From positions 38,034-102,033 of the forward strand of contig CALFBP010000025.1 of the NCBI GenBank assembly GCA_937951625.1: 64,000 nucleotides of DNA, given 5' to 3'. The notes under the pieces were generated by a model that ran no database searches, was not told the DNA's origin, and worked only from the letters and a program-made list of their open reading frames with translations. Of this stretch, positions 1 through 64,000 are shown piece by piece; the first letter of the stretch is position 1, and the number at the start of each line of letters is the position of its first letter. This stretch comes from an uncultured Thermoguttaceae bacterium (GTDB taxonomy: Bacteria; Planctomycetota; Planctomycetia; Pirellulales; Thermoguttaceae). The position numbers and the translations under genes are program-made.

Positions 1-81
1 GGTGCTTGCGATCCCCGAGCGACGCCTAACCGTTCTCAGACCCCAAGCCCGGCCGATGAACCAAAAGCCGCAGCGAGGCGG

Positions 82-966
82 TCACTCCAAGCCCGCGACG
101 AACTCGCCGAGCTTCTCATAATAGCTCACGTCGCGGAGGTCGTTATGGTCGCCGCCGGCGAAGGTGATGAATTGCTTGGGTTCGTTGGCCGCCTCGAACA
201 GGCGGCGGCCGAGCTCGTAGGGCACGATCGTGTCCTGATCGCCGTGACACTGCAAGAGGGGACCGCGATAGTCCTTGATTTTGGAAAGGGCGTCGAGCCG
301 GGTGCGCATCAAGAGTCGCACGGGGACCCAAGGGAAGTGGTGCGCGGCGACGTCGGGAAGGCTGGTGAAGGTGCTTTCGAGGATCAGGCCGCGGGCGGGG
401 CCTTCCGCGGCCAGATGCACGGCCACCGCCCCGCCCAGGGATTCGCCCATGAGGATCAAGCGTTCGGGCGGGAGGTTCTCGCGGCGGGCGAGCCAGTCGC
501 GGGCAGCTCGGGCATCGGCCAGCACGCCCGCCTCGCTGGGCTTGCCTTGGCTGCGGCCGTAGCCGCGGTAATCGAAGATCAACACACTGACCTTCGTCAC
601 ATGGTGCAGCCGCCGCAGGATCTCCTCACGGTGCGTGATGTTGCCCGCGTTGCCGTGAGAGAACAAGACCGCACCGCGGGAATCGGCGCGGGGCAGATAC
701 CAGCCGTGCAGCCGTGTGCCGTCGGCGGCGGTGAACTCGGCGTCTTCGATGCGAAGGCCTCGAGGGCTCCAATTGCCCTGCGGATAGGGCGAGGGAAAGA
801 AAACCAGCGATTCTTCAAAAAACATCAGCAGGATGACCGCGACGGCATAACCGATCAGGATCAGGGCCACCAGGCGGAGGATGGCTGCCCAACCCCGGCT
901 TGAACAACACCACGACCTCGCGCCGCCGGGGTCTGCGTCGCGAGGTCGCGGGAGCCGATCCCCCAT
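82..966 (-). CDS. Membrane-anchored alpha/beta hydrolase (serine hydrolase family)
   Basis: Predicted hydrolase of the alpha/beta fold, close to the BEM46/YfhR-type family, substrate unknown. The sequence shows one N-terminal membrane segment (LVALILIGYAVAVILLMFF), then the oxyanion region SHGNAGN, a DYRGYGRS strand-turn, the nucleophile elbow GESLGG and the late acid and histidine in GDQDTIVP and GGDHND, so the Ser-Asp-His triad is complete. The catalytic domain should face the periplasm or the outer side of the membrane. An upstream ATG at 1059 would overlap the preceding gene by 23 bases and add a low-complexity stretch, so I chose the ATG at 966. The start is uncertain because neither has a clear ribosome binding site. 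It probably shares a transcript with the DUF1571 gene just upstream. Confidence 0.85.
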   Translation of the reverse strand: MGDRLPRPRDADPGGARSWCCSSRGWAAILRLVALILIGYAVAVILLMFFEESLVFFPSPYPQGNWSPRGLRIEDAEFTAADGTRLHGWYLPRADSRGAVLFSHGNAGNITHREEILRRLHHVTKVSVLIFDYRGYGRSQGKPSEAGVLADARAARDWLARRENLPPERLILMGESLGGAVAVHLAAEGPARGLILESTFTSLPDVAAHHFPWVPVRLLMRTRLDALSKIKDYRGPLLQCHGDQDTIVPYELGRRLFEAANEPKQFITFAGGDHNDLRDVSYYEKLGEFVAGLE

Positions 967-1036
967 CTGCCGTGGGCCGCCACCGAGGTCCGAAACCGCG
1001 GGCGCTTCGGGCCCTCGGCGGCCGCCGGCTTGGGAA

Positions 1037-1945
1037 TCACCGTGGCTTGCTGAAGCCATAGTTGGGATTGCGGATGTCGAAGTCGGCGTCCGTGAAGTTG
1101 TTGTTGAACTTGAGGTTCAGGTACGTGTACTCCTCGATCAGTTCCGGCGGCCCGCCCGGCGAACTCGGCCAATCATGGGCCTCGAAACGGACCGGTAAGT
1201 CATATTCGTCGTCCACGAAGATGCGAGCGATGTGGAATTGGAAATTCTTTCGCGGGACGGGGTGAACGACCTGGATGCAGGTGCAGGAGCGTCCATTGAG
1301 TTTGGCGCCCTGGAAGTACTTCACCTCGCACTCGCCGTAGTGGGTGTCCTTCTCGCCTTCCTCGACCAGTCGCCGCACGAGATTCAGGATGCCGATCTCG
1401 GTGATCGGATAGCGATTGCCCCGCATGGCGATCGGGCCCGTGGGATCCAAGGGCACGGTGCCGAAAACCTTGCGCATGCCGGTGCCGTGACCCCACATCT
1501 TCCCGTTGTTTTGCCCTTCAACCCAAATCACCTCCTGGCCTTTGAGATGGTCGGGCTTGAGAAAGTGGACATAAACACTCAGCGGCTTATGGCGGACCTT
1601 GATGAACATGTACTCGGTCTCTTGCAGCTTGCCATCGTGCCGCTCGCGCTTCACCAAGGTGGCCGAGTAGTCTTGAATCGCCTCGGCGATCTTGATGCTT
1701 CTTTGCCCCCAGCGGAGGACCGGCATCAAGGGGTGTTCGTCGTCTCGGGCCGTGCCGATTCCACCACCCAAGTGGGGCTCATCGGTCGGGGTGTTGGATC
1801 GTTCCGCGACGCGGATCGGAGCATTCTGCCCTCCCTCGCCTGGCGACTGCCCCTGAGCCTCGCGTCCCATCCAAGTTGCCGCCACGACGAATGCCGTCGC
1901 AAGAATGGCCGCTCCACCCTGCCGAATCCAACTCCCAGATACCAT
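1037..1945 (-). CDS. Exported DUF1571 domain protein
   Basis: Conserved protein of the DUF1571 family, which is frequent in planctomycetes and has no assigned biochemical role. The first ~33 residues form a signal peptide (hydrophobic stretch AAILATAFVVAATW, cleavage near AQG), so the product is exported. The body carries the family signature: a DYSATLVKRER region, a strand with the FIKVRHKPLSVY pattern, GQEVIWVEGQN, and a long second half rich in beta strands ending near NPNYGF. The fold recalls LolA/outer-membrane lipoprotein-sorting barrels, which is inference. Length 302 aa is typical. The start is supported by AAAGGAG about eight bases before the ATG. The hydrolase gene follows on the same strand. 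Confidence 0.88.
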   Translation of the reverse strand: MVSGSWIRQGGAAILATAFVVAATWMGREAQGQSPGEGGQNAPIRVAERSNTPTDEPHLGGGIGTARDDEHPLMPVLRWGQRSIKIAEAIQDYSATLVKRERHDGKLQETEYMFIKVRHKPLSVYVHFLKPDHLKGQEVIWVEGQNNGKMWGHGTGMRKVFGTVPLDPTGPIAMRGNRYPITEIGILNLVRRLVEEGEKDTHYGECEVKYFQGAKLNGRSCTCIQVVHPVPRKNFQFHIARIFVDDEYDLPVRFEAHDWPSSPGGPPELIEEYTYLNLKFNNNFTDADFDIRNPNYGFSKPR

Positions 1946-2182
1946 GAAATGACTCCTTTCGATTGCCCCAAACGGAGGTTGGTCCGAAAACTCCGCGGCG
2001 GGCAGACTCCGTTGCGACCCAGTCGCCTTTTGGGGCTTATCGCTCGTTTACGGCACGACAATATACAATGTTTCCATAGATGCGAGCGGTTTGCCCAATC
2101 GTCGCCTTCGTAACCAGCGGACTTGGTTGGGCAACCCGATCAGTTTATCCAATCCCACCAATCGCCGGGAGATCATTTCGCC

Positions 2183-2845
2183 ATGCCGCCCGAATTTCCC
2201 GAATTCCACGTCGCAACCATCGTCTCCGATGGATTCATGGAAAATACCTACGTGGCCCATTGGAGGGGACGAAGGGATTGCCTGGTCGTCGATCCGGGTC
2301 TGGAACCCGAGAAGATCCTCAAGCATCTCGACGCCCAAGGGCTTGAGCCAGCCGCGATCCTGAACACGCATGGCCACATGGATCACATTGCGGGCAACGG
2401 GGCGATGAAAGAGCGGTGGCCGTCGTGCCCTTTGGTCATCGGCCAGTTGGAGGCCGCGAAACTCCTCAGCGCGCGAGCCAACCTCTCGGCGGCGTTCGGG
2501 CTGCCGGTCACCAGTCCACCGGCCGATGCCACGGTTCGTGACGGCGACCTCTATTCAGCGGCGGGCTTCGATCTTTACGTGCTTCACATCCCAGGCCACT
2601 CGGCCGGACATGTGGTTTACCTTTGCAAATCTGTCCGGCCGTTCGTGGCTTTCGTGGGCGACGTGATCTTCGCGGGCAGCATCGGCCGCACCGACTTTCC
2701 CGACGGCGACTTCGACACTCTCGCCCACGGCATCCGCACCAAACTCTACTCGCTGCCGGACGACACGATCCTTTACAGCGGCCACGGCCCGATCACGACG
2801 GTGGGCCAAGAGAAACGGAACAACCCCTTCGTTCGGGGAGATTGA
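2183..2845 (+). CDS. MBL-fold metallo-hydrolase (glyoxalase II-like)
   Basis: Cytoplasmic metallo-beta-lactamase-fold hydrolase of the hydroxyacylglutathione-hydrolase-like group. The metal-binding signature HGHMDH lies at residues 63-68, followed by the later ligands in PGHSAGH, in VGDVIF and in YSGHGP, so both metal sites look complete. The 220-residue length fits the small glyoxalase-II-like subgroup, which acts on thioesters or related substrates; the real substrate cannot be read from sequence. I chose the ATG at 2183, preceded by GGGAG, because the 20 residues added by the upstream ATG at 2123 do not belong to the fold. The gene stands alone, between the divergent DUF1571 gene and the convergent dodecin gene. 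Confidence 0.87.
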   Translation: MPPEFPEFHVATIVSDGFMENTYVAHWRGRRDCLVVDPGLEPEKILKHLDAQGLEPAAILNTHGHMDHIAGNGAMKERWPSCPLVIGQLEAAKLLSARANLSAAFGLPVTSPPADATVRDGDLYSAAGFDLYVLHIPGHSAGHVVYLCKSVRPFVAFVGDVIFAGSIGRTDFPDGDFDTLAHGIRTKLYSLPDDTILYSGHGPITTVGQEKRNNPFVRGD

Positions 2846-2985
2846 GCGGAGAAGAGGACTTTCGACGTGCCAGTCGCGGCAAAGGCGATGATCTGGAGGG
2901 GGTGTTCGCGGGGCGCGGGGGTATCGACTAACGGCTCCACCCGGCCCCGCCTGTTCTGCCTCGCCAAAAGCTGACTTCCAGCGGC

Positions 2986-3192
2986 TCAATCGACTTTGAT
3001 GCCGACGTTCAAGGTGACTTGGAACTCGTGGATTTTCCCGTCGCGAATCGCTCCGCGGAGTTCGGCGACCTCAAACCAACTCATGTTCTTCTCGGTTTGG
3101 GCAAGTTTCGCCACGGCATTGGCCGTCGCTTCGGCATACGAGTTGGGAGAGGTGCCCACGACTTGGATCTTCTTGAACACGCTATTTGCCAT
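2986..3192 (-). CDS. Dodecin family flavin-binding protein
   Basis: A 68-residue protein with the full dodecin layout: first strand VFKKIQVVGTSP, an alpha helix SYAEATANAVAKLAQTEK, then the WFEV strand carrying the conserved Trp, and two closing strands (GKIHEFQVTLNVGIKV). Dodecins form hollow dodecamers that bind flavins or other aromatic ligands in the cytoplasm, with Trp stacking on the isoalloxazine ring. The ATG has a strong ribosome binding site (GGAGGAG, about seven bases away). The gene is transcribed away from the thioesterase gene across a ~190 base divergent intergenic region. Confidence 0.93.
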   Translation of the reverse strand: MANSVFKKIQVVGTSPNSYAEATANAVAKLAQTEKNMSWFEVAELRGAIRDGKIHEFQVTLNVGIKVD

Positions 3193-3384
3193 GAAGAATC
3201 TCCTCCAAAGGTTGCGGGTCCATCTTGGCGCACGTCGCCACGTTCAACATCGGCGAGGCTGGCCACGTTCAACGCAAACGCCCTATGTTAAGCTTTTGCG
3301 GGAAAATGGCAATAGGCCGTGGCTCATCGGGGGGGAGCTTGAAGTATACTGAAGAGGAAACTAGACCGTCGGGGGAGGTATGGC

Positions 3385-3780
3385 ATGAAAAAGACGTTGG
3401 TCGCGGGCGTGGTCGGCGAGGTCAGACATCGCGTGGTAACCGAAAACCTTGTGAGCTTTCGCAAGCCGGACGCGCCGCCGGTCCTGGCCACGCCTTGGCT
3501 GCTTTACCTGATGGAAACAGCCGCTTATCAGGCCATCAAGCCGCACTTGGACGAGGGCGAGGCCTCGGTAGGCACGGGCTTCCATTTCGAGCACTTGGCC
3601 CCCACTCCGGCCGGCGACACGGTGGTCGCGATGGCCAAGGTCATTGCCGTAGAAGGAAACCGCGTGACCCTGGAGCTGGAGGCCCGGGACAGTCACGAAC
3701 TCATCGCCCGAGGCACCCACGTCCGCGCGATCATCGACAAACGGCGTTTCGCCCAGCGGTTGAAGAAGAAGACCAAGTGA
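3385..3780 (+). CDS. FlK-like acyl-CoA thioesterase (hotdog fold)
   Basis: Small hotdog-fold protein of 131 residues like the fluoroacetyl-CoA thioesterase FlK family. Thr36 (in LATPW), Glu44 (in LMETAA) and His70 (in FEHLAPTP) have the same spacing as the FlK triad Thr42, Glu50 and His76, so the catalytic set seems intact. Most bacterial homologues are housekeeping thioesterases of unknown substrate, and fluoroacetate resistance should not be assumed. The ATG is preceded by a GGGGGAGG element. The C-terminus is basic (KKKTK). Confidence 0.87.
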   Translation: MKKTLVAGVVGEVRHRVVTENLVSFRKPDAPPVLATPWLLYLMETAAYQAIKPHLDEGEASVGTGFHFEHLAPTPAGDTVVAMAKVIAVEGNRVTLELEARDSHELIARGTHVRAIIDKRRFAQRLKKKTK

Positions 3781-3874
3781 CGGGCAATTTCCACGCGGAT
3801 CTCGACACCGACGTTCTACCAAAGCACGAATTGTCAGGAAGATCGTCAAGGCGAGGGGACTTCGCAAAACGCGG

Positions 3875-5902
3875 TCAGGGCCGCTGCGTCAGCACCAGGG
3901 CGGGCACAAGCTGATCGCCGGGGATGGTCGTGGGAAGCACGGTCAAGGCGTATTCCGCGATTGCCTGGTTGTAGCTGGTCAATGTTTGCAGAAACGCCAG
4001 CGTCTCGGCCGTTTGCCATCGCAGGGCCACGAGCACCGGCTCGATGCCGCGGCCACTCGATTCATAGGCCACAGTCGCCGCCGCCCGGGCCGCATCAGCC
4101 TCCACGACCGCGCCGGCCTGTTGCTGGAGCGCGTCGAAAAGGGCGGGTATCACGGCCGCCAACCGTTTCACCGAAGGCTGTTGCACGACCTCCGGTCTTT
4201 GCTCTTCCAGCTTGAGCCGGTAGGGGCCAGCGTGCGGCGGCGTGGTGGGCAACAACCACTCCCCACTCAGCGGGCGCCCCGCCCGTTGGGTCAACTCGAA
4301 CTGGGCTTGCAGCAACTCCACATGCGCGATCATCCGATCCGCTTCGCCAGCCAGCCGGGCTGCGCGGAGTTGGAGCATGTCCAGCGGGCCGGAAGGCTGA
4401 CGCCGATGTTCCAACACCAGCGGCGCAAGCTGCTCCATGAGATCTGCTTGATCGGCCAAAACCTGATAGGTCGCGGCGCGTTGCCGCGCGGTCCAATAGG
4501 CCTCGACCACGCCCCGACGACCGTTGCTGGAAACCCCGCGCAAGCATTCCTCCAAGGCCGCGGTGCGACTGGATTCGGTGGGCAAGCGGCGGTCCCAATG
4601 CAAGGCAGCGGCCAAATCCTGGACCTTTGCCGCCGCGGATGCCGCGACAAGCGCAGAATAAAGCGCCGAGGATTTAGCTGACAAACCTGCTGCCTGTTCC
4701 GCGACGGGAAAACGATTGCTGGTGTGCTCGGGAGAAGGCTTGGGCGGGATGGGAAGAGGCTGCTCGGAACTGAGGTCCAATTCCCTGAGTTGACGCGGAA
4801 CAGACGTGGACTCGCGCGGCACTGCCGGAACAACGTCCGTATCCCGTGGCGAAGAAAGCGAGACCGCAGAGGCGGGTTCAACGCCAGTCGGCGAGGCGGC
4901 GTCTGCCCGCTTGCCAGGCAAGCCCTCGGGCGACGCGATCCGTTCCGCCGGAAGCAACGACGGCTTCCCTGGAGAGGCAGGCCCTATCAGCATCGAAACC
5001 AAGGTCTGCGGCGAGGCGTCCAACGGGGCGACCGACAAGGCATAGTCGGCGATCTCCTCATTGTAGGCGCAGACCTCCGTCACGAAGTCCTCCCGCTGCT
5101 CCACTGCCTGTGCCAGGCATGAAAGCACTACTCCCAACTCCAGTCCCGTTTCGCGATAAGCATCGAGGGCCGCCTCCAAGGCGTCGTCGGCCGCTTGGAC
5201 CGCCGCGGCACGCTGTTCAATCCCTTGCCGCCGAAGAGGCAACGAGCGATGGATCAGACGATTGCGGGCGGGAAACACGGCGGAAGCCAGGCCCTCGTTG
5301 AAACCCGTGCGATAGGGCCCGACGTGGGGTGGGTCGGCCGGCAACGGCATCTCCCACGCCCCGCCCATTGCCAAGACCAACGATCGCTGCGCTCGCGTGG
5401 CTCGGTTGCTCGCTCGCAGAAGGGCCTCGGCCGCCATCGCCCGCTGAGTTCGCACGGCGAACACGTCGTCGGGCCGGGGCGAAAATCGCTGAAGCCATTC
5501 GATCGCAAACAGTCTCGCCCGATATTCGCCCACCGCGGCGGCCAATCGCCAATAGGCCCGGGCAACGCCAGTTTGTTGCGAGCGGTCGGCCGTCCTGCCC
5601 AGCGTTTCCAGAAGCGTGGTCGGTCGGCCCATGAGCGCGCCATTCTCGGGAGCGGAAAACGACGTGGCGGCCAGCTCCTCCGCCTTCGCCCAACGCGATG
5701 AAGATTTCGCCCTGTCCGAGGCGAGCTTTTCATTTTGGCCAGCGCCAGGAGCTTGTTCCTCGCCGCTGGTTGAGGTCGTTTTTTTGGAAGAAGAACTGTC
5801 TGCTCGACGCGCCTCAGGCGAGACTTGAAAAAAATGACCTTGGTTTTCAGCCTGAACCTGCGCCAGCCACAGCGTTCCGAGCATGAAAGCGAACCATCCC
5901 AT
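3875..5902 (-). CDS. Exported TolC-like protein with two tandem helical repeats
   Basis: Exported Ala/Glu/Gln-rich protein of about 675 residues with a short signal peptide (MGWFAFMLGTLWLAQVQA). Two halves share the same order of motifs. Each has an AYW helix (VARAYWRLAAAV and VVEAYWTARQRA), a GEW/GAWEMP-type segment followed by PPHVGPY or PPHAGPY, a long helix rich in AAV and ADDALEAAL-type sequence, and an end with the YNEEIADYAL or YNQAIAEYAL pattern. That pattern resembles the YNxAIAEL helix of TolC-type outer-membrane efflux proteins. A Pro/Ser-rich linker separates the halves. I infer a TolC-related periplasmic or outer-membrane helix bundle; no beta-barrel strands are obvious. An upstream ATG at 5941 would add 13 residues ahead of the signal peptide. 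Confidence 0.7.
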   Translation of the reverse strand: MGWFAFMLGTLWLAQVQAENQGHFFQVSPEARRADSSSSKKTTSTSGEEQAPGAGQNEKLASDRAKSSSRWAKAEELAATSFSAPENGALMGRPTTLLETLGRTADRSQQTGVARAYWRLAAAVGEYRARLFAIEWLQRFSPRPDDVFAVRTQRAMAAEALLRASNRATRAQRSLVLAMGGAWEMPLPADPPHVGPYRTGFNEGLASAVFPARNRLIHRSLPLRRQGIEQRAAAVQAADDALEAALDAYRETGLELGVVLSCLAQAVEQREDFVTEVCAYNEEIADYALSVAPLDASPQTLVSMLIGPASPGKPSLLPAERIASPEGLPGKRADAASPTGVEPASAVSLSSPRDTDVVPAVPRESTSVPRQLRELDLSSEQPLPIPPKPSPEHTSNRFPVAEQAAGLSAKSSALYSALVAASAAAKVQDLAAALHWDRRLPTESSRTAALEECLRGVSSNGRRGVVEAYWTARQRAATYQVLADQADLMEQLAPLVLEHRRQPSGPLDMLQLRAARLAGEADRMIAHVELLQAQFELTQRAGRPLSGEWLLPTTPPHAGPYRLKLEEQRPEVVQQPSVKRLAAVIPALFDALQQQAGAVVEADAARAAATVAYESSGRGIEPVLVALRWQTAETLAFLQTLTSYNQAIAEYALTVLPTTIPGDQLVPALVLTQRP

Positions 5903-6034
5903 CGCTCGATCTCCAACTTCCCTGGCGAAAGCTTGTTTCAAACCTCCGTGCCCGAAGGGTACTAAACAGTTAGGATCGGACGCGGGCCTCCCGGCAAACT
6001 ATCCGTCGCAACCGAAACCTGGGTTTTCTTCGTC

Positions 6035-6646
6035 TCATGGCTCGATACCGACCAGAACAAGTGGGACGGCTGGAACTCCTCGGCCCTGGCGAACGACATT
6101 GTAAAACTCGCCCTCGTAATAGGCGACACCAGAACTCATCTGGCTCTGGAGAGACTTCATCGGAAGTATTTCGATTCCAACGTCAATATGGTCGCCCACA
6201 TAAAAAGCGAGCTGTTTGACAAAGAGGTCATAAGCCACGAACGAATACTTCCCAAATTGAACTTCGACAGCTACTCGGTCCTTTACGAAGTCGGTTTGGT
6301 TGTAGCTGTAAATCGCCTTCTCGCCCGCCGCTTCAATCTCTCTTTTCTGATCGTGCGGCGACAGCGTCAGCGTTTTCCGGATCAGCTTCTCGCTTCGTGT
6401 GACCCAATAGCTTACCCGGCTCTCTTGCCATCCCTTTGCGCGAAGAAGTTTCTTGAACGCGGCATTCATGTCGATCGGGCTGAACAAAAGATCGCCTCTT
6501 GACCTCTTCTCTCTGGATACCTTGGTGCGACAATTATTAGCATCCACCGCGGAGACCACGCTTTGTATTTCGTTCCAAAGGGTTGGCTGGTGAACCAGAA
6601 GAAACTCAAGCCCATTCAGATGGGAGTAGGTCTCAGCAATATTCAT
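6035..6646 (-). CDS. Type II restriction endonuclease, BstYI-like (predicted R^GATCY)
   Basis: The 203-residue protein resembles BstYI of Geobacillus stearothermophilus, as I recall that sequence, along its whole length. Shared landmarks are YSHLNGLE at the N-terminus, the block NQTDFVKDRVAVEVQFGKYSF, then AYDLFVKQ, AFYVGD, EILPMK and the ending GRGVPAVPLVL. Asp119, Glu128 and Gln130 match the BstYI/BglII active site, where Gln replaces the Lys of the usual PD-(D/E)xK motif. BstYI cuts R^GATCY, so the same specificity is predicted but not proven. The start codon overlaps the methyltransferase stop by four bases (ATGA), which indicates translational coupling with the modification gene first. 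Base composition is clearly less GC-rich than the flanks, a sign of transfer. Confidence 0.93.
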   Translation of the reverse strand: MNIAETYSHLNGLEFLLVHQPTLWNEIQSVVSAVDANNCRTKVSREKRSRGDLLFSPIDMNAAFKKLLRAKGWQESRVSYWVTRSEKLIRKTLTLSPHDQKREIEAAGEKAIYSYNQTDFVKDRVAVEVQFGKYSFVAYDLFVKQLAFYVGDHIDVGIEILPMKSLQSQMSSGVAYYEGEFYNVVRQGRGVPAVPLVLVGIEP

Positions 6647-7611
6647 CCCTTTTTCCCGTACCTCGCGGTTCTCTCGAAGAGCGTCATCTGTTCGGTCTCG
6701 TTCTTCCAGGGGGCGCGGGTGAGACTGTTCCCGGCTTCGACAGGGTCATAAATGGGCCTATCCATAGGACGGGTCCGCAAAGTTCCCTCCAACTCCTGCT
6801 GAATCCTCTTTCGTGCAAGCTTGACATACTCTGGAACGACCTCGGCGCCTCCACCCCGGCGGCCATGCCGGATGGCGGCAATCACAGAAGTCCCAGTTCC
6901 TAGGAATGGATCGAAGACCCAATCTCCCTGATTTGTGAGACAGAGCACCAATCGTTCGATCAGCTCAACCGGGAACTGGCACGGATGCTCGGTCTTTTCG
7001 ACGTGGTTGCTTTTTACATTCGGAATCACCCACACATCCCCGGGATTCTTGCCCAGGGGGTTGCATGAATACTGGCCAGCCTTCGGTCCTTTGAAATACT
7101 TTTTGCCGGGATATTTCTGGGGGATGCGCACGGGATCAAGATTGAACACGTACTCGTCGGATTTGGTGAACCACATGATCGTTTCGTAACGCCCAGAGAA
7201 CCGACGTGTGCAGTGTAACCCATGCTCGAAGTGCCAGATGATCCGGTTCCGCATCCTCAGCCCCAGACTTGAGAAAACGGGGTACAGGACGGTGTCCAAA
7301 GGGATGATGGTCCCCCGCTCAACATAGTTTCCCACCTGCCAGCAGATGCTGCCTTTGGGGGACAATGTCCGCACGCATTCGGCAATGACCTGCGCCTGTT
7401 GATCGAGATAGACGTCTAGGTGGAGTCTCTTTTCGTATTCCTTGCCGATGTTGTATGGCGGTGAGGTAACGACGAGCTGAAGCGATTCGTCGGGAATCGT
7501 CTTCAGCAAAGCAAGGCAGTCGCCAGGAAATACTACGATGGATTCCGAAAGGGCGAATTGCTCCGAAATCGCGGTGTTCCGGCCGAAAAAGGATTGATCG
7601 AGTGCGGTCAT
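6643..7611 (-). CDS. DNA methyltransferase of the BstYI-like restriction-modification system
   Basis: Site-specific amino-methyltransferase that should protect the site cut by the adjacent nuclease. The catalytic motif IV (TSPPYNIG) comes first and the SAM-binding motif I (FDPFLGTGTS) near the C-terminus, which is the beta-class order. TSPPY is typical of N4-cytosine methyltransferases such as M.BamHI and of some N6-adenine enzymes, so N4-cytosine methylation of the GATC-containing site is the best guess. The ATG at 7611 follows AGAAGAGGA; an in-frame start at 7668 would add 19 residues that look non-coding. No controller (C) protein gene is visible. The ORF ends inside the first codon of the nuclease gene. 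Confidence 0.92.
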   Translation of the reverse strand: MTALDQSFFGRNTAISEQFALSESIVVFPGDCLALLKTIPDESLQLVVTSPPYNIGKEYEKRLHLDVYLDQQAQVIAECVRTLSPKGSICWQVGNYVERGTIIPLDTVLYPVFSSLGLRMRNRIIWHFEHGLHCTRRFSGRYETIMWFTKSDEYVFNLDPVRIPQKYPGKKYFKGPKAGQYSCNPLGKNPGDVWVIPNVKSNHVEKTEHPCQFPVELIERLVLCLTNQGDWVFDPFLGTGTSVIAAIRHGRRGGGAEVVPEYVKLARKRIQQELEGTLRTRPMDRPIYDPVEAGNSLTRAPWKNETEQMTLFERTARYGKKG

Positions 7612-7767
7612 TCCTCTTCTCTCAGCGCTACCGTTCTCGTGAGGCCAGACACGCCTATAGCCTGACAAGTCGGGAATCCCACGTCAATGTGGGTTCTGAC
7701 CGAACGGCTGGACACCGCTGGACACTGCTTCGAATCCCGCCAGATGCGAATCACTCGCAACGTGCGA

Positions 7768-7980
7768 CTACCGAGCCGAATTTTTGGGCGGGGCCTCGGC
7801 GTCGTTGCGATCGTCGGGGTGCCATAGCGGCAGTCCGCAGCGGACGCGTTCTGCTAGAATTTCCACCTTTTCCCAGGTGCCGGGCATGGCATCCGCGCCG
7901 CGGAACAAATCGGAATGCACTTCGGGTGGTTCAAAATCCCACTGCCCTTCCTTGATCGCCTCGAGAATGGACTTCGGCAC
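7768..7980 (-). CDS. Small conserved planctomycete protein of unknown function
   Basis: A 70-residue acidic, soluble protein beginning VPKSILEAIKEGQWDFEP and containing a PGTWEKVEILAERVRCGLPLWHP segment. I recognise this as a small family seen next to unrelated genes in planctomycetes, without an assigned role. A GTG start at 7980 is favoured because a strong GGGAGGAGGG element lies just upstream; the longer in-frame ATG at 8058 reads through that element and adds a non-conserved leader. The reading frame has no cysteine pair or membrane segment. Confidence 0.72.
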   Translation of the reverse strand: MPKSILEAIKEGQWDFEPPEVHSDLFRGADAMPGTWEKVEILAERVRCGLPLWHPDDRNDAEAPPKNSAR

Positions 7981-8092
7981 GTCGGCCCTCCTCCCACTTT
8001 CGAGCCACGCGACAACGAATAGGCCGTTCAGTATGCAAGCATTGCTAGCAAATGTCAAGATTTTGATGAGGAAATGATGAGGAGATCGCCCC

Positions 8093-8782
8093 TTAAGTCG
8101 AGGCGAGGCGGCGCGCCATCTGCCTTACCAGCTCGCCGTCCAGGGGGCCCTCCCGGCCGTGCCGGCACACCGCCCCGCGCACAGCCACGTAGTCCGGCCC
8201 CAGCGCGGCGACCGGGCCGATGGTCTCGATCGACAACGACCCACCCAGAACAGCCAACATCCCCTCTTGTTGAATAGCACGGATCCACGCGGCAATCGAT
8301 TCCAAAGGCCAGTGATCCAATAGTGTTCCTCGACCTTTGGCACAGGTATCCACAAGCACCGCAGCGCAACTCAGTCGGGTAGCTTCTGCAAGCACCAAGG
8401 CTGGCTCGGGAGCATCCACAACTTCCCAGTCTGCGTAAATTACCGCGACGGGTCGTGTGGTAGAGGCAATATTATGGACAAACGTGGCCCATCGCTCGCG
8501 CCAGTCGGGCAGGCGGGCGCAGCCGGCCAAGCCGATCTTCGCAAAGGCCACGCCACAGGGAATGGAAATCCTTTTCTCCCCATTCAACTCGGGCAGCTCC
8601 CCCAGCGCCAAGCTTACGGGCACTTCGCTAGCGACGGCCGCAACGACCTCTTCGACGGATCGCGGGCTTGGAGCTCCGAGGGAGCCTTTGGCCGGGTCCT
8701 TGACATCAATCAGATCCGCGCCCGCTCGAAAGGCTGTCCCGGCTTCCTTTGCGTTGCGAACACTGACCAACAGGCGAGTCAT
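8093..8782 (-). CDS. mfnB: (5-formylfuran-3-yl)methyl phosphate synthase-like enzyme (MfnB/DUF556)
   Basis: TIM-barrel enzyme of the MfnB (DUF556) family, 229 residues, which in methanogens joins two glyceraldehyde-3-phosphate molecules in the first step to the furan of methanofuran. The signature DVKDPAKGSLGAP is at residues 26-38 and contains Lys28, the expected Schiff-base lysine. Lys82 (AKIGL) and Lys149 (TCAKGRG) match other conserved lysines of the family. A phosphate-binding GGSLS loop lies near residue 178. Planctomycetes and methylotrophs use H4MPT- and methanofuran-dependent C1 oxidation, so a role in that cofactor route is likely. The other genes of the pathway are not in this window. 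No strong ribosome binding site is seen. Confidence 0.85.
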   Translation of the reverse strand: MTRLLVSVRNAKEAGTAFRAGADLIDVKDPAKGSLGAPSPRSVEEVVAAVASEVPVSLALGELPELNGEKRISIPCGVAFAKIGLAGCARLPDWRERWATFVHNIASTTRPVAVIYADWEVVDAPEPALVLAEATRLSCAAVLVDTCAKGRGTLLDHWPLESIAAWIRAIQQEGMLAVLGGSLSIETIGPVAALGPDYVAVRGAVCRHGREGPLDGELVRQMARRLAST

Positions 8783-8874
8783 GGCGGAACGCGAAACGAA
8801 CGTACATCAATGAAAGGCGGCACTTTGCTACTCCCCTCACTGCCATGTGGAGAGGGAGCGTTGCAAAGCAAGTT

Positions 8875-11800
8875 TCAATGCCGGCGGCGGCTGGGAGCGC
8901 TTTTGAGGATCACATCCAAAGCCCTTTCCACCCGCTCGGCGTTGGCCTTCTTCAGCGGAATGATGCTTACGCTCCGCGAGGGGTCGCTGCCGGCGGCCCC
9001 GTCCAAGGTGTTGACCACGCGCTTGATCTCCTCGACCAGCGGGGCGGAGGCCATCACGACCAGCGAATTGGTGGTCGTTTCGACACTCAACGCCTCGAGC
9101 TGGTTGTGGAACATGTCGCGAAGGATCCGCTCCATCCGCGCGGCGTCGGTGTTCTTCACCGGGATGAGGTGCATGCGGTCCGCGGCGAGGGAGTCGGGCG
9201 GCTCGGGGGTGTCAAGGACCTTGATCAGCGCCTCGATGGCCGTGCGGTCGCTGCGGCTGGCGTACACCACGAGGGCGTTGAGCCGGTCGTCGGGCACGAA
9301 GACCACCGACCCACTCGTGCTCCGCCAACCGCCGGTCGTTCGCCGAAATACCTGTTGGAGCGTTTGGGCCACGGAACTGGCTTTCGCGTTTTCCAAGAGG
9401 TAGACGCTGTAGTTTTTCCCAACCGTCCCCCGCTGACGCGACAAGGCGCGCAGCAATTCCTCGAACTGGGCCAAAGCGGCAGGGTCGTCGGAGCGGATCG
9501 TCACGGAGCCATCGCCGGGGATGACGAGGATCGGCGCGTTGGGGCTCCCTTCCGCAGCCGTGGCTTTGCTTGGCCGCCAGCCTTGGTCGTCGGCGGGCGG
9601 GGTTTGAGGTGGCGGCGTTTTGGTTTCTTCAACGGGCGAAGAATCCTTTGGTCGTGCGGGGCTGGCACGCCATTGCGAATCCTCCGGCGGGAAGAGCACT
9701 TCGTTGCGCGGCGGCGCGTTGTTCGAAGGTTCAGGCCCTGCGGCCGGCTGAATCCGTTTTTCTCCCTTGCTGGCCGGGCTCGACCCGCGCCCCTGGATCG
9801 GAATCTCGTTGGCCGGTTTCAAGACGTGGATCGGGTTTTGCCGCATTTGCGGCCAGATTTTTTGGATTTCCTCGATGGCGGCCGAGAGGTCGCCGTCGAA
9901 CGAGATGGTCCGCGAGCGGCGGCCGTCGCCCTCGGAGAGCGTCCCCAGCCCACTCTCGCCTAGCTTGATGAGCAACTCGCGAATTTTCGCCATTTGCTCC
10001 TTGGTCGCGCGGACGAAGAGTTGTTGGCTCGTGGGGTCCACGTCAACGGAGGGACCGTGGTCCAGGTAGCCATAACCGTCGCCGAAGAGCCGTCCGATGG
10101 CCATTTCGGCGGTCCAGGGATCGACCACTTCCAGCGTAAAGATTTCCATGATCCGCTCTTCGCCCTCCATCTGTTCCACGACTTTTTGAATGGCGGCCTG
10201 ATGTTCGGGCCTGGCGATGGCGACGATCTGGTTGTTGCGGCGGTCGTAGGAAAGCTTCGCCTTGATGCCTTGCTTGGTCATCAACTCGTTGAGCACCCGG
10301 AGCACCGAGTCGCCCTGGGCCTCCTTGAGCGGATAGAGCTGGAGTCTGGCGGCGGAATCGGCCTTGGCCTCCTGTTCCAACTGATCGATCAGGTTCTTGA
10401 TGGTCTCGTGTTGGGCGGGCGAGGCCATGGCCACGATGGCGTCGTTCTGTTCGTCGAGCGTCAACTGGACGTCGCGGCGTGTGCGGAAGAGGCCTTGGAG
10501 CACGGTCAGCAAACTGGCCGGATCGGCATAGGTCACCCGATGCACTTGCAGACGTGGGGCCTGGCTTTTTTCGTCGCGCCGGTCCATTTCTTCGACGGTG
10601 GCCTTGATTTTGGCGTGGTCGTCCGCTGTAGCGGTGACCACCAGGCTGTGCGTCGCGCTGTCGAGGGCGATGTCCGCTCCGGGCACGAGCGACGTCAGCA
10701 CCGTCAAGGCGGCCTGCGCCTCGGCCCATTGAAAGCGGTACACTTGCGTCGTGCGCTCTCCGAGCTTCGATTCCGTGTCGAGCTTTTCGATCGTGGCTTT
10801 GATTTCCTTGTGTTGCTCGGGCCGGGCCCAGGCGATCAAAACGTGGGGTTCCGTGCCCGTGGAGAATCGAACCTCGGGAAAGGCCGTGGTCAGGAAAGGG
10901 ATGGCGACCCGGGCGGTCATCGCCTTGAGCGAATACACGGCCGCCTGGGCGGCCTTGTCGGGCGGGTCTTTTTTGCCGAGTTCGTCGATGGCCGCCTTGA
11001 TCTTTACTTGGTCGTCGGGTCGGGCCCAGGCGAGGATCTTTCCCGGCTCGCTGCCGGCCGAAAAGCGAGCGTCGGGAAACATCGACGCGAGCAAGGACAA
11101 GGCCCCGCTGACTCCCGTCGGCCCGGCGGATTCCATCGTGTAGGCCACCAACCGGAAGGCCCGTTCCGGCGGGTCCTCCTGTGACAACTGCTCCACGGCG
11201 CTTTTGATGGCCTCGTGATCGGAGGGCCGGGCCCAAACCACGAGTTTTTCCGGGTCTGCCCCGATGGAAAACAGGGCGTCGGGAAACATCGACCGAAGAG
11301 CCGCCAGCGTGTAGTACGACGCGCTGGAATAGGCGGATTTGAAGGGATAGACCACTATCTTGCGTGCGGTTTCGGGGGGATCCTTTTTGGACAGTTCGCC
11401 CACGGCCGCGGCGATCTTTTTTTGATCGTCGGGTCGGGCCCAGGCCACGATCTTGTTCGGCTCTGTGCCTGCGGCAAATCTCGCCTCGGGGAACATCGTG
11501 GTCAGGATCGAGATTGCCCCGCTCAGCCCGTAGGGACCCGACCCCTCCACGGTATAAACGACCATTTGCCGGGCCTTTTCGGGCGGTTCCTTGGCGGAAA
11601 GCTCCTTCACGGCGGCGGCGATCCGCTCATGATCCGTGGGTCGGGCGAAGACCACCAACTTGTCCGGTTCGCTGCCGTAGGTGAATTTTGCGTCGGGAAA
11701 CATGGAGGTGAGGATGTTGATGGCCCCACTCATTCCCGCCGGCCCGGTCGTCTCCAAGGTATAAACCACCAATTTGCGGGCGTTCTCCGGCGGATCTTCG

Positions 11801-14800
11801 GCGGAGAGCTGGTCGATGGTCGATTTGATGGCATCGTGTTCATCAGGGCGAGCCCAGACGACGAGCTGATCCGGTTCCCTCCCGGCGGTAAATTGGGCGT
11901 CGGGAAACATCGACCGCAATACCAGCATCGTGTAGTAGGGCGCGCCGGGCGTGGCCGAGTGGACGCGGTATACGACAATCTTCCGAGCCTTTTCCGGTGG
12001 TTCCTTTTTAGAGAGTTCGGCCACGGCCGCGGCGATCTTTTTTTGATCGTCGGGTCGGGCCCAGGCCACGATCTTGTTCGGCTCCGTGCCGACGGCGAAC
12101 TTGGCCTCGGGAAACATGGTGGTCAACACCGACATCGCCCCACTCACCCCGGACGTGCCCGTGGTCTCGATCGTGTACACCACCATTTGGTGCGCTTTTT
12201 CGGGGTCCTCGCTTGCGATTTGGTCGATCGTGCTTTTGATCTGATCGTGCTCGGCGGGACGGGCCCAAACCACGAGCTGATCGTTTTCCGTGCCGATGGA
12301 GAACTGGGCCTCGGGAAACATGCTCTTCAAGAGCGAGAGGGTGTAGTACGACGCGCTGGGGTTTGCCGCCCGAATCTTGTAAACCACCACCCTACGGGCC
12401 TTCTCTGGCGGTTCCTTTTTGGCCAGTTCGTCGAGGACGGCTTGGACCCGTTCATGGTCGGCCGGCCTCGCCCAAACGAGGATTTTCTGCGGATCGGGGC
12501 CGGGATTGACTCTGGCCTCGGGAAACATGAGCGACAGCGCCGAGATTACCCCGCTCAGTCCCGCCGCGCCGGTCGATTCCACCGTGTAGATGGCCATTTT
12601 GCGGGCCTTGTCCGGGGTCTCGGGCGTGGAGAGCGTGTTGAGGGCCTCGCGGATCTCGGCCTCTTGAGCCGGCGAAACCCAGGCCACCAATTGATCAGGT
12701 TCGGGGCCGACAGCAAAGAGCACCTCTGGGAACATCGTGCGGAGCACCGACAATACACTGGACACGCCCCCCGGGCCTTGCTTCTCCAGCGTGAAAACCG
12801 AAAGCCGATGGGCGCTTTCGGGCGGCTCCTTCTTCGACATCTCGTCGATCATGTTTTTGATCGCGGGATGGTCGGAAGGTCGTGCCCAAACAAATATCCG
12901 GTTCGGGTCCGCCCCGTAGCCGATGCTTGCGTCGGGAAAGGCAGAGCGCAAGATGGTCAACATGCCACGGCCCGACATCGGACTGGTGCGATCCACGGTG
13001 TAGATCACCAGCTTGTGGGCCGTTTCCGGCGGTTCCTTCTTGGATAATTCCTCGATCGCCTTGCGGATCGGCTCCTGGTCGGCCGCCCGGGCCCAGACCA
13101 CCAGTTTCGTCGCGTCCGCTCCAGCGGCGAAGGTCGCCTCCGGAAAGATTTGCCGCAAGGTCGGAATCAGCGCGGCGGCGCCATTGGGGCCAAGCGTAGG
13201 AAGGCTGTGGACCACCATTTCCGGCCGAGCGCCCGTCGCCTGATGTTGCGACATTTGCTCGATCGCCGTCCGAATCAACTCGTGGTCTTTCTTCACCGCC
13301 GTGGCCACGAGGCTATTGGTCTTCGCCTCGACGACGATCTGGGCCTTCGGCACCAGGGTCCTCAACACGGTGGCCAGCGCGGTGGGGTCGCCTCGCTCCA
13401 CCGGATACACCTGGAGGGTCTCTTTGTGCTCCGCGTCCGGCTCGACCCTCAGTTCCTTCAGCGTGCGGGCGATGATCTCATGTTCCGTAGGCCTCGCCCA
13501 AGCAAGGATCGCCCCCGACTTCGGTTCGGTAACCAGCTTGACCTCGGGCAATTGCTCCTGGAGCACCCGGATCGCCGTGGCCGGGTCGATGTCCGGCACC
13601 GGATAGACCATCAGTTTGTCCTGACCTTCGGCCGCCGTGCCGGTGTCGATCTTCTCCAACGCCGCCTTGATGGCTTCCTGATCGGCCGGTAAGGACCAGA
13701 CGATCAGCCGCCGAGTCCGCGTATCGAGCACAAACTGGGCGTTGGGGAAAAGCGTTTTCATCACGGTGAGGACGTTTTGCGGGTCCGCCGATTTGATCGC
13801 ATAGGCCACCAACTGATATTTCTCCGCGGCGGGGACCTCGAGCTTAAGCTGTTCGAGAATCTCGGAAATCACCGCATGTTGCGAGGGTTTGGCCCACACC
13901 GCCAAATGGTCGGAGTCGCTCTCCGAAACGAGTTGCATGCCCGGCAACTCCGCCGCAAGCGAGGCGGCCACCGCTTGAAACCGCTTTTTCTGCACCGGCG
14001 TGACCGGGTAGGTCACTAGTTTGCTCCGCTCATCGAGGATCGCTACGGTTTGAATCTGCTCGATGGCCCCCTTGATGACTGCATGGTCGGCCGGCGTGGC
14101 GACCACGGTGAGCCGCTTCCCACCGGGCTCCAACGTGATCTGGGCCTTGGGCGCCAACCCCTGCAACACGGTGACGATCGTGGGCGGCTGGGGCTGAGCC
14201 AGGGGGTAGAAGCGCAATTGCGGATCATCCGGGGCAGGCTTGTCCGGCTGGAGTTGCTCCAGCACCGTGCGGATGGTGGCGTGGTCGGCCGAGACCGCCA
14301 CGGCGATCAAGGTCTTGGTTTGCGGATCGACGGAGACCTTGGCGTCGGGCACCAGGGTCTGTAACAGCGGCACGAGCGTCGTCGGATCGGCCTTGGTGAG
14401 CCGGTAGATTTCCAAACGTGGCGCGCTTTCCGGCGCGGCGCCCCGCACCATTTTCTCCAGCGCTGCCTTGAGGGCGTCGTGATCCGCGCTGGTGCCCCAG
14501 GCCACGATCCGGCCCGCCTTCGCGTCGGCCACGAGCTTGGCGTTGGGCACGAGGGTTTGAAGTTGGATGACGAGCGTGGTCGGGTCAGCGCCGTGGACGG
14601 GATAGACCTCGAATCGTGGAAGCTGGTTGGCGGGGACTTGAGCTTGAATCTGGTCCAACGTCTTTTTCACGGCCTCATGCTCGGCCGGAGTGGCTGTTAC
14701 CAAGAGCCGCTGGGTTTTCGGGTCGTGCGTGATCGAAAGGGCTGGAAAGGCGCTGCGAAGCGCTTCCGTGACGCTTGCCGGGTCGACCGTGGTGATCGGG

Positions 14801-17427
14801 TACAGACGCAGCTCGGCGGCCGCGGCGCCCGGTTTTTCTGCTTGGAACTGCCGCACCACGCCGCGGATGGTCTGTTGGTCGGCGGGAATGGCGACCACGA
14901 TCAGGGTCTTCGTGGCCGCATCTACCGAAACCTTGGCGTCCGGCGCTATGCTTTGCAGCAACGGCACCAGCGTGGCGGGATCGACCCGGGTCAATCGGTA
15001 GGTCTCGACCTGCGGCGTGTTCTCGATCGACGTGCCACGCCCGAGCTTGTCCAGGGCCGCGCGGATCGCGTCGTGCTCGGCAGGAGTGGCCCAAACGACC
15101 AACTGCCCCCGCTTCGCATCGGTGGTGAACTTGGCGTTCGGCACGAGCATCTGCAAGTTGGCCGTCAGCGCCGTAGGCTCCGATCCATGGAGGGGATAAC
15201 TCTCGAAACGGGGCATCTGGTCGGAAGGCACTTGAGCCTGGAGTTGTTCGATGGCCTTTTTGACCGCTTCCTGTTCCGCGGGCGGGGCCCAGACCAACAG
15301 CCGGTTGGTCTTCGACTCTAAGATGATCTCCAGCTTGGGAAACATGCCCTTGAGCATGGTGGTCGCGCTGGTCGGATCAGCCACCGTCAGCGGATAAGCG
15401 GCGAGGACGGATTCGGCCGGGGCACTCTTTTCAAACTGTTCCACCGCCTTCTTCACCGCCTCCTGTTCGTTGGCCGGGGCCACTACCGCCAAACGCTTGT
15501 TGGCCAAATCGACACTCACCTTGGCCTTGGGCACGAGACCTTCGATCAACGTCGCCAACTCGGTGGTCGGCGGGTGGCTGAGCGGGTAGAAGCGAAGCTC
15601 GGGCGTCTCCGGTCCTGGCTTGTCAGACTGAAGCTGCTCCAGGATCGACTTGATGGCCTTCTGGTCCGCCGCCGAGGCGATCGCCACGATGCTGTTGGTC
15701 GAGGCGTCGAGGGCCAAGCGGGCGGTGGGCACGACCGCTTCGAGCATGGCGAGGGTGGTTTTCGGGTCGGCCTTGGTCAATCGATAGACCTCGAATTGCC
15801 GGGCCTGCTCGGGGGTCTCGGCCATGCCCAGGGTTTGGAGCGACTGCTTGAGCAATTCGTGCTCGGCGCCCGTCGCCCAGGCGACCAACTTGCTCGTCTT
15901 CGTGTCCAGCGTGAGCTTGGCGTTGGGCACGATCGCCTCTAGCCCCTTGAGGACCTCGGCGGCACGGGTGGGATCCACCGGATACAGCTCCAAACGCGAT
16001 TGCTTCTCCGGCGGCTGGCCGGTCTTCATCATCTCGTCGAGGATCGCCTTGACCGCCGCCTGCACCGAGGCCCCAGCATGAACGCTGAGCTGGTCCGTTT
16101 TCGGGTCCAGCACGAAGCTGTGGTTCGGGTAAAGGGTTTTCATCACCGTAAGCACGGTCGGCGGATCCACGCCCTTCAGCGGATAGATGGCGAACACCGG
16201 CGGCTCTGACGTGGGGGGCTGCGGCGCGGGGGTGGCGGGCGGCGAGATTGCCTGGATCATGGCCCGAATGGCCCGCATGTTGCCCGCCGCGTCCGTCACC
16301 AACACTTGGCCCGTCGAAGGCAACGGCACGACCTTGCCCAGCGGACTCAAAAGCGGCTTGATTTCCTCAACTACCGTGGCAGCCGGCCGCTTGTCCAACG
16401 GAAAGGCTACCCGAACCAGCTCGAACTTACCCCGGTAATCCAGTTCCTCCAGACTCACTTGCGGAACGATGTTCTCGGGGATGCCGTCCTCGACGTTGAC
16501 GCACACCAACATGCGGTCGCGGCGGATCAGCGTAAACCCCTTGGTCAACAGCACGCTGTTGAGCAAGTCGATGGCCTCCGTGGGCGTGTATTCCCGATCG
16601 TCCACATAGTTCAACGTGCCGGGCGGGGGAGCATCAAGCACGAGCGAGAGCCCCGCCTGACGAGCCACTTCCTCCAAAACGTCCACCCAACGTTGAAAGC
16701 GGAACTTGAATCGCAAGAGCGGCTCGGGCGGTGTCTGCGCGAATTGCAGCCGCTGCTCCTCCGTCAGCACTTCCGCCAGCTTTTTTTCGTTTTCCTCGAT
16801 CACTTTCGCGCGATCGGCCTCGGCAGCTTTGGAAAGCTCCTCCCGCCGCTGAGCCAATAGCGCGGCGATCTTCGCCCGTTGCTCTTCGCTGAGCTTCAGA
16901 CGGTCGGCCATCGCCGGTCGGGCCAAGAGGGTGTAGCTCGCCGGCGGCTTGGCAACCTCAGGCGGTTTGGGTCCTGCGGGTTTGGCTTCCGCAGCCTGAG
17001 ACGCTGCCGGTTTCGCTTCAGGGGGTGGAGCGTCCGAGGGTTTGGCTTCCGCGGGTTTCGCCTCTGATGGTTTGGCTTCCGCGGGTTTCGCCTCGGAAGG
17101 CGGGGGCGCTGCCGGTTTGGACTCCGGCGGTTTCGCCTCGGGTAACGGTGGGGTAGCAGGCTTTGCCTCGGGCGGTTTGGGGTCTGCCGGTTTCGGTTCC
17201 GCGGGAGGAGGTTCTGCCGGTTTCGGTTCCGATGGTGTTGGCTTTGGCGATGCAGGTTCTGCTTTGGCCTCCGGGGCTGGTGCAGGCGGCGCTGCGGAAT
17301 CGCCTGATTCGGCTCCGCTTGTGACGCCGAACAAACCCGCCAAAACTACCATCGCTCCCACGATGGCTATCCAGGGGCCGACCAAATCGAGCCGCTTTTC
17401 CTCTCGGAGTGTGTTTGTCAGCTTCAT
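8875..17427 (-). CDS. Giant secretin N-domain repeat protein (2850 aa)
   Basis: Single uninterrupted frame of 2850 residues. Residues ~17-37 form a membrane segment or signal anchor. Residues 46-165 are a Pro/Ala/Lys/Glu stalk built on PAEAKP-type units. Residues 177-230 are a helical segment with two LTxxQ-like marks (LSEEQ, LTEEQ). Residues ~236-310 resemble a secretin N0 domain and ~335-395 a secretin N1 domain. From ~410 to ~2490 about 31 further N1-like units of 64-69 residues follow (pattern: Y-P-L, dP, lxxlfPxA, D, lvvwA-P-eh, ik-iieql). A low-complexity linker and two and a half more units end at SAPSRRRH. No secretin channel domain follows. Secretin N1 domains stack into periplasmic rings, so a long periplasmic scaffold or adhesive rod is inferred. 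GAGGAG precedes the ATG. Confidence 0.85.
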   Translation of the reverse strand: MKLTNTLREEKRLDLVGPWIAIVGAMVVLAGLFGVTSGAESGDSAAPPAPAPEAKAEPASPKPTPSEPKPAEPPPAEPKPADPKPPEAKPATPPLPEAKPPESKPAAPPPSEAKPAEAKPSEAKPAEAKPSDAPPPEAKPAASQAAEAKPAGPKPPEVAKPPASYTLLARPAMADRLKLSEEQRAKIAALLAQRREELSKAAEADRAKVIEENEKKLAEVLTEEQRLQFAQTPPEPLLRFKFRFQRWVDVLEEVARQAGLSLVLDAPPPGTLNYVDDREYTPTEAIDLLNSVLLTKGFTLIRRDRMLVCVNVEDGIPENIVPQVSLEELDYRGKFELVRVAFPLDKRPAATVVEEIKPLLSPLGKVVPLPSTGQVLVTDAAGNMRAIRAMIQAISPPATPAPQPPTSEPPVFAIYPLKGVDPPTVLTVMKTLYPNHSFVLDPKTDQLSVHAGASVQAAVKAILDEMMKTGQPPEKQSRLELYPVDPTRAAEVLKGLEAIVPNAKLTLDTKTSKLVAWATGAEHELLKQSLQTLGMAETPEQARQFEVYRLTKADPKTTLAMLEAVVPTARLALDASTNSIVAIASAADQKAIKSILEQLQSDKPGPETPELRFYPLSHPPTTELATLIEGLVPKAKVSVDLANKRLAVVAPANEQEAVKKAVEQFEKSAPAESVLAAYPLTVADPTSATTMLKGMFPKLEIILESKTNRLLVWAPPAEQEAVKKAIEQLQAQVPSDQMPRFESYPLHGSEPTALTANLQMLVPNAKFTTDAKRGQLVVWATPAEHDAIRAALDKLGRGTSIENTPQVETYRLTRVDPATLVPLLQSIAPDAKVSVDAATKTLIVVAIPADQQTIRGVVRQFQAEKPGAAAAELRLYPITTVDPASVTEALRSAFPALSITHDPKTQRLLVTATPAEHEAVKKTLDQIQAQVPANQLPRFEVYPVHGADPTTLVIQLQTLVPNAKLVADAKAGRIVAWGTSADHDALKAALEKMVRGAAPESAPRLEIYRLTKADPTTLVPLLQTLVPDAKVSVDPQTKTLIAVAVSADHATIRTVLEQLQPDKPAPDDPQLRFYPLAQPQPPTIVTVLQGLAPKAQITLEPGGKRLTVVATPADHAVIKGAIEQIQTVAILDERSKLVTYPVTPVQKKRFQAVAASLAAELPGMQLVSESDSDHLAVWAKPSQHAVISEILEQLKLEVPAAEKYQLVAYAIKSADPQNVLTVMKTLFPNAQFVLDTRTRRLIVWSLPADQEAIKAALEKIDTGTAAEGQDKLMVYPVPDIDPATAIRVLQEQLPEVKLVTEPKSGAILAWARPTEHEIIARTLKELRVEPDAEHKETLQVYPVERGDPTALATVLRTLVPKAQIVVEAKTNSLVATAVKKDHELIRTAIEQMSQHQATGARPEMVVHSLPTLGPNGAAALIPTLRQIFPEATFAAGADATKLVVWARAADQEPIRKAIEELSKKEPPETAHKLVIYTVDRTSPMSGRGMLTILRSAFPDASIGYGADPNRIFVWARPSDHPAIKNMIDEMSKKEPPESAHRLSVFTLEKQGPGGVSSVLSVLRTMFPEVLFAVGPEPDQLVAWVSPAQEAEIREALNTLSTPETPDKARKMAIYTVESTGAAGLSGVISALSLMFPEARVNPGPDPQKILVWARPADHERVQAVLDELAKKEPPEKARRVVVYKIRAANPSASYYTLSLLKSMFPEAQFSIGTENDQLVVWARPAEHDQIKSTIDQIASEDPEKAHQMVVYTIETTGTSGVSGAMSVLTTMFPEAKFAVGTEPNKIVAWARPDDQKKIAAAVAELSKKEPPEKARKIVVYRVHSATPGAPYYTMLVLRSMFPDAQFTAGREPDQLVVWARPDEHDAIKSTIDQLSAEDPPENARKLVVYTLETTGPAGMSGAINILTSMFPDAKFTYGSEPDKLVVFARPTDHERIAAAVKELSAKEPPEKARQMVVYTVEGSGPYGLSGAISILTTMFPEARFAAGTEPNKIVAWARPDDQKKIAAAVGELSKKDPPETARKIVVYPFKSAYSSASYYTLAALRSMFPDALFSIGADPEKLVVWARPSDHEAIKSAVEQLSQEDPPERAFRLVAYTMESAGPTGVSGALSLLASMFPDARFSAGSEPGKILAWARPDDQVKIKAAIDELGKKDPPDKAAQAAVYSLKAMTARVAIPFLTTAFPEVRFSTGTEPHVLIAWARPEQHKEIKATIEKLDTESKLGERTTQVYRFQWAEAQAALTVLTSLVPGADIALDSATHSLVVTATADDHAKIKATVEEMDRRDEKSQAPRLQVHRVTYADPASLLTVLQGLFRTRRDVQLTLDEQNDAIVAMASPAQHETIKNLIDQLEQEAKADSAARLQLYPLKEAQGDSVLRVLNELMTKQGIKAKLSYDRRNNQIVAIARPEHQAAIQKVVEQMEGEERIMEIFTLEVVDPWTAEMAIGRLFGDGYGYLDHGPSVDVDPTSQQLFVRATKEQMAKIRELLIKLGESGLGTLSEGDGRRSRTISFDGDLSAAIEEIQKIWPQMRQNPIHVLKPANEIPIQGRGSSPASKGEKRIQPAAGPEPSNNAPPRNEVLFPPEDSQWRASPARPKDSSPVEETKTPPPQTPPADDQGWRPSKATAAEGSPNAPILVIPGDGSVTIRSDDPAALAQFEELLRALSRQRGTVGKNYSVYLLENAKASSVAQTLQQVFRRTTGGWRSTSGSVVFVPDDRLNALVVYASRSDRTAIEALIKVLDTPEPPDSLAADRMHLIPVKNTDAARMERILRDMFHNQLEALSVETTTNSLVVMASAPLVEEIKRVVNTLDGAAGSDPSRSVSIIPLKKANAERVERALDVILKSAPSRRRH
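9955..16200 (-). repeat. Tandem array of about 31 secretin N1-like repeats inside the giant protein
   Basis: I aligned the units by eye from the first one after the N0/N1 head to the last before the linker. Units are 64-69 residues long. Three classes recur in order in the N-terminal half: PRFExYP, PxxExYRLTKADP and xELRFYPL. Two classes recur in the C-terminal half. The boundaries given are approximate, within about 15 bases. Confidence 0.75.
10952..13230 (-). repeat. Sub-array of eleven near-uniform 207-bp units
   Basis: Eleven consecutive units of about 69 codons with linkers of the type KKEPPEKAR. Type a units contain TGxxGxSGAxSxL and type b units SASYYTLxxLRSMFP; they run roughly a-b, a-b, a, a-b, a towards the C-terminus. 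DNA at 11401-11463 and 12022-12084 is identical for 63 bases with a shift of 621 bases, exactly three units, which shows recent duplication or gene conversion. Confidence 0.75.
17039..17094 (-). repeat. Direct repeat in the proline-rich stalk coding region
   Basis: Two identical 26-base copies start at 17039 and 17069 (period 30 bases), encoding SEAKPAEAKP units of the stalk. Weaker copies continue on both sides through the Pro-rich segment. Confidence 0.7.
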
Positions 17428-17830
17428 CGATCAGGCTCCTCAAAAGGCAGAGCTTCGATCTTCGTGCCGGATCCCCGACACGCGACAGCCGCCCCGATCG
17501 AAATTGGATAGGAGGGTTGTAACTTTCAGGCAGGATTATCCAGGAATATTCTAGGCTAGCCCCGCTGACAGCGTGCGTAAAGCTACAACGCTACGTTTTG
17601 ATCCAAAAATACCTTATTCGGAGGGTGTGCGAGTCTCCGGTCGGGCTGTTTTTTGGCTGATCGGCCGGGAAAGGCCTACCTTGGACACTCTACTGCACTC
17701 TACCAGCCTTGCACGATCGTGGGAGGTCTTGTAGAAGTAGATTTGACGACTGGATTTGCGTTGGAGCCGAAGAACTCTGGTAATCCTCCTATTTTGCAAT
17801 ACTTATAAGGGATTTGATGTTAGCAATTTT
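17428..17830. other. Intergenic region between the giant gene and tRNA-Ala
   Basis: No convincing gene. It must hold the divergent promoters of the giant repeat-protein gene and of tRNA-Ala. A TATAAG box near 17800 could be the tRNA -10 element, but no matching -35 is clear. Confidence 0.4.
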
Positions 17831-17903
17831 GGGGCGGTAGCTCAGTTGGGAGAGCACGGGCTTTGCAAGCCCGGGGTCGAGGGTTCGAACCCCTTCCGCT
17901 CCA
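17831..17903 (+). tRNA. tRNA-Ala (anticodon UGC)
   Basis: A 73-base cloverleaf. The acceptor stem GGGGCGG pairs with CCGCTCC and includes the G3-U70 wobble that identifies tRNA-Ala. The D-arm is normal, the anticodon stem CGGGC/GCCCG encloses the loop TTTGCAA (anticodon TGC), and the T-arm contains GGTTCGAACCC. Discriminator A is present and the CCA end is not encoded. Confidence 0.97.
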
Positions 17904-17978
17904 CTTGACGTAACCCATGGCTGGATTGTGGGTTACGGTAGCTAACCGCGGACGGCCAGGCGGCCTTAGCCAACGACG

Positions 17979-18026
17979 GAGCCACGACCTTTCGCTCGAG
18001 GGTAGCGATGCGAAAGGTCGTGGCTC
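17979..18026 (+). terminator. Strong hairpin downstream of tRNA-Ala, possible terminator
   Basis: Perfect 17-bp inverted repeat (17979-17995 with 18010-18026) and a 14-base loop, followed by GCTTCTTT. It fits a terminator for the tRNA transcript, although the T-run is short. It could instead be a dispersed palindromic repeat. Confidence 0.5.
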
Positions 18027-18125
18027 GCTTCTTTGCGGGGGCGATGGGAACGTGGTAGGATGGGATCGGCCCCGAGTCCCGCCTTTTGTTTCAATGCTTT
18101 CCCACCCAAGCCGAGGAGACTGCCG

Positions 18126-19493
18126 ATGCCTGCTTCACCAACCCGCCAAGTTCGCTGTGTCACGCGCCGCCAGTTGCTTCGTCGCTCCGCCGCGCTGGCG
18201 GGCACGTTGACCGTTCCCGCGTTGGTTCCTAGTTCGGCCTTGGGGCTTGCCGGCGCTGTGGCCCCGTCGAACCGTGTGGTGCTGGGCTGCATCGGCATGG
18301 GCATCCAGGGGATGGGCAACATGCGAACCTTTCGTGGCAATCCCGAGGTCCATGTGGCCGCCGTGTGCGACGTCCACGAGGTCCAACGGCAGAAGGCCAA
18401 GCAGTCGGTCGACGAATTTTACGACAACGGCGACTGTGCCGCCTATCGGGACTTTCGCGAATTGCTCGCCCGGCAGGACATCGACGCCGTGCAAGTGACC
18501 ACGCCCGACCATTGGCACCCGCTGATGGTCGTCGCGGCCGCCGCGCGCGGCAAGCACATCTACTGCGAGAAACCGATTGGCTGGAGCATGAAAGCGGCCC
18601 TGGCCGTGCTCAAGGCGGTGAAAGACAGCAAGGTCGTGTTCCAGTTCGGCACGCAGCAACGGTCGGGACGCAACTTCCGTTTTGCTTGCGAGCTGGTTCG
18701 CAACGGCAAAATCGGTCAGCTCAAGACCATCCTGGTCGGCGTGCCAGGGAGCTGGACTTGTCCGAAACAGCCCACCGAGCCGGTGCCGAAGGAGTTGGAC
18801 TATGAACTTTGGCTCGGGCCTGCACCTTTCGCCCCCTACTGCTATCAGCGTTGCCGTCCTTGGACCGAGAAGGAAGGCTATAGCGTCTGGTACTGTATCT
18901 CGGACTATTGCATGGGGATGATCGGCAACTGGGGCGTTCATCACTTGGACATCGCCCAGTGGGGCAACGGTACGGAACTGACCGGGCCAACGGAAGTGGA
19001 AGGCAAAGGCGTCTTTCCCGAGGGCCTGCTGACCGACGCCGCCACGAGCTGGCAGGTCGAGAATCGTTATCCCAATGGCGTGACGCTGGTCCACATGGAC
19101 GACAACACCGCCAAGCATCATCCCCTGCAAGTCGCCGGCTACGGTCACGGCGTGCTGTTTTTGGGCACCGAGGGTTGGGTCCACGTCGACCGATCGAAGA
19201 TCGATGCCAACCCCAAGTCGCTTCTGAAGGCGACAATCGGCCCGAACGAAATTCACCTGTTCCAGAGCGACAATCACCACGTGAATTTCATCGACGCCAT
19301 CAAGGGCCGGACCCAACCGGCCGCGCCGATCGATGTGGCCGTGCGCGTCGACACCCTCTGCCACTTGCAGCAGATCGCCATCTTGTTGAAGCGGAAACTC
19401 CGCTGGGATCCTGAACACCAGGCGTTCCTGGGCGACGACGAGGCCAATCGGCTATTGGATCGTCCGATGCGGGCGCCGTGGAAGTTCGCGTAA
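18126..19493 (+). CDS. Tat-exported Gfo/Idh/MocA family oxidoreductase
   Basis: NAD(P)-dependent oxidoreductase of the Gfo/Idh/MocA family with a twin-arginine leader (RRQLLRRSAALAGTL), hence folded before export. A Rossmann start (VLGCIGMGIQGMG) follows the leader. Next come TTPDHWHP and the EKP motif in HIYCEKPIGW, which carries the catalytic Lys, then a long beta-sheet domain with WLGPAP and NWGVHHLDIAQW typical of the planctomycete subgroup. Its sugar or polyol substrate is unknown. I chose the ATG at 18126, preceded by GAGGAG; the frame is open further upstream but reads through the downstream arm of the hairpin. Planctomycetes carry many such paralogues, often tied to carbohydrate degradation. 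Confidence 0.9.
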   Translation: MPASPTRQVRCVTRRQLLRRSAALAGTLTVPALVPSSALGLAGAVAPSNRVVLGCIGMGIQGMGNMRTFRGNPEVHVAAVCDVHEVQRQKAKQSVDEFYDNGDCAAYRDFRELLARQDIDAVQVTTPDHWHPLMVVAAAARGKHIYCEKPIGWSMKAALAVLKAVKDSKVVFQFGTQQRSGRNFRFACELVRNGKIGQLKTILVGVPGSWTCPKQPTEPVPKELDYELWLGPAPFAPYCYQRCRPWTEKEGYSVWYCISDYCMGMIGNWGVHHLDIAQWGNGTELTGPTEVEGKGVFPEGLLTDAATSWQVENRYPNGVTLVHMDDNTAKHHPLQVAGYGHGVLFLGTEGWVHVDRSKIDANPKSLLKATIGPNEIHLFQSDNHHVNFIDAIKGRTQPAAPIDVAVRVDTLCHLQQIAILLKRKLRWDPEHQAFLGDDEANRLLDRPMRAPWKFA

Positions 19494-19562
19494 ACGGTTG
19501 GCTCGGCTTTTCGCAGTCTTGGCAGCGAGCGCCGCGGACTGGCAGTGGTGTGCGAAGGGCGG

Positions 19563-20693
19563 TTAGGACGCGAAAGACACCTTTTCGGCCCGCTGCCGCG
19601 GGTTTTCGCTCACCGTGCCCCAGTCCCTACCGCGAATCTTTTGCCAGATGGCGGCCAGCAGTTTGCCCCAACGCACGTCCCGGGGTCGGGCCAGGTTCTG
19701 AACGCTCACCTCGCCATCCGACCGCAACTGAAGGACGAAGGAAAAGGCCACGGGCCGTTGATTGGCCTCTGGTGTCAGCATTCCAAACTTCAGCACGTCG
19801 AACACCAGCGCTTCGCCTTGGCGGCGCACGGCGTAGTAGCCGTTGCTGAACCACCTTAGCCGGTTGACGACGGGGCTGGATTGGAAGCCTTCGAGCAGGT
19901 CGCCATTGCGCGGCACGTAATGGAATCGAATCTGCTGGTTGGGGGCGAACAACGAGTAGTAGCCCACATGATAGCCTGCCGGACCTTCAGCGATGCAATA
20001 CCAAAGCACCGCGTTGAAGGGTGTCGGAGCGGCCATCAGCCGCCGCGACTCGATCCCCTGGTCGGCGATCGACCGGGCAAACACACCTTGGACGTTGAGG
20101 GCCACGATCAGCGTCATGGCAACGTACGCGGCACTGCACCCCAACCCGACGCAGGCCACCACCTCTCGTTTTCGGCCGTTGCTTCCCAGCCGCCAACAAG
20201 CGATGGCCGCGACCACCAGCGGCAGAGTGAACAAGGGATCGATCACAAAAAGATTGTTGAACGCAAATCGGTGGTCGCTCCACGGCATCAGCAGCGGCGT
20301 GCCGAAGGCCGTGCAAGCGTCGAGGAACAAATGAGAGAGGATGCCCGCGAGGAACAGCGCGGTGAAATGCCAAACGTAGAGCGGCCGTGCCGAGGATGGC
20401 GGGCTTGTCAACTGCCCAAGTTCAATACTGCTGACATGCCTGCTTCTCCCCGTCCACCAGGCGGCCACACGCGCAAAAAGGAAGGCGGCCGCCACTCCAA
20501 TGAACACGGAGTGGCTTAGCCCACGGTGGTGCATCAAAAAGTCGAACTCGTCCTCGAACGGACGCAGCACGATGTCGATGTCTGGGAGGCTGGCTGCGAT
20601 TGCCCCCCAAACCATGGCCCGATTGCCAATTTTTTTGCCAAGGATGGCGTCGCCCAAAACGGCGCCCAGGGTCGCGTGCGTAAGGGAATCCAT
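19563..20693 (-). CDS. YdjM-like membrane-bound metal-dependent hydrolase (DUF457)
   Basis: Integral membrane protein of 376 residues from the YdjM/DUF457 family, described as inner-membrane metal-dependent hydrolases. The N-terminus MDSLTHATLGAVLGDAILG and the block ASLPDIDIV...HHRGLSHS carry the His and Asp residues that define the family. A second His-rich part (GILSHLFLDACTAFGTPLLMPWSD) follows between membrane helices, and several hydrophobic segments extend to about residue 190. The remaining third is a soluble domain. Substrate and role are unknown. It is convergent with the oxidoreductase gene and has no obvious ribosome binding site. Confidence 0.85.
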   Translation of the reverse strand: MDSLTHATLGAVLGDAILGKKIGNRAMVWGAIAASLPDIDIVLRPFEDEFDFLMHHRGLSHSVFIGVAAAFLFARVAAWWTGRSRHVSSIELGQLTSPPSSARPLYVWHFTALFLAGILSHLFLDACTAFGTPLLMPWSDHRFAFNNLFVIDPLFTLPLVVAAIACWRLGSNGRKREVVACVGLGCSAAYVAMTLIVALNVQGVFARSIADQGIESRRLMAAPTPFNAVLWYCIAEGPAGYHVGYYSLFAPNQQIRFHYVPRNGDLLEGFQSSPVVNRLRWFSNGYYAVRRQGEALVFDVLKFGMLTPEANQRPVAFSFVLQLRSDGEVSVQNLARPRDVRWGKLLAAIWQKIRGRDWGTVSENPRQRAEKVSFAS

Positions 20694-21374
20694 AATGCAG
20701 ATTCTAGGATTTTGTGCTCATCGAGCGAAGCGATTTTTTGGCTTTTGAAGGACGTTTTCGCGGTTTCGACGCCAATCAACCCGCCTCGCAGCCGCTATCG
20801 CATCCCTATCAAGCGGTAGGCAATCCCGGTAGAAACCGCCAACGATTTCTGGTGTTGAAAATGGTTGGGGGTTCCCGTTTCCTAAATCATAACAGCAAAT
20901 TTATAGGGCATTTGTTGTGAGAAACAGGCGTTGATCGCCTCGCCAGGGCCGAACAATGGGTGATTTGGCGGGGGTTGGAATGGGGATGGACAGCCTGGGG
21001 CGTTTTCGGGTAGACTTGATCACACTTAGTTCGCCCCACGGTAAACGATTGGAGGATTCGTAGCATCAAGGTCCTCGCATTCCTATTATTTTGTTGATCC
21101 CGCCTGACCCGTTTTGATTCCCAATGAGGTTTCCCCACGAGCGACTTGTGAAGTATGAGGACGTCGCGGGGATCCTCGCCGGAAATCCACGCCTGGGTTG
21201 ATTTGGAAAGCGTTGTTGGACCGTTTGTGTGCGGTCGCTCATGAGGAGCGGCTGCCCCAGTTGTTTGCACACTGACGTCGGCTACTGGTGGTCTGCGCCC
21301 CCGAGGTTGCTGCCCGCCATGATGTGGCGTTTGCTGTGTGATTCCCTGAGAAAAGAAAGGGCAAGGAGGTAGAT
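20694..21374. other. Long intergenic region with a possible broken small ORF
   Basis: No gene that I can support fully. It contains a possible frameshifted short ORF at 21124-21275 (listed separately) and no clear hairpin or RNA gene. Composition is less GC-rich than in the coding flanks. Confidence 0.4.
21124..21275 (+). pseudogene. Possible small frameshifted ORF
   Basis: An ATG at 21124 opens 25 codons (MRFPHERLVKYEDV, ending NPRLG) and stops with TGA at 21199. Shifting frame by one base at that point continues as IWKALLDRLCAVAHEERLPQ and stops at 21273. The two halves read as one natural-looking helical peptide. One missing T in GGTTGA would join them, so this may be a decayed gene or a sequencing error. 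No family is recognised. Confidence 0.22.
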
Positions 21375-21818
21375 ATGCTCGATCAATTGATTACCGAAAC
21401 GCGAGTCCAAGAGTTCGAGCCGTTGGGCGATATGGCGCCGCGGGGCTTTGCGGAAAGGGCTAGGGCGCTGTTGGGCGTCGCGACCCCCGGCGCTGTGGCC
21501 GCGCCTGCCGGCAGCCGAGCCGACTTCCTCCAAGCCTTGCAAATCCTTGGCGCCCGTTCCCCTCGCTATCGGTTAGGCAGTCGGGACCCGATTCCGCGTA
21601 CCATTCCCATTCAGATCAGTTGTCCATACCAGACGTGGCTCAAGGTCTTTGGCCGGCCTCGCCAAATAGAGAAATACTCTCACGCGCCCAATAGCGTGGC
21701 GATCCATACCTGGAAACACGATTGCAAGGATGGACCGATCACGTGTATCGGGCAATTCTCCGAGCGTTTTCCCGGCCTGCGCTGGGTCGTCGTCATGCGG
21801 CTGGGCATGTACGGATGA
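21375..21818 (+). CDS. Conserved hypothetical protein, planctomycete type
   Basis: A 147-residue soluble protein. The first half contains an Ala/Gly-rich segment that may be disordered (ATPGAVAAPAGS). The second half carries a compact, probably folded part with WLKVFGRPRQIEK, HTWKHDCKDGPITCIGQ and the ending WVVVMRLGMYG, a pattern I associate with short planctomycete proteins of unknown role. The two Cys residues in that block are eight apart. The start is convincing because AAGGAGG lies six bases before the ATG. No partner gene is adjacent, and the gene is flanked by long gene-free stretches. Function unknown. Confidence 0.65.
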   Translation: MLDQLITETRVQEFEPLGDMAPRGFAERARALLGVATPGAVAAPAGSRADFLQALQILGARSPRYRLGSRDPIPRTIPIQISCPYQTWLKVFGRPRQIEKYSHAPNSVAIHTWKHDCKDGPITCIGQFSERFPGLRWVVVMRLGMYG

Positions 21819-22417
21819 TCGCGCAGTGGATGGCGGCGTCGGGGTTCGCGGCGAGGACCGCGAAATCAGGACCGCGTCGGCTTCAGGTGTGAACAAGAGG
21901 CCGAAAAACGAGCCTATTTACAGCTTCGGGCCGCCAACCGCTTGCCAACGGTGTCCGAAGGGTGGGCTCAGAGCTTGATTAGTGAATAAGACTCCCTGTA
22001 GGTTCGCCTCCAGCGGAAGCCCAACGCTTCGAAGTCCGCGGGATTTTGTTGGACATCACGCACTCCAGGAAAGGGGCACTGGGGGTGAGAACTTGAATAC
22101 TCAATAGCAATCTGCGAGGCCATCTGCTTGAAATGGGCCTATTCACTATTCAAGCTCTGACTTCCAATCCGCGGACACGATCGCCGAGGCTGGGAAATCG
22201 CCGGCTGAACGAGCAAAGCAGCCGCTAGTTCGGAGTCAGGGCCGGTGGGCGAGGCAAGCCACGCGATTGCGGCCCGAACCGCGCGCGAGCCGACGTGGAT
22301 GTCCTTGGGGCGTTTCTCCTGCGACACCCTTCGCGCTGAACATGAAGGCAAGAAGACACCGCGGCGGCGAGCAGCGCGAGGCTGCCTGCCGCCGTGCATC
22401 AGGAGTCCGGTCTTTGA
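21819..22417. other. Intergenic region containing an inverted-repeat element
   Basis: About 600 bases without a supportable gene. It includes the inverted repeat pair 21968-21988/22140-22160 described separately. Confidence 0.5.
21968..22160. repeat. 193-bp segment bounded by 21-bp inverted repeats
   Basis: The arms 21968-21988 and 22140-22160 are inverted copies with 20 of 21 positions matching. The 151 bases between them hold no ORF. A weaker third copy in direct orientation to the left arm sits near 22087. This could be a small non-autonomous element or a regulatory palindrome. Confidence 0.5.
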
Positions 22418-23740
22418 TCAGACGTCCAGCGTGTAGCCCTCGCGGTAGGTGGGCTTGACGATGTGCTGGACCTCGGGAGCGTTGGTGGCCTTCAGTTGCT
22501 TGGCGTCCCATTCGATCTTCTTGCCCTTCCCCGGTTCCGAGGCGGCCCAGACCGCCAGGTTGCCTAGAAGGATCGTTTCGGTGAGCGGGCCGGCGTAGTC
22601 GGGGAAGTTCGACATGGGGGCAGGTCCGCCTTTAATCGCGCGAATCCACTCCTCGAAGTGGCCGGGCGACTTGGTGAACTCGACCTCTGGCAACGTGACG
22701 TTGCCCAAGACCTCGAACTCGGCCCCATAGTCATTCGGCGAATAGAGCTTGCCTTTTTCGCCGATGACCAGGCAGCCGCTGCCGACGGGGTCCTTGCCAT
22801 CGAGCAATTCCTTGGAAGGCCGCTTGCCGCCATCGTACCAGACGACCTTGACCGGTCCGCGCCAATCATTGGCAGGAAACTGGAACTCGATGATCGACCA
22901 CTTGGGAAAGCTGTCTTGGTTGTGGCCCGAGGTCTCGGCTTGGACGGACACGGGATCGCGGAGGTCCAGCCCGGCAAAGGGCATGTTGAACGTGTGGCAA
23001 GCCATGTCGCCCAAAGCCCCGGTTCCGAAGTCCCACCAACCGCGCCAGGCAAACGGATGATACCCCAGCCCGTACGGCCGCATCGGGGCCGGTCCGATCC
23101 ACAGGTCCCATTTCAGGTGTTCTGGCACGGGCGCCTCCTTGGGACGCTCGCCGCCTTGCGGCCAGATTGGCCGGTTGGTCCAGACGTGGACCTCGCTGAC
23201 CTTGCCCAGGACCCCCTTTCGCAACAGCGCCGCCGCGCGACGCAGGCCCGGCATCGCCGTGCCCTGATTGCCCATTTCGGTGACGACATTCTTTTCGCGG
23301 GCGACTTGGCCGAGGAGGCGGGCCTCGTAGATGGTGCGGGTCAGTGGTTTCTGGACAAAGGCATGCTTGCCCATGCGCATGGCCATCAAGGCGGGTGCGG
23401 CGTGGGTGTGGTCGGGCGTGCTCACGGTCACCGCGTCGATGCTCTTTTCCATCTCTTCCAGCATCTTGCGGAAATCGAAGTATCTTTTGGCCTTGGGGAA
23501 TCGAGCGGCCGCGGCGTTGAGCGTCTTTTCATCGACATCGCAGATGGCTACCACGACGCCGTGGTTGCCCGAATCCGCCGAATCGCTCGACCCCTTGCCC
23601 CCGCATCCGACACAGGCGATTTGAATTTTTTCATTGGGGGACTTGCTCTCGCGGGCCTGGACTCCACCGGCCACCCAAAAACCGATTCCGGTGGCGGCAG
23701 TCGCTTGGAGGAAGTCGCGACGCGTGGTTCGTTGAGGCAT
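22418..23740 (-). CDS. Tat-exported Gfo/Idh/MocA family oxidoreductase
   Basis: Second exported oxidoreductase, 440 residues, with a twin-arginine leader (TTRRDFLQATAATGIGFW). The nucleotide-binding start is IACVGCGGKGSSD. STPDHTHAAPALMAMRMGKHAFVQKP includes the conserved Lys, and the domain ends with the planctomycete signatures WDLWIGPAP, FAWRGWWDFGTGALGDMACH and WSIIEFQFP. It belongs to the periplasmic subgroup that is greatly expanded in Pirellulales; the substrate is unknown. AGGAGT precedes the ATG at a normal distance. It is clearly different from the oxidoreductase at 18.1 kb, so the two are not a recent tandem copy. Confidence 0.92.
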   Translation of the reverse strand: MPQRTTRRDFLQATAATGIGFWVAGGVQARESKSPNEKIQIACVGCGGKGSSDSADSGNHGVVVAICDVDEKTLNAAAARFPKAKRYFDFRKMLEEMEKSIDAVTVSTPDHTHAAPALMAMRMGKHAFVQKPLTRTIYEARLLGQVAREKNVVTEMGNQGTAMPGLRRAAALLRKGVLGKVSEVHVWTNRPIWPQGGERPKEAPVPEHLKWDLWIGPAPMRPYGLGYHPFAWRGWWDFGTGALGDMACHTFNMPFAGLDLRDPVSVQAETSGHNQDSFPKWSIIEFQFPANDWRGPVKVVWYDGGKRPSKELLDGKDPVGSGCLVIGEKGKLYSPNDYGAEFEVLGNVTLPEVEFTKSPGHFEEWIRAIKGGPAPMSNFPDYAGPLTETILLGNLAVWAASEPGKGKKIEWDAKQLKATNAPEVQHIVKPTYREGYTLDV

Positions 23741-23954
23741 GGCATAAACTCCTGAAGTTTAAGTAGCGGGAATCCACGAATGACAAGTCTCTCCGCTCCA
23801 ACATCGATTGTCCAGCGGGTTCTTGTTGGTGGCCATCACAAAGGAGGTAGTGATGGTAAGCCTTGAGATGGGTTTGCGACAGCCCTCGCCTCCGGTAGGC
23901 TGAATTTAACCTGGTGCAGGTCCCCGTGACGGCCATGATCCCCGGAGCATCCCA

Positions 23955-25244
23955 ATGACGTGTATCCACCTCAAGACGATGGCGACTGTTTTATCGGTTT
24001 TATCGACGATCTGGATTTGCGGAGCCGGTTTCAACCCCCTGGCGTTTGGCGGCCAAACGAGCCAAGCGGCGGCAGTCATCGAGCGCATTCAGCAACTCGG
24101 CGGACAGATTGAATTCGATGGCGAGAAGAACGTAGTGGGCGTGGACCTGTTCGAACGCCAGACCACCAACGCGGACCTCGAAAAAATCAAGACCCTGTCC
24201 ACCATCACCCGGCTGAAACTCTGGGGCGCGGAGATCAATGACACCGGCGCGCGGCATCTGGCCGACCTTCCCAGGCTGAAGGACCTGGTGCTGGAAAACA
24301 CGGACATCACCGACGCCACGCTGGAGGTCCTTTCGCGAATCGCCACCTTGGAGTCGTTGAACCTTCGCCGCAGCACCAACGTTACCGACGCCGGTCTGGC
24401 CCACCTGAAGCGCCTGCCCAAGCTCCAGTCTTTGACGCTGCTTTACAACAACTTCACCGACGAGGGCATGGTCCACCTCGCGGAAATGACCAAGCTTCGA
24501 GCACTTGATCTGCGAGGTTGCGTCCAGATCAGCGACGCCGGTCTTCAGCACCTCAAGGGCCTGATTCATCTTCGCTCCCTGAAGCTTCGCAATCCCTATA
24601 TCACCGACGCGGCGATCGAGGTCCTAACCGGCATGAAGGAGCTCAAGTCGTTGGCCATCGAGGATGCCGCGGGAATAACCAACGAGGGACTGGCCAAATT
24701 GGCGGGCTTAACCACATTGGAGGAACTGGACGTGTTTCGCTGCCAGAGCGTCACCGACGAGGGGCTGGCCCACCTCAAGGCCCTGGTCAACCTTCGGCGG
24801 CTAAAGGTCCGTGACAACCCGATCGACGGCTCAGGACTGAAGCACCTCCAGGGCCTTGCCAAGCTCGAGGACTTGGAACTCAGCGAGACCTATTGCACCG
24901 ACGCGGGTATCGCCTACCTGGCCGCCCTGACCAACCTCAGGCGATTGGACCTTTGGCACACCAAGATCACCGACGCCGGCCTGGAGAACCTCAAGAGGCT
25001 CACCAAATTGGAGCGGCTAAGCCTAAAGGACACCGCCATCACCGATGCCGGCTTGGCGCACCTCAAGCCGCTGGCGAACCTGGCGGTCCTCGACCTGGAA
25101 TTGACGAAAGTGACCGACGCTGGACTCGCCCACCTGGAAGCCCTGCCCCGGCTTCAGTCGGTGAACTTGAAACTGACCGAAGTGACGGAGGCGGGCGTCA
25201 ACAGGCTGCGTCAAGCCTTGCCGAAGGCCAAGATCGCGTTCTAG
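23955..25244 (+). CDS. Exported leucine-rich repeat protein (TDAGL type)
   Basis: A 429-residue exported protein with a signal peptide (hydrophobic core VLSVLSTIWICGAGF). About 14 leucine-rich repeats of 23-25 residues follow, each with the form xLxxLxLxxTxITDAGLAHLKxL, like the cysteine-type or bacterial TDAGL class; it ends with a LPKAKIAF cap. Such proteins are abundant in planctomycetes and probably bind proteins or glycans outside the cytoplasm. No enzymatic domain is attached. A weak GGAG element is found before the ATG. The preceding ~210 bases separate it from the divergent oxidoreductase gene. Confidence 0.92.
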   Translation: MTCIHLKTMATVLSVLSTIWICGAGFNPLAFGGQTSQAAAVIERIQQLGGQIEFDGEKNVVGVDLFERQTTNADLEKIKTLSTITRLKLWGAEINDTGARHLADLPRLKDLVLENTDITDATLEVLSRIATLESLNLRRSTNVTDAGLAHLKRLPKLQSLTLLYNNFTDEGMVHLAEMTKLRALDLRGCVQISDAGLQHLKGLIHLRSLKLRNPYITDAAIEVLTGMKELKSLAIEDAAGITNEGLAKLAGLTTLEELDVFRCQSVTDEGLAHLKALVNLRRLKVRDNPIDGSGLKHLQGLAKLEDLELSETYCTDAGIAYLAALTNLRRLDLWHTKITDAGLENLKRLTKLERLSLKDTAITDAGLAHLKPLANLAVLDLELTKVTDAGLAHLEALPRLQSVNLKLTEVTEAGVNRLRQALPKAKIAF

Positions 25245-25392
25245 GTAAATGGCGAGACTGCCCAAGCGGCGATCGACAGCCGCGAATTGGCTTGCCGCTT
25301 GGCGCCAGTAACGCGTTGTTCCACCAACGCCACGCGGCCGCGCGCCGAAGCGCTACGGCCACGTGCCATGGCGGTCGTTCACAGCTTTTGAC

Positions 25393-25800
25393 CTACCGGT
25401 TCTGGCCGAAGCCCGGCCGAACGCGCTTCTGGATGTCCGTTTCCAACACGCCGAAAGTCGCCTCGTGCCGCTGAACGGTCAGTTGAAGGGCGTGCAACAT
25501 GCGCTTCGCCGTGTAGAAGTTGGTGATGATCCGCTGGGTGATGACGATCGGCTGCGTCGGAATTCCCACCGGTTGCGGGTTCAACCCAAAATCGACGATC
25601 AACTCCTCCGGCGTACCCGTCACGCGGCAAAAGTTGGCATAGCTCGCCAGGGCTTTCGAATCGTCGATCTGCACCTGAATCCGCTGCGGCTGTGCCGCTT
25701 GGCCCTCGGGTTGGGACGCGGCTGGGGCCTCGGCCGGGGTGCCTTGAGGGGGAGCGGGGGGTTCTGGTTGGTTTTCAGGCTTCTCGGGTGTTGTACTCAC
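25393..25800 (-). CDS. DUF3467 domain protein
   Basis: A 135-residue soluble protein. Residues 1-40 are Pro/Glu/Ala-rich and probably disordered. From about residue 41 comes the DUF3467 signature: QVQIDDSKALASYANFCRVTG, EELIVDFGLNP and IVITQRIITNFYTAKRMLHAL. The family is widespread and uncharacterised; some members are linked to gas-vesicle or secretion loci, but nothing of that kind is adjacent here. Translation begins at a GTG that is preceded by AAAGGATG at a good distance. The C-terminus is basic. Confidence 0.87.
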   Translation of the reverse strand: MSTTPEKPENQPEPPAPPQGTPAEAPAASQPEGQAAQPQRIQVQIDDSKALASYANFCRVTGTPEELIVDFGLNPQPVGIPTQPIVITQRIITNFYTAKRMLHALQLTVQRHEATFGVLETDIQKRVRPGFGQNR

Positions 25801-26450
25801 GAATCACATCCTTTCAACAGAGTTTGTCACAATTCCCGGCCCTTACCCAGGTGCCGGCCGGGTCAAGTTCCTTCGAATGCGCGATATCGCCCCTTCCCAT
25901 TTCGAGCATGCGGGAATCGCGGTCCGCATCTCCATACATGCTTATAGCCCACGAAACCGACGCAGGCCAAAATCAACACCGGCTAGCACCAGTTTATGCG
26001 ACTTTGCGTTGGAGTAAACTAACTCAACAGAGGTATCGTGGCCGGAAAAACCGCGCACATTACCTAAATTGATATCAGTTGGCCTAAACGCGACCGAAAA
26101 GCCCGGAAAAATCGGGAAGCAGTTGGAAATCCTATCCCAGATTGCTGGGCGAAGGATCACCGATCGTACCTTTCCCGGTCCGAATGAACAGGGCCTTGAC
26201 TTCGGTTGATGGCTCGACCGAAAATCGGGTGCTGGGAGGCGGTCTCCGGTCAGTCAAACCGAGCGACCATTTCAGGGCCACCGAATTTGCGAGGGGCTAG
26301 TTACAAACGTTCGGGGGGGTGGGCTTCGTGGGGCGTGGCGATGAGTCCACTAGCAACCCTTGCCAACAGCGGGGATGGTCGAGAGATGCCAATTCAAAGG
26401 GAGGCCGCAGAGCTTTGGCCGCAACAACACCATTGAAGGAGGTCCTCAAG
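25801..26450. other. Long intergenic region, no gene seen
   Basis: About 650 bases. In-frame extensions of the neighbouring genes into this region lack coding character. It should contain the promoter of the RidA-like gene; no strong -35/-10 pair stands out. Confidence 0.4.
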
Positions 26451-27662
26451 ATGTCGCGATTGTTTGTGCCCGTCCTTTTGCTTGCGAGTTGGGGGGCCCT
26501 GCTGAACTGCGCGTTTGCGGAGGATAACGGGCAGGGAACGATTCAGTATCTATCGCTCGACGCCCCGGCCGGCATGTCCCGCGCCGTGATCGTCCAAGGA
26601 CTGCCGCTGGTTCATACCCGGCAACTCTTGCCCCTCGATCGCGATGGTAAACTTGTAGGCGAGGGGTCGGCCACGCGGCAGATCGAGCAGACGCTGGCCA
26701 ATCTCGAGTCCGTGTTGAAGGACTCGGGCTCGGGCATGGACAAGCTGGTTCGCATCCATGTCTATGCGCTGTCGACGGCGATCGTGGCCGAGTTCCAGGA
26801 GCATTTGGCCAGACGCGGCCTCCGCCCGGCCATCACCTCGGTCTTGACCCCGCTGCCGGTGCGCAAGGCCTTGGTGGCAGTCGATGCCGTGGCCGGAGGG
26901 ACTGGCGGGGGCGATGCCGTGGCCTTGAAACGCTGCCCTTCCGTGGCCGGCGAGGACAGTTGCGCCGACGCCGCCGTGCTGCCTCGGGGAAGCATCGCGT
27001 ATCTCTCCGGACAGCCTGACGAAGGCTCGTTGACGGCCTCGGCCACGACGAGGGCCATGAGCGGCCTGATGAGGACCCTTGAGCACCTGCAACTTTCGCC
27101 GAAGCACGTGGTGCATGTGAAAGTGTTCCTCCGCCCCGTCACTTCGGCGCAGGAAGTGCTTCGGGACGTGCAGAAGTTCTTTCCCGGTCAAATCACACCG
27201 CCGGTCGTGTTCGTGGAATGGCTGGCAGCGGTGCCGATCGAGATCGAGATGATTGCTCAATATCCCGTGGCGAGTAGGCCCGCAAAAGGGGTGGAGTACT
27301 TCACCCCGCCCGAGGTCCGCCCTTCGAACACCTTCAGCAAAGTAGCCTTGGTTCACTCGGATCGGCAAATCTATCTTTCCGGGATTTATGCGCGGGAGCC
27401 GAGCCGGGGCGAACCCCAGGGGGTGTTCGTATTCGAGGAGTTGAAGGAGACGTTGGCGAAAGCGGGCAGCGACCTGCGGCACATGGCCAAGGGAACGTAT
27501 TACGTGAGCGACGACGACGCGGCACGCTGGGTTGACCGACTCCGCCCGCGCTATTACGACCCAACCTGCCCGCCCGCTGCTTCCAAACTGATGGTCCACG
27601 GTGTGGGCCAACCGCAGCGTACCATGACGGTGGACATGATCGCCGTGCCGGCGGGGAAGTGA
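26451..27662 (+). CDS. Exported protein with three RidA-like domains
   Basis: A 403-residue protein with a signal peptide (MSRLFVPVLLLASWGALLNCAFA) and three consecutive domains of the RidA/YjgF chorismate-mutase-like fold, at about residues 30-145, 150-275 and 285-400. Each repeats the order strand, LxxL/T-linked helix (LANLESVLKDSGSGMDKLVRIHVY; MRTLEHLQLSPKHVVHVKVF; ELKETLAKAGSDLRHMAKGTYY) and a closing strand. RidA is normally a cytosolic trimer that hydrolyses reactive imines. Here three domains are fused and exported, so one chain could form a pseudo-trimer. In none of the three does an Arg occupy the place of the catalytic Arg105, so imine deaminase activity is doubtful. AAGGAGG precedes the ATG at 26451. 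Confidence 0.85.
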   Translation: MSRLFVPVLLLASWGALLNCAFAEDNGQGTIQYLSLDAPAGMSRAVIVQGLPLVHTRQLLPLDRDGKLVGEGSATRQIEQTLANLESVLKDSGSGMDKLVRIHVYALSTAIVAEFQEHLARRGLRPAITSVLTPLPVRKALVAVDAVAGGTGGGDAVALKRCPSVAGEDSCADAAVLPRGSIAYLSGQPDEGSLTASATTRAMSGLMRTLEHLQLSPKHVVHVKVFLRPVTSAQEVLRDVQKFFPGQITPPVVFVEWLAAVPIEIEMIAQYPVASRPAKGVEYFTPPEVRPSNTFSKVALVHSDRQIYLSGIYAREPSRGEPQGVFVFEELKETLAKAGSDLRHMAKGTYYVSDDDAARWVDRLRPRYYDPTCPPAASKLMVHGVGQPQRTMTVDMIAVPAGK

Positions 27663-28181
27663 GTAGGCTTTTTTGGGCGGCGGGACGCGGCCGAAGTGAT
27701 CCACGGTCGCGTCCCGCCCATGCACTCCGGAAACATCCACGCCGCCTCGACAACAAAACGCTCGCCCATGCCAAGCGGCCCTGCGTCTAATAAGTGGAAA
27801 AAGACGAACATCCTGGGCCCGGATTCTTTGGGAAAGCATCGGCTCGATGGGCTATGATCACGCGGGAGCGGATCATTAAGACCGCCCAGTTCAACTTGGC
27901 AAAACCTTGCGGCCGAAAACGGCTTCGCTGGAGGGGTCGATTTTTGATCTGGGATTAGGTGCGAAACCAGCGGAAATGGGAGGGAATTAGCGGTTAGAAA
28001 AAATATCCAAGCATTTGAACGGAATCCGGGCTTGAGGGTGCTTCTTTTTGATGGAACCGCCTCAGGATTCTTGGGCCGATGTTAACCGAGCCTGACCGGA
28101 TACGCCCCCTGAGCTGGCCGACCGATCCTCCTCAATGCTTATCCTCGACTCGCTCGCCACTGCTTGCCGATGCAATAAAGG
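27663..28181. other. Intergenic region with one GC-rich hairpin
   Basis: About 520 bases without a supportable gene. A 15-bp stem (27679-27693 with 27704-27718, one G-T type mismatch) with a 10-base loop lies just after the RidA-like gene and may act as a transcription end, though no T-run follows. Confidence 0.45.
27679..27718 (+). terminator. GC-rich hairpin after the RidA-like gene
   Basis: The arms GGCGGGACGCGGCCG and its near-complement form a stable stem 17 bases after the stop codon. There is no T-tract after it, so termination is only a possibility. Confidence 0.35.
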
Positions 28182-28868
28182 ATGTGGTGTACAAGCTGCC
28201 GACAAGACGTGGTGGGGATAAACGCACAAGAGGCAGGGCGATTCGTCTGCCCCCGCTGTCAGGCGGAGCTTTGCGACCGCATGGCCACAATGCCCCTAGG
28301 GCAGAAGCCATCAAGTCCGGCAGAATCCGTTAATTGCTCACAATCTTCTCAAACTGTTCAATTCTCCAGCGTGCCTGAAGAAGCCTTGTTCGACACCTGG
28401 GAGCTGGATGAAGAACTCCGCCACGTTGCCCGGTTGCTCGGCCTCGATCCAGCCGGCGGCGCTCAAGCCCGGATTGATCCTGCCCAGTCAGCCCTCTCCG
28501 GTTGGCACCGCCAGCAAACTCGACGGCTGGCGAGAGGGAAGCGGCCGAGTTCTCGTTTCAATCGCCGGCTTGGCGAGGCCCTGATTGCCACGGTCACGTG
28601 GTTGGGTGTGGCCACGTTGACGTGCGGAGCGTGTCTGTTGGGTTGGTCGGAAATATCTTCTCGGCCCGAGCTTCAAACGATGGGCCTGATAATCGCAGTA
28701 GGTGGCATCCTGTTGTTGGCGATCGGGGTGACGTTACGCCTCGGGCAGCCCGACTCGCTCGCCCGAGCGTCTGCGGTTCATCGCCGCATTGATGTTGATT
28801 CGCCTGAATCGCTCCGCCGTGCGCATCTCCGCCGGTCGGCCAAGCACGGCTCGAGCAAAGCGGCGTAA
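28182..28868 (+). CDS. Zinc-ribbon membrane protein of unknown function
   Basis: A 228-residue protein. The N-terminus MWCTSCRQDV...FVCPRCQAELC contains two CxxC pairs that form a zinc ribbon. A charged, possibly disordered linker follows, then two membrane helices (IATVTWLGVATLTCGACLLGW and LQTMGLIIAVGGILLLAIGVTL) and a basic tail (HLRRSAKHGSSKAA). It looks like the short zinc-ribbon/TM proteins found in many planctomycete genomes, with no known role. The zinc ribbon and the tail should be cytoplasmic. The start at 28182 has AAAGG directly before it, which is rather close, so the start is less certain. Confidence 0.68.
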   Translation: MWCTSCRQDVVGINAQEAGRFVCPRCQAELCDRMATMPLGQKPSSPAESVNCSQSSQTVQFSSVPEEALFDTWELDEELRHVARLLGLDPAGGAQARIDPAQSALSGWHRQQTRRLARGKRPSSRFNRRLGEALIATVTWLGVATLTCGACLLGWSEISSRPELQTMGLIIAVGGILLLAIGVTLRLGQPDSLARASAVHRRIDVDSPESLRRAHLRRSAKHGSSKAA

Positions 28869-29205
28869 GGGGGCTTTCGACCGGAGCCGCAAGAGTAAAA
28901 AACTCGGGGGGACGCGGTCTAGCGTCTCCTTGGCGTTGGAAACGGGCTTAAGGATTCCCAGCCACGACGGAGCTTGGCCCTCCAACACATCGCGACCCCC
29001 AACCTTGCATGGCCTCCAACACATTGTGTGGCCGTTGGAATTGCTTCCTATTTCAGGGGGTTCTATCCCGCACGTTGACCCGCAGCGGCATCCCGGCTAT
29101 CTTGTAGGGCCTATCTTGCCCAATCCCCTCGTCCGTATGGGAGAGGGATGCTCTCGGACAGGTACCTAGTGAATTACGAGATGAGCCCTAAATCCAGGGG
29201 GTGAC
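28869..29205. other. Intergenic region before the dehydrogenase gene
   Basis: About 340 bases with no gene. A short near-duplicate (CTCCAACACAT at about 28980 and again near 29016) is visible. Otherwise nothing notable. Confidence 0.4.
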
Positions 29206-30309
29206 ATGCCGCACGAAGTGACGTTGATAACGGGGGATGGAGTGGGGCCGGAGTTGGCCGAGGCAGCGCGGTGTTGCGTGGATGCAACGGGCGTGGACAT
29301 CCGCTGGGATGTCCAAGAGGCTGGGGTGGACGTGATGGAGCGCACAGGGACTCCCCTGCCCGATCAGGTCATCGAGAGCATCCGCCGCACCCGCTGCGCC
29401 CTCAAGGCCCCCATCACCACGCCCGTGGGCACGGGTTTCCGCAGCATCAACGTCTATCTGCGGCAGGAGCTGGGTTTGTTCGCCTGCGTCCGACCCTGCA
29501 AATATTACCCGGGCGTGCGGACGTTCTTCAGCCACGTGCCGGTCGATCTGGTCATCGTTCGGGAGAACACCGAGGATCTGTACGCAGGCATCGAGTTCGA
29601 GGCGGGCAAACCTGACACCGCCGAGTTGATCGACTATATCAACAAGGCATGTGGCGCACGGGGAGTGAAGACGGGCCGGGAAGAGACGGGCATCTCCATC
29701 AAGCCGATCAGCGTTTCGGCCACCGAACGCATCGTCCGCTTCGCCTTCGAGTATGCCATAAGCAACCGCCGTCGCAAGGTCACCGCCGTCCACAAGGCGA
29801 ACATCATGAAACACACCGACGGCCTTTTCCTGGCCACCGCCCGCCGGGTCGCCCAGGAATTCGCCGATTCCGGCATCGAGTTCGAGGATCGCATCGTCGA
29901 CAACATGTGCATGCAATTGGTGCAGAAGCCGGAGCTGTACGACGTGCTCGTGCTGCCGAATCTGTATGGCGACGTGGTCAGCGACTTGGCCGCGGGACTG
30001 GTGGGAGGGCTGGGGGTGGCGCCCGGGGCGAACATCGGACCGGGTGGGGCCGTCTTCGAGGCTACCCACGGCAGCGCCCCCAAATACAAAGGCTTGAACA
30101 AAGTCAATCCTACGGCCTTGATCCTATCCGGCGTGCTCATGCTCAGGCATCTGGGCGAAAAGGATGCGGCGGATCGGCTGGAGCGAGCCGTGGCCGCGGT
30201 GATCGCCGAGGGCACCCACGTGACCTACGACTTGAAACCCCATCGCGACGATCCCTCCGCCGTCGGAACTCGCGAAATGGCCCAGGCCATCTGCCGCAAA
30301 CTAGCCTGA
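29206..30309 (+). CDS. NAD-dependent isocitrate/isopropylmalate-type dehydrogenase
   Basis: Decarboxylating dehydrogenase of the isocitrate/isopropylmalate family, 367 residues, best read as an NAD-type isocitrate dehydrogenase of the TCA cycle. The sequence has ITGDGVGPE at the start, [10 protein letters not shown] (substrate loop), [22 protein letters not shown] with the catalytic Lys, [19 protein letters not shown] with the Mg-binding Asp residues, and [15 protein letters not shown] near the cofactor site. The [11 protein letters not shown] form favours isocitrate over isopropylmalate, but homoisocitrate-type activity cannot be excluded. An AGGGGGTGAC element before the ATG supports the start. 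It converges with the glycosyltransferase gene 26 bases away. Confidence 0.9.
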
Positions 30310-30335
30310 AGTGGGAGGCAAAAAGGTCCTGGCCC

Positions 30336-31526
30336 CTATCGGCAAAAGACTCCGGGACTGGGGGAGGGCGAGGAGTTCGGGCCAGGCGACCGCAACAGGC
30401 TGGCGGCTTGACGGCTCCGCAGCGTTTTGGCCTGGTAAATCTCTTCGAGCAAATCCTCGTAGCCGGTGATCATGCGGTTCAGCGACCAATGCTCGACCAC
30501 GTGCCGCCGCCCGGCCCTGCCCAGGGCCGCCGCCTTTTCGCGATCGCCGAACAATTCGACAAGGCGGTCGGCGATGGCTTGGGCGTCGCCCGGCTTGACA
30601 AGGCAGCCGGTCTTGCCGTCGATTACGGTCTCGGGAACGGAGCCGACCGCGGTCGCTACGACCGGCCGTTCGCACGCCAACGCCTCGAGGATCGACACCG
30701 GATTGGCTTCCATGTGGGAAGTCAATACAAAAACGTCCATCACCGCGAGCAGGGCGGGGATGTCCTGCCGGGTGCCGGCCAGGTGAACCACGTCGTCAAG
30801 GCCCAGTTCGCTACGCAATGCCTCGATCCGAGCACGCTGCGGCCCGTCGCCCACGATCAGAAAATGGGCGTCCGGCCTTTGCTTCAGCGTGCATTGGGCC
30901 GCGGCGAGAAACAGGGAGTGGTTTTTCTCAGGCCGCAACGCCGCCACGATTCCCGCCACCGGCACGCCGGGAGGAATGCCCAGCTCTCGGCGCAGGGCCG
31001 AATCCGGCACTTGCGGGCGGAATCGCTCCGTGTCCACGCCGTTGGGAACGACGCGGACCTTGGCGGCAGGACAGCCCTCGTGGTCGATCAGGTATTGGCC
31101 GTGCGATCGGGCCACGGCGATGAAGGCGTCGGTGATCGGCGATAAGAGCCGGTTGGGCCATTCGACGTGGTCGGGCAGGCCAGTGCTGTGCAACGCCGAA
31201 CAAATCACCGGGACCCCCGCCCGCCACCCGGCCAGGCGGCCCCAGAACATCTTGTCGCCGCCGGTGCCCACCGTGACTACAGCCTCGATCTGCCGCTGGC
31301 GCATCAGTCGGGTCAAGCGGCCGAGGACCGCGAAATCGTATTTGTGGGCCAGCAGGCCTGTAAACGTCGGGATTTCCGCGGCGAGCGTCTCGCCCAACGG
31401 CCCGAGGTATTTCAGGCAGCACAGCTCAGGCTCGAACCGCGAGCGGTCCATTCCGCGGATCAGCGCGACGAGCAGCGTCTCGGCCCCTCCCACTGGCATG
31501 CACGTGATGACGAACATGACTTTCAT
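30336..31526 (-). CDS. GT4 family glycosyltransferase
   Basis: Cytoplasmic or membrane-associated glycosyltransferase, about 396 residues, with two Rossmann halves (GT-B fold). The N-terminus MFVITCMPVGGAETLLVAL has the GGAE acceptor-side loop. The C-terminal half has VPNGVDTERF, ALRPEKNHSLFLAA, LIVGDGPQR and the donor-binding SHMEANPVSILEALACERPVVAT, with the conserved E-x7-E replaced by a close variant. It likely adds a sugar to an exopolysaccharide repeat unit. The ATG at 31526 follows GAGG; the frame is open 65 codons further but that part overlaps the deacetylase gene. It is downstream of the deacetylase gene on the same strand (2-base gap), which fits a shared operon. Confidence 0.9.
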   Translation of the reverse strand: MKVMFVITCMPVGGAETLLVALIRGMDRSRFEPELCCLKYLGPLGETLAAEIPTFTGLLAHKYDFAVLGRLTRLMRQRQIEAVVTVGTGGDKMFWGRLAGWRAGVPVICSALHSTGLPDHVEWPNRLLSPITDAFIAVARSHGQYLIDHEGCPAAKVRVVPNGVDTERFRPQVPDSALRRELGIPPGVPVAGIVAALRPEKNHSLFLAAAQCTLKQRPDAHFLIVGDGPQRARIEALRSELGLDDVVHLAGTRQDIPALLAVMDVFVLTSHMEANPVSILEALACERPVVATAVGSVPETVIDGKTGCLVKPGDAQAIADRLVELFGDREKAAALGRAGRRHVVEHWSLNRMITGYEDLLEEIYQAKTLRSRQAASLLRSPGPNSSPSPSPGVFCR

Positions 31527-31528
31527 GG

Positions 31529-32401
31529 TCAAGACCTCATCTCGGGGACGTGGACTTCCAGGCTTGGGGCGAGGGGTTGCCAAGGCGAAAAGGCCCCGCG
31601 CACTTTCCGGGGATCGATCGTGACGCAGTTCTTCAAAAACGACATGCTGTCGTCCATGGGGATCCGCGCTAACAGGAAGGGGTCTTGGCCGGGAAAGTTG
31701 TAGCCGCCGCCGCAGGAGCACACGCCTGCGTAGCCCCCTTTTCGAGCAATTGCCATGGCCGCCGGACTCAGGTGTTCCCCGTGGCCGAAGGGAAAGGCGA
31801 AGTAGCGGACCGGTCGGTTCAGAAGTTTTTCAATCCGCAAGCGGGAAACGAGGACTTGCCGTTGAAGCTCGCGCGGGTCTTCGATCCGGCCCATGTCCAC
31901 GTGCTCGTAACCGTGCGAGCCGATCTCGATGCCCGCGTCGGCCATCGCCCGGAGCTGCTCCAAAGTGTTGGGCGGGGCCGGTTTGCCCAGTTTCAAGTCG
32001 TGGTCGAACGGAACGCCGTCGAGCACGTTTTGGAGCGTGACAAAGTACACGCAGGGGATCTGCCGCCGCACCAACAGCGGAATGGCCGCTTGGCAGTTGT
32101 CGGCGTAGCCGTCGTCGAAGGTAATGCAAACCGCGGTGCGGTCGTTGTCGCCAGCACGGAGCTTGCGTTGGGCCTCCGCCAGCGAAACGAGATCGAATCG
32201 GGCAGCCAGCCATTCGATCTGCCGGGTAAACATGCGGTTGGACATCGTCCACGGCGTGGCGCGGTCGTCGGCGACGCGGTGATAGGTTAGCACCACCACC
32301 GCGGCGCGGTGAGCCGCTTCAGCGATTCGCCGGGTCCACCAGCGATAGGGCAGCGTCGCCGCGTAATACAGGGACCGCGCCGTTCTCCTGATACAGCTCA
32401 T
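31529..32401 (-). CDS. NodB-domain polysaccharide deacetylase
   Basis: A 290-residue carbohydrate esterase 4 protein that removes acetyl or related groups from polysaccharide. Motif 1 TFDDGYADN carries Asp96 and Asp97; motif 2 is SHGYEH with His163 and His167; FAFPFG is motif 3. The N-terminal ~30 residues hold a short hydrophobic segment (LYYAATLPYRWW) that could be a membrane tether. The start at 32401 follows GGAAGGG; longer in-frame extensions to 32521 are not supported. This resembles the deacetylase associated with exosortase-type exopolysaccharide loci. It lies directly before the GT4 gene and after the acyltransferase gene, all on the minus strand. Confidence 0.87.
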   Translation of the reverse strand: MSCIRRTARSLYYAATLPYRWWTRRIAEAAHRAAVVVLTYHRVADDRATPWTMSNRMFTRQIEWLAARFDLVSLAEAQRKLRAGDNDRTAVCITFDDGYADNCQAAIPLLVRRQIPCVYFVTLQNVLDGVPFDHDLKLGKPAPPNTLEQLRAMADAGIEIGSHGYEHVDMGRIEDPRELQRQVLVSRLRIEKLLNRPVRYFAFPFGHGEHLSPAAMAIARKGGYAGVCSCGGGYNFPGQDPFLLARIPMDDSMSFLKNCVTIDPRKVRGAFSPWQPLAPSLEVHVPEMRS

Positions 32402-32603
32402 CGAAGTTGCCCTTCCGGATGCGGGAAGCCGTTGCCGCACGCGGTGCTGGGAACGGCAAGTCGCCCCTTCTCGGACTGTCCGGCCGTAGGAGCGAGGGAA
32501 ACCAACGTCGGCTCGTTCCATGGCCTTTTAGCTTGCCGCCGAACCATCGACATTCCACTTCGTGGATCGCGTTTCATCCTTGATTTTTCATCCCACGCCA
32601 AGG

Positions 32604-33881
32604 TTATTGTAAAACCGCCTCTTCTTCGCTGCATTGATCCCGAATCGGCTGCCAGTCTGCATCGTTCGGCTGCCACAGCGTCGCTGCCGGGGGTGTCCGG
32701 GAAGGCTCGGCTTGGACAGTGGTAACCGCAGTCGGGACAGGTTCAGCGGCCGCAAACGGCGTTTCCCCGCCTGGCCGCAGCAGGGCCTTGAAACGCCGTT
32801 TCACCTGGCTGCCCGCCCGCCACGCCACGAGACGCAATCGGCCTAAAGGCCGCGGCGCAGCGACGCGGAACTCCAGGACAGGCCGCGGGCTTGCCCTCCA
32901 ATGCGACTTATACGGCTCGTCGCCGCGCAAGAAGTCAAATGCCCAATACCCTTCGCTAATCGCGTGGCGGATGCCGATCATCAAGCTCAGATGCCCCGGG
33001 GAGAGGGCCAAGCTTTCCGGGTCCATTCCCGCCTGATAGGCATACAGAACGCCGCCGCCACGCATCGTATACTCCGCCGCCACCGGACGGCCATCCAACG
33101 ACAGCCAATACAACAACAACCGGTCTTGGGCCAAGAGGTGCCGCATGACTTCACGGTGAAAAGACGCGCAGCGGCTGGAGTGGAAGCAGCCTCGCTCGCC
33201 CAACGACTCCCGGCGCCGCCGGTGCAACTCGATCAGCACCTCCTGGGCAACCGCCAGGTCCTCGGCCGTATGCGTCACGTGGACGCGCGTTCGGCCCGAG
33301 TTCAGAAAGAGGTTTTCCGCTCGGGCAATTTTTTTCCGGCGCGATGGCGAGAGCGTGCCGAGGAAATCGGACCACGTGGCTGGCAGCGCGATGCGCCAGC
33401 AGCTTGGGCCAGGGCGGCAATGGACGGCGAGTTTCCGCCGCCGGAGGACCTCGACCAGCAGACGCGTGGCTGCGTCCTCCGCGTCGACCGATCGCCACTC
33501 AGCCATGTCCCAGCGGTCGGCCGGCTCGCGTGCTGCGACCAGCCAATCCGCCACGGCGTCGGCCACCGCCTCTTCCTGTCCGGCCTCCGCCAAAAGCCCC
33601 AAGTATTCCGAACAGACCTCCCCGGACCCGAGGAACTTCAGCAACCGGCCCCACAGTGCCGAACGCTCGATGTACCACGGGGCCAGACCAATCCATCGGC
33701 CTTGCTCGTTTCGCACGCCCAACACGCACAGCCGTGCCTTGGGGTTGCCCGCAGCCCCGTAGTGACGCCACCACGTCGAAGACCACACCCAACTCCGGAA
33801 CGGATTTCCCATAGCCAGGCGATCCCAATGCGACGCATGGGGCGCCAGTGCCTCCAGGTCCGAAAAGGGTACGACTTGCAT
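32604..33881 (-). CDS. CelD/FemAB-type GNAT acyltransferase
   Basis: A 425-residue acyltransferase of the CelD/BcsL-FemAB group. The region ARLCVLGVRNEQGRWIGLAPWYI is the first half; the second has WSDFLGTLSPSRRKKIARAENLF, then VAQEVLIELHRRRRESLGE, the strand LYWLSLDGRPVAAEYTMR, and ISEGYWAFDFLRGDEPYKSHW, which is the classical signature of this group. Members act in cellulose or exopolysaccharide decoration and in exosortase-linked operons. The start is the ATG at 33881; the longer frame begins 35 codons upstream in basic, unlikely sequence. The last ~60 residues are Pro/Thr-rich and probably disordered. It is the first gene of a minus-strand unit with the deacetylase and GT4 genes. Confidence 0.85.
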   Translation of the reverse strand: MQVVPFSDLEALAPHASHWDRLAMGNPFRSWVWSSTWWRHYGAAGNPKARLCVLGVRNEQGRWIGLAPWYIERSALWGRLLKFLGSGEVCSEYLGLLAEAGQEEAVADAVADWLVAAREPADRWDMAEWRSVDAEDAATRLLVEVLRRRKLAVHCRPGPSCWRIALPATWSDFLGTLSPSRRKKIARAENLFLNSGRTRVHVTHTAEDLAVAQEVLIELHRRRRESLGERGCFHSSRCASFHREVMRHLLAQDRLLLYWLSLDGRPVAAEYTMRGGGVLYAYQAGMDPESLALSPGHLSLMIGIRHAISEGYWAFDFLRGDEPYKSHWRASPRPVLEFRVAAPRPLGRLRLVAWRAGSQVKRRFKALLRPGGETPFAAAEPVPTAVTTVQAEPSRTPPAATLWQPNDADWQPIRDQCSEEEAVLQ

Positions 33882-34333
33882 GGCAGCGGAGTGGGACTTC
33901 CTGGGTTGTAAGCAGCGGGGACGTTGCGCGCGATGGCGATGGCGCAAAGCAGCCCGGGCTTGCGCGCCGTTTGGGCGGGCCTTCACGAGCTACTTCTCTG
34001 AACTATCGGTCAAACCGCCAGCAAGGCAAGTCGGCCGCTGAGCAAAGCGACTCCAAATCCGGGAAGGCGGTTCGGACTGGATGTTGCCAAAAGACAACAC
34101 GCGTTGCCTTACGGCAATACGTGGCCGATGCGGATGTGCCGGCGGCCCGCGGCGAAATGCCGAGGTTGGCCGCCTAAGTCGATAGGGCGATTGCGCGTCG
34201 CACACCGCGGAAAGTTTTTGGTTCGAGGACTGGCGCGGTTGGCATCCGCTTTGCAGGATAGGACTCGCGGCCCGACGGTTTCCGCGCCGTCTTCCATGAG
34301 ACTCGGGCCGCGAGAACAACCGCGAGAACGAGC
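33882..34333. other. Divergent intergenic region of the exopolysaccharide locus
   Basis: About 450 bases between the divergent acyltransferase and chain-length genes. No gene or clear promoter consensus is visible; it should contain control elements for both directions. Confidence 0.4.
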
Positions 34334-35881
34334 ATGACTCCGAATTCCACACCACGTCCCACGGCGAGCCCCAAGCAAGTCTTGGAAATGATTGTCCGCC
34401 ATCCGGCCCGCTGGGCGATCCCGGCCCTGATCACGGCGCTTGCCATGGGCGCCTACGCCATGTTTCGCCAACCGCCGTGGGAGGCGAGCCAGGCCCTGGT
34501 GATCCGCAACGACGCGATTCTCAACCAGGATGCCCCCGGCCGTTTTTCCCAGCCCGAGGAAATGCGGACCGTACAGGAAACGATTCTCGAATTGGTGCGA
34601 AGCCGCGGCGTTTTGGCGGCGGCGCTGGCGGAAGTGGGCCCCCCGCCGAACCGCACCGGCGACACCGCCGCCTGGCCCAGCGAACAGCACATCGCCGATC
34701 TCCGCGAGTTGGTCAAACTCGCCCCGCCCAAGGGCGCCGAGTTCGGCAGGACCGAGGTGTTTTATCTCAAGGTTCGTGATCCGGATCGCAACCGGGCGAT
34801 GGCCCTGGTGGCGGCCTTGTGCGGCCAGTTGGAACTAAGCTTTCAAAAGCTCCGCGACGTCAAGGCGGCCAGCCTGGTCCACGAGATCGAGAAAGCGGTG
34901 GAACTGGCCGCGAAGGACCTCGCCGAGTCGACTGCCCGGCTCAGCGACATCGAGCGGCAAGTGGGCAGCGACCTGGCCGAGCTACGGCTGCTGCACGACA
35001 CGACCTCGGGCGAGAGCGCCTTGCGGCGCACCACGGCCGAGATCCAGACCGAACTCCGCCAGGCCCGCACCGCCCAAAAAGCGAATGAACAATTGCTGGA
35101 ACTCCTGCGATTGGCCCAAGCCGAGCCTGATCGGCTGGTGGCGATGCCCAACACGCTGCTGGAGTCGCAGCCTGGTCTCCGCCGCCTCAAGGATGGCCTG
35201 ATCGACGCGCAACTGGCCGCCTCGCAACTGTTGGGTCGGATGTCGGAAGAGCATCCGCAAGTGCAGGCCGCCCGCGAGGCCCAGCGGCAAATCGTTCGCG
35301 ACGTCCACAACGAGATCGCCAATGCGATTCGGGCCGTGGAGGTCGATCTGAAAGTCAACGGGGACCGCGCGGCCCTGCTTGAACAACAACTGGCGGCGAC
35401 CACGGGCCGGCTGGAAAAGCTCGCCGCATTGCGGGCGCCCTATGCCAATCAAGTGGCCGAGACCCGCAAACGCGTCGACCTCCTGGAGCGGGCCCAAGAG
35501 CGTTTGGCCGAGGCGCGGGCGACCCAGGCCACCGCCCGATCGTCCAGCCTCATCGCCCGAATCGACTCGCCCGAAACCGGCGTCCGGCCAGTGGGACCCG
35601 GACGGACCGTGCTTTTGGCGGTGGGAGTTGTCGGCGGGCTCTTTGTCGGGTTTGGCGTGCTCGTGCTCTTCACCGACCCGGTAAGTACAACCGCCGAAGC
35701 TCCCGCCTTGAGCCAAGCTTTACACGCAGCACGGGAAAGCAAACTCGGCAAGGCCGCGCCGGCAAACCGCCGCCGATCGGGCGGCGCTGGCCGCGAAGAG
35801 ATCCTTTCCTCGCCGAGCGCCCCGGCTGCGCTGGCCGAGGCCCTTCGCGTGGTTTCACCCGTACAAGTCACTACCCCGTGA
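34334..35881 (+). CDS. Chain-length/co-polymerase protein (Wzz-like)
   Basis: A 515-residue polysaccharide co-polymerase-like protein. It has an N-terminal membrane helix (ARWAIPALITALAMGAYAMF), a long periplasmic helical coiled coil rich in AARL/QLE repeats (residues ~150-420), and a second membrane helix (TVLLAVGVVGGLFVGFGVLVLF) at ~430-455, followed by a basic, likely disordered tail. This is the layout of Wzz/PCP proteins, which set polymer length and couple to a Wzx/Wzy or ABC-type export system. The tyrosine-kinase module of PCP2a proteins is missing, and no kinase gene is nearby. The polyprenyl-phosphate sugar transferase gene follows on the same strand. Confidence 0.82.
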   Translation: MTPNSTPRPTASPKQVLEMIVRHPARWAIPALITALAMGAYAMFRQPPWEASQALVIRNDAILNQDAPGRFSQPEEMRTVQETILELVRSRGVLAAALAEVGPPPNRTGDTAAWPSEQHIADLRELVKLAPPKGAEFGRTEVFYLKVRDPDRNRAMALVAALCGQLELSFQKLRDVKAASLVHEIEKAVELAAKDLAESTARLSDIERQVGSDLAELRLLHDTTSGESALRRTTAEIQTELRQARTAQKANEQLLELLRLAQAEPDRLVAMPNTLLESQPGLRRLKDGLIDAQLAASQLLGRMSEEHPQVQAAREAQRQIVRDVHNEIANAIRAVEVDLKVNGDRAALLEQQLAATTGRLEKLAALRAPYANQVAETRKRVDLLERAQERLAEARATQATARSSSLIARIDSPETGVRPVGPGRTVLLAVGVVGGLFVGFGVLVLFTDPVSTTAEAPALSQALHAARESKLGKAAPANRRRSGGAGREEILSSPSAPAALAEALRVVSPVQVTTP

Positions 35882-35933
35882 CTTCCCTTAAGCCCCAAAA
35901 CCGTTTCACAGCCAATTGCTACTCTAATCACCC

Positions 35934-36776
35934 ATGATCGCTCCCAGCAACTTTTCGACTGTGTTTCCCACGGATGGCCTGTTCCCCGTGGCTGTCCCCC
36001 GATCCCTCTTGCCGCCGTCCCAACCGGGCAAAACCGGCGCGTCCCCCGCGCGTGCCCCCTGTTCGCTCCCAAGCGTCAAGAGGCCCCGGGCATATAAGCC
36101 GGCTTTGTCGACCGCCTCGCGATTTCACGAGAACCTGGCGGCGGGCCGCGAGCTGGTCTCGGTCGAAGGGAACCTCTCTTGGAGCTATCGCTTAGCGAAG
36201 CGGGCGCTGGACATCGTGGGAGCGTTGGTCCTCTTGGTGCTCCTGGCGCCGATCATGCTGACCACGTTCCTGGTGTTGCTGGTCACCACGCGGGGCAAGC
36301 CCCTGTTTCGTCAGGTCCGACTGGGTTGGCAGGGACGCCCGTTTACGATGTATAAGTTCCGCACCATGGTCCTCGACGCGGAGCAACGCCGCACCGAAGT
36401 GGCCAACGAGAAGTCGGGTCCCATTTTCAAAAATCGTCGCGATCCGCGGATCACGCGCATTGGTCGCATCCTCCGCAAGACTAGCATTGACGAGACGCCG
36501 CAGTTGTTCAACGTGTTGGCAGGCCAGATGTCGCTGGTCGGCCCCCGCCCGCCTTTGGCCAGCGAAGTGGCTCGCTACGAGCCTTGGCAACGCCGCCGCC
36601 TGGCCATCCAGCCGGGCTTGACTTGCCTCTGGCAGATCAGCGGCCGGTCCGAGATCGGTTTCGCGGATTGGGTCCGCATGGACATCTGGTATCTCCGCAA
36701 CCAGAGCCTCCGCACCGACCTCGAACTGTTGATCAAGACGCCCTGGACCGTATTGACGGGCCGGGGCGCGTACTAG
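35934..36776 (+). CDS. Polyprenyl-phosphate sugar-1-phosphate transferase
   Basis: Initiating glycosyltransferase of the WbaP/WcaJ family, which moves a sugar-1-phosphate to undecaprenyl phosphate and starts exopolysaccharide repeat units. It has one membrane helix (ALDIVGALVLLVLLAPIMLTTFLVLL), then the catalytic domain with PLFRQVRLG, FTMYKFRTM, IGRILRKTSIDETPQLFNVL, MSLVGPRPP and the ending IQPGLTCLWQISGRS, the full signature of the family. The ~85 residues before the helix have low similarity and the true start may be further in, since the ATG at 35934 has no ribosome binding site. It is the last member of the plus-strand exopolysaccharide unit. Confidence 0.9.
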   Translation: MIAPSNFSTVFPTDGLFPVAVPRSLLPPSQPGKTGASPARAPCSLPSVKRPRAYKPALSTASRFHENLAAGRELVSVEGNLSWSYRLAKRALDIVGALVLLVLLAPIMLTTFLVLLVTTRGKPLFRQVRLGWQGRPFTMYKFRTMVLDAEQRRTEVANEKSGPIFKNRRDPRITRIGRILRKTSIDETPQLFNVLAGQMSLVGPRPPLASEVARYEPWQRRRLAIQPGLTCLWQISGRSEIGFADWVRMDIWYLRNQSLRTDLELLIKTPWTVLTGRGAY

Positions 36777-37594
36777 TCCTGCATCACTCAAGGCCGCTGC
36801 CCAGGCTAGGGGACGGGCACATACTCCGCGGCGCCAACCACCCAACGCCATTTCTTATCCGATGCGTCATGTCGCTAGGAAGTGTCTCGGGAGGGGGATC
36901 TTCCGACGCTCGGTCGGCTTCGGCAAAGCCTGCGGATGGAGCGACGCGTAGGGCCTGCGGCGTGGCCGCGGACGCTGCTGCGTGGACAGCACGGGCCCGG
37001 CTCCGATGGGGATGTTCAATTTCTTCGGCTGCTGAGGCGAGTTGTATCGCGGCGTGTACCTGGAGGCCCGCAGCGATCCGGCGATTGACGAGCTGTTCGT
37101 CAGCCCGCCACCGACGCCCGACCAGCGGTTCGATGGGCAGGTGGGGGACGTGGCCTACTTTCGTCGCGCGTTAAGTGAGAGGGAATAGCGACACTTGGCC
37201 CGTGAGCGCGAGATCAATTGCTACCCCGTTTGAATCCAGAAGGTGGGGACCTGGATCGAGCGGTCCCCGGCCTTGGACTCCTTGGAACACGACGGTTGGA
37301 TCGCCTAGCCGTTTGTTCGCCTTTTCGGGAGGCTCGGAGCGCTCGATTGCCCGGGAACGGTGAGGGACGCCCAGGCCGCCCTCTCGGTGCGCAAGCGTTT
37401 CGGGGCGAAACGCACTCCGCACACCCGCGCGACGTTGCGGCAGAGGTCCAGGCTCCAATGCGTGTGCAAAGTGTCTATCACCCCATGGAACTGGCTTACG
37501 TCTAAGAATTGTCGCGCGCCAGTTGCCATGGCTACCTCGTCCAGCAATGTCGATGCGCGGCGGAAAACGGAGGATAAGTCAAGTGGCGTCCCCT
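36777..37594. other. Gene-poor interval with a LamG-like remnant
   Basis: About 820 bases. The only supportable content is the remnant at 37036-37188 listed separately. Other frames lack coding character. The promoter for the dksA-like gene begins at its right end. Confidence 0.5.
37036..37188 (+). pseudogene. C-terminal remnant of a LamG/concanavalin-like domain protein
   Basis: After an in-frame TGA at 37033 the frame reads ELYRGVYLEARSDPAIDELF, then RFDGQVGDVAYFRRALSERE and a stop. The end strongly recalls the last strand of LamG domains (FDGxIDEVAIYNRALSxxE), which planctomycete sulfatase-linked and DUF1553 or LamG proteins carry. No start codon or upstream domain is preserved, so this looks like the tail of a deleted gene. 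Confidence 0.45.
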
Positions 37595-37623
37595 TTGACA
37601 TAGAACGGTTGCGATCTTAGAAT
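37595..37623 (+). promoter_or_regulatory. Near-consensus sigma-70 promoter of the dksA-like/lspA unit
   Basis: TTGACA at 37595-37600, a 17-base spacer, and TAGAAT at 37618-37623. Only one position differs from consensus. It lies about 50 bases before the dksA-like ATG, in the right direction. Confidence 0.75.
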
Positions 37624-37673
37624 GGGAGTTTGGGCGTGGCTGAAATCGGGGCAAGAGTGTAGGAGAAGAACCG

Positions 37674-38054
37674 ATGAACTCGCTCACCAAGGCAGAACTG
37701 AAGGCGTACAAGGAGCGTTTGCTGAACTTGCGAGCGCGTCTTCGGGGTGACGTGAGCCAAATGGCCAACGGGGCCCTCCATAAGAACCGCCTCGAAAGCA
37801 GCGGCGACTTGTCGAGCATGCCCATTCACATGGCCGATCTTGGCAGCGACAATTTCGAGCAGGAGTTCACCCTCGGACTCATGGAGGCCGAAGGGGTGAC
37901 GTTGATGCAGATTGAGGCGGCGTTGGAGCGGATCGAAGACGGGACCTACGGGATCTGTGAGGAATGCGGCGTAAAGATCCCCAAGAAACGGCTCAACGCC
38001 CTTCCTTTCGCCACGATGTGCGTCAAGTGCGCGGCCGAATACCAGCAGGGCTGA
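37674..38054 (+). CDS. DksA/TraR-type zinc-finger protein
   Basis: A 126-residue protein with an N-terminal coiled coil (residues ~5-45), a middle segment and a C4 zinc finger (CEECGVKIPKKRLNALPFATMCVKC), a form typical of DksA/TraR and the general stress protein YteA group. E. coli DksA needs a DxxDxA tip to act on RNA polymerase; that tip is not clearly present here (SDNFEQEF is at a related place), so it may be a TraR/YteA-like protein rather than a true DksA. AGGAGAAG precedes the ATG. The lspA gene follows 13 bases later in the same unit, behind the strong promoter at 37595. Confidence 0.9.
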   Translation: MNSLTKAELKAYKERLLNLRARLRGDVSQMANGALHKNRLESSGDLSSMPIHMADLGSDNFEQEFTLGLMEAEGVTLMQIEAALERIEDGTYGICEECGVKIPKKRLNALPFATMCVKCAAEYQQG

Positions 38055-38067
38055 TCGGGGCGCTGCC

Positions 38068-38604
38068 ATGAAGGCGAGGCTCCGGCGGTACTTGCTTTTC
38101 GCGGCGATCGTCGCGGTGGGGACCGTTTCAGATCTTGCCACGAAGTCGTGGGCGTTTACGCGGCTGGGAATGCCGGGTGGGCGAACCGAGTGGATTTGGC
38201 CGGGGCGGATCGGATTTCAAACGAGCCTGAACGAAGGGGCCCTGTTCGGTTTGGGCCAAGGCGGTGTGCCGATCTTCGTCGCCATTTCGATCCTTGCCGG
38301 ACTGGCCATCGTGATCTGGATGGTTCGCGTCCGCCAGTGGCTCCTGACTGTGGCTCTGGCCTTCATCGCTGCGGGCATTCTGGGTAATCTCTACGACCGC
38401 CTCGGGCTGCACGGACTCCAATGGCCTGATGGCTTCCCTGGACGCCGGCCTGGTGCCCCCGTCTATGCGGTGCGCGATTGGATTTTGGTGATGATCTTCG
38501 GCTGGCCGTGGCCAAACTTCAACATCGCCGACAGCCTGCTGGTTTGCGGGGCGATCCTTCTGGTTTGGCACGCGTTCCGATACGAGGAAAAACCCGAGGC
38601 GTAG
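38068..38604 (+). CDS. lspA: Lipoprotein signal peptidase (signal peptidase II)
   Basis: Membrane aspartic peptidase that cleaves the signal peptide of prolipoproteins after lipid modification. The 178-residue protein shows four membrane helices and the family motifs: SDLATK near the first helix, SLNEGALFG, GILGNLYDR with catalytic Asp110, and VRDWIL followed by FNIADS with catalytic Asp155. It follows the dksA-like gene by 13 bases and probably depends on the same transcript; a dksA-lspA pair is common in planctomycetes and other bacteria. The catalytic set is complete. Confidence 0.96.
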   Translation: MKARLRRYLLFAAIVAVGTVSDLATKSWAFTRLGMPGGRTEWIWPGRIGFQTSLNEGALFGLGQGGVPIFVAISILAGLAIVIWMVRVRQWLLTVALAFIAAGILGNLYDRLGLHGLQWPDGFPGRRPGAPVYAVRDWILVMIFGWPWPNFNIADSLLVCGAILLVWHAFRYEEKPEA

Positions 38605-38656
38605 CCTCCTGGCACGCCGCGGACCTTCGCCTCGCTGACTTGGGAGAGAAATCGTC

Positions 38657-39919
38657 ATGCAGTCCGAGAGTGCTGCGAGTGGCGGTCTTCGGCGGGAAAA
38701 TCGCCCCGCAGCCGGGCGAACTTGCCTTGTCTGGCTTCTTGTAGGCGTCTGCCATGTTGCGGCGGCGGCCGCCGAAGGCGATCTCCCCCTGGCGATGCTG
38801 GTCGAAGGCGAGCCGTTGCCCGCGCGCTTGGCCTCGATCTACGAGCGTTGGGAAATCGTTTTTCAGACAGCCGCGGGAACACGGAAGGTGAGCGCCACAG
38901 AGCTGGTAGCGTGGGGCAATTGCGTGGAAGCGGGCCGCGGACCATGGATCGTGCTCCACGACGGGAGCGTGATCGTCGGCGATTTACAGCACATCGACCG
39001 CGAGCATTTGGCGGCCAAGTCGAGGATTTTCGGCGCGGTCCGCCTGATGCGGGCGAGCGTGGCGGGCGTGGTATCCCAATCGCCTGGAGACCGAGACGAA
39101 CGCGACCGCCTGCTCAACTGGGTGGTGGCAGGGGCAACTCGCGGCGAGGCCCTGGGCAGCGGCCGTTTGCGCTTCGCAAACGACGATGAGGTGGGTGGAA
39201 CGCTGGATCGCCTCGTAGACGGGAAAATCGCCTGGCACGGCGACCTTGGGCCGCTGGAAATCGAGTTCGATCGCTTACGCGCGGTTCGGCTGGGAGCATC
39301 GCCACCACGCGCGGCTCAACCGCAACGGCCGAGGACGTTGACCGCTTGGACCGGGTGGCGCGACGGGGCCCGGCTACTCGTCGCAAACTTGGTGACCATC
39401 GGGAACAATCTTCGCGTGACGCTTTCCGACGGGACCGCCTGGGACGCGGCCCTCGGCGATTTGATCTTTCTCCAACCCCAGGGTGGCCGGGCCGTGTATC
39501 TCTCGGACCTGACGCCCGAGAGTTTCCGGCATCTTGCCTACCTCGCGCTTGCCTGGCCGTTGGGCGCGGACCGCAACGCGGCGGGAGGGTTTCTTCGCAG
39601 CGGTGGGGCGATTTATCTGAAAGGTCTCGGGATGCATAGCGCGTCGCGGGTCACGTACTTCCTGACCGAGCCGTACCGTCGCTTTCAAGCCGAGGTGGCC
39701 ATCGACGACCGGACCGAAGGCGGCGGCAGCGTGGCCTTCCGCGTCTTTGTTGACGGCCAATTGCGCTACGCTAGCCCCGTCGTCCGCGGCGGCCAAGCCC
39801 CGCTGCCGGTGGCCGTCGACTTGGCCGGCGCGCAACGCCTCGACCTCGTGGTGGACTTTGCGGAACGGGCCGACGAGCTGGACCACGCCGATTGGCTCAA
39901 CGCCCGCCTGATCCGCTGA
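38657..39919 (+). CDS. Exported protein with an NPCBM domain
   Basis: A 420-residue exported protein. A Cys-containing signal peptide (CLVWLLVGVCHVAAAAAE) is followed by beta-rich sequence of unknown fold (DGSVIVGDLQHIDREHL, repeated in a similar form near residues 175 and 260, like a regularly spaced SH3-type strand set). The C-terminal ~130 residues, from GGAIYLKGLGMHSASRVTYFL to the end, form an NPCBM/NEW2 carbohydrate-binding domain, which usually sits beside glycoside hydrolases. No catalytic domain is seen. It likely binds sugars at the cell surface. It starts 52 bases after lspA, so it may be co-transcribed. Confidence 0.87.
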   Translation: MQSESAASGGLRRENRPAAGRTCLVWLLVGVCHVAAAAAEGDLPLAMLVEGEPLPARLASIYERWEIVFQTAAGTRKVSATELVAWGNCVEAGRGPWIVLHDGSVIVGDLQHIDREHLAAKSRIFGAVRLMRASVAGVVSQSPGDRDERDRLLNWVVAGATRGEALGSGRLRFANDDEVGGTLDRLVDGKIAWHGDLGPLEIEFDRLRAVRLGASPPRAAQPQRPRTLTAWTGWRDGARLLVANLVTIGNNLRVTLSDGTAWDAALGDLIFLQPQGGRAVYLSDLTPESFRHLAYLALAWPLGADRNAAGGFLRSGGAIYLKGLGMHSASRVTYFLTEPYRRFQAEVAIDDRTEGGGSVAFRVFVDGQLRYASPVVRGGQAPLPVAVDLAGAQRLDLVVDFAERADELDHADWLNARLIR

Positions 39920-40682
39920 AGGCGATGCCATGGCGTTGCCTCGCTTCCTGTTGATCCGCGTGGCTATCGCCGCACAAGGCTCGCCTCCGAAGAAGTTCAG
40001 GCTCGTCAGGGTTTCGGGCAACCGCAAGCATTTTCGATGCACGGCTGCTCTTGCAACCCTGAGCCAACCCTCAGCGACGAGCCGCGTTATACGATGAAGC
40101 CACGTTTCCTTTAGTTGATTCCCGAAAGAACCCCCAATATCGCAACAGAGTCAACAAGAGCCAAATGGCGTTGGTGAAGTGCGACCAGCCTTCTTCAAAA
40201 AGCCAACGATTTATCTTTACAATCATTATAAAAACACTTGCTATTTGATTTGCCTCGGCATCAACCGTCAAGCGATGGTAAATACGCCGTGAATTATGGC
40301 TGGCCACCCCAAGGGATACGAATGGGGTCCGACAACGGGAGTAGGCGCCACGTAAAGCCGTTTCGTAGATACTTTTCCTCTATACGCGGCCTCAAAATCA
40401 GTACCCTTCGTTAGGTGGGAGGCACATGGTGTTCAGGGACGGGGCGAGCGAGAGAATCGGCTTCGGTTGAACCCCCGTTCCGAATGGGCACCCTACGGCG
40501 GGCGGGAGAAAACTGTGGGACTGGTCTTCAATGGTGCTGATGAAATCCCGCTTCGCGGGCTTCGGAGGTCTAGAAGATGGTCATCCTGAGCAGGCTCGCG
40601 AGCTTTTTGCGCCACTACTCGTATGAGAATGCTCGGGATATGATGGGGACTTGCAACGCATGCATCCCAACTGAAGGAGACG
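39920..40682. other. Gene-free, less GC-rich interval
   Basis: About 760 bases without a supportable gene. The part at 40080-40310 is unusually AT-rich and contains a 78-codon frame on the minus strand with no start signal or similarity I recognise. A short 5-bp hairpin (CCCGC/GCGGG) lies near 40545. Confidence 0.45.
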
Positions 40683-42356
40683 ATGACAATGCCCGGGTAT
40701 CAGCTTCCCTCGCTTTCCAAGCCCCCGAAGGTCAAGAAGCGGCAAGTCTTGTTGGTCGCCAGCGGCGACCTGCGATTGTCGGCCAATCAGAAATGCTGGC
40801 CGACCCAAAAGGAAATGGAGGACGCCCTCGCGTTGGCGGTCTCGGACGCTGGCTACGAACTGGTTCGTGCGCACCCTTTTAAGCCTGACGAGCAACACGG
40901 CTTTATCGCGTCTCAGAAGGAAGGGATGTGTGTTTTTGCGGGCATCGATCCCGCGGCTCCGTTGATCGTCGCCGAAGCGGTCTGGCAATACTCGCATCAT
41001 GTCTTGCCCGGGCTGTTAAGCCACAAGGGGCCCATCCTGACGGTGGCCAATTGGTCGGGCACCTGGCCGGGCCTGGTTGGGATGCTGAACTTGAACGGCT
41101 CGCTCACCAAGGCGGGCAAGAAGTATTCCACGCTTTGGGCGGAGGATTTCTCCGACGAAGGTTTCCGGAAACTGTTGCGCAAATGGTTGGAAAAAGGCGA
41201 GGTAAAACACAACACCGACCATGTGGTGCCCTTCAAAAAAGTAAAAGTGCCCTCCGCGGAACGCCGCCTGGGCGAGGCCCTGGCGGAACAACTCCGTCGC
41301 GAGAAAGCGATCATGGGAGTGTTCGACGAGGGTTGCATGGGGATGTACAACGCCATCATCCCCGACGAGTTGCTCAACCCGTTGGGCGTGTTCAAGGAAC
41401 GACTGAGCCAGTCGGCCCTATACTACGAGACGACGCAGGTGAGCGACGCGGAGGCCCGGGCCGTCATGCAGTGGATGGTCGACCGCGGTTTGAAGTTCCA
41501 CTTCGGGCCGAACCCGCAAACGGACCTGACCGAGGATCAAGTCCTCCAGCAGTGCAAGATGTACATTGCCGCGGTCCGCATCGCCGACGATTTCGGCTGC
41601 CACACGATCGGGATTCAATATCAGCAAGGACTGAAGGACCTCTTGCCCGCCAGCGATCTGGTCGAGGGAACGCTCAACAACAGCGACCGCCCGCCCGTTT
41701 ATAGCCGCGATGGCCGACGAGTGCTCTACGAAGGTCGGCCGCTGCCGCACTTCAATGAAGTCGATGAGTGTGCTGGGCTGGATGGCCTGATGACCTACCG
41801 CATCCACTCCTGCATGGGCCAGCCGGTGGAAAACACGTTGCACGATGTCCGCTGGGGCGACATCGACCGCTCAGGCACCGTGTCCGATTACGTCTGGGTA
41901 TTTCTCATCAGCGGCTCGGCCCCGCCCGCCCACTTCATCCACGGCTGGAAAGGCGCCTCGAGCGAACGCCAACCGGAGATGTACTTCCGGCTGGGCGGCG
42001 GCACGCTCAAGGGCATTTCCAAGCCCGGCGAGATCGTCTGGTCGCGGATTTACGTGGAGAAGGACGAGTTGAAAATGGACCTCGGCCGAGCGGGCGTGGT
42101 GGAGTTACCCCGCGAAGAAACCGAACGCCGTTGGAAAGAGACCACCCCGCAATGGCCGATCATGCACGCCGTCCTCTACGGCATCACGCGGGACCAGTTC
42201 ATGGCCAAGCACAAGGCCAATCACATCCAAGTGGCCTACGCCAACAGCGCAAAGGAGGCCGACGCGGCTTTGCTCGCCAAGGCCGCCATGGCCGACGCCA
42301 TGGGCATTAAGGTCTCGATCTGCGGGACGAAAAAGAATGGCAAGGGTTGGGCGTGA
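40683..42356 (+). CDS. L-fucose isomerase family protein
   Basis: A 557-residue protein of the L-fucose/L-arabinose isomerase superfamily. Family positions are visible in [61 protein letters not shown] and [17 protein letters not shown]. These include the acidic metal ligands (Glu in VFDEG, Asp and Glu in the middle region) and His in the C-terminal part. It could interconvert an aldose and a ketose, but some planctomycete homologues lack assigned substrates. The start has AAGGAGACG directly before ATG. The C-terminus is basic. It is isolated, with no sugar kinase or aldolase gene next to it. Confidence 0.85.
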
Positions 42357-42385
42357 GCCGTGCGGGCGGGGCTTCAACGCCTGCC

Positions 42386-43330
42386 TTAAGCCGCTCGGGC
42401 GAGCCATTGGGCCAGGCCCTCGCCGGCCAGGTCCTGATGCACGCGATACATGATCGCCTCCTTCAACCAGGGGATTTTGCGCCACACGAATTGCAGGCTG
42501 GCCTTATAGCGAAGGTCATGGCTCAAAACACGGCGGGCGATTTGTTGCCAATCGTCGCCGGTGCATGTTGGAAGCGCGTCGCCAGCGGGAGTGGCCCGGG
42601 CGGCAACGATGAAGCTGTCGCGATAGTACTCACGCACCGCCAGCGGAGCGAAGCCCGCTCGCTGCATCGCCATGCACAACGTTCGCGGCGAGAAATAATA
42701 GTTGTGCGGCACGCTGAACAAGCGGCGAAAACCGACTTTAGGGCGGAGGATGTTGGGGGCCTCCAGCGCCAAAAGCCCGCCGGGCTTGAGCAGTCGTCGC
42801 ATGCGGGCCATGGCCTCGACCGGCTCGAAGAAGTGTTCGATGACGTGGGTCGCAACCATGGCGTCGAACTGTCCCTCGCTCAGCGGGGCGTCCTCAAACG
42901 CCGCCACCACCACGGGGATACCGAAGGTCTGCTCGATGAATCGCGCCCCATCGGGATCCAAATCGACGCCCGTGGGAACAGTCCCCAGTTGTTGAAGCAC
43001 TCGGACCAACGCCCCGTCGCCGCAGCCGATGTCCAGCACCCGATCCCCCGGCTTGAGGTAGGGCTCGAGGAAACGCACGAAGCGTCGGGCCTTCGGCAAT
43101 TCCCGGTTGTGCGCGCGTTGGATCGGGCGGCCATATCGGACCGGCCGGTGCAAGGCCCGCGGGCACGATGAGATCGCGTCCTTCTCGGCGTTGGTGAGCA
43201 TGGGATTGATGAACACCAGCCCGCAAACCCTGCAAATCACTGGCCGCAGCGGGAGTCGGGCACGCCCACGATAGGGAATCGCGTAAACGTCTCGATGGTC
43301 GCAAATCGGGCAGGAACGCTCGACCGGCAT
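42386..43330 (-). CDS. SAM-dependent methyltransferase with N-terminal zinc ribbon
   Basis: Class I methyltransferase of ~314 residues. The N-terminus CPICDHRDVYAIPYRGRARL...CRVCGLVFINP contains two CxxC pairs (a zinc ribbon). The SAM-binding domain follows with VLDIGCGDGALVRVL (motif I), GVDLDPDG, VVAAFEDAPLSEGQFDAMVATHVIEHFFEPVEAM and LLKPGGLLALEAPN. Proteins with this layout often act on sugars in surface-polysaccharide or secondary-metabolite clusters. The frame is open to a TTG at 43402, but the ATG at 43330 starts the zinc ribbon. No strong ribosome binding site. The gene lies immediately downstream of the RNase R gene on the same strand. Confidence 0.85.
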   Translation of the reverse strand: MPVERSCPICDHRDVYAIPYRGRARLPLRPVICRVCGLVFINPMLTNAEKDAISSCPRALHRPVRYGRPIQRAHNRELPKARRFVRFLEPYLKPGDRVLDIGCGDGALVRVLQQLGTVPTGVDLDPDGARFIEQTFGIPVVVAAFEDAPLSEGQFDAMVATHVIEHFFEPVEAMARMRRLLKPGGLLALEAPNILRPKVGFRRLFSVPHNYYFSPRTLCMAMQRAGFAPLAVREYYRDSFIVAARATPAGDALPTCTGDDWQQIARRVLSHDLRYKASLQFVWRKIPWLKEAIMYRVHQDLAGEGLAQWLARAA

Positions 43331-43420
43331 GAGTAGGGTCTCGGGTTTGGGATAATCGTCAGAGGCATAGATAGCGGATTCAAGCCTCCGCGTCGCTCCC
43401 AAAGCGGGGGGTTGGCTGGC

Positions 43421-45712
43421 TTAATGACGGCTCTTGCGGTGGTTTGGGCGGGTGCCGTTATCGCGCCGAGTACGCCGTGGGGAGTTGACACTCCTGCTTT
43501 TCTTTGACGTACTCGAACTGATTTTGACGGCCTCGGGGTTCGACGCGGCTGGGGGCGAGGCCGGGTGTTGCTGCCGAGCCACCAGCCGGAAATCCAGTTC
43601 GCGCCGTTCCAGGTCCACCCGGGCCACGGCCACCCGAACCAAGTCGCCCAGCCGAAAGGTGTTGCCCGCGCGGCGACCAGCCAGCGTATGCGTGGTACGG
43701 TCGAACCGGTAAAAATCGTCCACAAAGGAATCGACGTGGATCAGGCCCTCGGCGGGCAGATCGACGCCTTGAACGAAACATCCGAAGGGTTCCACGCCGG
43801 TGATCACCGCGTCCAATTCTTCCCCGATGCGGTTGCTGAGGTAAGCCAGCAACTTGAGTTTGGTCAACTCGCGTTCGGCGGCATCGGCCCGTTGCTCCCG
43901 GTCGGAGCAGTGCTCGCCCAGGACCACCAGTTCATCGAAGCTGCCGCGGGGTTTTTTGCCCGCTAAAAAGGCATCGACGAGCCGGTGGATGGTCAGGTCG
44001 GGGTAGCGCCGAATGGGCGAGGTGAAATGGCAGTAACACCCGCTGGCCAAGGCGAAATGGCCCTCTTCCTCGGGGCTGTAAAGAGCGCGGGGAAGCGACC
44101 GCAGCACGGCGTAATTGACGGCGTGCTGCTCGGGTCGGCCAACGACGCTTCGCAGGAGGCGTTGCAAGCCCGGTCGCCCATCCAGGTCCTGGGAAGGCAG
44201 GCCCAGTTCCGCGACGAACTCGGCCAAATCGCGGAGCTTTCGGGCCAGGGGGGCCAAGTGAATGCGACGCAGAAAGGGAACGCCCCAATCTTGAAGCGTT
44301 TCCGCCACGGTCTCGTTGGCCGCGAGCATAAACTCTTCGATGATTTGGTGGCTCTCCGTATTTTCGCGGATCTCCGCCCCCGCGACCCGCCCTTGCTTGT
44401 CGAGCACCACCTTGACTTCCGGCATCACCAGTTCGAGGGCTCCGCGGGCCATGCGGCGTCGGCGGAGCATGGCAGCGAGCTGCCGCATCCGATCCAACAG
44501 GTCGCAGACTTCCGCTCCGAGTCGCCGTCGCCACCGACCCGGGGATTGGAGATAAGCGTCCACTTGCTCATAGGTCAGACGCTTGCGGCTGCGGATCGCC
44601 GAGCGGAACAGTTCGCTCCCCACGCGCAGGCCTTCCGGCGTGAAATCCATGAAGACCGTTTTGGTATAGCGGATTTTGCCGGGCTGAAGGCTGGCCAAGC
44701 CGTTGGAGATCAGTTCGGGCAGCATGGGGATGACGCGATCGGGCAAATACACGCTGGTGGCCCGGTCTCGGGCCTCCCGGTCCAGGGGCGAGCGGGGGCG
44801 GACGAAATGCGCCACGTCGGCGATATGGACCCCTAAGCGCCAATTCCCGTTCTCCGAACGCACAAGCGAGATCGCGTCGTCGAAATCCCGGGCATCCTCG
44901 GGGTCGATGGTAATGGTGGTTTCTGCCGTGAGATCGAGCCGGTCGGGCGGGATCGTTTCGTCGAAGGCCGCGGCCTGCTGCCGGGCATTCTCCAAGGCGT
45001 CTTCGTCGAACTCTTCGCGGAGGTTGAATTCGCGGATGATCGAAAGCGTATCCACCCCCGGTTTGCCGCGAGGGCCAAGCACCTCGACAATCACCCCTTC
45101 GCCCCGCTGCCATTGGGAAGGGAAGCGGATCATCTCGACCACAACTTTGTCGTTGACCTGGGCGCCGCGGGCCCCGGGATCGCCCACGAAGATGGGCTTG
45201 GTGAACAACGGCCCGTCGATTTGTACCTGACCCGCCCCGCGATACTCGAAATAGGTGCCCACGAAACGCCGCGTCTGGCGTTCGATGATTTCGACGATTT
45301 CTCCCCGGGGTCCGAGAAGCGGGCGGCCGCCTTGACGCAGCAATCGCACCGCCACCACGTCGCCCGTTGAGGCGTCGCCGGCCTTGTCCTCGGGAATGAA
45401 GACGTCGCGGACCTCGGTTTCGCTCGTGGCAGCGCCGCGTAGACGGACGAAGCCAAATCCCCCCTCCGCCCGACGGAAGACGCCGATCAGCCGGTTGCTC
45501 GGAGGCTTGTCGGGTTTGGCGGCCTGGACCAGATGGTTGGAACCGTAGGCGATTTCCCCTCGGGCCACCAAGCGTTTGATGGCCTTCTTCACCTCGGGCC
45601 AGGCAGCTTTGGGCACCTTCAACTGCTGGGCCAAGACCCGGGGTTTGACAGGCCGGTAGTTCGGCCGCTGGACCCATTGGACCACCGCCCGTTCAATCTC
45701 ACGTTCGTCCAT
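43421..45712 (-). CDS. rnr: Ribonuclease R
   Basis: RNB-family 3'-5' exoribonuclease of 763 residues. A winged-helix-like N-terminus (REIERAVVQWVQRP) is followed by cold-shock domains (FGFVRLRGAATSETEVRDVFIP), the RNB catalytic domain with DPEDARDFDDAISL (catalytic Asp residues), HIADVAHFVRPRSPLD, YLPDRVIPMLPE, SGCYCHFTSPIRRYPDL, and a C-terminal S1 domain (GVEPFGCFVQGVDLPAEGLIHV). The tail is basic and Ser/Arg-rich, as in RNase R, to bind structured RNA. The ATG at 45712 has GAGGAAAC upstream; an in-frame ATG 33 codons earlier is unlikely. Confidence 0.95.
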   Translation of the reverse strand: MDEREIERAVVQWVQRPNYRPVKPRVLAQQLKVPKAAWPEVKKAIKRLVARGEIAYGSNHLVQAAKPDKPPSNRLIGVFRRAEGGFGFVRLRGAATSETEVRDVFIPEDKAGDASTGDVVAVRLLRQGGRPLLGPRGEIVEIIERQTRRFVGTYFEYRGAGQVQIDGPLFTKPIFVGDPGARGAQVNDKVVVEMIRFPSQWQRGEGVIVEVLGPRGKPGVDTLSIIREFNLREEFDEDALENARQQAAAFDETIPPDRLDLTAETTITIDPEDARDFDDAISLVRSENGNWRLGVHIADVAHFVRPRSPLDREARDRATSVYLPDRVIPMLPELISNGLASLQPGKIRYTKTVFMDFTPEGLRVGSELFRSAIRSRKRLTYEQVDAYLQSPGRWRRRLGAEVCDLLDRMRQLAAMLRRRRMARGALELVMPEVKVVLDKQGRVAGAEIRENTESHQIIEEFMLAANETVAETLQDWGVPFLRRIHLAPLARKLRDLAEFVAELGLPSQDLDGRPGLQRLLRSVVGRPEQHAVNYAVLRSLPRALYSPEEEGHFALASGCYCHFTSPIRRYPDLTIHRLVDAFLAGKKPRGSFDELVVLGEHCSDREQRADAAERELTKLKLLAYLSNRIGEELDAVITGVEPFGCFVQGVDLPAEGLIHVDSFVDDFYRFDRTTHTLAGRRAGNTFRLGDLVRVAVARVDLERRELDFRLVARQQHPASPPAASNPEAVKISSSTSKKSRSVNSPRRTRRDNGTRPNHRKSRH

Positions 45713-45918
45713 TCGTGTTTCCTCGACATGGGACCTGCGAAGCCGTTGTTGCCCGAACCGCGCGTGAAAAAGGCCGCAGCGGTGGCGGTTTGCCCTTGGT
45801 CCACTCCTCATTATCCGTGCTACGAGCTAGTTCGCCACCCCACCTTGCGGACGACGTGGCAGTTCGAGTAGGCTTGAAACGCGATGAACGCTCTTGCTTG
45901 TAGAGAGGACCCCTGTCG

Positions 45919-46797
45919 ATGACCACTAGGAGAAAAGCCCAGTTTGCCACGACACGCACGGGGCGGCGCGAGTTCCTGGCCGCCGCGGCGGCGCTGGCGG
46001 CCCATGGCGCGATCGCGGGCGAACAAGCCCCGGTTGCCGCCGGAGGCGTGCGGAAATCTGCCACCGAACGCCCGTTCCAACTCGGATTGGCCTCGTACAC
46101 ACTGCGGAAGTTCCCGCTCGATCAGGCCCTGGCCATGACCCGGCGGGTGGACTTGAAATATCTTTGCCTCAAATCCTTCCATCTGCCCCTGGATGCCAAA
46201 CCCGAGGAAATCACCGCCGCGGCGGCCAAAGTGAAGGCGGCCGGCATCGTGCTTTACGGTTGCGGCGTGGTCTCCATGAACCAACCGGCTGATGTGGACC
46301 AGGCCTTTCATTACGCAAAGACCGCGGGAATGAAAACCATCGTGGCCGCGCCCAAACCGGACTTGCTGCCGCTGATCGAACAACGGGTGCGGGAGTTCGA
46401 TCTTCAGGTGGCGATCCACAACCATGGGCCGGGCGACAAGCTGTATCCCACGCCGCAGAGCATCTACGAAAAGGTCCGCGACTTGGACCAACGGATCGGC
46501 ATCTGCATCGACATCGGCCACACGCTCCGTTTCGGCGTCGATCCGATCGAATCGACCAAGAGGTATGCTGAGCGGATCCTCGATGTCCACATCAAGGATG
46601 TTTCGGCTGCCTCGGCCAAGGGCCAAACGGTCGAGGTCGGCCGCGGCGTGATCGATATCCCGGCCTTCCTCCGGGCCCTGATCGAGATTCAGTACCGCGG
46701 CGTAGTCTCGTTCGAACACGAGAAGGACGAAAACGACCCCCTGGCTGGCCTGGCCGAGTCTGTGGGTTACGTCCGCGGCGTGCTGGCGGTGATCTAG
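45919..46797 (+). CDS. Tat-exported sugar phosphate isomerase/epimerase-like TIM barrel protein
   Basis: A 292-residue protein with a twin-arginine-like leader (TGRREFLAAAAALAAHG) and an AP-endonuclease-2-type TIM barrel. Barrel strands FQLGLASYTLRKF, KYLCLKSFHLPL, GIVLYGCGVVSM, MKTIVAAPK, VAIHNHGPGDKLYP, IGICIDIGHTLRFG, DVHIKDV and VVSFEHEKD carry the metal-binding His, Asp and Glu residues. It is likely an isomerase or epimerase acting on exported or periplasmic sugars; substrate unknown. This group is common in planctomycetes next to Gfo/Idh/MocA oxidoreductases. Here it stands between rnr and a pseudouridine synthase gene, with a weak GAGGAC ribosome binding site. Confidence 0.87.
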   Translation: MTTRRKAQFATTRTGRREFLAAAAALAAHGAIAGEQAPVAAGGVRKSATERPFQLGLASYTLRKFPLDQALAMTRRVDLKYLCLKSFHLPLDAKPEEITAAAAKVKAAGIVLYGCGVVSMNQPADVDQAFHYAKTAGMKTIVAAPKPDLLPLIEQRVREFDLQVAIHNHGPGDKLYPTPQSIYEKVRDLDQRIGICIDIGHTLRFGVDPIESTKRYAERILDVHIKDVSAASAKGQTVEVGRGVIDIPAFLRALIEIQYRGVVSFEHEKDENDPLAGLAESVGYVRGVLAVI

Positions 46798-46831
46798 GTT
46801 TGGTTCAGCCTGGGGACGATTCGAGGGACCT

Positions 46832-47722
46832 ATGAACCAACGTAAGGGCCAGCCGGACGGTCCTCGTTCGCAAGGCCCATCCCATGGACACGACGCCCGC
46901 GAAAAACGGCGAACGGCCCACAAAACCCAAACAAAGAGTGCATCCAGCGGCAAAACCCGCAACGCAAGTGCCTCGTCAAGGCCGACAGAGACCTTGCAGC
47001 GACTCCAAAAGGTCCTGGCGATGGCCGGTTTGGGCAGTCGTCGACAGTGCGAAGAGCTGATCCAGATGGGCCGTGTGGAGGTCGATCACAAGGTCGTAAC
47101 GAAGCTCGGCGTCAAAGTCGATCCATCGCGCCAGCAAATTCGTGTGGATGGCACTCCGTTGCCGCGGCCGGAACGGGCCACGTTCGCCGTGTACAAACCG
47201 TCGGGCGTGGTCTCGACCAATCGCGATCCCTCGGGGCGGCCCCGGGTCGTGGACCTCGTGCCTCTGCCCGAGTTGAGGCTTTTTCCCGTCGGCCGGCTCG
47301 ATCTCCACAGCGAGGGCCTTATGTTGCTAACGAACGACGGCGAGCTGGCCAACCGGCTCACGCATCCGCGATACGGCGTGGAGAAACGCTACCGGGTGCT
47401 GGTCGCCGGGCGGCCCAGTAGCGAGGTTTTGGCCACGCTTCGCCGCGGGGTGCATCTGGCCGAAGGCGTCGCCCGCGTCGCCTCGATCGTCGTCAAGAAG
47501 GAACTCAAGAACAGCACGATTCTCGAAATCACATTGCGCGAGGGCCGCAATCGCGAGATCCGCCGCATTCTGGCCCGCGTCGGACACAAGGTGCTCCGGC
47601 TGCTCCGGCTTTCGGTCGGCCCGATCCGTTTAGGCAATCTCGCGCCGGGAGAGTATCGCCGCCTGACCCCGAAAGAACTCAAGGCCTTGAGGAAGGCTGC
47701 CCACTTGCCGCAAAAACCCTGA
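46832..47722 (+). CDS. RsuA/RluB/RluE-family rRNA pseudouridine synthase
   Basis: A 296-residue enzyme that isomerises a uridine in rRNA. A basic, disordered ~50-residue leader is followed by an S4 domain (LQRLQKVLAMAGLGSRRQCEELI, residues ~52-100) and the catalytic domain, with FAVYKPSGVVSTN, GRLDLHSEGLMLLTNDGEL (catalytic Asp in the GRLD motif), and GRNREIRRILARVGHKVLRLLRL near the end. The GRLDLHSEGL form differs from the usual GRLDxxTxGL by Ser for Thr and is common in planctomycetes. The target base is not certain; RluB-like 23S position 2605 is the best guess. A GAGGG element precedes the ATG. Confidence 0.92.
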   Translation: MNQRKGQPDGPRSQGPSHGHDAREKRRTAHKTQTKSASSGKTRNASASSRPTETLQRLQKVLAMAGLGSRRQCEELIQMGRVEVDHKVVTKLGVKVDPSRQQIRVDGTPLPRPERATFAVYKPSGVVSTNRDPSGRPRVVDLVPLPELRLFPVGRLDLHSEGLMLLTNDGELANRLTHPRYGVEKRYRVLVAGRPSSEVLATLRRGVHLAEGVARVASIVVKKELKNSTILEITLREGRNREIRRILARVGHKVLRLLRLSVGPIRLGNLAPGEYRRLTPKELKALRKAAHLPQKP

Positions 47723-47897
47723 AAGCGGCGCCCAACAGGAAAATGGAAATAGACTCCCAAGACGAAAGCGGTGAGATGGGACGCTCAAAAGTCATGGCCA
47801 GTCCGCTGTCTCGCCCTGCCCGGAAGCTTTCGGGGACTCAGCACGGCTACTGCCTGGCCAATTTCCATCTCGCGCTTGCGCGTTGATCCATAACAAC

Positions 47898-48809
47898 ATG
47901 CCCCACCACGACGCTGGTTACGCGGATCGCGCCTGGCATGGCCGGGTCGAGATCGAAGAAAACGTGGCGCTCGCACGCCAGACGTACCGGGTCCGGCTGC
48001 GGGCCCCAGAGATCGCCCGAAGAATCCTTCCCGGCCAATTCCTCATGCTGCGCCTTCCCGACTGTAACGACCCGCTCTTGGGACGGCCATTGGCCCTATA
48101 CGACACGGTGGTCAATTCGGAGGGCGAGCCGGTAGGGCTCGACATCGTGTATCTCGTCATTGGCCGGATGACCAGCCGCCTGGCCGGGTTGTCGCCGGGC
48201 GCGTCGCTCGAGGTCTGGGGGCCCTTGGGCAACGGTTTTCCGCCGCAGGCGACCGAGCATCTCGTGATGGTCGGCGGCGGGATCGGGCAGACGCCGTTTT
48301 TGGCCCTGGCACGTGAGTATGCGGCCAAGCGGCGCTACGGCGATCCTCCCCGAGTCGTGCCACCAGCAAAGAAGATCACGCTTTGTTACGGGGTTCGATC
48401 GGCCGATTTCCTGGCTGGTCTCGACGATTTTCGCTCCCTGGGGATCAACATCCTTCTGAGCACCGACGATGGATCAGCGGGGCATCGCGGCTTCGTCACC
48501 GACTTGGTGCGGCGTGTGGTCGAGGATTCGTCGCTTGCGTGTCGGATCGTCTGCTGTGGGCCGGAACCCATGATGGCGGCCACAGCGGCCATTGCCCGGC
48601 GGCTTGGCGTCCCGTGCCAAGTCTCGCTGGAATCGCCGATGGCCTGTGGCGTTGGGATCTGTTTTAGCTGTGTGGCCAAGGTCCGCCTGGGCGACGGGAA
48701 GTGGGACTACCGCCGGACCTGCATCGAAGGCCCCGTGTTCGACGCGGAAGACATCGAGTTCGACTCGGCCGGGGGCCCGCCGCACGGCAATCAGGTCCCG
48801 AGAACCTGA
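47898..48809 (+). CDS. pyrK: Dihydroorotate dehydrogenase electron transfer subunit
   Basis: Iron-sulfur flavoprotein subunit that takes electrons from PyrD and passes them to NAD+ in pyrimidine synthesis. The FAD domain has PGQFLMLRLP and LLGRPLALYD; the NAD domain has MVGGGIGQTPFLALA and CCGPEPMMAATA; and the C-terminal 2Fe-2S site has ACGVGICFSC followed by a last Cys in RRTCIEGPVFD (C-x4-C-x2-C-x~17-C). I chose the ATG at 47898 over a TTG at 47883. No pyrD gene is adjacent, so it probably works with a PyrD encoded elsewhere. It is convergent with the SnoaL-like gene. Confidence 0.9.
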   Translation: MPHHDAGYADRAWHGRVEIEENVALARQTYRVRLRAPEIARRILPGQFLMLRLPDCNDPLLGRPLALYDTVVNSEGEPVGLDIVYLVIGRMTSRLAGLSPGASLEVWGPLGNGFPPQATEHLVMVGGGIGQTPFLALAREYAAKRRYGDPPRVVPPAKKITLCYGVRSADFLAGLDDFRSLGINILLSTDDGSAGHRGFVTDLVRRVVEDSSLACRIVCCGPEPMMAATAAIARRLGVPCQVSLESPMACGVGICFSCVAKVRLGDGKWDYRRTCIEGPVFDAEDIEFDSAGGPPHGNQVPRT

Positions 48810-48898
48810 ACCGGAAGGGCCGAACCCCGCGCGCCGGTCGCTCCGCGGTGGAACGCCACTCGCGCGTCGCTTTGTGGCAGACTTGCGGTCCCCGGTCG

Positions 48899-49312
48899 CT
48901 ACGCCGCGGACTCGCCGCGGATTTGGCGGAGCATGTCTCCGCTGTCGTAGATTTCCCAGGCCTCGGCCAGTTTTCCCTGGGCAATGCGGAAGGTGCTGAT
49001 CGCCGGCACACGGATCAGCCTTCCGCTCGGCGCGATTCCCGCGAACTCGCCTGTGTGCTTGAACCAGGCGACGAAATGGCAGTCCACCTTGTCGCCCTCG
49101 GCGAGCATGAAGTCGATGTCGATCTTCAAATCGCTGAAAGCGGCGGGAATGATCTCGGTGAAGAACTTGCGCACGCCTTCGGGGCCTGGCGGCGTGTTCG
49201 GCGGGAAATGGTGGTCCACGAAGTCCTCCGTCACCAATTGCTCGATCCCCGCCAAGTTGCCCGCCACGACTTCGTAATAACGCCGTACCAACCGTTTGTT
49301 GTCTTCGAGCAT
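48899..49312 (-). CDS. SnoaL-like ester cyclase-family protein
   Basis: A 137-residue protein of the SnoaL-like alpha+beta barrel family (NTF2-like fold). Visible elements are RLVRRYYEVVAGNL, IEQLVTEDFVDHHFPPNTPPGPEGVRKFF, DIDFMLAEGDKVDCHFVAWFKHTGEF, and STFRIAQGKLAEAWEIYDSGDML. Most relatives have no confirmed activity; some act as polyketide cyclases or epoxide hydrolases. The conserved WEIYD near the end is typical. The start is supported by GAAGGA before the ATG. Confidence 0.87.
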   Translation of the reverse strand: MLEDNKRLVRRYYEVVAGNLAGIEQLVTEDFVDHHFPPNTPPGPEGVRKFFTEIIPAAFSDLKIDIDFMLAEGDKVDCHFVAWFKHTGEFAGIAPSGRLIRVPAISTFRIAQGKLAEAWEIYDSGDMLRQIRGESAA

Positions 49313-49467
49313 GGAGTCATTTCCTTCTAAGTTGTGGACCGATCAAAAAAGTTTCGCCAAAAACACATCCGTACCGCCACCTATCTTGCCCGCAATTTCA
49401 AACCTCGGCAAGCACCGAAGCCGGTTGATCGGGGCGGAAGGAATCGCGTTATTTGACGCCTATCATG

Positions 49468-50583
49468 CTACAAACGCATGACCGTCGTTCCGCTGAGCCG
49501 CCGAACGAGGTGCCGCATCTCCAGCACGCTGAGCGTGGCGAGCACCTGGACGATGCTCAAACCGGTCGCGCCGACCAATGAGTCGATCGGCGTGGCGTCG
49601 CTTCCGATCGCATCGAGCACACGTTTTTCCACGTCGTTCAAGAGCAGCTCTGCCGGATGGTGGACAACGCGGCCTTCGTCGTGAGGCACAGGCGAGGTCA
49701 GCGGGCCCAATTCTTCGAGCACGTCTTCGGGCGATTGGACCAGCGTGGCGCCATCGCGGATCAATTGGTGACAGCCAGCGGAACTGCGATCGTCGATCCG
49801 GCCCGGCACGGCGAACACCTCGCGGCCTTGCTCCAGGGCGTGCCGGGCAGTGATCAGGGCCCCGCTCCGCTGGCCGGCCTCGACCACGATCACTCCGAGG
49901 GCCAGGCCACTGATCACGCGGTTCCGTTGAGGGAACATGCCTGACAGGGGTTCGGTTCGTGGCGGGGTTTCGCTGATCAGGGCCCCTTGGGCGACGATCT
50001 GCTCGGCCAAAGCGGCATGTTCGGGGGGATAAATGTTGAGAACGCCGCTGGCCAGCACGGCGATGGTCCGCCCGGCGGCGGCCAACGCGCCGCGGTGAGC
50101 AGCGGCGTCGATGCCCCGCGCCAAGCCGCTGACGATTGTCAACCCCGCTCGCGCCAAACTCCCCGCCAAACGTTCGGCTTGGCGGAGTCCGTAGGGGGTG
50201 GCGTGGCGTGTTCCCACGATTGCCACGGCCACCGCGTCCCGGGGCTGCCAGGAACCACGAACAAAGAGCACGGCCGGGGGATCGGGGATCGACCGCAGGG
50301 GCTGGGGGTAAGCGGGGTCCGCGTCCGTGATGATCGAAACGCCTGCTTGGCGACAGAGTTCGATTTCACGCTCGATGTCGAGTTCCTCGCGCGCTGCCGC
50401 GATTTTGGCGGCCAGTTTGGCTCCCACCCCCGGCGTCTCGCGCAACTGGCTCGGCAGGGCCTGAAGCACCGCCGCCGACGATCCAAAGCGCTCCAACAAG
50501 GCCTTTCGCGTCCGCGGTCCCACCCCCGGCACCAGGGCCAAGCGGAGTACGTCGGCGAGTTCTTCGCGATGCCCTTCAGTCAT
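49468..50583 (-). CDS. dprA: DNA processing protein DprA
   Basis: A 371-residue DprA/Smf protein that loads RecA on incoming single-stranded DNA in natural transformation and recombination. It has a helix-hairpin-helix-like part at the N-terminus (LALVPGVGPRTRKALLERFG), then the Rossmann DprA domain with VAIVGTRHATPYGLRQAERLA, IVSGLARGIDAAAHRGAL, GTIAVL-like ASGVLNIYPPEH, SETPP, FPQRNRVISGLALGVIVVEA, and GSALITA-like residues. A C-terminal winged helix ends in GLSIVQVLATLSVLEMRHLVRR. The start is ATG 50583, with only a weak ribosome binding site. A ComEA-like gene lies ~4 kb away, so some competence machinery is present. Confidence 0.93.
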   Translation of the reverse strand: MTEGHREELADVLRLALVPGVGPRTRKALLERFGSSAAVLQALPSQLRETPGVGAKLAAKIAAAREELDIEREIELCRQAGVSIITDADPAYPQPLRSIPDPPAVLFVRGSWQPRDAVAVAIVGTRHATPYGLRQAERLAGSLARAGLTIVSGLARGIDAAAHRGALAAAGRTIAVLASGVLNIYPPEHAALAEQIVAQGALISETPPRTEPLSGMFPQRNRVISGLALGVIVVEAGQRSGALITARHALEQGREVFAVPGRIDDRSSAGCHQLIRDGATLVQSPEDVLEELGPLTSPVPHDEGRVVHHPAELLLNDVEKRVLDAIGSDATPIDSLVGATGLSIVQVLATLSVLEMRHLVRRLSGTTVMRL

Positions 50584-50691
50584 CCAAGGTTCTCGATACG
50601 CCGTTGGCCACGCATGGCCGTTTCCTTCCACCGCGTGCCGCCTCGCGATTTAAGTACAGTAGCGATCGAACGCCCCTCGCGGCTGTGGCCC

Positions 50692-52149
50692 CTACCCGGC
50701 GACCTCGCGATATCGCGATCGCTCTTCGGAGAGCCGCTGCGAATCCCAGCCCAGTGTCTCGGCCATCCAAGTAGCCACCTGATCGGCCAGGGCCTCATGG
50801 TCCGCGAGATAATGTCGCCAACTCGTGCGACGGATCATGACGTCGTCCAGGTGCATGGCCCATTCGCGCGTGCAATAGTATTGAACCCGCTCGGCAGACG
50901 GTTGGGGCGGGAGGATGCCGCTGCCCTGGGGGCCGTCGCATCCGGCCAAAAGCGGTTTTTCGGCCGTTGGGCAGCGACGCTTCACGTTGCCTAGAAATCG
51001 AACCAGCAGGTCCACCGTCTGTTCGGCGATCAGGCGATAGGTGGTCAGTTTGCCCCCCGCCACATCGACCCAACCGGGTGCGGCCATGACAATGCGATGG
51101 GCCCGGGAAATGTCGGAAGGGCGACCGCGGTAATCGGCCAACAGCGGCCTCACGCCCGCCCAGGTGCTTCGCACATCGGCCAGCTCCAGCCCCGCCTTGG
51201 GAAAGAAACGGTTAACGTTCGTGAGGATGTACTCCAAGTCGGCCGGTTCGGCGCGGACCGCCTCGGGCGGGCCGTGGTAGTCGGTGTCCGTGGTGCCGAG
51301 AATCACGCGTTGGCCCCAAGGGATGGCGAAAAGCAAACGGCTTTCCTCGGTCATCACCAGGGCGTCGGGAATGGGCAACCGCTGGCGGTCCATCACCACG
51401 TGGACGCCCTTCGTGAGACGCAAGCGAAGGCGGCTTTGCGGAAAGGTCGATCCCCAAGGCCCCGTGGCATTCACGATCGAGCGGGCGTGCAGCTCGTGCC
51501 GACGGCCAGTTTCGACATCGCAGACTCGGCAAGTCCAGCCGTTGGCCGCAGGACTGGCCTCGTCGAGTCGGCAGTAGTTGCAAACGATCGCTCCATGATC
51601 GACCGCAGAGCGTAACGTATCGAACACCAGTCGGGCATCGTTGGTCAGCCCATCGTAATACCGCACGGCCCCGGCGAGTTTTTGCTGGCTCAGCCCGGGG
51701 ACATGCTCCAAGGTCCTCTGAAAATCGAGGGCGGACGATGGCCCGAGGTTTCGTCCTCCACAAAGCAAGTCGTAGAGCTTGACGCCGAGGCGCAACTGCC
51801 AAAGCGGCCAGCCGCTTCCTTGGTAAGCCGGAAAAACGAACGCCAGCGGCTCGGCCAAGTGGGGGGCGATGCGGTGCAGGGTCCGCTTCTCGCGGCTGGC
51901 TTGGTATACGAGCCCAAGACGCCCCTGCGCCAGGTAACGCATTCCCCCGTGCAACAAGCGGCTGGTGCGGCTGCTCGTGCCGAAGGCGAAGTCGTGTTGC
52001 TCGACGAGAGCCACGCACAGGCCGCGCATGGCGGCGTCGCGGGCCACGCCGGCGCCGACGATTCCCCCGCCGATTACCAACACATCCCAACGACCCGCCG
52101 CCAGTGCGTCGATCCGTGCAGCCCTCGTTTGTTCCCTATCGCATATCAT
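50692..52149 (-). CDS. glpD: Glycerol-3-phosphate dehydrogenase, FAD-dependent
   Basis: A ~485-residue FAD-dependent, quinone-linked enzyme that oxidises glycerol-3-phosphate to dihydroxyacetone phosphate at the membrane. The FAD site is VIGGGIVGAGVARDAAMRG. TSSRTSRLLHGGMRYLAQG is the GlpD signature, RSIVNATGPWG and SRLLFAIPWGQRVILGTTDTDYHG lie in the substrate domain, and VDVAGGKLTTYRLIAEQ closes the FAD fold. A C-terminal helical part contains EWAMHLDDVMIRRTSWR. An alternative TTG/ATG nine codons upstream is possible. No glycerol kinase or facilitator is nearby. Confidence 0.93.
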   Translation of the reverse strand: MICDREQTRAARIDALAAGRWDVLVIGGGIVGAGVARDAAMRGLCVALVEQHDFAFGTSSRTSRLLHGGMRYLAQGRLGLVYQASREKRTLHRIAPHLAEPLAFVFPAYQGSGWPLWQLRLGVKLYDLLCGGRNLGPSSALDFQRTLEHVPGLSQQKLAGAVRYYDGLTNDARLVFDTLRSAVDHGAIVCNYCRLDEASPAANGWTCRVCDVETGRRHELHARSIVNATGPWGSTFPQSRLRLRLTKGVHVVMDRQRLPIPDALVMTEESRLLFAIPWGQRVILGTTDTDYHGPPEAVRAEPADLEYILTNVNRFFPKAGLELADVRSTWAGVRPLLADYRGRPSDISRAHRIVMAAPGWVDVAGGKLTTYRLIAEQTVDLLVRFLGNVKRRCPTAEKPLLAGCDGPQGSGILPPQPSAERVQYYCTREWAMHLDDVMIRRTSWRHYLADHEALADQVATWMAETLGWDSQRLSEERSRYREVAG

Positions 52150-52376
52150 AGCGCAGTTGTTCCTGAACTGGCGCATGGTACTACGGTTTGGACCGTAGGA
52201 CCAGTCGAAGGATAGCTCTTTGTGGTATACCCAAACCCATTCATCGGGGGGACCATTGCTTGCTAGGCGGGGGGACGTGTGGTAGCGTTGAAGAGGCTGG
52301 GAGAGGGTTCGCGCGGCCCGGGATTAAGTGTCGCCGGAAGGCAAATTTTCGCAACGTGTTGCATTCAGTTTAACGA

Positions 52377-53327
52377 ATGGCCAGCGAGTGGTACTGTCGG
52401 ATTGCCGGCCAAGAGTTCGGGCCCTTCTCGGCCTCGCAACTGCGGGCCTTGGCGGCCGACGGGCGGTTGTCGCCAGGGGACCCGCTGCGCCAAGGGGACT
52501 CAGGCGTATGGGTCCCGGCCGCCAGTGTGAAGGGCCTTTTCGATCGCAATGAGATTCGGCTTCCCTCTCAACCGGCAACCGGTCGGACCGAGGTCCCCGC
52601 GGAGACCCGGTCGCGCCGCTTGCTCAAGGCCACGCCGATTGAAGACGCGAGCGACAGTGTCACCCAAGCCCCCGCACTGACGCGGTTAGTCGATCGAGAC
52701 GACGCGGGCATCGATTTGGCCTCGCTTCCGCCTGAACTCCCGCCACCCAAGCCGGAGCGCCCCAAGGGATGGCGCTCGACAGGCTTGGATTTTCTCGCCG
52801 AGGAACCGCCTCTGCCGGCACAACACGCCCTGCATCCGGTTCCACGGCCAAGCGGGGTTGCGGCGATCGGCAAACGATCGCGCACCGGTCGCGCTACGAA
52901 GCCCCGACGGGGTCACGGAGGCGATCCTGTGGAACCGATCCGCCGCTGGACGCTTCCGGTGCTCCTCGCGGTCCTCGTCGTGCTGCTTGCCGTGTGGATG
53001 ATGTTGGGGCAAGGCAAGCAATTTTTCGGCGGCCGTGGAGGCGGGGTCCCGCCAAGTTCAACGCCCGAAACGCTTCCCTCCAAAGCCTCCCCGAAAGCAA
53101 AAACGCCCGCGTCTAGCGTCAAAACAACACCTCCCGGCGGCCAGACCAAGCCTAATGAAATCACCCCACGACCAGACGAACCCGCGAAAAGCGGTTCCAG
53201 GTTTCGCCCTCCGCCGCCGGATCCGATCGGGAAAAAGCAGGCCGCTGGCTCTGAGCCAGTCTCGCCCCCGCAACCAAAAACATCGCCGCAAAACACGATT
53301 CCGGCGGCCCAGCGTTCCGTACCCTAG
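52377..53327 (+). CDS. GYF_2 (DUF4339) domain membrane protein
   Basis: A 316-residue protein. The N-terminus EWYCRIAGQEFGPFSASQLRALAADGRLSPGDPL is a GYF_2 domain, which binds proline-rich peptides. A disordered, Pro/Arg-rich linker follows, then one membrane helix (WTLPVLLAVLVVLLAVWMMLG) and a long Pro/Lys/Thr-rich tail. The GYF_2 domain should be cytoplasmic. Such proteins are common in planctomycetes and have no fixed role. No ribosome binding site is seen before the ATG, so it may be translated from a short or leaderless mRNA. Confidence 0.8.
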   Translation: MASEWYCRIAGQEFGPFSASQLRALAADGRLSPGDPLRQGDSGVWVPAASVKGLFDRNEIRLPSQPATGRTEVPAETRSRRLLKATPIEDASDSVTQAPALTRLVDRDDAGIDLASLPPELPPPKPERPKGWRSTGLDFLAEEPPLPAQHALHPVPRPSGVAAIGKRSRTGRATKPRRGHGGDPVEPIRRWTLPVLLAVLVVLLAVWMMLGQGKQFFGGRGGGVPPSSTPETLPSKASPKAKTPASSVKTTPPGGQTKPNEITPRPDEPAKSGSRFRPPPPDPIGKKQAAGSEPVSPPQPKTSPQNTIPAAQRSVP

Positions 53328-53378
53328 GCCATCCATGCTGCGTGCGCGGACCGCCAGCGCATCTGCCTAAGTACGCCA

Positions 53379-53975
53379 CTAGCGGAACGAGAGGGTGAAT
53401 GTTGTGGGATCGTTGGGCAGGTAGGGCAGTTTCACTTGCCGAGAAATCTTACGGTACAGTTGAGATGCGCCGCCATCGACCTGTACGGTGTAGATGTCCC
53501 ACGGCAAACCTGTAAAACGAAACTGGCCAAGGAGGTCCGTCTTCGTCTTGTGGTTCGTTCCTACGAGCTGCACCTCGACCAGCGGAACAGGAACATCCAC
53601 AAGCAGAATTCGCTGGACGACCTTGCCGTGGATGTCTTGGCGGAGCGGGGGGGTTTGCTGGGGAAGCGAAATCCCCTCCCGCTCGGCTTGGGCCATTACC
53701 GCCCGTTTGAAGAACTGAAATCGCAAGTAGCCCTTGCGCTGCACCCAACGGTACGACGTATCGAACACCACCCGGGGCAACCGGGATTGGTTCACCAAGG
53801 TGACAAGAAACGAGATGTAATTGTCTTCCTCGATGGCCGTGGTCTTCAGTGCCGCTCGAATCGCCTCAGCATCGAGGGGTTCCTGAGCGGGTACGGCCTC
53901 CATGCATCCCAGGCCGAGGTTTGCCAGCAACAGCGCGACGAGACAAAGACGTGTGGCCATCCGTGGCCCCTTCAT
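53379..53975 (-). CDS. Exported beta-sandwich protein (carboxypeptidase-regulatory-like)
   Basis: A 198-residue exported protein. The signal peptide (TRLCLVALLLANLGLGCMEA) ends at a Cys after LGLG, which does not fit the canonical lipobox. The C-terminal ~80 residues, from DIHGKVVQRILLVDVPVPLVEVQLV to QFRFTGLPWDIYTVQV, match a carboxypeptidase-regulatory or Cna-B-like beta sandwich, usually found in cell-surface proteins. The middle is helical (EEDNYISFLVTLVNQS). No catalytic residues are seen. It converges with the GYF_2 gene. Confidence 0.72.
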   Translation of the reverse strand: MKGPRMATRLCLVALLLANLGLGCMEAVPAQEPLDAEAIRAALKTTAIEEDNYISFLVTLVNQSRLPRVVFDTSYRWVQRKGYLRFQFFKRAVMAQAEREGISLPQQTPPLRQDIHGKVVQRILLVDVPVPLVEVQLVGTNHKTKTDLLGQFRFTGLPWDIYTVQVDGGASQLYRKISRQVKLPYLPNDPTTFTLSFR

Positions 53976-54405
53976 AAATAAACCCGCCGCAAGAGGCCAA
54001 AGGGAAAAACGAAATCCCCTTGGTATCTGCTACGTTGCAGCCCGCATCTTTTACTCGAACAGTCCAACCGTCGCAAGATCGCTTGCCTCGTATAACACTG
54101 TCGATGCAGTATATCCCCCCTGGAAAGTCTGTTGGCAGGAAATCTTCGGGCTCAAAGTTCCATTAATTTGCTGAAAGACGGATTTTGCCTTGCGAATGGA
54201 TAGATGCAACAAAATAGAAAGACTAGAAAGCGCAGGGGTTCTTCTGTTTCTACAGCGATTGCGTGTAATAGGAGATTTGCACCAATTTCGGCCGATACGA
54301 AATCAGAATGGTCTCGGACGCCAAAATGCTCTTGGCTGAACAATTTTTGTGTGCCCGATATCAGCCCGTGGGCCATTGACTCCAGAGGGTTGTAACGGAG
54401 GCTCG
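53976..54405. other. Less GC-rich intergenic region, no gene seen
   Basis: About 430 bases with a marked fall in GC content. Short frames on both strands lack start signals or recognisable motifs, so none is called. Confidence 0.45.
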
Positions 54406-54861
54406 CTACTTGGGAGCCAAGGTTTCCTGATCGGGCATAGGCCGAAGGTACGGCCGAATCAGGTTCAGTGTCTTCGGACCGATGCCCTTGACGCGCATTA
54501 GGTCGCGATGATCTCGGAAAGGCCCCTCCGTTTGGCGGGACTCGAGGATGCGGTTGGCCAACGACTCACCGATTTGGGGCAACTGAATAAGTTCCGGCCA
54601 GTCGGCGGAATTGATGTCCACTTGAAAGCGGGCGGTTTGCCACTCGGCCCGTTCAAGTTCCACCAACTCTCCACGAAGCCCGCCGCGGAGCGCCCACCAG
54701 GCGATCGTACTGAGGAGTCCCAAAAGGACACACACGGCCACGGTGGCTTGATCGGCCCACCTCAGCAGCCAGGCAGGCCTGTCAGCGATTCGGGGGAGGG
54801 AATCGCTCGGGGAGTTGTGCCCAAGTGGGGGTTCGGTGGAGCTGTGTTGCGGGGCGGCCAT
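54406..54861 (-). CDS. ComEA-like helix-hairpin-helix DNA-binding protein
   Basis: A 151-residue protein with one N-terminal membrane helix (DQATVAVCVLLGLLSTIAWWAL), a short linker, and a C-terminal ComEA-type domain with two helix-hairpin-helix motifs (DINSADWPELIQLPQIGESLANRI and FRDHRDLMRVKGIGPKTLNLI). ComEA binds incoming double-stranded DNA at the outer face of the membrane during transformation. Here the domain would face the periplasm. The conserved start of the domain (NSADWPEL instead of NTASAEEL) is slightly divergent. It may work with DprA. Confidence 0.85.
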   Translation of the reverse strand: MAAPQHSSTEPPLGHNSPSDSLPRIADRPAWLLRWADQATVAVCVLLGLLSTIAWWALRGGLRGELVELERAEWQTARFQVDINSADWPELIQLPQIGESLANRILESRQTEGPFRDHRDLMRVKGIGPKTLNLIRPYLRPMPDQETLAPK

Positions 54862-54918
54862 GGAAACTTTTAGCGTCGCAACATGGCTTTCGCGGCACCC
54901 GTTCGGCTCGGCGAGCGG

Positions 54919-55983
54919 CTATTGGGCGTCAGGGGCCGATTGCATCTCGCCGGTGAGGTCCTCCAAGGCTCGCCTGGCGTCGCGGGCCCGATCTTCCTTC
55001 TTCAGCGCGGTGAAAACCTCGACGAGGTGGGCGAGGGCTTCGGCGTGGGCGTCCCGGTTCTGGAAGTACATCGTGTCGACTCGCAGGAGAGCGAACATGG
55101 CGTCCTCCAGGCGTCCGGCCTTTTGATGCGCGATGCCCAACACCAGAAAAGCTTGGCCGAGCAGGTCGGTGTCTTCTGAATCCGCCTTGGCAATCACGTC
55201 GTTGGCGAGCGGAAGGGCCTCGTCGGGCTTGCCGAGTTGGATCAGGCAACGCGCCTTGCCGATGAAGGCGAGTGACTGTTGCGCGGCAACCCGCTTTCCC
55301 GCCACCTTTGCATCGATCACGTGCTGGAAAAATTTGAGGGCCTCTTGGGGTTTTTTTTCGGCCAACAGGAGTTGGCCCATGGCGGCGGAGGCCCGCAACT
55401 TGTACTCGGGCCAAGGCGCCTTGCCCACGCGCTCGTAGTATTCCCTCGCCCCGGCATACTGGCCCAAGGCTGCCAACAAGTCGCCTACCACTGCGCAGGC
55501 TTCCAAGTGATGATAATTGTTTGCATGGTTTGTGAGAAAGGCCCGCATCCGCTTACCGGCTTCGCGGATGTCCAGATCGCCTCTCAAGGCCAATTTGGCG
55601 TCGCTCAGCGCGGCATAGAACTCAATATCTTGGAGGACTTCTGCACGTTCGATTTCGTCCGTCTTGATGTTTTCCAGGGCCTTGCTGGCCTCCTCGTAAA
55701 GCTCCGCGGCGACCGCATCTCGGGCCCGGCGAAGCAAGGCCGGTTCTTCCTCGAAACTGATCCACTCGATCTGGTTAACAGGAATCGTCTTGCTGCTCCC
55801 GTCCTGCGAGACGGTGACCTCCAAAGGCGTCATGGCCGATACCCGGCCCTCGACCTTACCGTCCACGGTCTTCACGATGTCGGCGACGGTCATTCCCACG
55901 ACCTGAACCGTCAAGACGAACGTTGCGATCCGCGTCAGCGTGCTCACCTTCCCACTCCTCCGCGTCGGCATTTGCAATCTCAA
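54919..55983 (-). CDS. Exported tetratricopeptide repeat protein
   Basis: A 354-residue exported protein. The signal peptide lies in TRIATFVLTVQVVGMTVAD. A short beta domain (VKTVDGKVEGRVSAMTPLEVTVS and IPVNQIEWISFE) of a kind often seen before TPRs in planctomycetes follows. Then come TPR-like helix pairs from about residue 80 to 340 (AELYEEASKALENI, YAGAREYYERVGK, PQEALKFFQHVID, CLIQLGKPDEALPLAND, IAHQKAGRLEDAMFALLRV, HLVEVFTALKKEDRARDARRAL). It likely acts as a scaffold in the periplasm. No obvious ribosome binding site. Confidence 0.82.
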   Translation of the reverse strand: MRLQMPTRRSGKVSTLTRIATFVLTVQVVGMTVADIVKTVDGKVEGRVSAMTPLEVTVSQDGSSKTIPVNQIEWISFEEEPALLRRARDAVAAELYEEASKALENIKTDEIERAEVLQDIEFYAALSDAKLALRGDLDIREAGKRMRAFLTNHANNYHHLEACAVVGDLLAALGQYAGAREYYERVGKAPWPEYKLRASAAMGQLLLAEKKPQEALKFFQHVIDAKVAGKRVAAQQSLAFIGKARCLIQLGKPDEALPLANDVIAKADSEDTDLLGQAFLVLGIAHQKAGRLEDAMFALLRVDTMYFQNRDAHAEALAHLVEVFTALKKEDRARDARRALEDLTGEMQSAPDAQ

Positions 55984-56468
55984 GAAATGGGGGACGCTTT
56001 GAAAAGACCGAGACTCATGCGCAGCGCTCCTCTGACGAGGTGAGCCAACCCTCGGTCTCCAGCCGCCAAACCAATTTTCGGCGACTGGAGCGGGTTGGCC
56101 AGCGATGGCATCGGCCTTTTGCCCCCGCGGCGGCCTCGCATTCCCGCGAACCTCGCGGCCGCTTGGCCGGATTTTCCATGCCGCCCGATCCGCTCAGTGT
56201 ACCATCCCTGACGCGTGCGAGGCAATCGGCGGTCTTTGGTCGGGCTCACCTGGGGGCAGCGAGAACGGTGTCGAAACGAAGATCGGGATGAGAAAGTGCG
56301 AGCGGTTTTCGGCTTTCTTTCCTCCAACCCGGATGCGCCGATCTACCACAGACGGGCCGTGTATTGTGTATCATCGTTGGAAGCCATTGCGGGGGAACCC
56401 CCTGCGAAACGACGACGCAGAGGATACGTTCGTAGTATAATGGGAACGATTATGGGGAGGTGCGGATT
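55984..56468. other. Divergent intergenic region before hemX-hemA
   Basis: About 480 bases between divergent genes, with no gene seen. A TATAAT box at 56436-56441, followed by the GGGGAGG ribosome binding site at 56454-56460, marks the hemX promoter and leader. Confidence 0.45.
56412..56441 (+). promoter_or_regulatory. Probable hemX promoter
   Basis: A perfect TATAAT at 56436-56441. The -35 is weak (ACGACG at 56412-56417, 18-base spacing). The transcript would start about ten bases later and have a very short leader with GGGGAGG at 56454-56460. Confidence 0.4.
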
Positions 56469-57377
56469 TTGTCGGGGGTAAGCATCATCTGTTTTGCCGC
56501 CAGTTACGCGGTGGCCTTGGCCCTGGAACTGACACGGCTGCTATTTCGCAGTGGGGTTCGCGGGGCCATCATGCTGGCATTTGGCGTTGCGGGGTTGTTC
56601 GCCCACACGCTTTACCTGTTTTACCGCGTCGTGGAGTCCTATCAGTCTGCCGGCGCGCTGGGGGGGCCTTTCGCTAGTCAGAAGGAGTGGTACCTGATCG
56701 CCGCCTGGCTGTTGGCGATCATCTATCTCTACCTGACCTGTTATCACGCCAAAGTACCGTTTGGGCTCTTCCTGTTGCCGCTGGTGTTGGGGCTGATTGG
56801 GGTCGGCGTGTTCGTGGCCGATCCTCGGCCCATGGGCCGGGAGCCCGCGTCGGCCGTTTGGGGGCTGGTCCATGGGACGTCGCTCCTTTTGGCCACGGTG
56901 GCGGTGCTGGTGGCGTTCGTGGCCGGCTTGATGTACTTGGGTCAGGACTGGCGGCTGAAGACCAAGGCGGCGATTTCTTCCGGCTTGCGTTTTCCTAGCC
57001 TGGAACGACTCCAACAGCTCAACAGCCGCAGCTTGGTGATCGCGCTGATCATGCTGGGCGTGGGCATTTTGTCGGGCGTGGCCTTGAACTTCACACGCTC
57101 GCCTGGCCAACCGCCGCTTCCCTGGAACGATCCCGTCGTGTTGGTCACCATCTCCATGTTTGTCTGGCTGTTGCTGACAGGGGTGGTTGGGGCGGCGTAT
57201 CGGCCCGCACGCAAAGGGCGGAGGGTCATCTATTTCACCTTGGTGAGCTTCGTGTTCTTGGTGATTGCCCTGTGGAGCGTGCTAAGCAATATGACGCAGC
57301 ATCTGGGGCGAGGGGGATGGCGAAGCGGCGGGACAGGCCGCACCGCTGGTGTGGTTCATCGCCTCTCGATCGGGTAG
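56469..57377 (+). CDS. HemX/CcsA-type cytochrome c assembly membrane protein
   Basis: A ~302-residue membrane protein of the CcsA/HemX (cytochrome c assembly) family with eight predicted helices. It includes HTLYLFYRVVES, ASQKEWYLIAAWLLAIIYLYLTCYH, VWGLVHGTSLLLATVAVLVAFVAGLMYLGQDWRLK and TGVVGAAYR. The His residues in HTLYLF, in CYH and in LVHGT are candidate haem ligands; the WAWDxxE tryptophan-rich motif of true CcsA is not clear. Its place directly before hemA is the classical hemX arrangement, where it influences HemA level. The ribosome binding site GGGGAGG at 56454-56460 is eight bases from TTG 56469, and less well placed for GTG 56460, so I chose the TTG. Confidence 0.82.
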   Translation: MSGVSIICFAASYAVALALELTRLLFRSGVRGAIMLAFGVAGLFAHTLYLFYRVVESYQSAGALGGPFASQKEWYLIAAWLLAIIYLYLTCYHAKVPFGLFLLPLVLGLIGVGVFVADPRPMGREPASAVWGLVHGTSLLLATVAVLVAFVAGLMYLGQDWRLKTKAAISSGLRFPSLERLQQLNSRSLVIALIMLGVGILSGVALNFTRSPGQPPLPWNDPVVLVTISMFVWLLLTGVVGAAYRPARKGRRVIYFTLVSFVFLVIALWSVLSNMTQHLGRGGWRSGGTGRTAGVVHRLSIG

Positions 57378-57389
57378 GGAAAGCCTGGC

Positions 57390-58661
57390 ATGAATGTGCA
57401 TGTGGTTGGGTGCAATCACCGCAGCGCGTCGATCGCGGTTCGCGAGCGCCTGGCGTTCAGCACGGAGCAGGCTCGGACGGCATTGCGCGAGTTCCGCGAT
57501 CGCTTTCCCGGCGTCGAGGCGGTCCTGCTCTCGACCTGCAATCGGATCGAGTTCTACACGGCGGCCGAAACGGATTCCAGCCCCTCCCTGGAACAAGTGG
57601 CCGGGTTTCTAGCTCGATTCCACGGCCAGGATTTGAAGGAAATCTTGCCGCTGCTTTACGAGTATCACGGCGACGCGGCGATCCGGCACCTGTTCTCGGT
57701 TGCTTCGAGCCTCGACAGCATGGTAGTCGGCGAGCCGCAGATTCCCTTTCAGGTGAAGCAAGCGTACCAGGTGGCGGTCGAGTCGCAGACGGCCGGTCCG
57801 CTGCTGCACACGGCCTTCCAGACCGCCTTGAAAGTCGCCCGACGGGTGGCCAGCGAAACCACCATCCAACAGCGGCGCGTGAGCATTCCTAGCGTGGCCG
57901 TGAGCGACTTCGCTCGGCAAATCTTCGAGCGCTTCGATGACAAACGGGTGCTGGTCATCGGGGCTGGGGAAATGGCCGAGGAGACCATCCGCTACCTTCG
58001 CGCGGAGGGGGCGGGTGACATCACGATCGTCAACCGCAGCGCGGAGCGGGCGAAGGAATTGGCGCACCGGACGGGAGGACGGCCCCTTGCCTGGGAGGCC
58101 TTGCCGCAGGCCCTCGCCACCGCCGACGTGGTCGTCAGCACGACCGGCGCCGAGGAGCCGATCATGACCGTGCAACGCTTCGCCGAAATCGAGGCCCTCC
58201 GCGACCAACGGCCCTTGTTCATCCTCGACTTGGCCGTGCCCCGCGACTTCGATCCCGCCATTGCCGATCGACCCGAGGTCTACCTCTACTCCGTCGATGA
58301 TCTCCGCGAGGTGTGCGAGCGGAACCGCGCGGAGCGCGACAAGGAGCTGCCCAAGGCACGCAAGATCATCGACGAAGAAACGCTGCGCTTCGCGGCCGAT
58401 TGGCGCCACCGCGCGACCGGTGCTGTGATCCAACAGCTCCGCGCGGACTGGGAATCAATCAAGGAGGAGGAACTCCGCCGCCTCTTCCAAAGACTCTCGC
58501 AACTGGACGAACGAGGCCGGGAGGAGGTCCGGCAATCCTTCCACCGCCTCTTGAACAAGCTCCTCCACCCGCCCATGGAATCCCTGCGGGACGAGGCCCG
58601 CCATGGATTTCCGCAGGCGCTGTTGGATGCCCTCTCCAAGCTGTTTCAGCTCAAGGATTAA
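57390..58661 (+). CDS. hemA: Glutamyl-tRNA reductase
   Basis: First enzyme of C5-pathway tetrapyrrole synthesis; it reduces glutamyl-tRNA to glutamate-1-semialdehyde with NADPH. The 423-residue protein has the catalytic STCNRIEFY motif with Cys50, the substrate loop SLDSMVVGEPQI, the GxGxM Rossmann fold VLVIGAGEMAEETI, TIVNRSAERA, DLAVPRDFDP and a C-terminal dimerisation helix (LRRLFQRLSQLDERGREEV). All family features are complete. It is 12 bases after hemX and probably translated from the same mRNA. Its stop codon overlaps the stop of the convergent acyl-CoA synthetase gene by four bases. Confidence 0.96.
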   Translation: MNVHVVGCNHRSASIAVRERLAFSTEQARTALREFRDRFPGVEAVLLSTCNRIEFYTAAETDSSPSLEQVAGFLARFHGQDLKEILPLLYEYHGDAAIRHLFSVASSLDSMVVGEPQIPFQVKQAYQVAVESQTAGPLLHTAFQTALKVARRVASETTIQQRRVSIPSVAVSDFARQIFERFDDKRVLVIGAGEMAEETIRYLRAEGAGDITIVNRSAERAKELAHRTGGRPLAWEALPQALATADVVVSTTGAEEPIMTVQRFAEIEALRDQRPLFILDLAVPRDFDPAIADRPEVYLYSVDDLREVCERNRAERDKELPKARKIIDEETLRFAADWRHRATGAVIQQLRADWESIKEEELRRLFQRLSQLDERGREEVRQSFHRLLNKLLHPPMESLRDEARHGFPQALLDALSKLFQLKD

Positions 58662-61342
58662 AGGTCCTTGCTTGCTAGCAGCACGTCGCCTTCCCGACTT
58701 TCGTCGATGGTGAAGCCGCGGTTGCGGAACAACCCGCGGGCGCGGACATTGTCCTTGGTCGTCTCGGCCACCACGCGGCGGATTCCCCATCGCTTGGCGA
58801 CTTCCAGGCAGTAGTCGGTCAACAAGGCCCCGACGCCGTGCCCTTGCCACTGGTCCGCCACGATCACCCCGTATTCCGCCGTATGGTGATCGACGTCGGC
58901 CACCAGGCGGCCCACTCCGATCAACTTCCGATCCCCGTTTTGTCCCACCTCGGCCACGATGGCCATCTCGCGGTCGTAGTCGATGAAGCAGAATCGCGAG
59001 GCCATTTCGTGGGTCGTGCTCTTGAACAGATACCGGAAGCGGAACCGGATCGTCTCGGTCGAGCAACTGGCCACCAGATCATGCCAGAGCGGTTCGTCCT
59101 CGGGTTTGACGGGACGAAGCACGACCTTGGAGCCGTCCTTCATCTGGCGCTCGGTAACGAATTCCTCGGGATAGGGGCGGATCGCCAGGTGCTGATAAGG
59201 CCGGACCGCGTGCGCGGCGAGTTCACGGTCCACGACCACGCGGGCGTCCAGCGCGATCACATCGTCGGGAGTTACCAGCAACGGATTGACGTCCAGTTCC
59301 TTGATTTCCGGGTAATCGGCAACCAAGTAGGAGAAGCGCATGAGGATCTCGATCAACCGGTCGATGTTGGCCCCAGGCCGACCCCGGTAACCACGCAGCA
59401 AGGGCCAGGATTTGAGCGATTCCAGGGCGCGGCGGGCGAGCGACTCGTTCAGCGGCGGCAACGCCAAGGCCCGGTCGCGGAACACCTCGGCCGCCACCCC
59501 GCCCATGCCCACCATGATCACCGCGCCGAACACCGGGTCTTTCTTGGTGCCCAGGATCAGCTCGAAGCTGACGGGATAGCTGACCATTTTCTGCACGGTC
59601 ACGCCGACGATTTCGGCGTCGGGCCGCTTTTCCGCGGCCGTCTTGACGATGCGTTCGAAGGCCTGCCGCACGGCCGCGTCGTTGCTCAGGTTCAACACCA
59701 CCCCGCCCACGTCCGTCTTGTGCGTGATCTGCGGCGAATGGATCTTCAGCACGACGGGATAGCCGCACCGCCGGGCGACTTCCACGGCCTCGTCGGGCGA
59801 GCGGGCCAAGTAGGGCTTGGTGACCGGGATTTCGTAGGCCTCCAGGAAGGCCTTGGAAAGATTCTCCGAAAGCACCTCGTTCCCCTCGGTGAAGATCGTG
59901 TCGAACACCCGCCGCAACCGCTGGCGGTCGAGGGTGAACGACATGGGCAGGTCGCGGGGGGTCTCGTGGAGGGTGGTCAGGTTTCGGGCATAGGACACCA
60001 GGTGCATGAAGGCCCGAACCGCCTTTTCCGGCGTGCGATACGTGGGAATGCCTGCCTGATTCAAAATGCTGGCCCCCTCCGCGACGCTCTCCCCGCCCAT
60101 CCACGCGGCCAACACAGGTTTATGCACCCCGCGCACCGTCTCGCCAATCGCTCTGGCCGTGCCCGTCGCATCGGTCATCGCCTGCGGCGTAAGGATCACT
60201 AGCACGGCGTCCACCCCTTTGTCGGCCAAGGCGATCTCCACCGCCTTGGCGAAGCGTTCCGGCGGGGCGTCGCCCAACACGTCGATCGGGTTGTTATGCG
60301 ACCAGAACGGCGGCAGGATCGCGTTCAGCTTGGCGATCGTCTCCTCGGAAAGCTGGGCCAGCTCCCCGTTGCGCTCGATCAACGCGTCGGTCGTCATCAC
60401 GCCCGGTCCGCCCGCGTTGGTCACGATCGCCAGCCGATCGCCCTTGGGGGGCTGTTGCCGGGCAAGGATTTCGGCGCAATCGAACATGTCTTCGATTTGG
60501 AAAATCCGCTCGATGCCCGCGCGTTGGAATGCGGCCTCGTACACCGCGTCCACCCCGGCCATCGCCCCCGTGTGCGAGGCCGCTGCCTGCGCCGACTCGG
60601 CAAATCGGCCTGCCTTGTAGGCCACGATCGGTTTGCTGCGAGCGAAGGCGCGGGTCGCGGACATGAACTCGCGGGCCTCGCTGATCGATTCGATGTAAAG
60701 GATGATCGACTGCGTGTCGGAGGCCGAGCCGAAATAGTCGATCAAGTCGCCCATGCTCACGTCGAGCATGTTCCCCACCGAAACAAAGTACGAAAACCCG
60801 ATCCCCTCGTCGATCGCCCAATCCAGCACGGAGGTGCAGAGGGCGCCCGATTGCGAAATGAAACCGATGTGCCCCTGCTTGGGCGTGGCCGCGGCGAAGC
60901 TGGCATTGAGATGAATCTTCGGAACGATGATCCCCAAACAGTTCGGCCCGAGAATCCGCATCCCCTCGAACTTCGCCTGTTCTTCCAAAACTTGCTTTTC
61001 CAGCTTGCGGCCCTCTTCCCCAATCTCTCGAAAGCCTGCCGAGATGATGACCAGCCCTCGCGTCCCTGCCTCGCCCAACTCCCGAACTAGTCCGGGAACG
61101 GTTGCTGCGGGGGTACAAATGACCGCCAAATCCGGGGGATGAGGTAACGACTTGACATCGGGAAAGGCCTGGATACCCTGGACCGACTCCCGCCTCGCAT
61201 TCACCGGGTACACCACCCCGGCAAAGCCCGAGCCAATTAGATTCCGTAGCACCGTGTATCCGACACTCGAGGGGGTATCGCTGGCACCAATTACCGCAAC
61301 CCGTTTGGGGTTGAAAATCTTATCCAAATTCAGAATGCTCAC
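58658..61342 (-). CDS. Acyl-CoA synthetase (NDP-forming)/GNAT fusion, Pat-type protein acetyltransferase
   Basis: A ~894-residue fusion. The CoA-binding domain is FNPKRVAVIGASDTPSSVGYTVLRNL; the succinyl-CoA-ligase-like domains follow with GPNCLGIIVP, GFISQSGALCTSVLDWA and SHTGAMAGVDAVYEAAFQRAGIERI. An ATP-grasp domain has GYPVVLKIHSPQITHKTDVGGV and FGAVIMVGMGGVAAEVF. The C-terminal GNAT domain has VVLRPVKPEDEPLWHDLV and VADQWQGHGVGALLTDYCLEVAKRWG. The layout is that of Pat/PatZ, which acetylates lysines such as that of acetyl-CoA synthetase. The His in SHTG seems retained, so synthetase activity may also remain. GTG 61342 is favoured over GTG 61375 because GGAG precedes it at normal spacing. 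Confidence 0.9.
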   Translation of the reverse strand: MSILNLDKIFNPKRVAVIGASDTPSSVGYTVLRNLIGSGFAGVVYPVNARRESVQGIQAFPDVKSLPHPPDLAVICTPAATVPGLVRELGEAGTRGLVIISAGFREIGEEGRKLEKQVLEEQAKFEGMRILGPNCLGIIVPKIHLNASFAAATPKQGHIGFISQSGALCTSVLDWAIDEGIGFSYFVSVGNMLDVSMGDLIDYFGSASDTQSIILYIESISEAREFMSATRAFARSKPIVAYKAGRFAESAQAAASHTGAMAGVDAVYEAAFQRAGIERIFQIEDMFDCAEILARQQPPKGDRLAIVTNAGGPGVMTTDALIERNGELAQLSEETIAKLNAILPPFWSHNNPIDVLGDAPPERFAKAVEIALADKGVDAVLVILTPQAMTDATGTARAIGETVRGVHKPVLAAWMGGESVAEGASILNQAGIPTYRTPEKAVRAFMHLVSYARNLTTLHETPRDLPMSFTLDRQRLRRVFDTIFTEGNEVLSENLSKAFLEAYEIPVTKPYLARSPDEAVEVARRCGYPVVLKIHSPQITHKTDVGGVVLNLSNDAAVRQAFERIVKTAAEKRPDAEIVGVTVQKMVSYPVSFELILGTKKDPVFGAVIMVGMGGVAAEVFRDRALALPPLNESLARRALESLKSWPLLRGYRGRPGANIDRLIEILMRFSYLVADYPEIKELDVNPLLVTPDDVIALDARVVVDRELAAHAVRPYQHLAIRPYPEEFVTERQMKDGSKVVLRPVKPEDEPLWHDLVASCSTETIRFRFRYLFKSTTHEMASRFCFIDYDREMAIVAEVGQNGDRKLIGVGRLVADVDHHTAEYGVIVADQWQGHGVGALLTDYCLEVAKRWGIRRVVAETTKDNVRARGLFRNRGFTIDESREGDVLLASKDL

Positions 61343-61671
61343 GTCTTGCTCCAGTCGTTTAGAAAGTTGAAGCACTCTAGTATAGTATTTCGACGCAATC
61401 TACAGAAGCGTTAATAACTACGAAAATAGATTGGCTTACGAAGAAATTGCCGATTAGGTGGATGCGGAGGATTGAGAACTACGGTTGACCCATCGTAACT
61501 ACCCGATAGGTCGGTAAGAGGAAACCGTTTCGAGTGTATTAAGCGCGACCTCGCCAGGGTAGTTTTCGCGGATTCTGTACTCCCGAAGTAGGCTCCAAGT
61601 GGTTAGAATGGCCCCGCCGTCGTTGAGCGACACTCTTTCGGGTGGTAAATCGGTTGGGGAAGGGCCCTTGG
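61343..61671. other. Divergent intergenic region before the sigma-factor gene
   Basis: About 330 bases, less GC-rich than its flanks, between divergent genes. No gene or hairpin is seen. It must hold the start regions of both neighbours. Confidence 0.4.
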
Positions 61672-62301
61672 ATGGCGCACGGCGTCGATGAGGATCGCGA
61701 GCTGGTCCAACTGGCCCGTCGTGGCGATTTTGATGCCTTTGAGGAGCTCGTGTCGAAGTACGAGCGGCGACTGTTCTCGCTGGCCATGCGAATCGTTCGC
61801 CACCAGCACGACGCCGAGGAGGTGGTGCAGCAGACGTTCTTGAGCGTGATCGAGCACTTGGAGCAATTCCGGGAAGAGTCCACGTTTCACACCTGGCTGA
61901 CGCGGATCGCCACGAACCACGCCCTGGCCTTGCTCCGCAAGCGAGCCAACCGCGGTGCCTTGGAGTTCCGCGACGATCAGTCCTCGGAATCTTACGCGGA
62001 CATGCCCCTGCCGCAGTACATTGCCAAATGGCAGGAGTCGCCGGAGCAGTTGGCCCATCGTCGTGAGGTCGGCGAATTACTCCAGCAGGCCTTGGACGAA
62101 TTGGACGAGAAGTATCGGCTGGTGTTCCTGCTTCGTGACGTGGAGGGCCTTTCGACAAGCGAGGCGGCCGAGGCCCTGAACATCTCGGAGGCCAACGTGA
62201 AGGTTCGCTTGCTCCGCGCCCGGCTCATGCTCCGCGAACGCTTGACTAAGGTGTTTGGCGATCCGAGCACGCAGGTGATCCCAGACCACCGCCACGACTG
62301 A
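61672..62301 (+). CDS. ECF RNA polymerase sigma factor
   Basis: A 209-residue group IV sigma factor. Region 2 is LVQLARRGDFDAFEELVSKYERRLFSLAMRIVRHQHDAEEVVQQTFLSVIEHL through FHTWLTRIATNHALALLRKR (-10 recognition). Region 4 is LDELDEKYRLVFLLRDVEGLSTSEAAEALNISEANVKVRLLRARLML (-35 recognition). Region 3 is absent, as in ECF factors. The ATG at 61672 follows GGGGAAGGG at about nine bases; an in-frame GTG ten codons upstream lacks such a site. No anti-sigma gene follows directly; instead a REP-like hairpin does. The C-terminal HRHD tail is short and unusual. Confidence 0.93.
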   Translation: MAHGVDEDRELVQLARRGDFDAFEELVSKYERRLFSLAMRIVRHQHDAEEVVQQTFLSVIEHLEQFREESTFHTWLTRIATNHALALLRKRANRGALEFRDDQSSESYADMPLPQYIAKWQESPEQLAHRREVGELLQQALDELDEKYRLVFLLRDVEGLSTSEAAEALNISEANVKVRLLRARLMLRERLTKVFGDPSTQVIPDHRHD

Positions 62302-62669
62302 GTGGGGCGGAGAGCGGAAAGCGGGAGAAAAGGGGTCAGAACTATTTTCTTCCGTCCGTCGTGCCGAAAAATAGTTCTGACCCCTTTTCTGACCTGACCC
62401 CTGTTTTGGCCGCCTCGCCGACACCGCTTCCCGAAAGAGGGTACGTTACTGGTTATCCTGAGCACGATTCACACTGCTGGACAAGCCAGCGGTGGTATCC
62501 GTGCGCGCCCCATCGCGCCCGCCTGGAAAGCCGCGCTGCGTCGTCGCCGGCGGTCCTGGTGACAGTCAGCTTCGAGGCGGCTGCCACCTAAACACTCACC
62601 AAAGCCTTCACGCCCCTCCTGCGGCCACGACGCGGCGCGGCCCTTCAGGTTGCGAGGACCACTGACCGA
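62302..62669. other. Intergenic region with a palindromic REP-like element
   Basis: About 370 bases between the sigma-factor and sulfatase genes (convergent). It holds the long hairpin at 62328-62388 and no gene. Confidence 0.5.
62328..62388. repeat. Perfect 21-bp palindrome with a GGGGTCAGAACTATTTT arm (REP/RAYT-type)
   Basis: Arms 62328-62348 and 62368-62388 are exact inverted copies separated by a 19-base loop. The arm AAAAGGGGTCAGAACTATTTT is almost identical in kind to palindromes that REP-associated tyrosine transposases (RAYT) mobilise in planctomycetes and other bacteria, as I recall them. It could also act as a terminator in both directions for the convergent genes. Confidence 0.8.
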
Positions 62670-64000
62670 TCACTTCGCACCCGCGCCTTGCAGGATCTCC
62701 AAAGCCCGGCGGTGCTGCGGCGGGGTGATGGCGCCGAGGAGGATCGGGTCCTGGGTCTCGACCAGGTGACGGTGGAGTCGCTGGAGCAAATCGGTTCGGA
62801 CCTGGGCGTATTTCGGGTCTTGGGCCACGTCGCGCTGTTCCCAAGGATCGTGCTCCAGGTCGTACAGCTCGATGTGGGGATGGTACGCGATAGCGTGGTT
62901 GGCCGGGGTGAGCACGTCGGAGGGCGGCCGCCAGCACTGCGAGGGGTCCATAAAGGCCGGGGCCGTGGTGAAATTGACGATCAGTTTGTGCGTTTCGGTG
63001 CGGATGGCCCGGCGGGGGTCGTAGTAGTCGTGGTAGGTCAATTCGGTAAAGATTTCTTGGCGTGGCTGGTAGGGCTTGCCATCCAACAGCGGGGCGAAGG
63101 AGCGGCCTTGGACATTGGTCGGAATCGCCACGCCCAGCAATTCCAGGATGGTGGGCAGATAGTCGATGTTGGAAATCATCTCGTTTCGCACGCGGCCGCC
63201 GTGCCAGCCCTCGCGGCCTGGATAGCGGAGGATGAAGGCCACCTGGACGCCCGGCTCATACAGGCTGCATTTGGCGCGGGGCATGGCGACGCCGTGATCG
63301 GTGGTGAAGATCACCAGGGTGGTGGCCTCCAGTCCGAGTTCCTTGACCGCCGCGAGCAGCCGCCCCACCTGGGCGTCGACATGGCGGACCATGCCTTGGA
63401 GGCCGGCCAACTCGCGGCGGGTCCCTTCTGTGTCGCGGAGATAGCCGGGCACGTGGACTCCCAGCGCATCGTCGGGTTGCAGGTCAGGTCCGGGGAAGCT
63501 ACAGTCGCCGGGCAGGGCGCCTGGCCAGTCGGGCTGCGGGTAGCGAAGCCGGTGCGGCTCGATGAACCCCACGGACAGGAACCAGGGGCGGTCGGGCTGG
63601 GCAGCAAGCTCGCCGAGCAGACGGATGGCGGCGTCGGTGGCAGGCACGGCCTGGGGTTGGGGGATGTGCCGCTGGTAACCACACCGTTTGAATCCCGACG
63701 AGGTTTCGTGGATCACTCCCACCGCGGCGGTGGCGTAGCCTGCGTCGCGGAGGATTTGGGCCAAGTGGCGTTCCTCGGGCTGGAGGTCCCAGGCGAAGCG
63801 GGCGTGGGTCAGGCCCATCACGCCGTTGTTATGCGGCCAGCGCCCGGTGAAGATCGAGGCCCGCGACGGGCTGCACCCGGGACTGGTGCAAAAACTCCGC
63901 GCGAAGCGGACCCCGCTGGCGGCCAGACCGTCGAGATGCGGCGTATGCACGGTGGGGACGCCGTAGCAGTGCAGGAACTGGCCCAAGTCGTGGGCGTGAA
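62670..64000 (-). CDS. Sulfatase (5' end beyond the window)
   Basis: Formylglycine-dependent sulfatase of the alkaline-phosphatase superfamily, 440+ residues in this window. The visible N-terminal part continues upstream of 64000 (HAHDLGQFLHCYG), so the start is cut off by the window edge. The maturation motif CSPSRA (Cys at 63873-63875) is the residue turned into formylglycine. Other marks are TGRWPHNNGVMGL, FTTDHGVAMPRAKCSLYEPGVQVAFI and EIFTELTYHDYYDPRRAIRTE. It ends with a helical AxxxRALEIL segment. Planctomycete sulfatases usually desulfate algal or animal polysaccharides; substrate is unknown here. It is convergent with the sigma-factor gene. Confidence 0.92.
   Translation of the reverse strand, partial: HAHDLGQFLHCYGVPTVHTPHLDGLAASGVRFARSFCTSPGCSPSRASIFTGRWPHNNGVMGLTHARFAWDLQPEERHLAQILRDAGYATAAVGVIHETSSGFKRCGYQRHIPQPQAVPATDAAIRLLGELAAQPDRPWFLSVGFIEPHRLRYPQPDWPGALPGDCSFPGPDLQPDDALGVHVPGYLRDTEGTRRELAGLQGMVRHVDAQVGRLLAAVKELGLEATTLVIFTTDHGVAMPRAKCSLYEPGVQVAFILRYPGREGWHGGRVRNEMISNIDYLPTILELLGVAIPTNVQGRSFAPLLDGKPYQPRQEIFTELTYHDYYDPRRAIRTETHKLIVNFTTAPAFMDPSQCWRPPSDVLTPANHAIAYHPHIELYDLEHDPWEQRDVAQDPKYAQVRTDLLQRLHRHLVETQDPILLGAITPPQHRRALEILQGAGAK

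Follow-up and report, generated by a model that had tools for sequence, protein, structure and literature searches.

A giant planctomycete protein of secretin-type N0 and N1-like domains as candidate half of a split type II secretin

What is the role of a protein that carries more than thirty secretin-type domains and no secretin channel? The question is raised by one gene in a stretch of 64,000 nucleotides from an uncultured Thermoguttaceae bacterium, hereafter the window. A sequence-only reading had described it as one open frame of 2850 residues with a membrane segment, a Pro-rich stretch, an N0-like and an N1-like head and about 34 N1-like units, suggestive of a very long periplasmic or surface rod or a scaffold of an undescribed system. 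The open frame and its Pro-rich stretch are confirmed: the ORF is complete, lies on the minus strand and has an ATG start and an AGGAG ribosome-binding site (Table 1). Immediately 3' of the giant gene lies a 4-HFC-P synthase gene of the MfnB family (methanofuran-type cofactor pathway; 8093-8782, minus strand). Further downstream, a BglII-type restriction endonuclease and the adjoining N4/N6 DNA methyltransferase form a Type II restriction-modification pair (6035-7668, minus strand).

Table 1. Layout of the giant gene and its product, with positions in the window.
Feature	Position	Strand	Basis or remark
Whole gene	8875..17427	-	2850 aa, ~309 kDa, pI 5.9, one Cys
Ribosome-binding site AGGAG	17436..17440	-	Sequence; 8 nt 5' of ATG
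Residues 1-40, most likely cleavable Sec signal peptide (charged n-region, hydrophobic segment)	17308..17427	-	Hydropathy; orthologue N-termini
Residues 41-165, low-complexity linker, Pro/Ala/Glu/Lys-rich	16933..17307	-	Sequence; orthologues show variable repeats
Residues 166-236, helical domain with 'LKLSEEQRAKIAAL' motif	16720..16932	-	Predicted model: four helices, pLDDT >90
Residues 238-311, N0 domain, GspD type	16495..16716	-	Pfam, family N0 HMM, AlphaFold model, fold match
Residues 331-395, head N1 domain	16243..16437	-	Unit HMM, predicted model, fold match
Residues 412-2489, 31 tandem N1-like units, pitch 64-71 aa	9961..16194	-	Unit HMM, models
Residues 2490-2850, conserved C-terminal module	8878..9960	-	Kept in complete giants
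Residues 2675-2738, N1-like unit of C-terminal module	9214..9405	-	Pfam and unit HMM
Residues 2751-2808, N1-like unit of C-terminal module	9004..9177	-	Unit HMM

The hydropathy of the giant protein has a single strong peak (2.29), within residues 1-40. A Sec signal peptide is the likeliest identity of the segment at residues 15-39, initially taken for a membrane segment, because the orthologues have classic ones (..FGQ/DAA, ..GLGQ/EAT); an inner-membrane anchor is less likely. After the linker, the motif of the helical domain is LTXXQ-like by eye and is not reported by Pfam.

The N0 domain that follows is only weakly matched by Pfam GspD_N0 (E 0.002), and an N0 HMM of the family matches it with E 3.5e-41. 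Structures were predicted with AlphaFold2 as single chains, using orthologue alignments. The model of the head (helical domain, N0, N1 and two units) has a pLDDT of 95. Its best PDB match is PulD (6hcg, Z 13.3), with a large rmsd that comes from a differing domain arrangement, and the isolated N0 of ETEC GspD (4jtm) matches with Z 11.1 and 2.5 A across 80 residues. Judged by the model, the N0 domain is real despite its weak Pfam score, and the N0-like and N1-like head of the sequence-only reading is borne out by HMMs, model and fold matches.

The repeats resemble secretin N1 domains. An HMM built from the protein's own units counts 34 full N1-like units, in agreement with the first estimate: the head N1, which is only weakly matched at residues 341-392, the 31 tandem units and two in the C-terminal module. 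The latter consists of a degenerate domain, a Pro-rich linker, these two units and a final beta-alpha half unit. The similarity to secretin N1 domains, on which the original interpretation depended, holds: Pfam Secretin_N (PF03958) matches with E 2.1e-152 and 20 stretches pass individually. In a five-unit model (pLDDT 90) every unit is beta-alpha-beta-beta-alpha, and by fold the array best matches secretin N domains (5wq8, Z 9.2; 3gr5, 1.6 A across 61 residues), which outrank other KH-like folds. A chance or low-complexity repeat is ruled out by the E value of 2e-152 together with structured units at pLDDT 90. The remaining Pfam matches (KH_DEAH11, LPD29, GGDEF_2 etc.) look spurious, drawn by the KH-like repeat fold. 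A PDB sequence search with the giant protein returns GspD entries, and the best sequence match of the array is the Deinococcus secretin 8co1 (DR_0774). The pTM of the five-unit model is 0.66; therefore, the prediction leaves the relative placement of the units unfixed. The units are diverse in sequence (mean identity 30%), and the strongest conservation of the protein lies in the head and the C-terminal module.

The channel is absent, as first noticed. The secretin domain PF00263 is found neither in the giant ORF by Pfam and HMM searches, nor anywhere in the window by a six-frame search of all 64 kb with a secretin HMM, nor in the same ORF among about 100 relatives. In 38/38 complete giants the C-terminal module stops 0-42 residues short of the stop codon, and the gene is therefore not truncated. 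The six-frame search and this conserved C-terminus also exclude a frameshifted secretin continuation. The GspD model TIGR02517 matches with E 3e-99 and reaches 333.2 bits, below its curated cut-off of 351.35 bits. The protein thus falls outside GspD proper, because the channel is absent and this cut-off is missed.

The sequence-only reading had suggested looking for the same layout in other planctomycetes. With the N-terminal part of the giant protein as the query, relatives are retrieved throughout the Planctomycetia (Pirellulales, Thermoguttaceae, Schlesneria, Rubripirellula and others). In the tree of the heads, a 'short' clade (100/100) separates from the giants. The short proteins have a handful of detectable units and a mostly Gly/Arg-rich tail, and the giants have about 8 to 68 units per protein. 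The longest relative found has 5352 aa and 65-68 N1-like units (genome G015, L061:1388-17446). The window genome encodes one giant and one short-clade paralogue of 1444 aa. This second channel-less secretin-N protein lies on contig C78 (L054:6587-10921) and has a Gly/Arg/Ser-rich tail. Going by its relatives, it should pair with the GspE of contig C33 and the secretin of contig C18.

Comparison of single units indicates how the array length changes. The units at the array ends tend to pair with their positional counterparts in orthologues, whereas units 16-27 are mostly closer to units within their own protein and look like lineage-specific duplications. Tandem duplication of central units therefore appears to be how the array lengthens.

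The gene surroundings in the relatives point to type II secretion (T2SS). Giant-clade loci were scored for gspE only where the DNA downstream extended for 3 kb or more (n=24). In 14 of these, gspE lies 0.1-4 kb downstream of the giant, in most cases with gspF and gspG next on that strand. Two more loci (L099 and L101), with slightly under 3 kb of downstream DNA and thus outside the 24, also have gspE near the giant. In classical gsp operons the position upstream of gspE-F-G is that of gspD. The GspE proteins linked to giants form one clade (SH-aLRT 96) apart from the short-linked ones; the GspE of genome G025 was not placed. As raw counts that ignore kinship, a giant is present in 12/15 genomes with giant-type GspE (G025 included, for its giant-linked GspE) and in 0/25 others; the three genomes with this GspE and no giant possibly reflect draft gaps. 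With kinship likewise ignored, the N0-N1 head is found in 27/29 genomes with T2SS-type GspE against 0/11 without it (40 genomes). On this genomic evidence, the assignment of the giant protein as a component of a planctomycete T2SS is well supported.

At the window locus itself, no T2SS genes or secretin were found near the giant gene. The parts are scattered in its own genome: the giant lies on contig C25, a giant-type T2SS cluster on C10 and a candidate secretin on C32. The pairing of the three consequently rests on relatives. The C10 cluster has E, F, G, J, K, L- and M-like genes and an EF-hand gene, and lacks gspD; the L-like gene is L/PilM-like and the M-like gene is called by position and layout. 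No PF11356 match for GspC was found in this genome. EF-hand genes recur beside N-only proteins or gspE, usually on the opposite strand (L068:10664-11332, L070:9100-10551, L085:9267-10019, L095:17477-18166), and in several loci lie between the giant and gspE. Their product is possibly a calcium-linked accessory of these T2SS clusters.

Where, then, is the channel? Four loci (L098, L106, L143 and L105) have a gene for a true secretin upstream of the giant, and in L098 and L106 the order is secretin, lipoprotein, giant on one strand. These secretins fall outside a short-linked secretin group (89/97), which includes the own-genome C18 secretin, and BLAST places them nearer to the C32 secretin of the window genome than to that of C18; beyond the short-linked group the secretin tree is weakly resolved. 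The shorter paralogue thus mirrors the giant, with its own GspE subtype and its own secretin subtype. In both groups, each full-length secretin combines PF00263 with 7-9 PF03958 domains, and neither Pfam (E up to 1) nor the family N0 HMM detects an N0 in it. Since these secretins have no detectable N0 and the giants have N0 and no channel, the two lie on different polypeptides.

After the secretins of both subtypes comes a lipoprotein-like family with no Pfam match (L098:7417-8541, L106:7346-8560, L055:1107-2228, L056:2213-3670, L047:9837-10619), which in L047 also adjoins an N-only protein beside the T2SS. This family is a candidate pilotin or bridge. The secretin near L095 was set aside, being remote (25-29% identity to the others) and having neighbours that suggest a Tad-type locus. 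An unusual 1393-aa protein on contig C18 (L057:2174-6352) is remote from both long-necked secretins; its match to the secretin domain is weaker (PF00263, E 1e-19), and next to no N domains are detected in it.

The linkage to gspE-F-G, the co-occurrence with GspE and the nearby N0-less secretins make the giant best read as part of a T2SS with a split secretin. It is probably the N0-N1 periplasmic half of a channel-less GspD, whose partner is the N0-less channel protein. The giant would be exported by Sec and its N0 head would dock onto the inner-membrane platform (GspF/L/M). Then, the 31-unit array and the C-terminal module would reach across the enlarged planctomycete periplasm, and the latter would meet the long-necked outer-membrane secretin, with its 7-9 N1-like domains and its channel. 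Together, giant and secretin may form a conduit, or at least a physical bridge, and so do the job of the single GspD elsewhere; mid-array duplication would set the array length, with both ends fixed. Giant-secretin contact, ring-like oligomers, the docking partner and a role in the secretion of folded proteins are what we infer for this arrangement.

How the array would work mechanically divides the readings. Rings stack in known secretins at roughly 2.5-4 nm each, a rough range, and 33 units would give about 80-130 nm if rings stack. In the form that goes furthest, the neck would be a tube whose length can be adjusted from about 8 to 68 stacked rings, perhaps from tens of nanometres up to well beyond 100 nm. 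It would carry folded enzymes over the wide periplasm, and tandem duplication would match its length to the periplasm width. This is put forward tentatively and is open to doubt. A ring of 12-15 giant copies would weigh ~4-5 MDa, an extreme figure that about doubles for the 5352-aa relative, and the presence of a nearby secretin in four giant loci only weighs against any split GspD. Alternatively, one or a few copies could act as a flexible string of beads from the platform (N0) to the secretin or the peptidoglycan, with no stacked rings. The genomic evidence for T2SS fits such a tether equally, variation from about 8 to 68 units among related species is easier for it than for a tube of fixed pitch, and the five-unit model, with confident units and a modest pTM, has no fixed overall geometry. 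A scaffold that anchors the secretin is also known in GspB/OutB (PMC9239104). On the other hand, an N0-less secretin would miss its usual platform contact, which a ring stack would restore. To our knowledge, N1 domains form rings in solved secretins, and a tether is rather unlikely.

Two further readings carry less weight. The giant, repetitive, expandable and exported protein might be a stand-alone structural rod, a paryphoplasm scaffold or a surface adhesin with no secretion role; the many giant genes of planctomycetes are often thought to encode surface proteins (PMC5177795), and the window locus has no T2SS neighbour. The gspD-position linkage, the co-occurrence with one GspE subtype, the GspD-type N0 and the proximity of secretins argue against it and make it very improbable. 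Of the original interpretation, therefore, the long periplasmic structure stays plausible, whereas an undescribed system with the giant as a rod on its own, a surface protein or a scaffold is not supported, in view of the gspE-F-G linkage, the GspE subtype and the nearby secretins. The units could also be docking sites of low affinity, where exoproteins are collected or chaperoned in the wide periplasm before the push of the pseudopilus, and their sequence diversity would allow different ligands. The strongest conservation resides elsewhere, in head and C-terminal module, and such a substrate-handling array deserves the least credence.

With the split GspD retained as the preferred reading, the planctomycete arrangement is an altered form of a known machine rather than a novel type of system. 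The literature search, subscription papers aside, turned up neither a channel-less secretin nor such a T2SS in Planctomycetes. These bacteria have many exported polysaccharide-degrading enzymes and an enlarged periplasm (PMC11131199). If the reading is true, a split secretin whose neck can have as many as 68 domains is a natural experiment on how a secretion machine adapts to envelope width, and a class of giant planctomycete genes gains a set of partners. With GspD (PulD, XcpQ, EpsD) the giant shares the GspD-type N0, N1-fold units and, in relatives, the gene position upstream of gspE-F-G; it differs by having no secretin C-domain, 34 N1-type domains instead of three, and a C-terminal module of its own. 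The architecture of GspB/OutB is not known to be related to that of the giant. This T2SS scaffold possibly bridges the inner membrane and the secretin, as the giant may do (PMC9239104).

The normal range of one to three N1 domains per secretin, assumed at the outset, is too narrow, and known secretins can have more than three N domains: Thermus PilQ has six rings, which measure 350 A and are said to span most of its wide periplasm (PMC5745081). Like the giant, such long-necked secretins (Thermus PilQ and Deinococcus DR_0774, 8co1) have extra N1-type domains; unlike it, they keep the channel in a single polypeptide, and Thermus has about six N domains against 34-68. If true, the planctomycete split would be the bacterial counterpart of an arrangement in the mitochondrial T2SS, where GspD is split and PF03958-only polypeptides (GspDN1-3) likewise exist apart from the GspD channel protein; a yeast two-hybrid interaction is reported there (PMC8134430). 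In mitochondria N0 is lost altogether and giant arrays are not described (PMC8134430). In the proposed planctomycete split, N0 instead belongs to the half that lacks the channel, and 7-9 N1-like domains remain on the half that has it.
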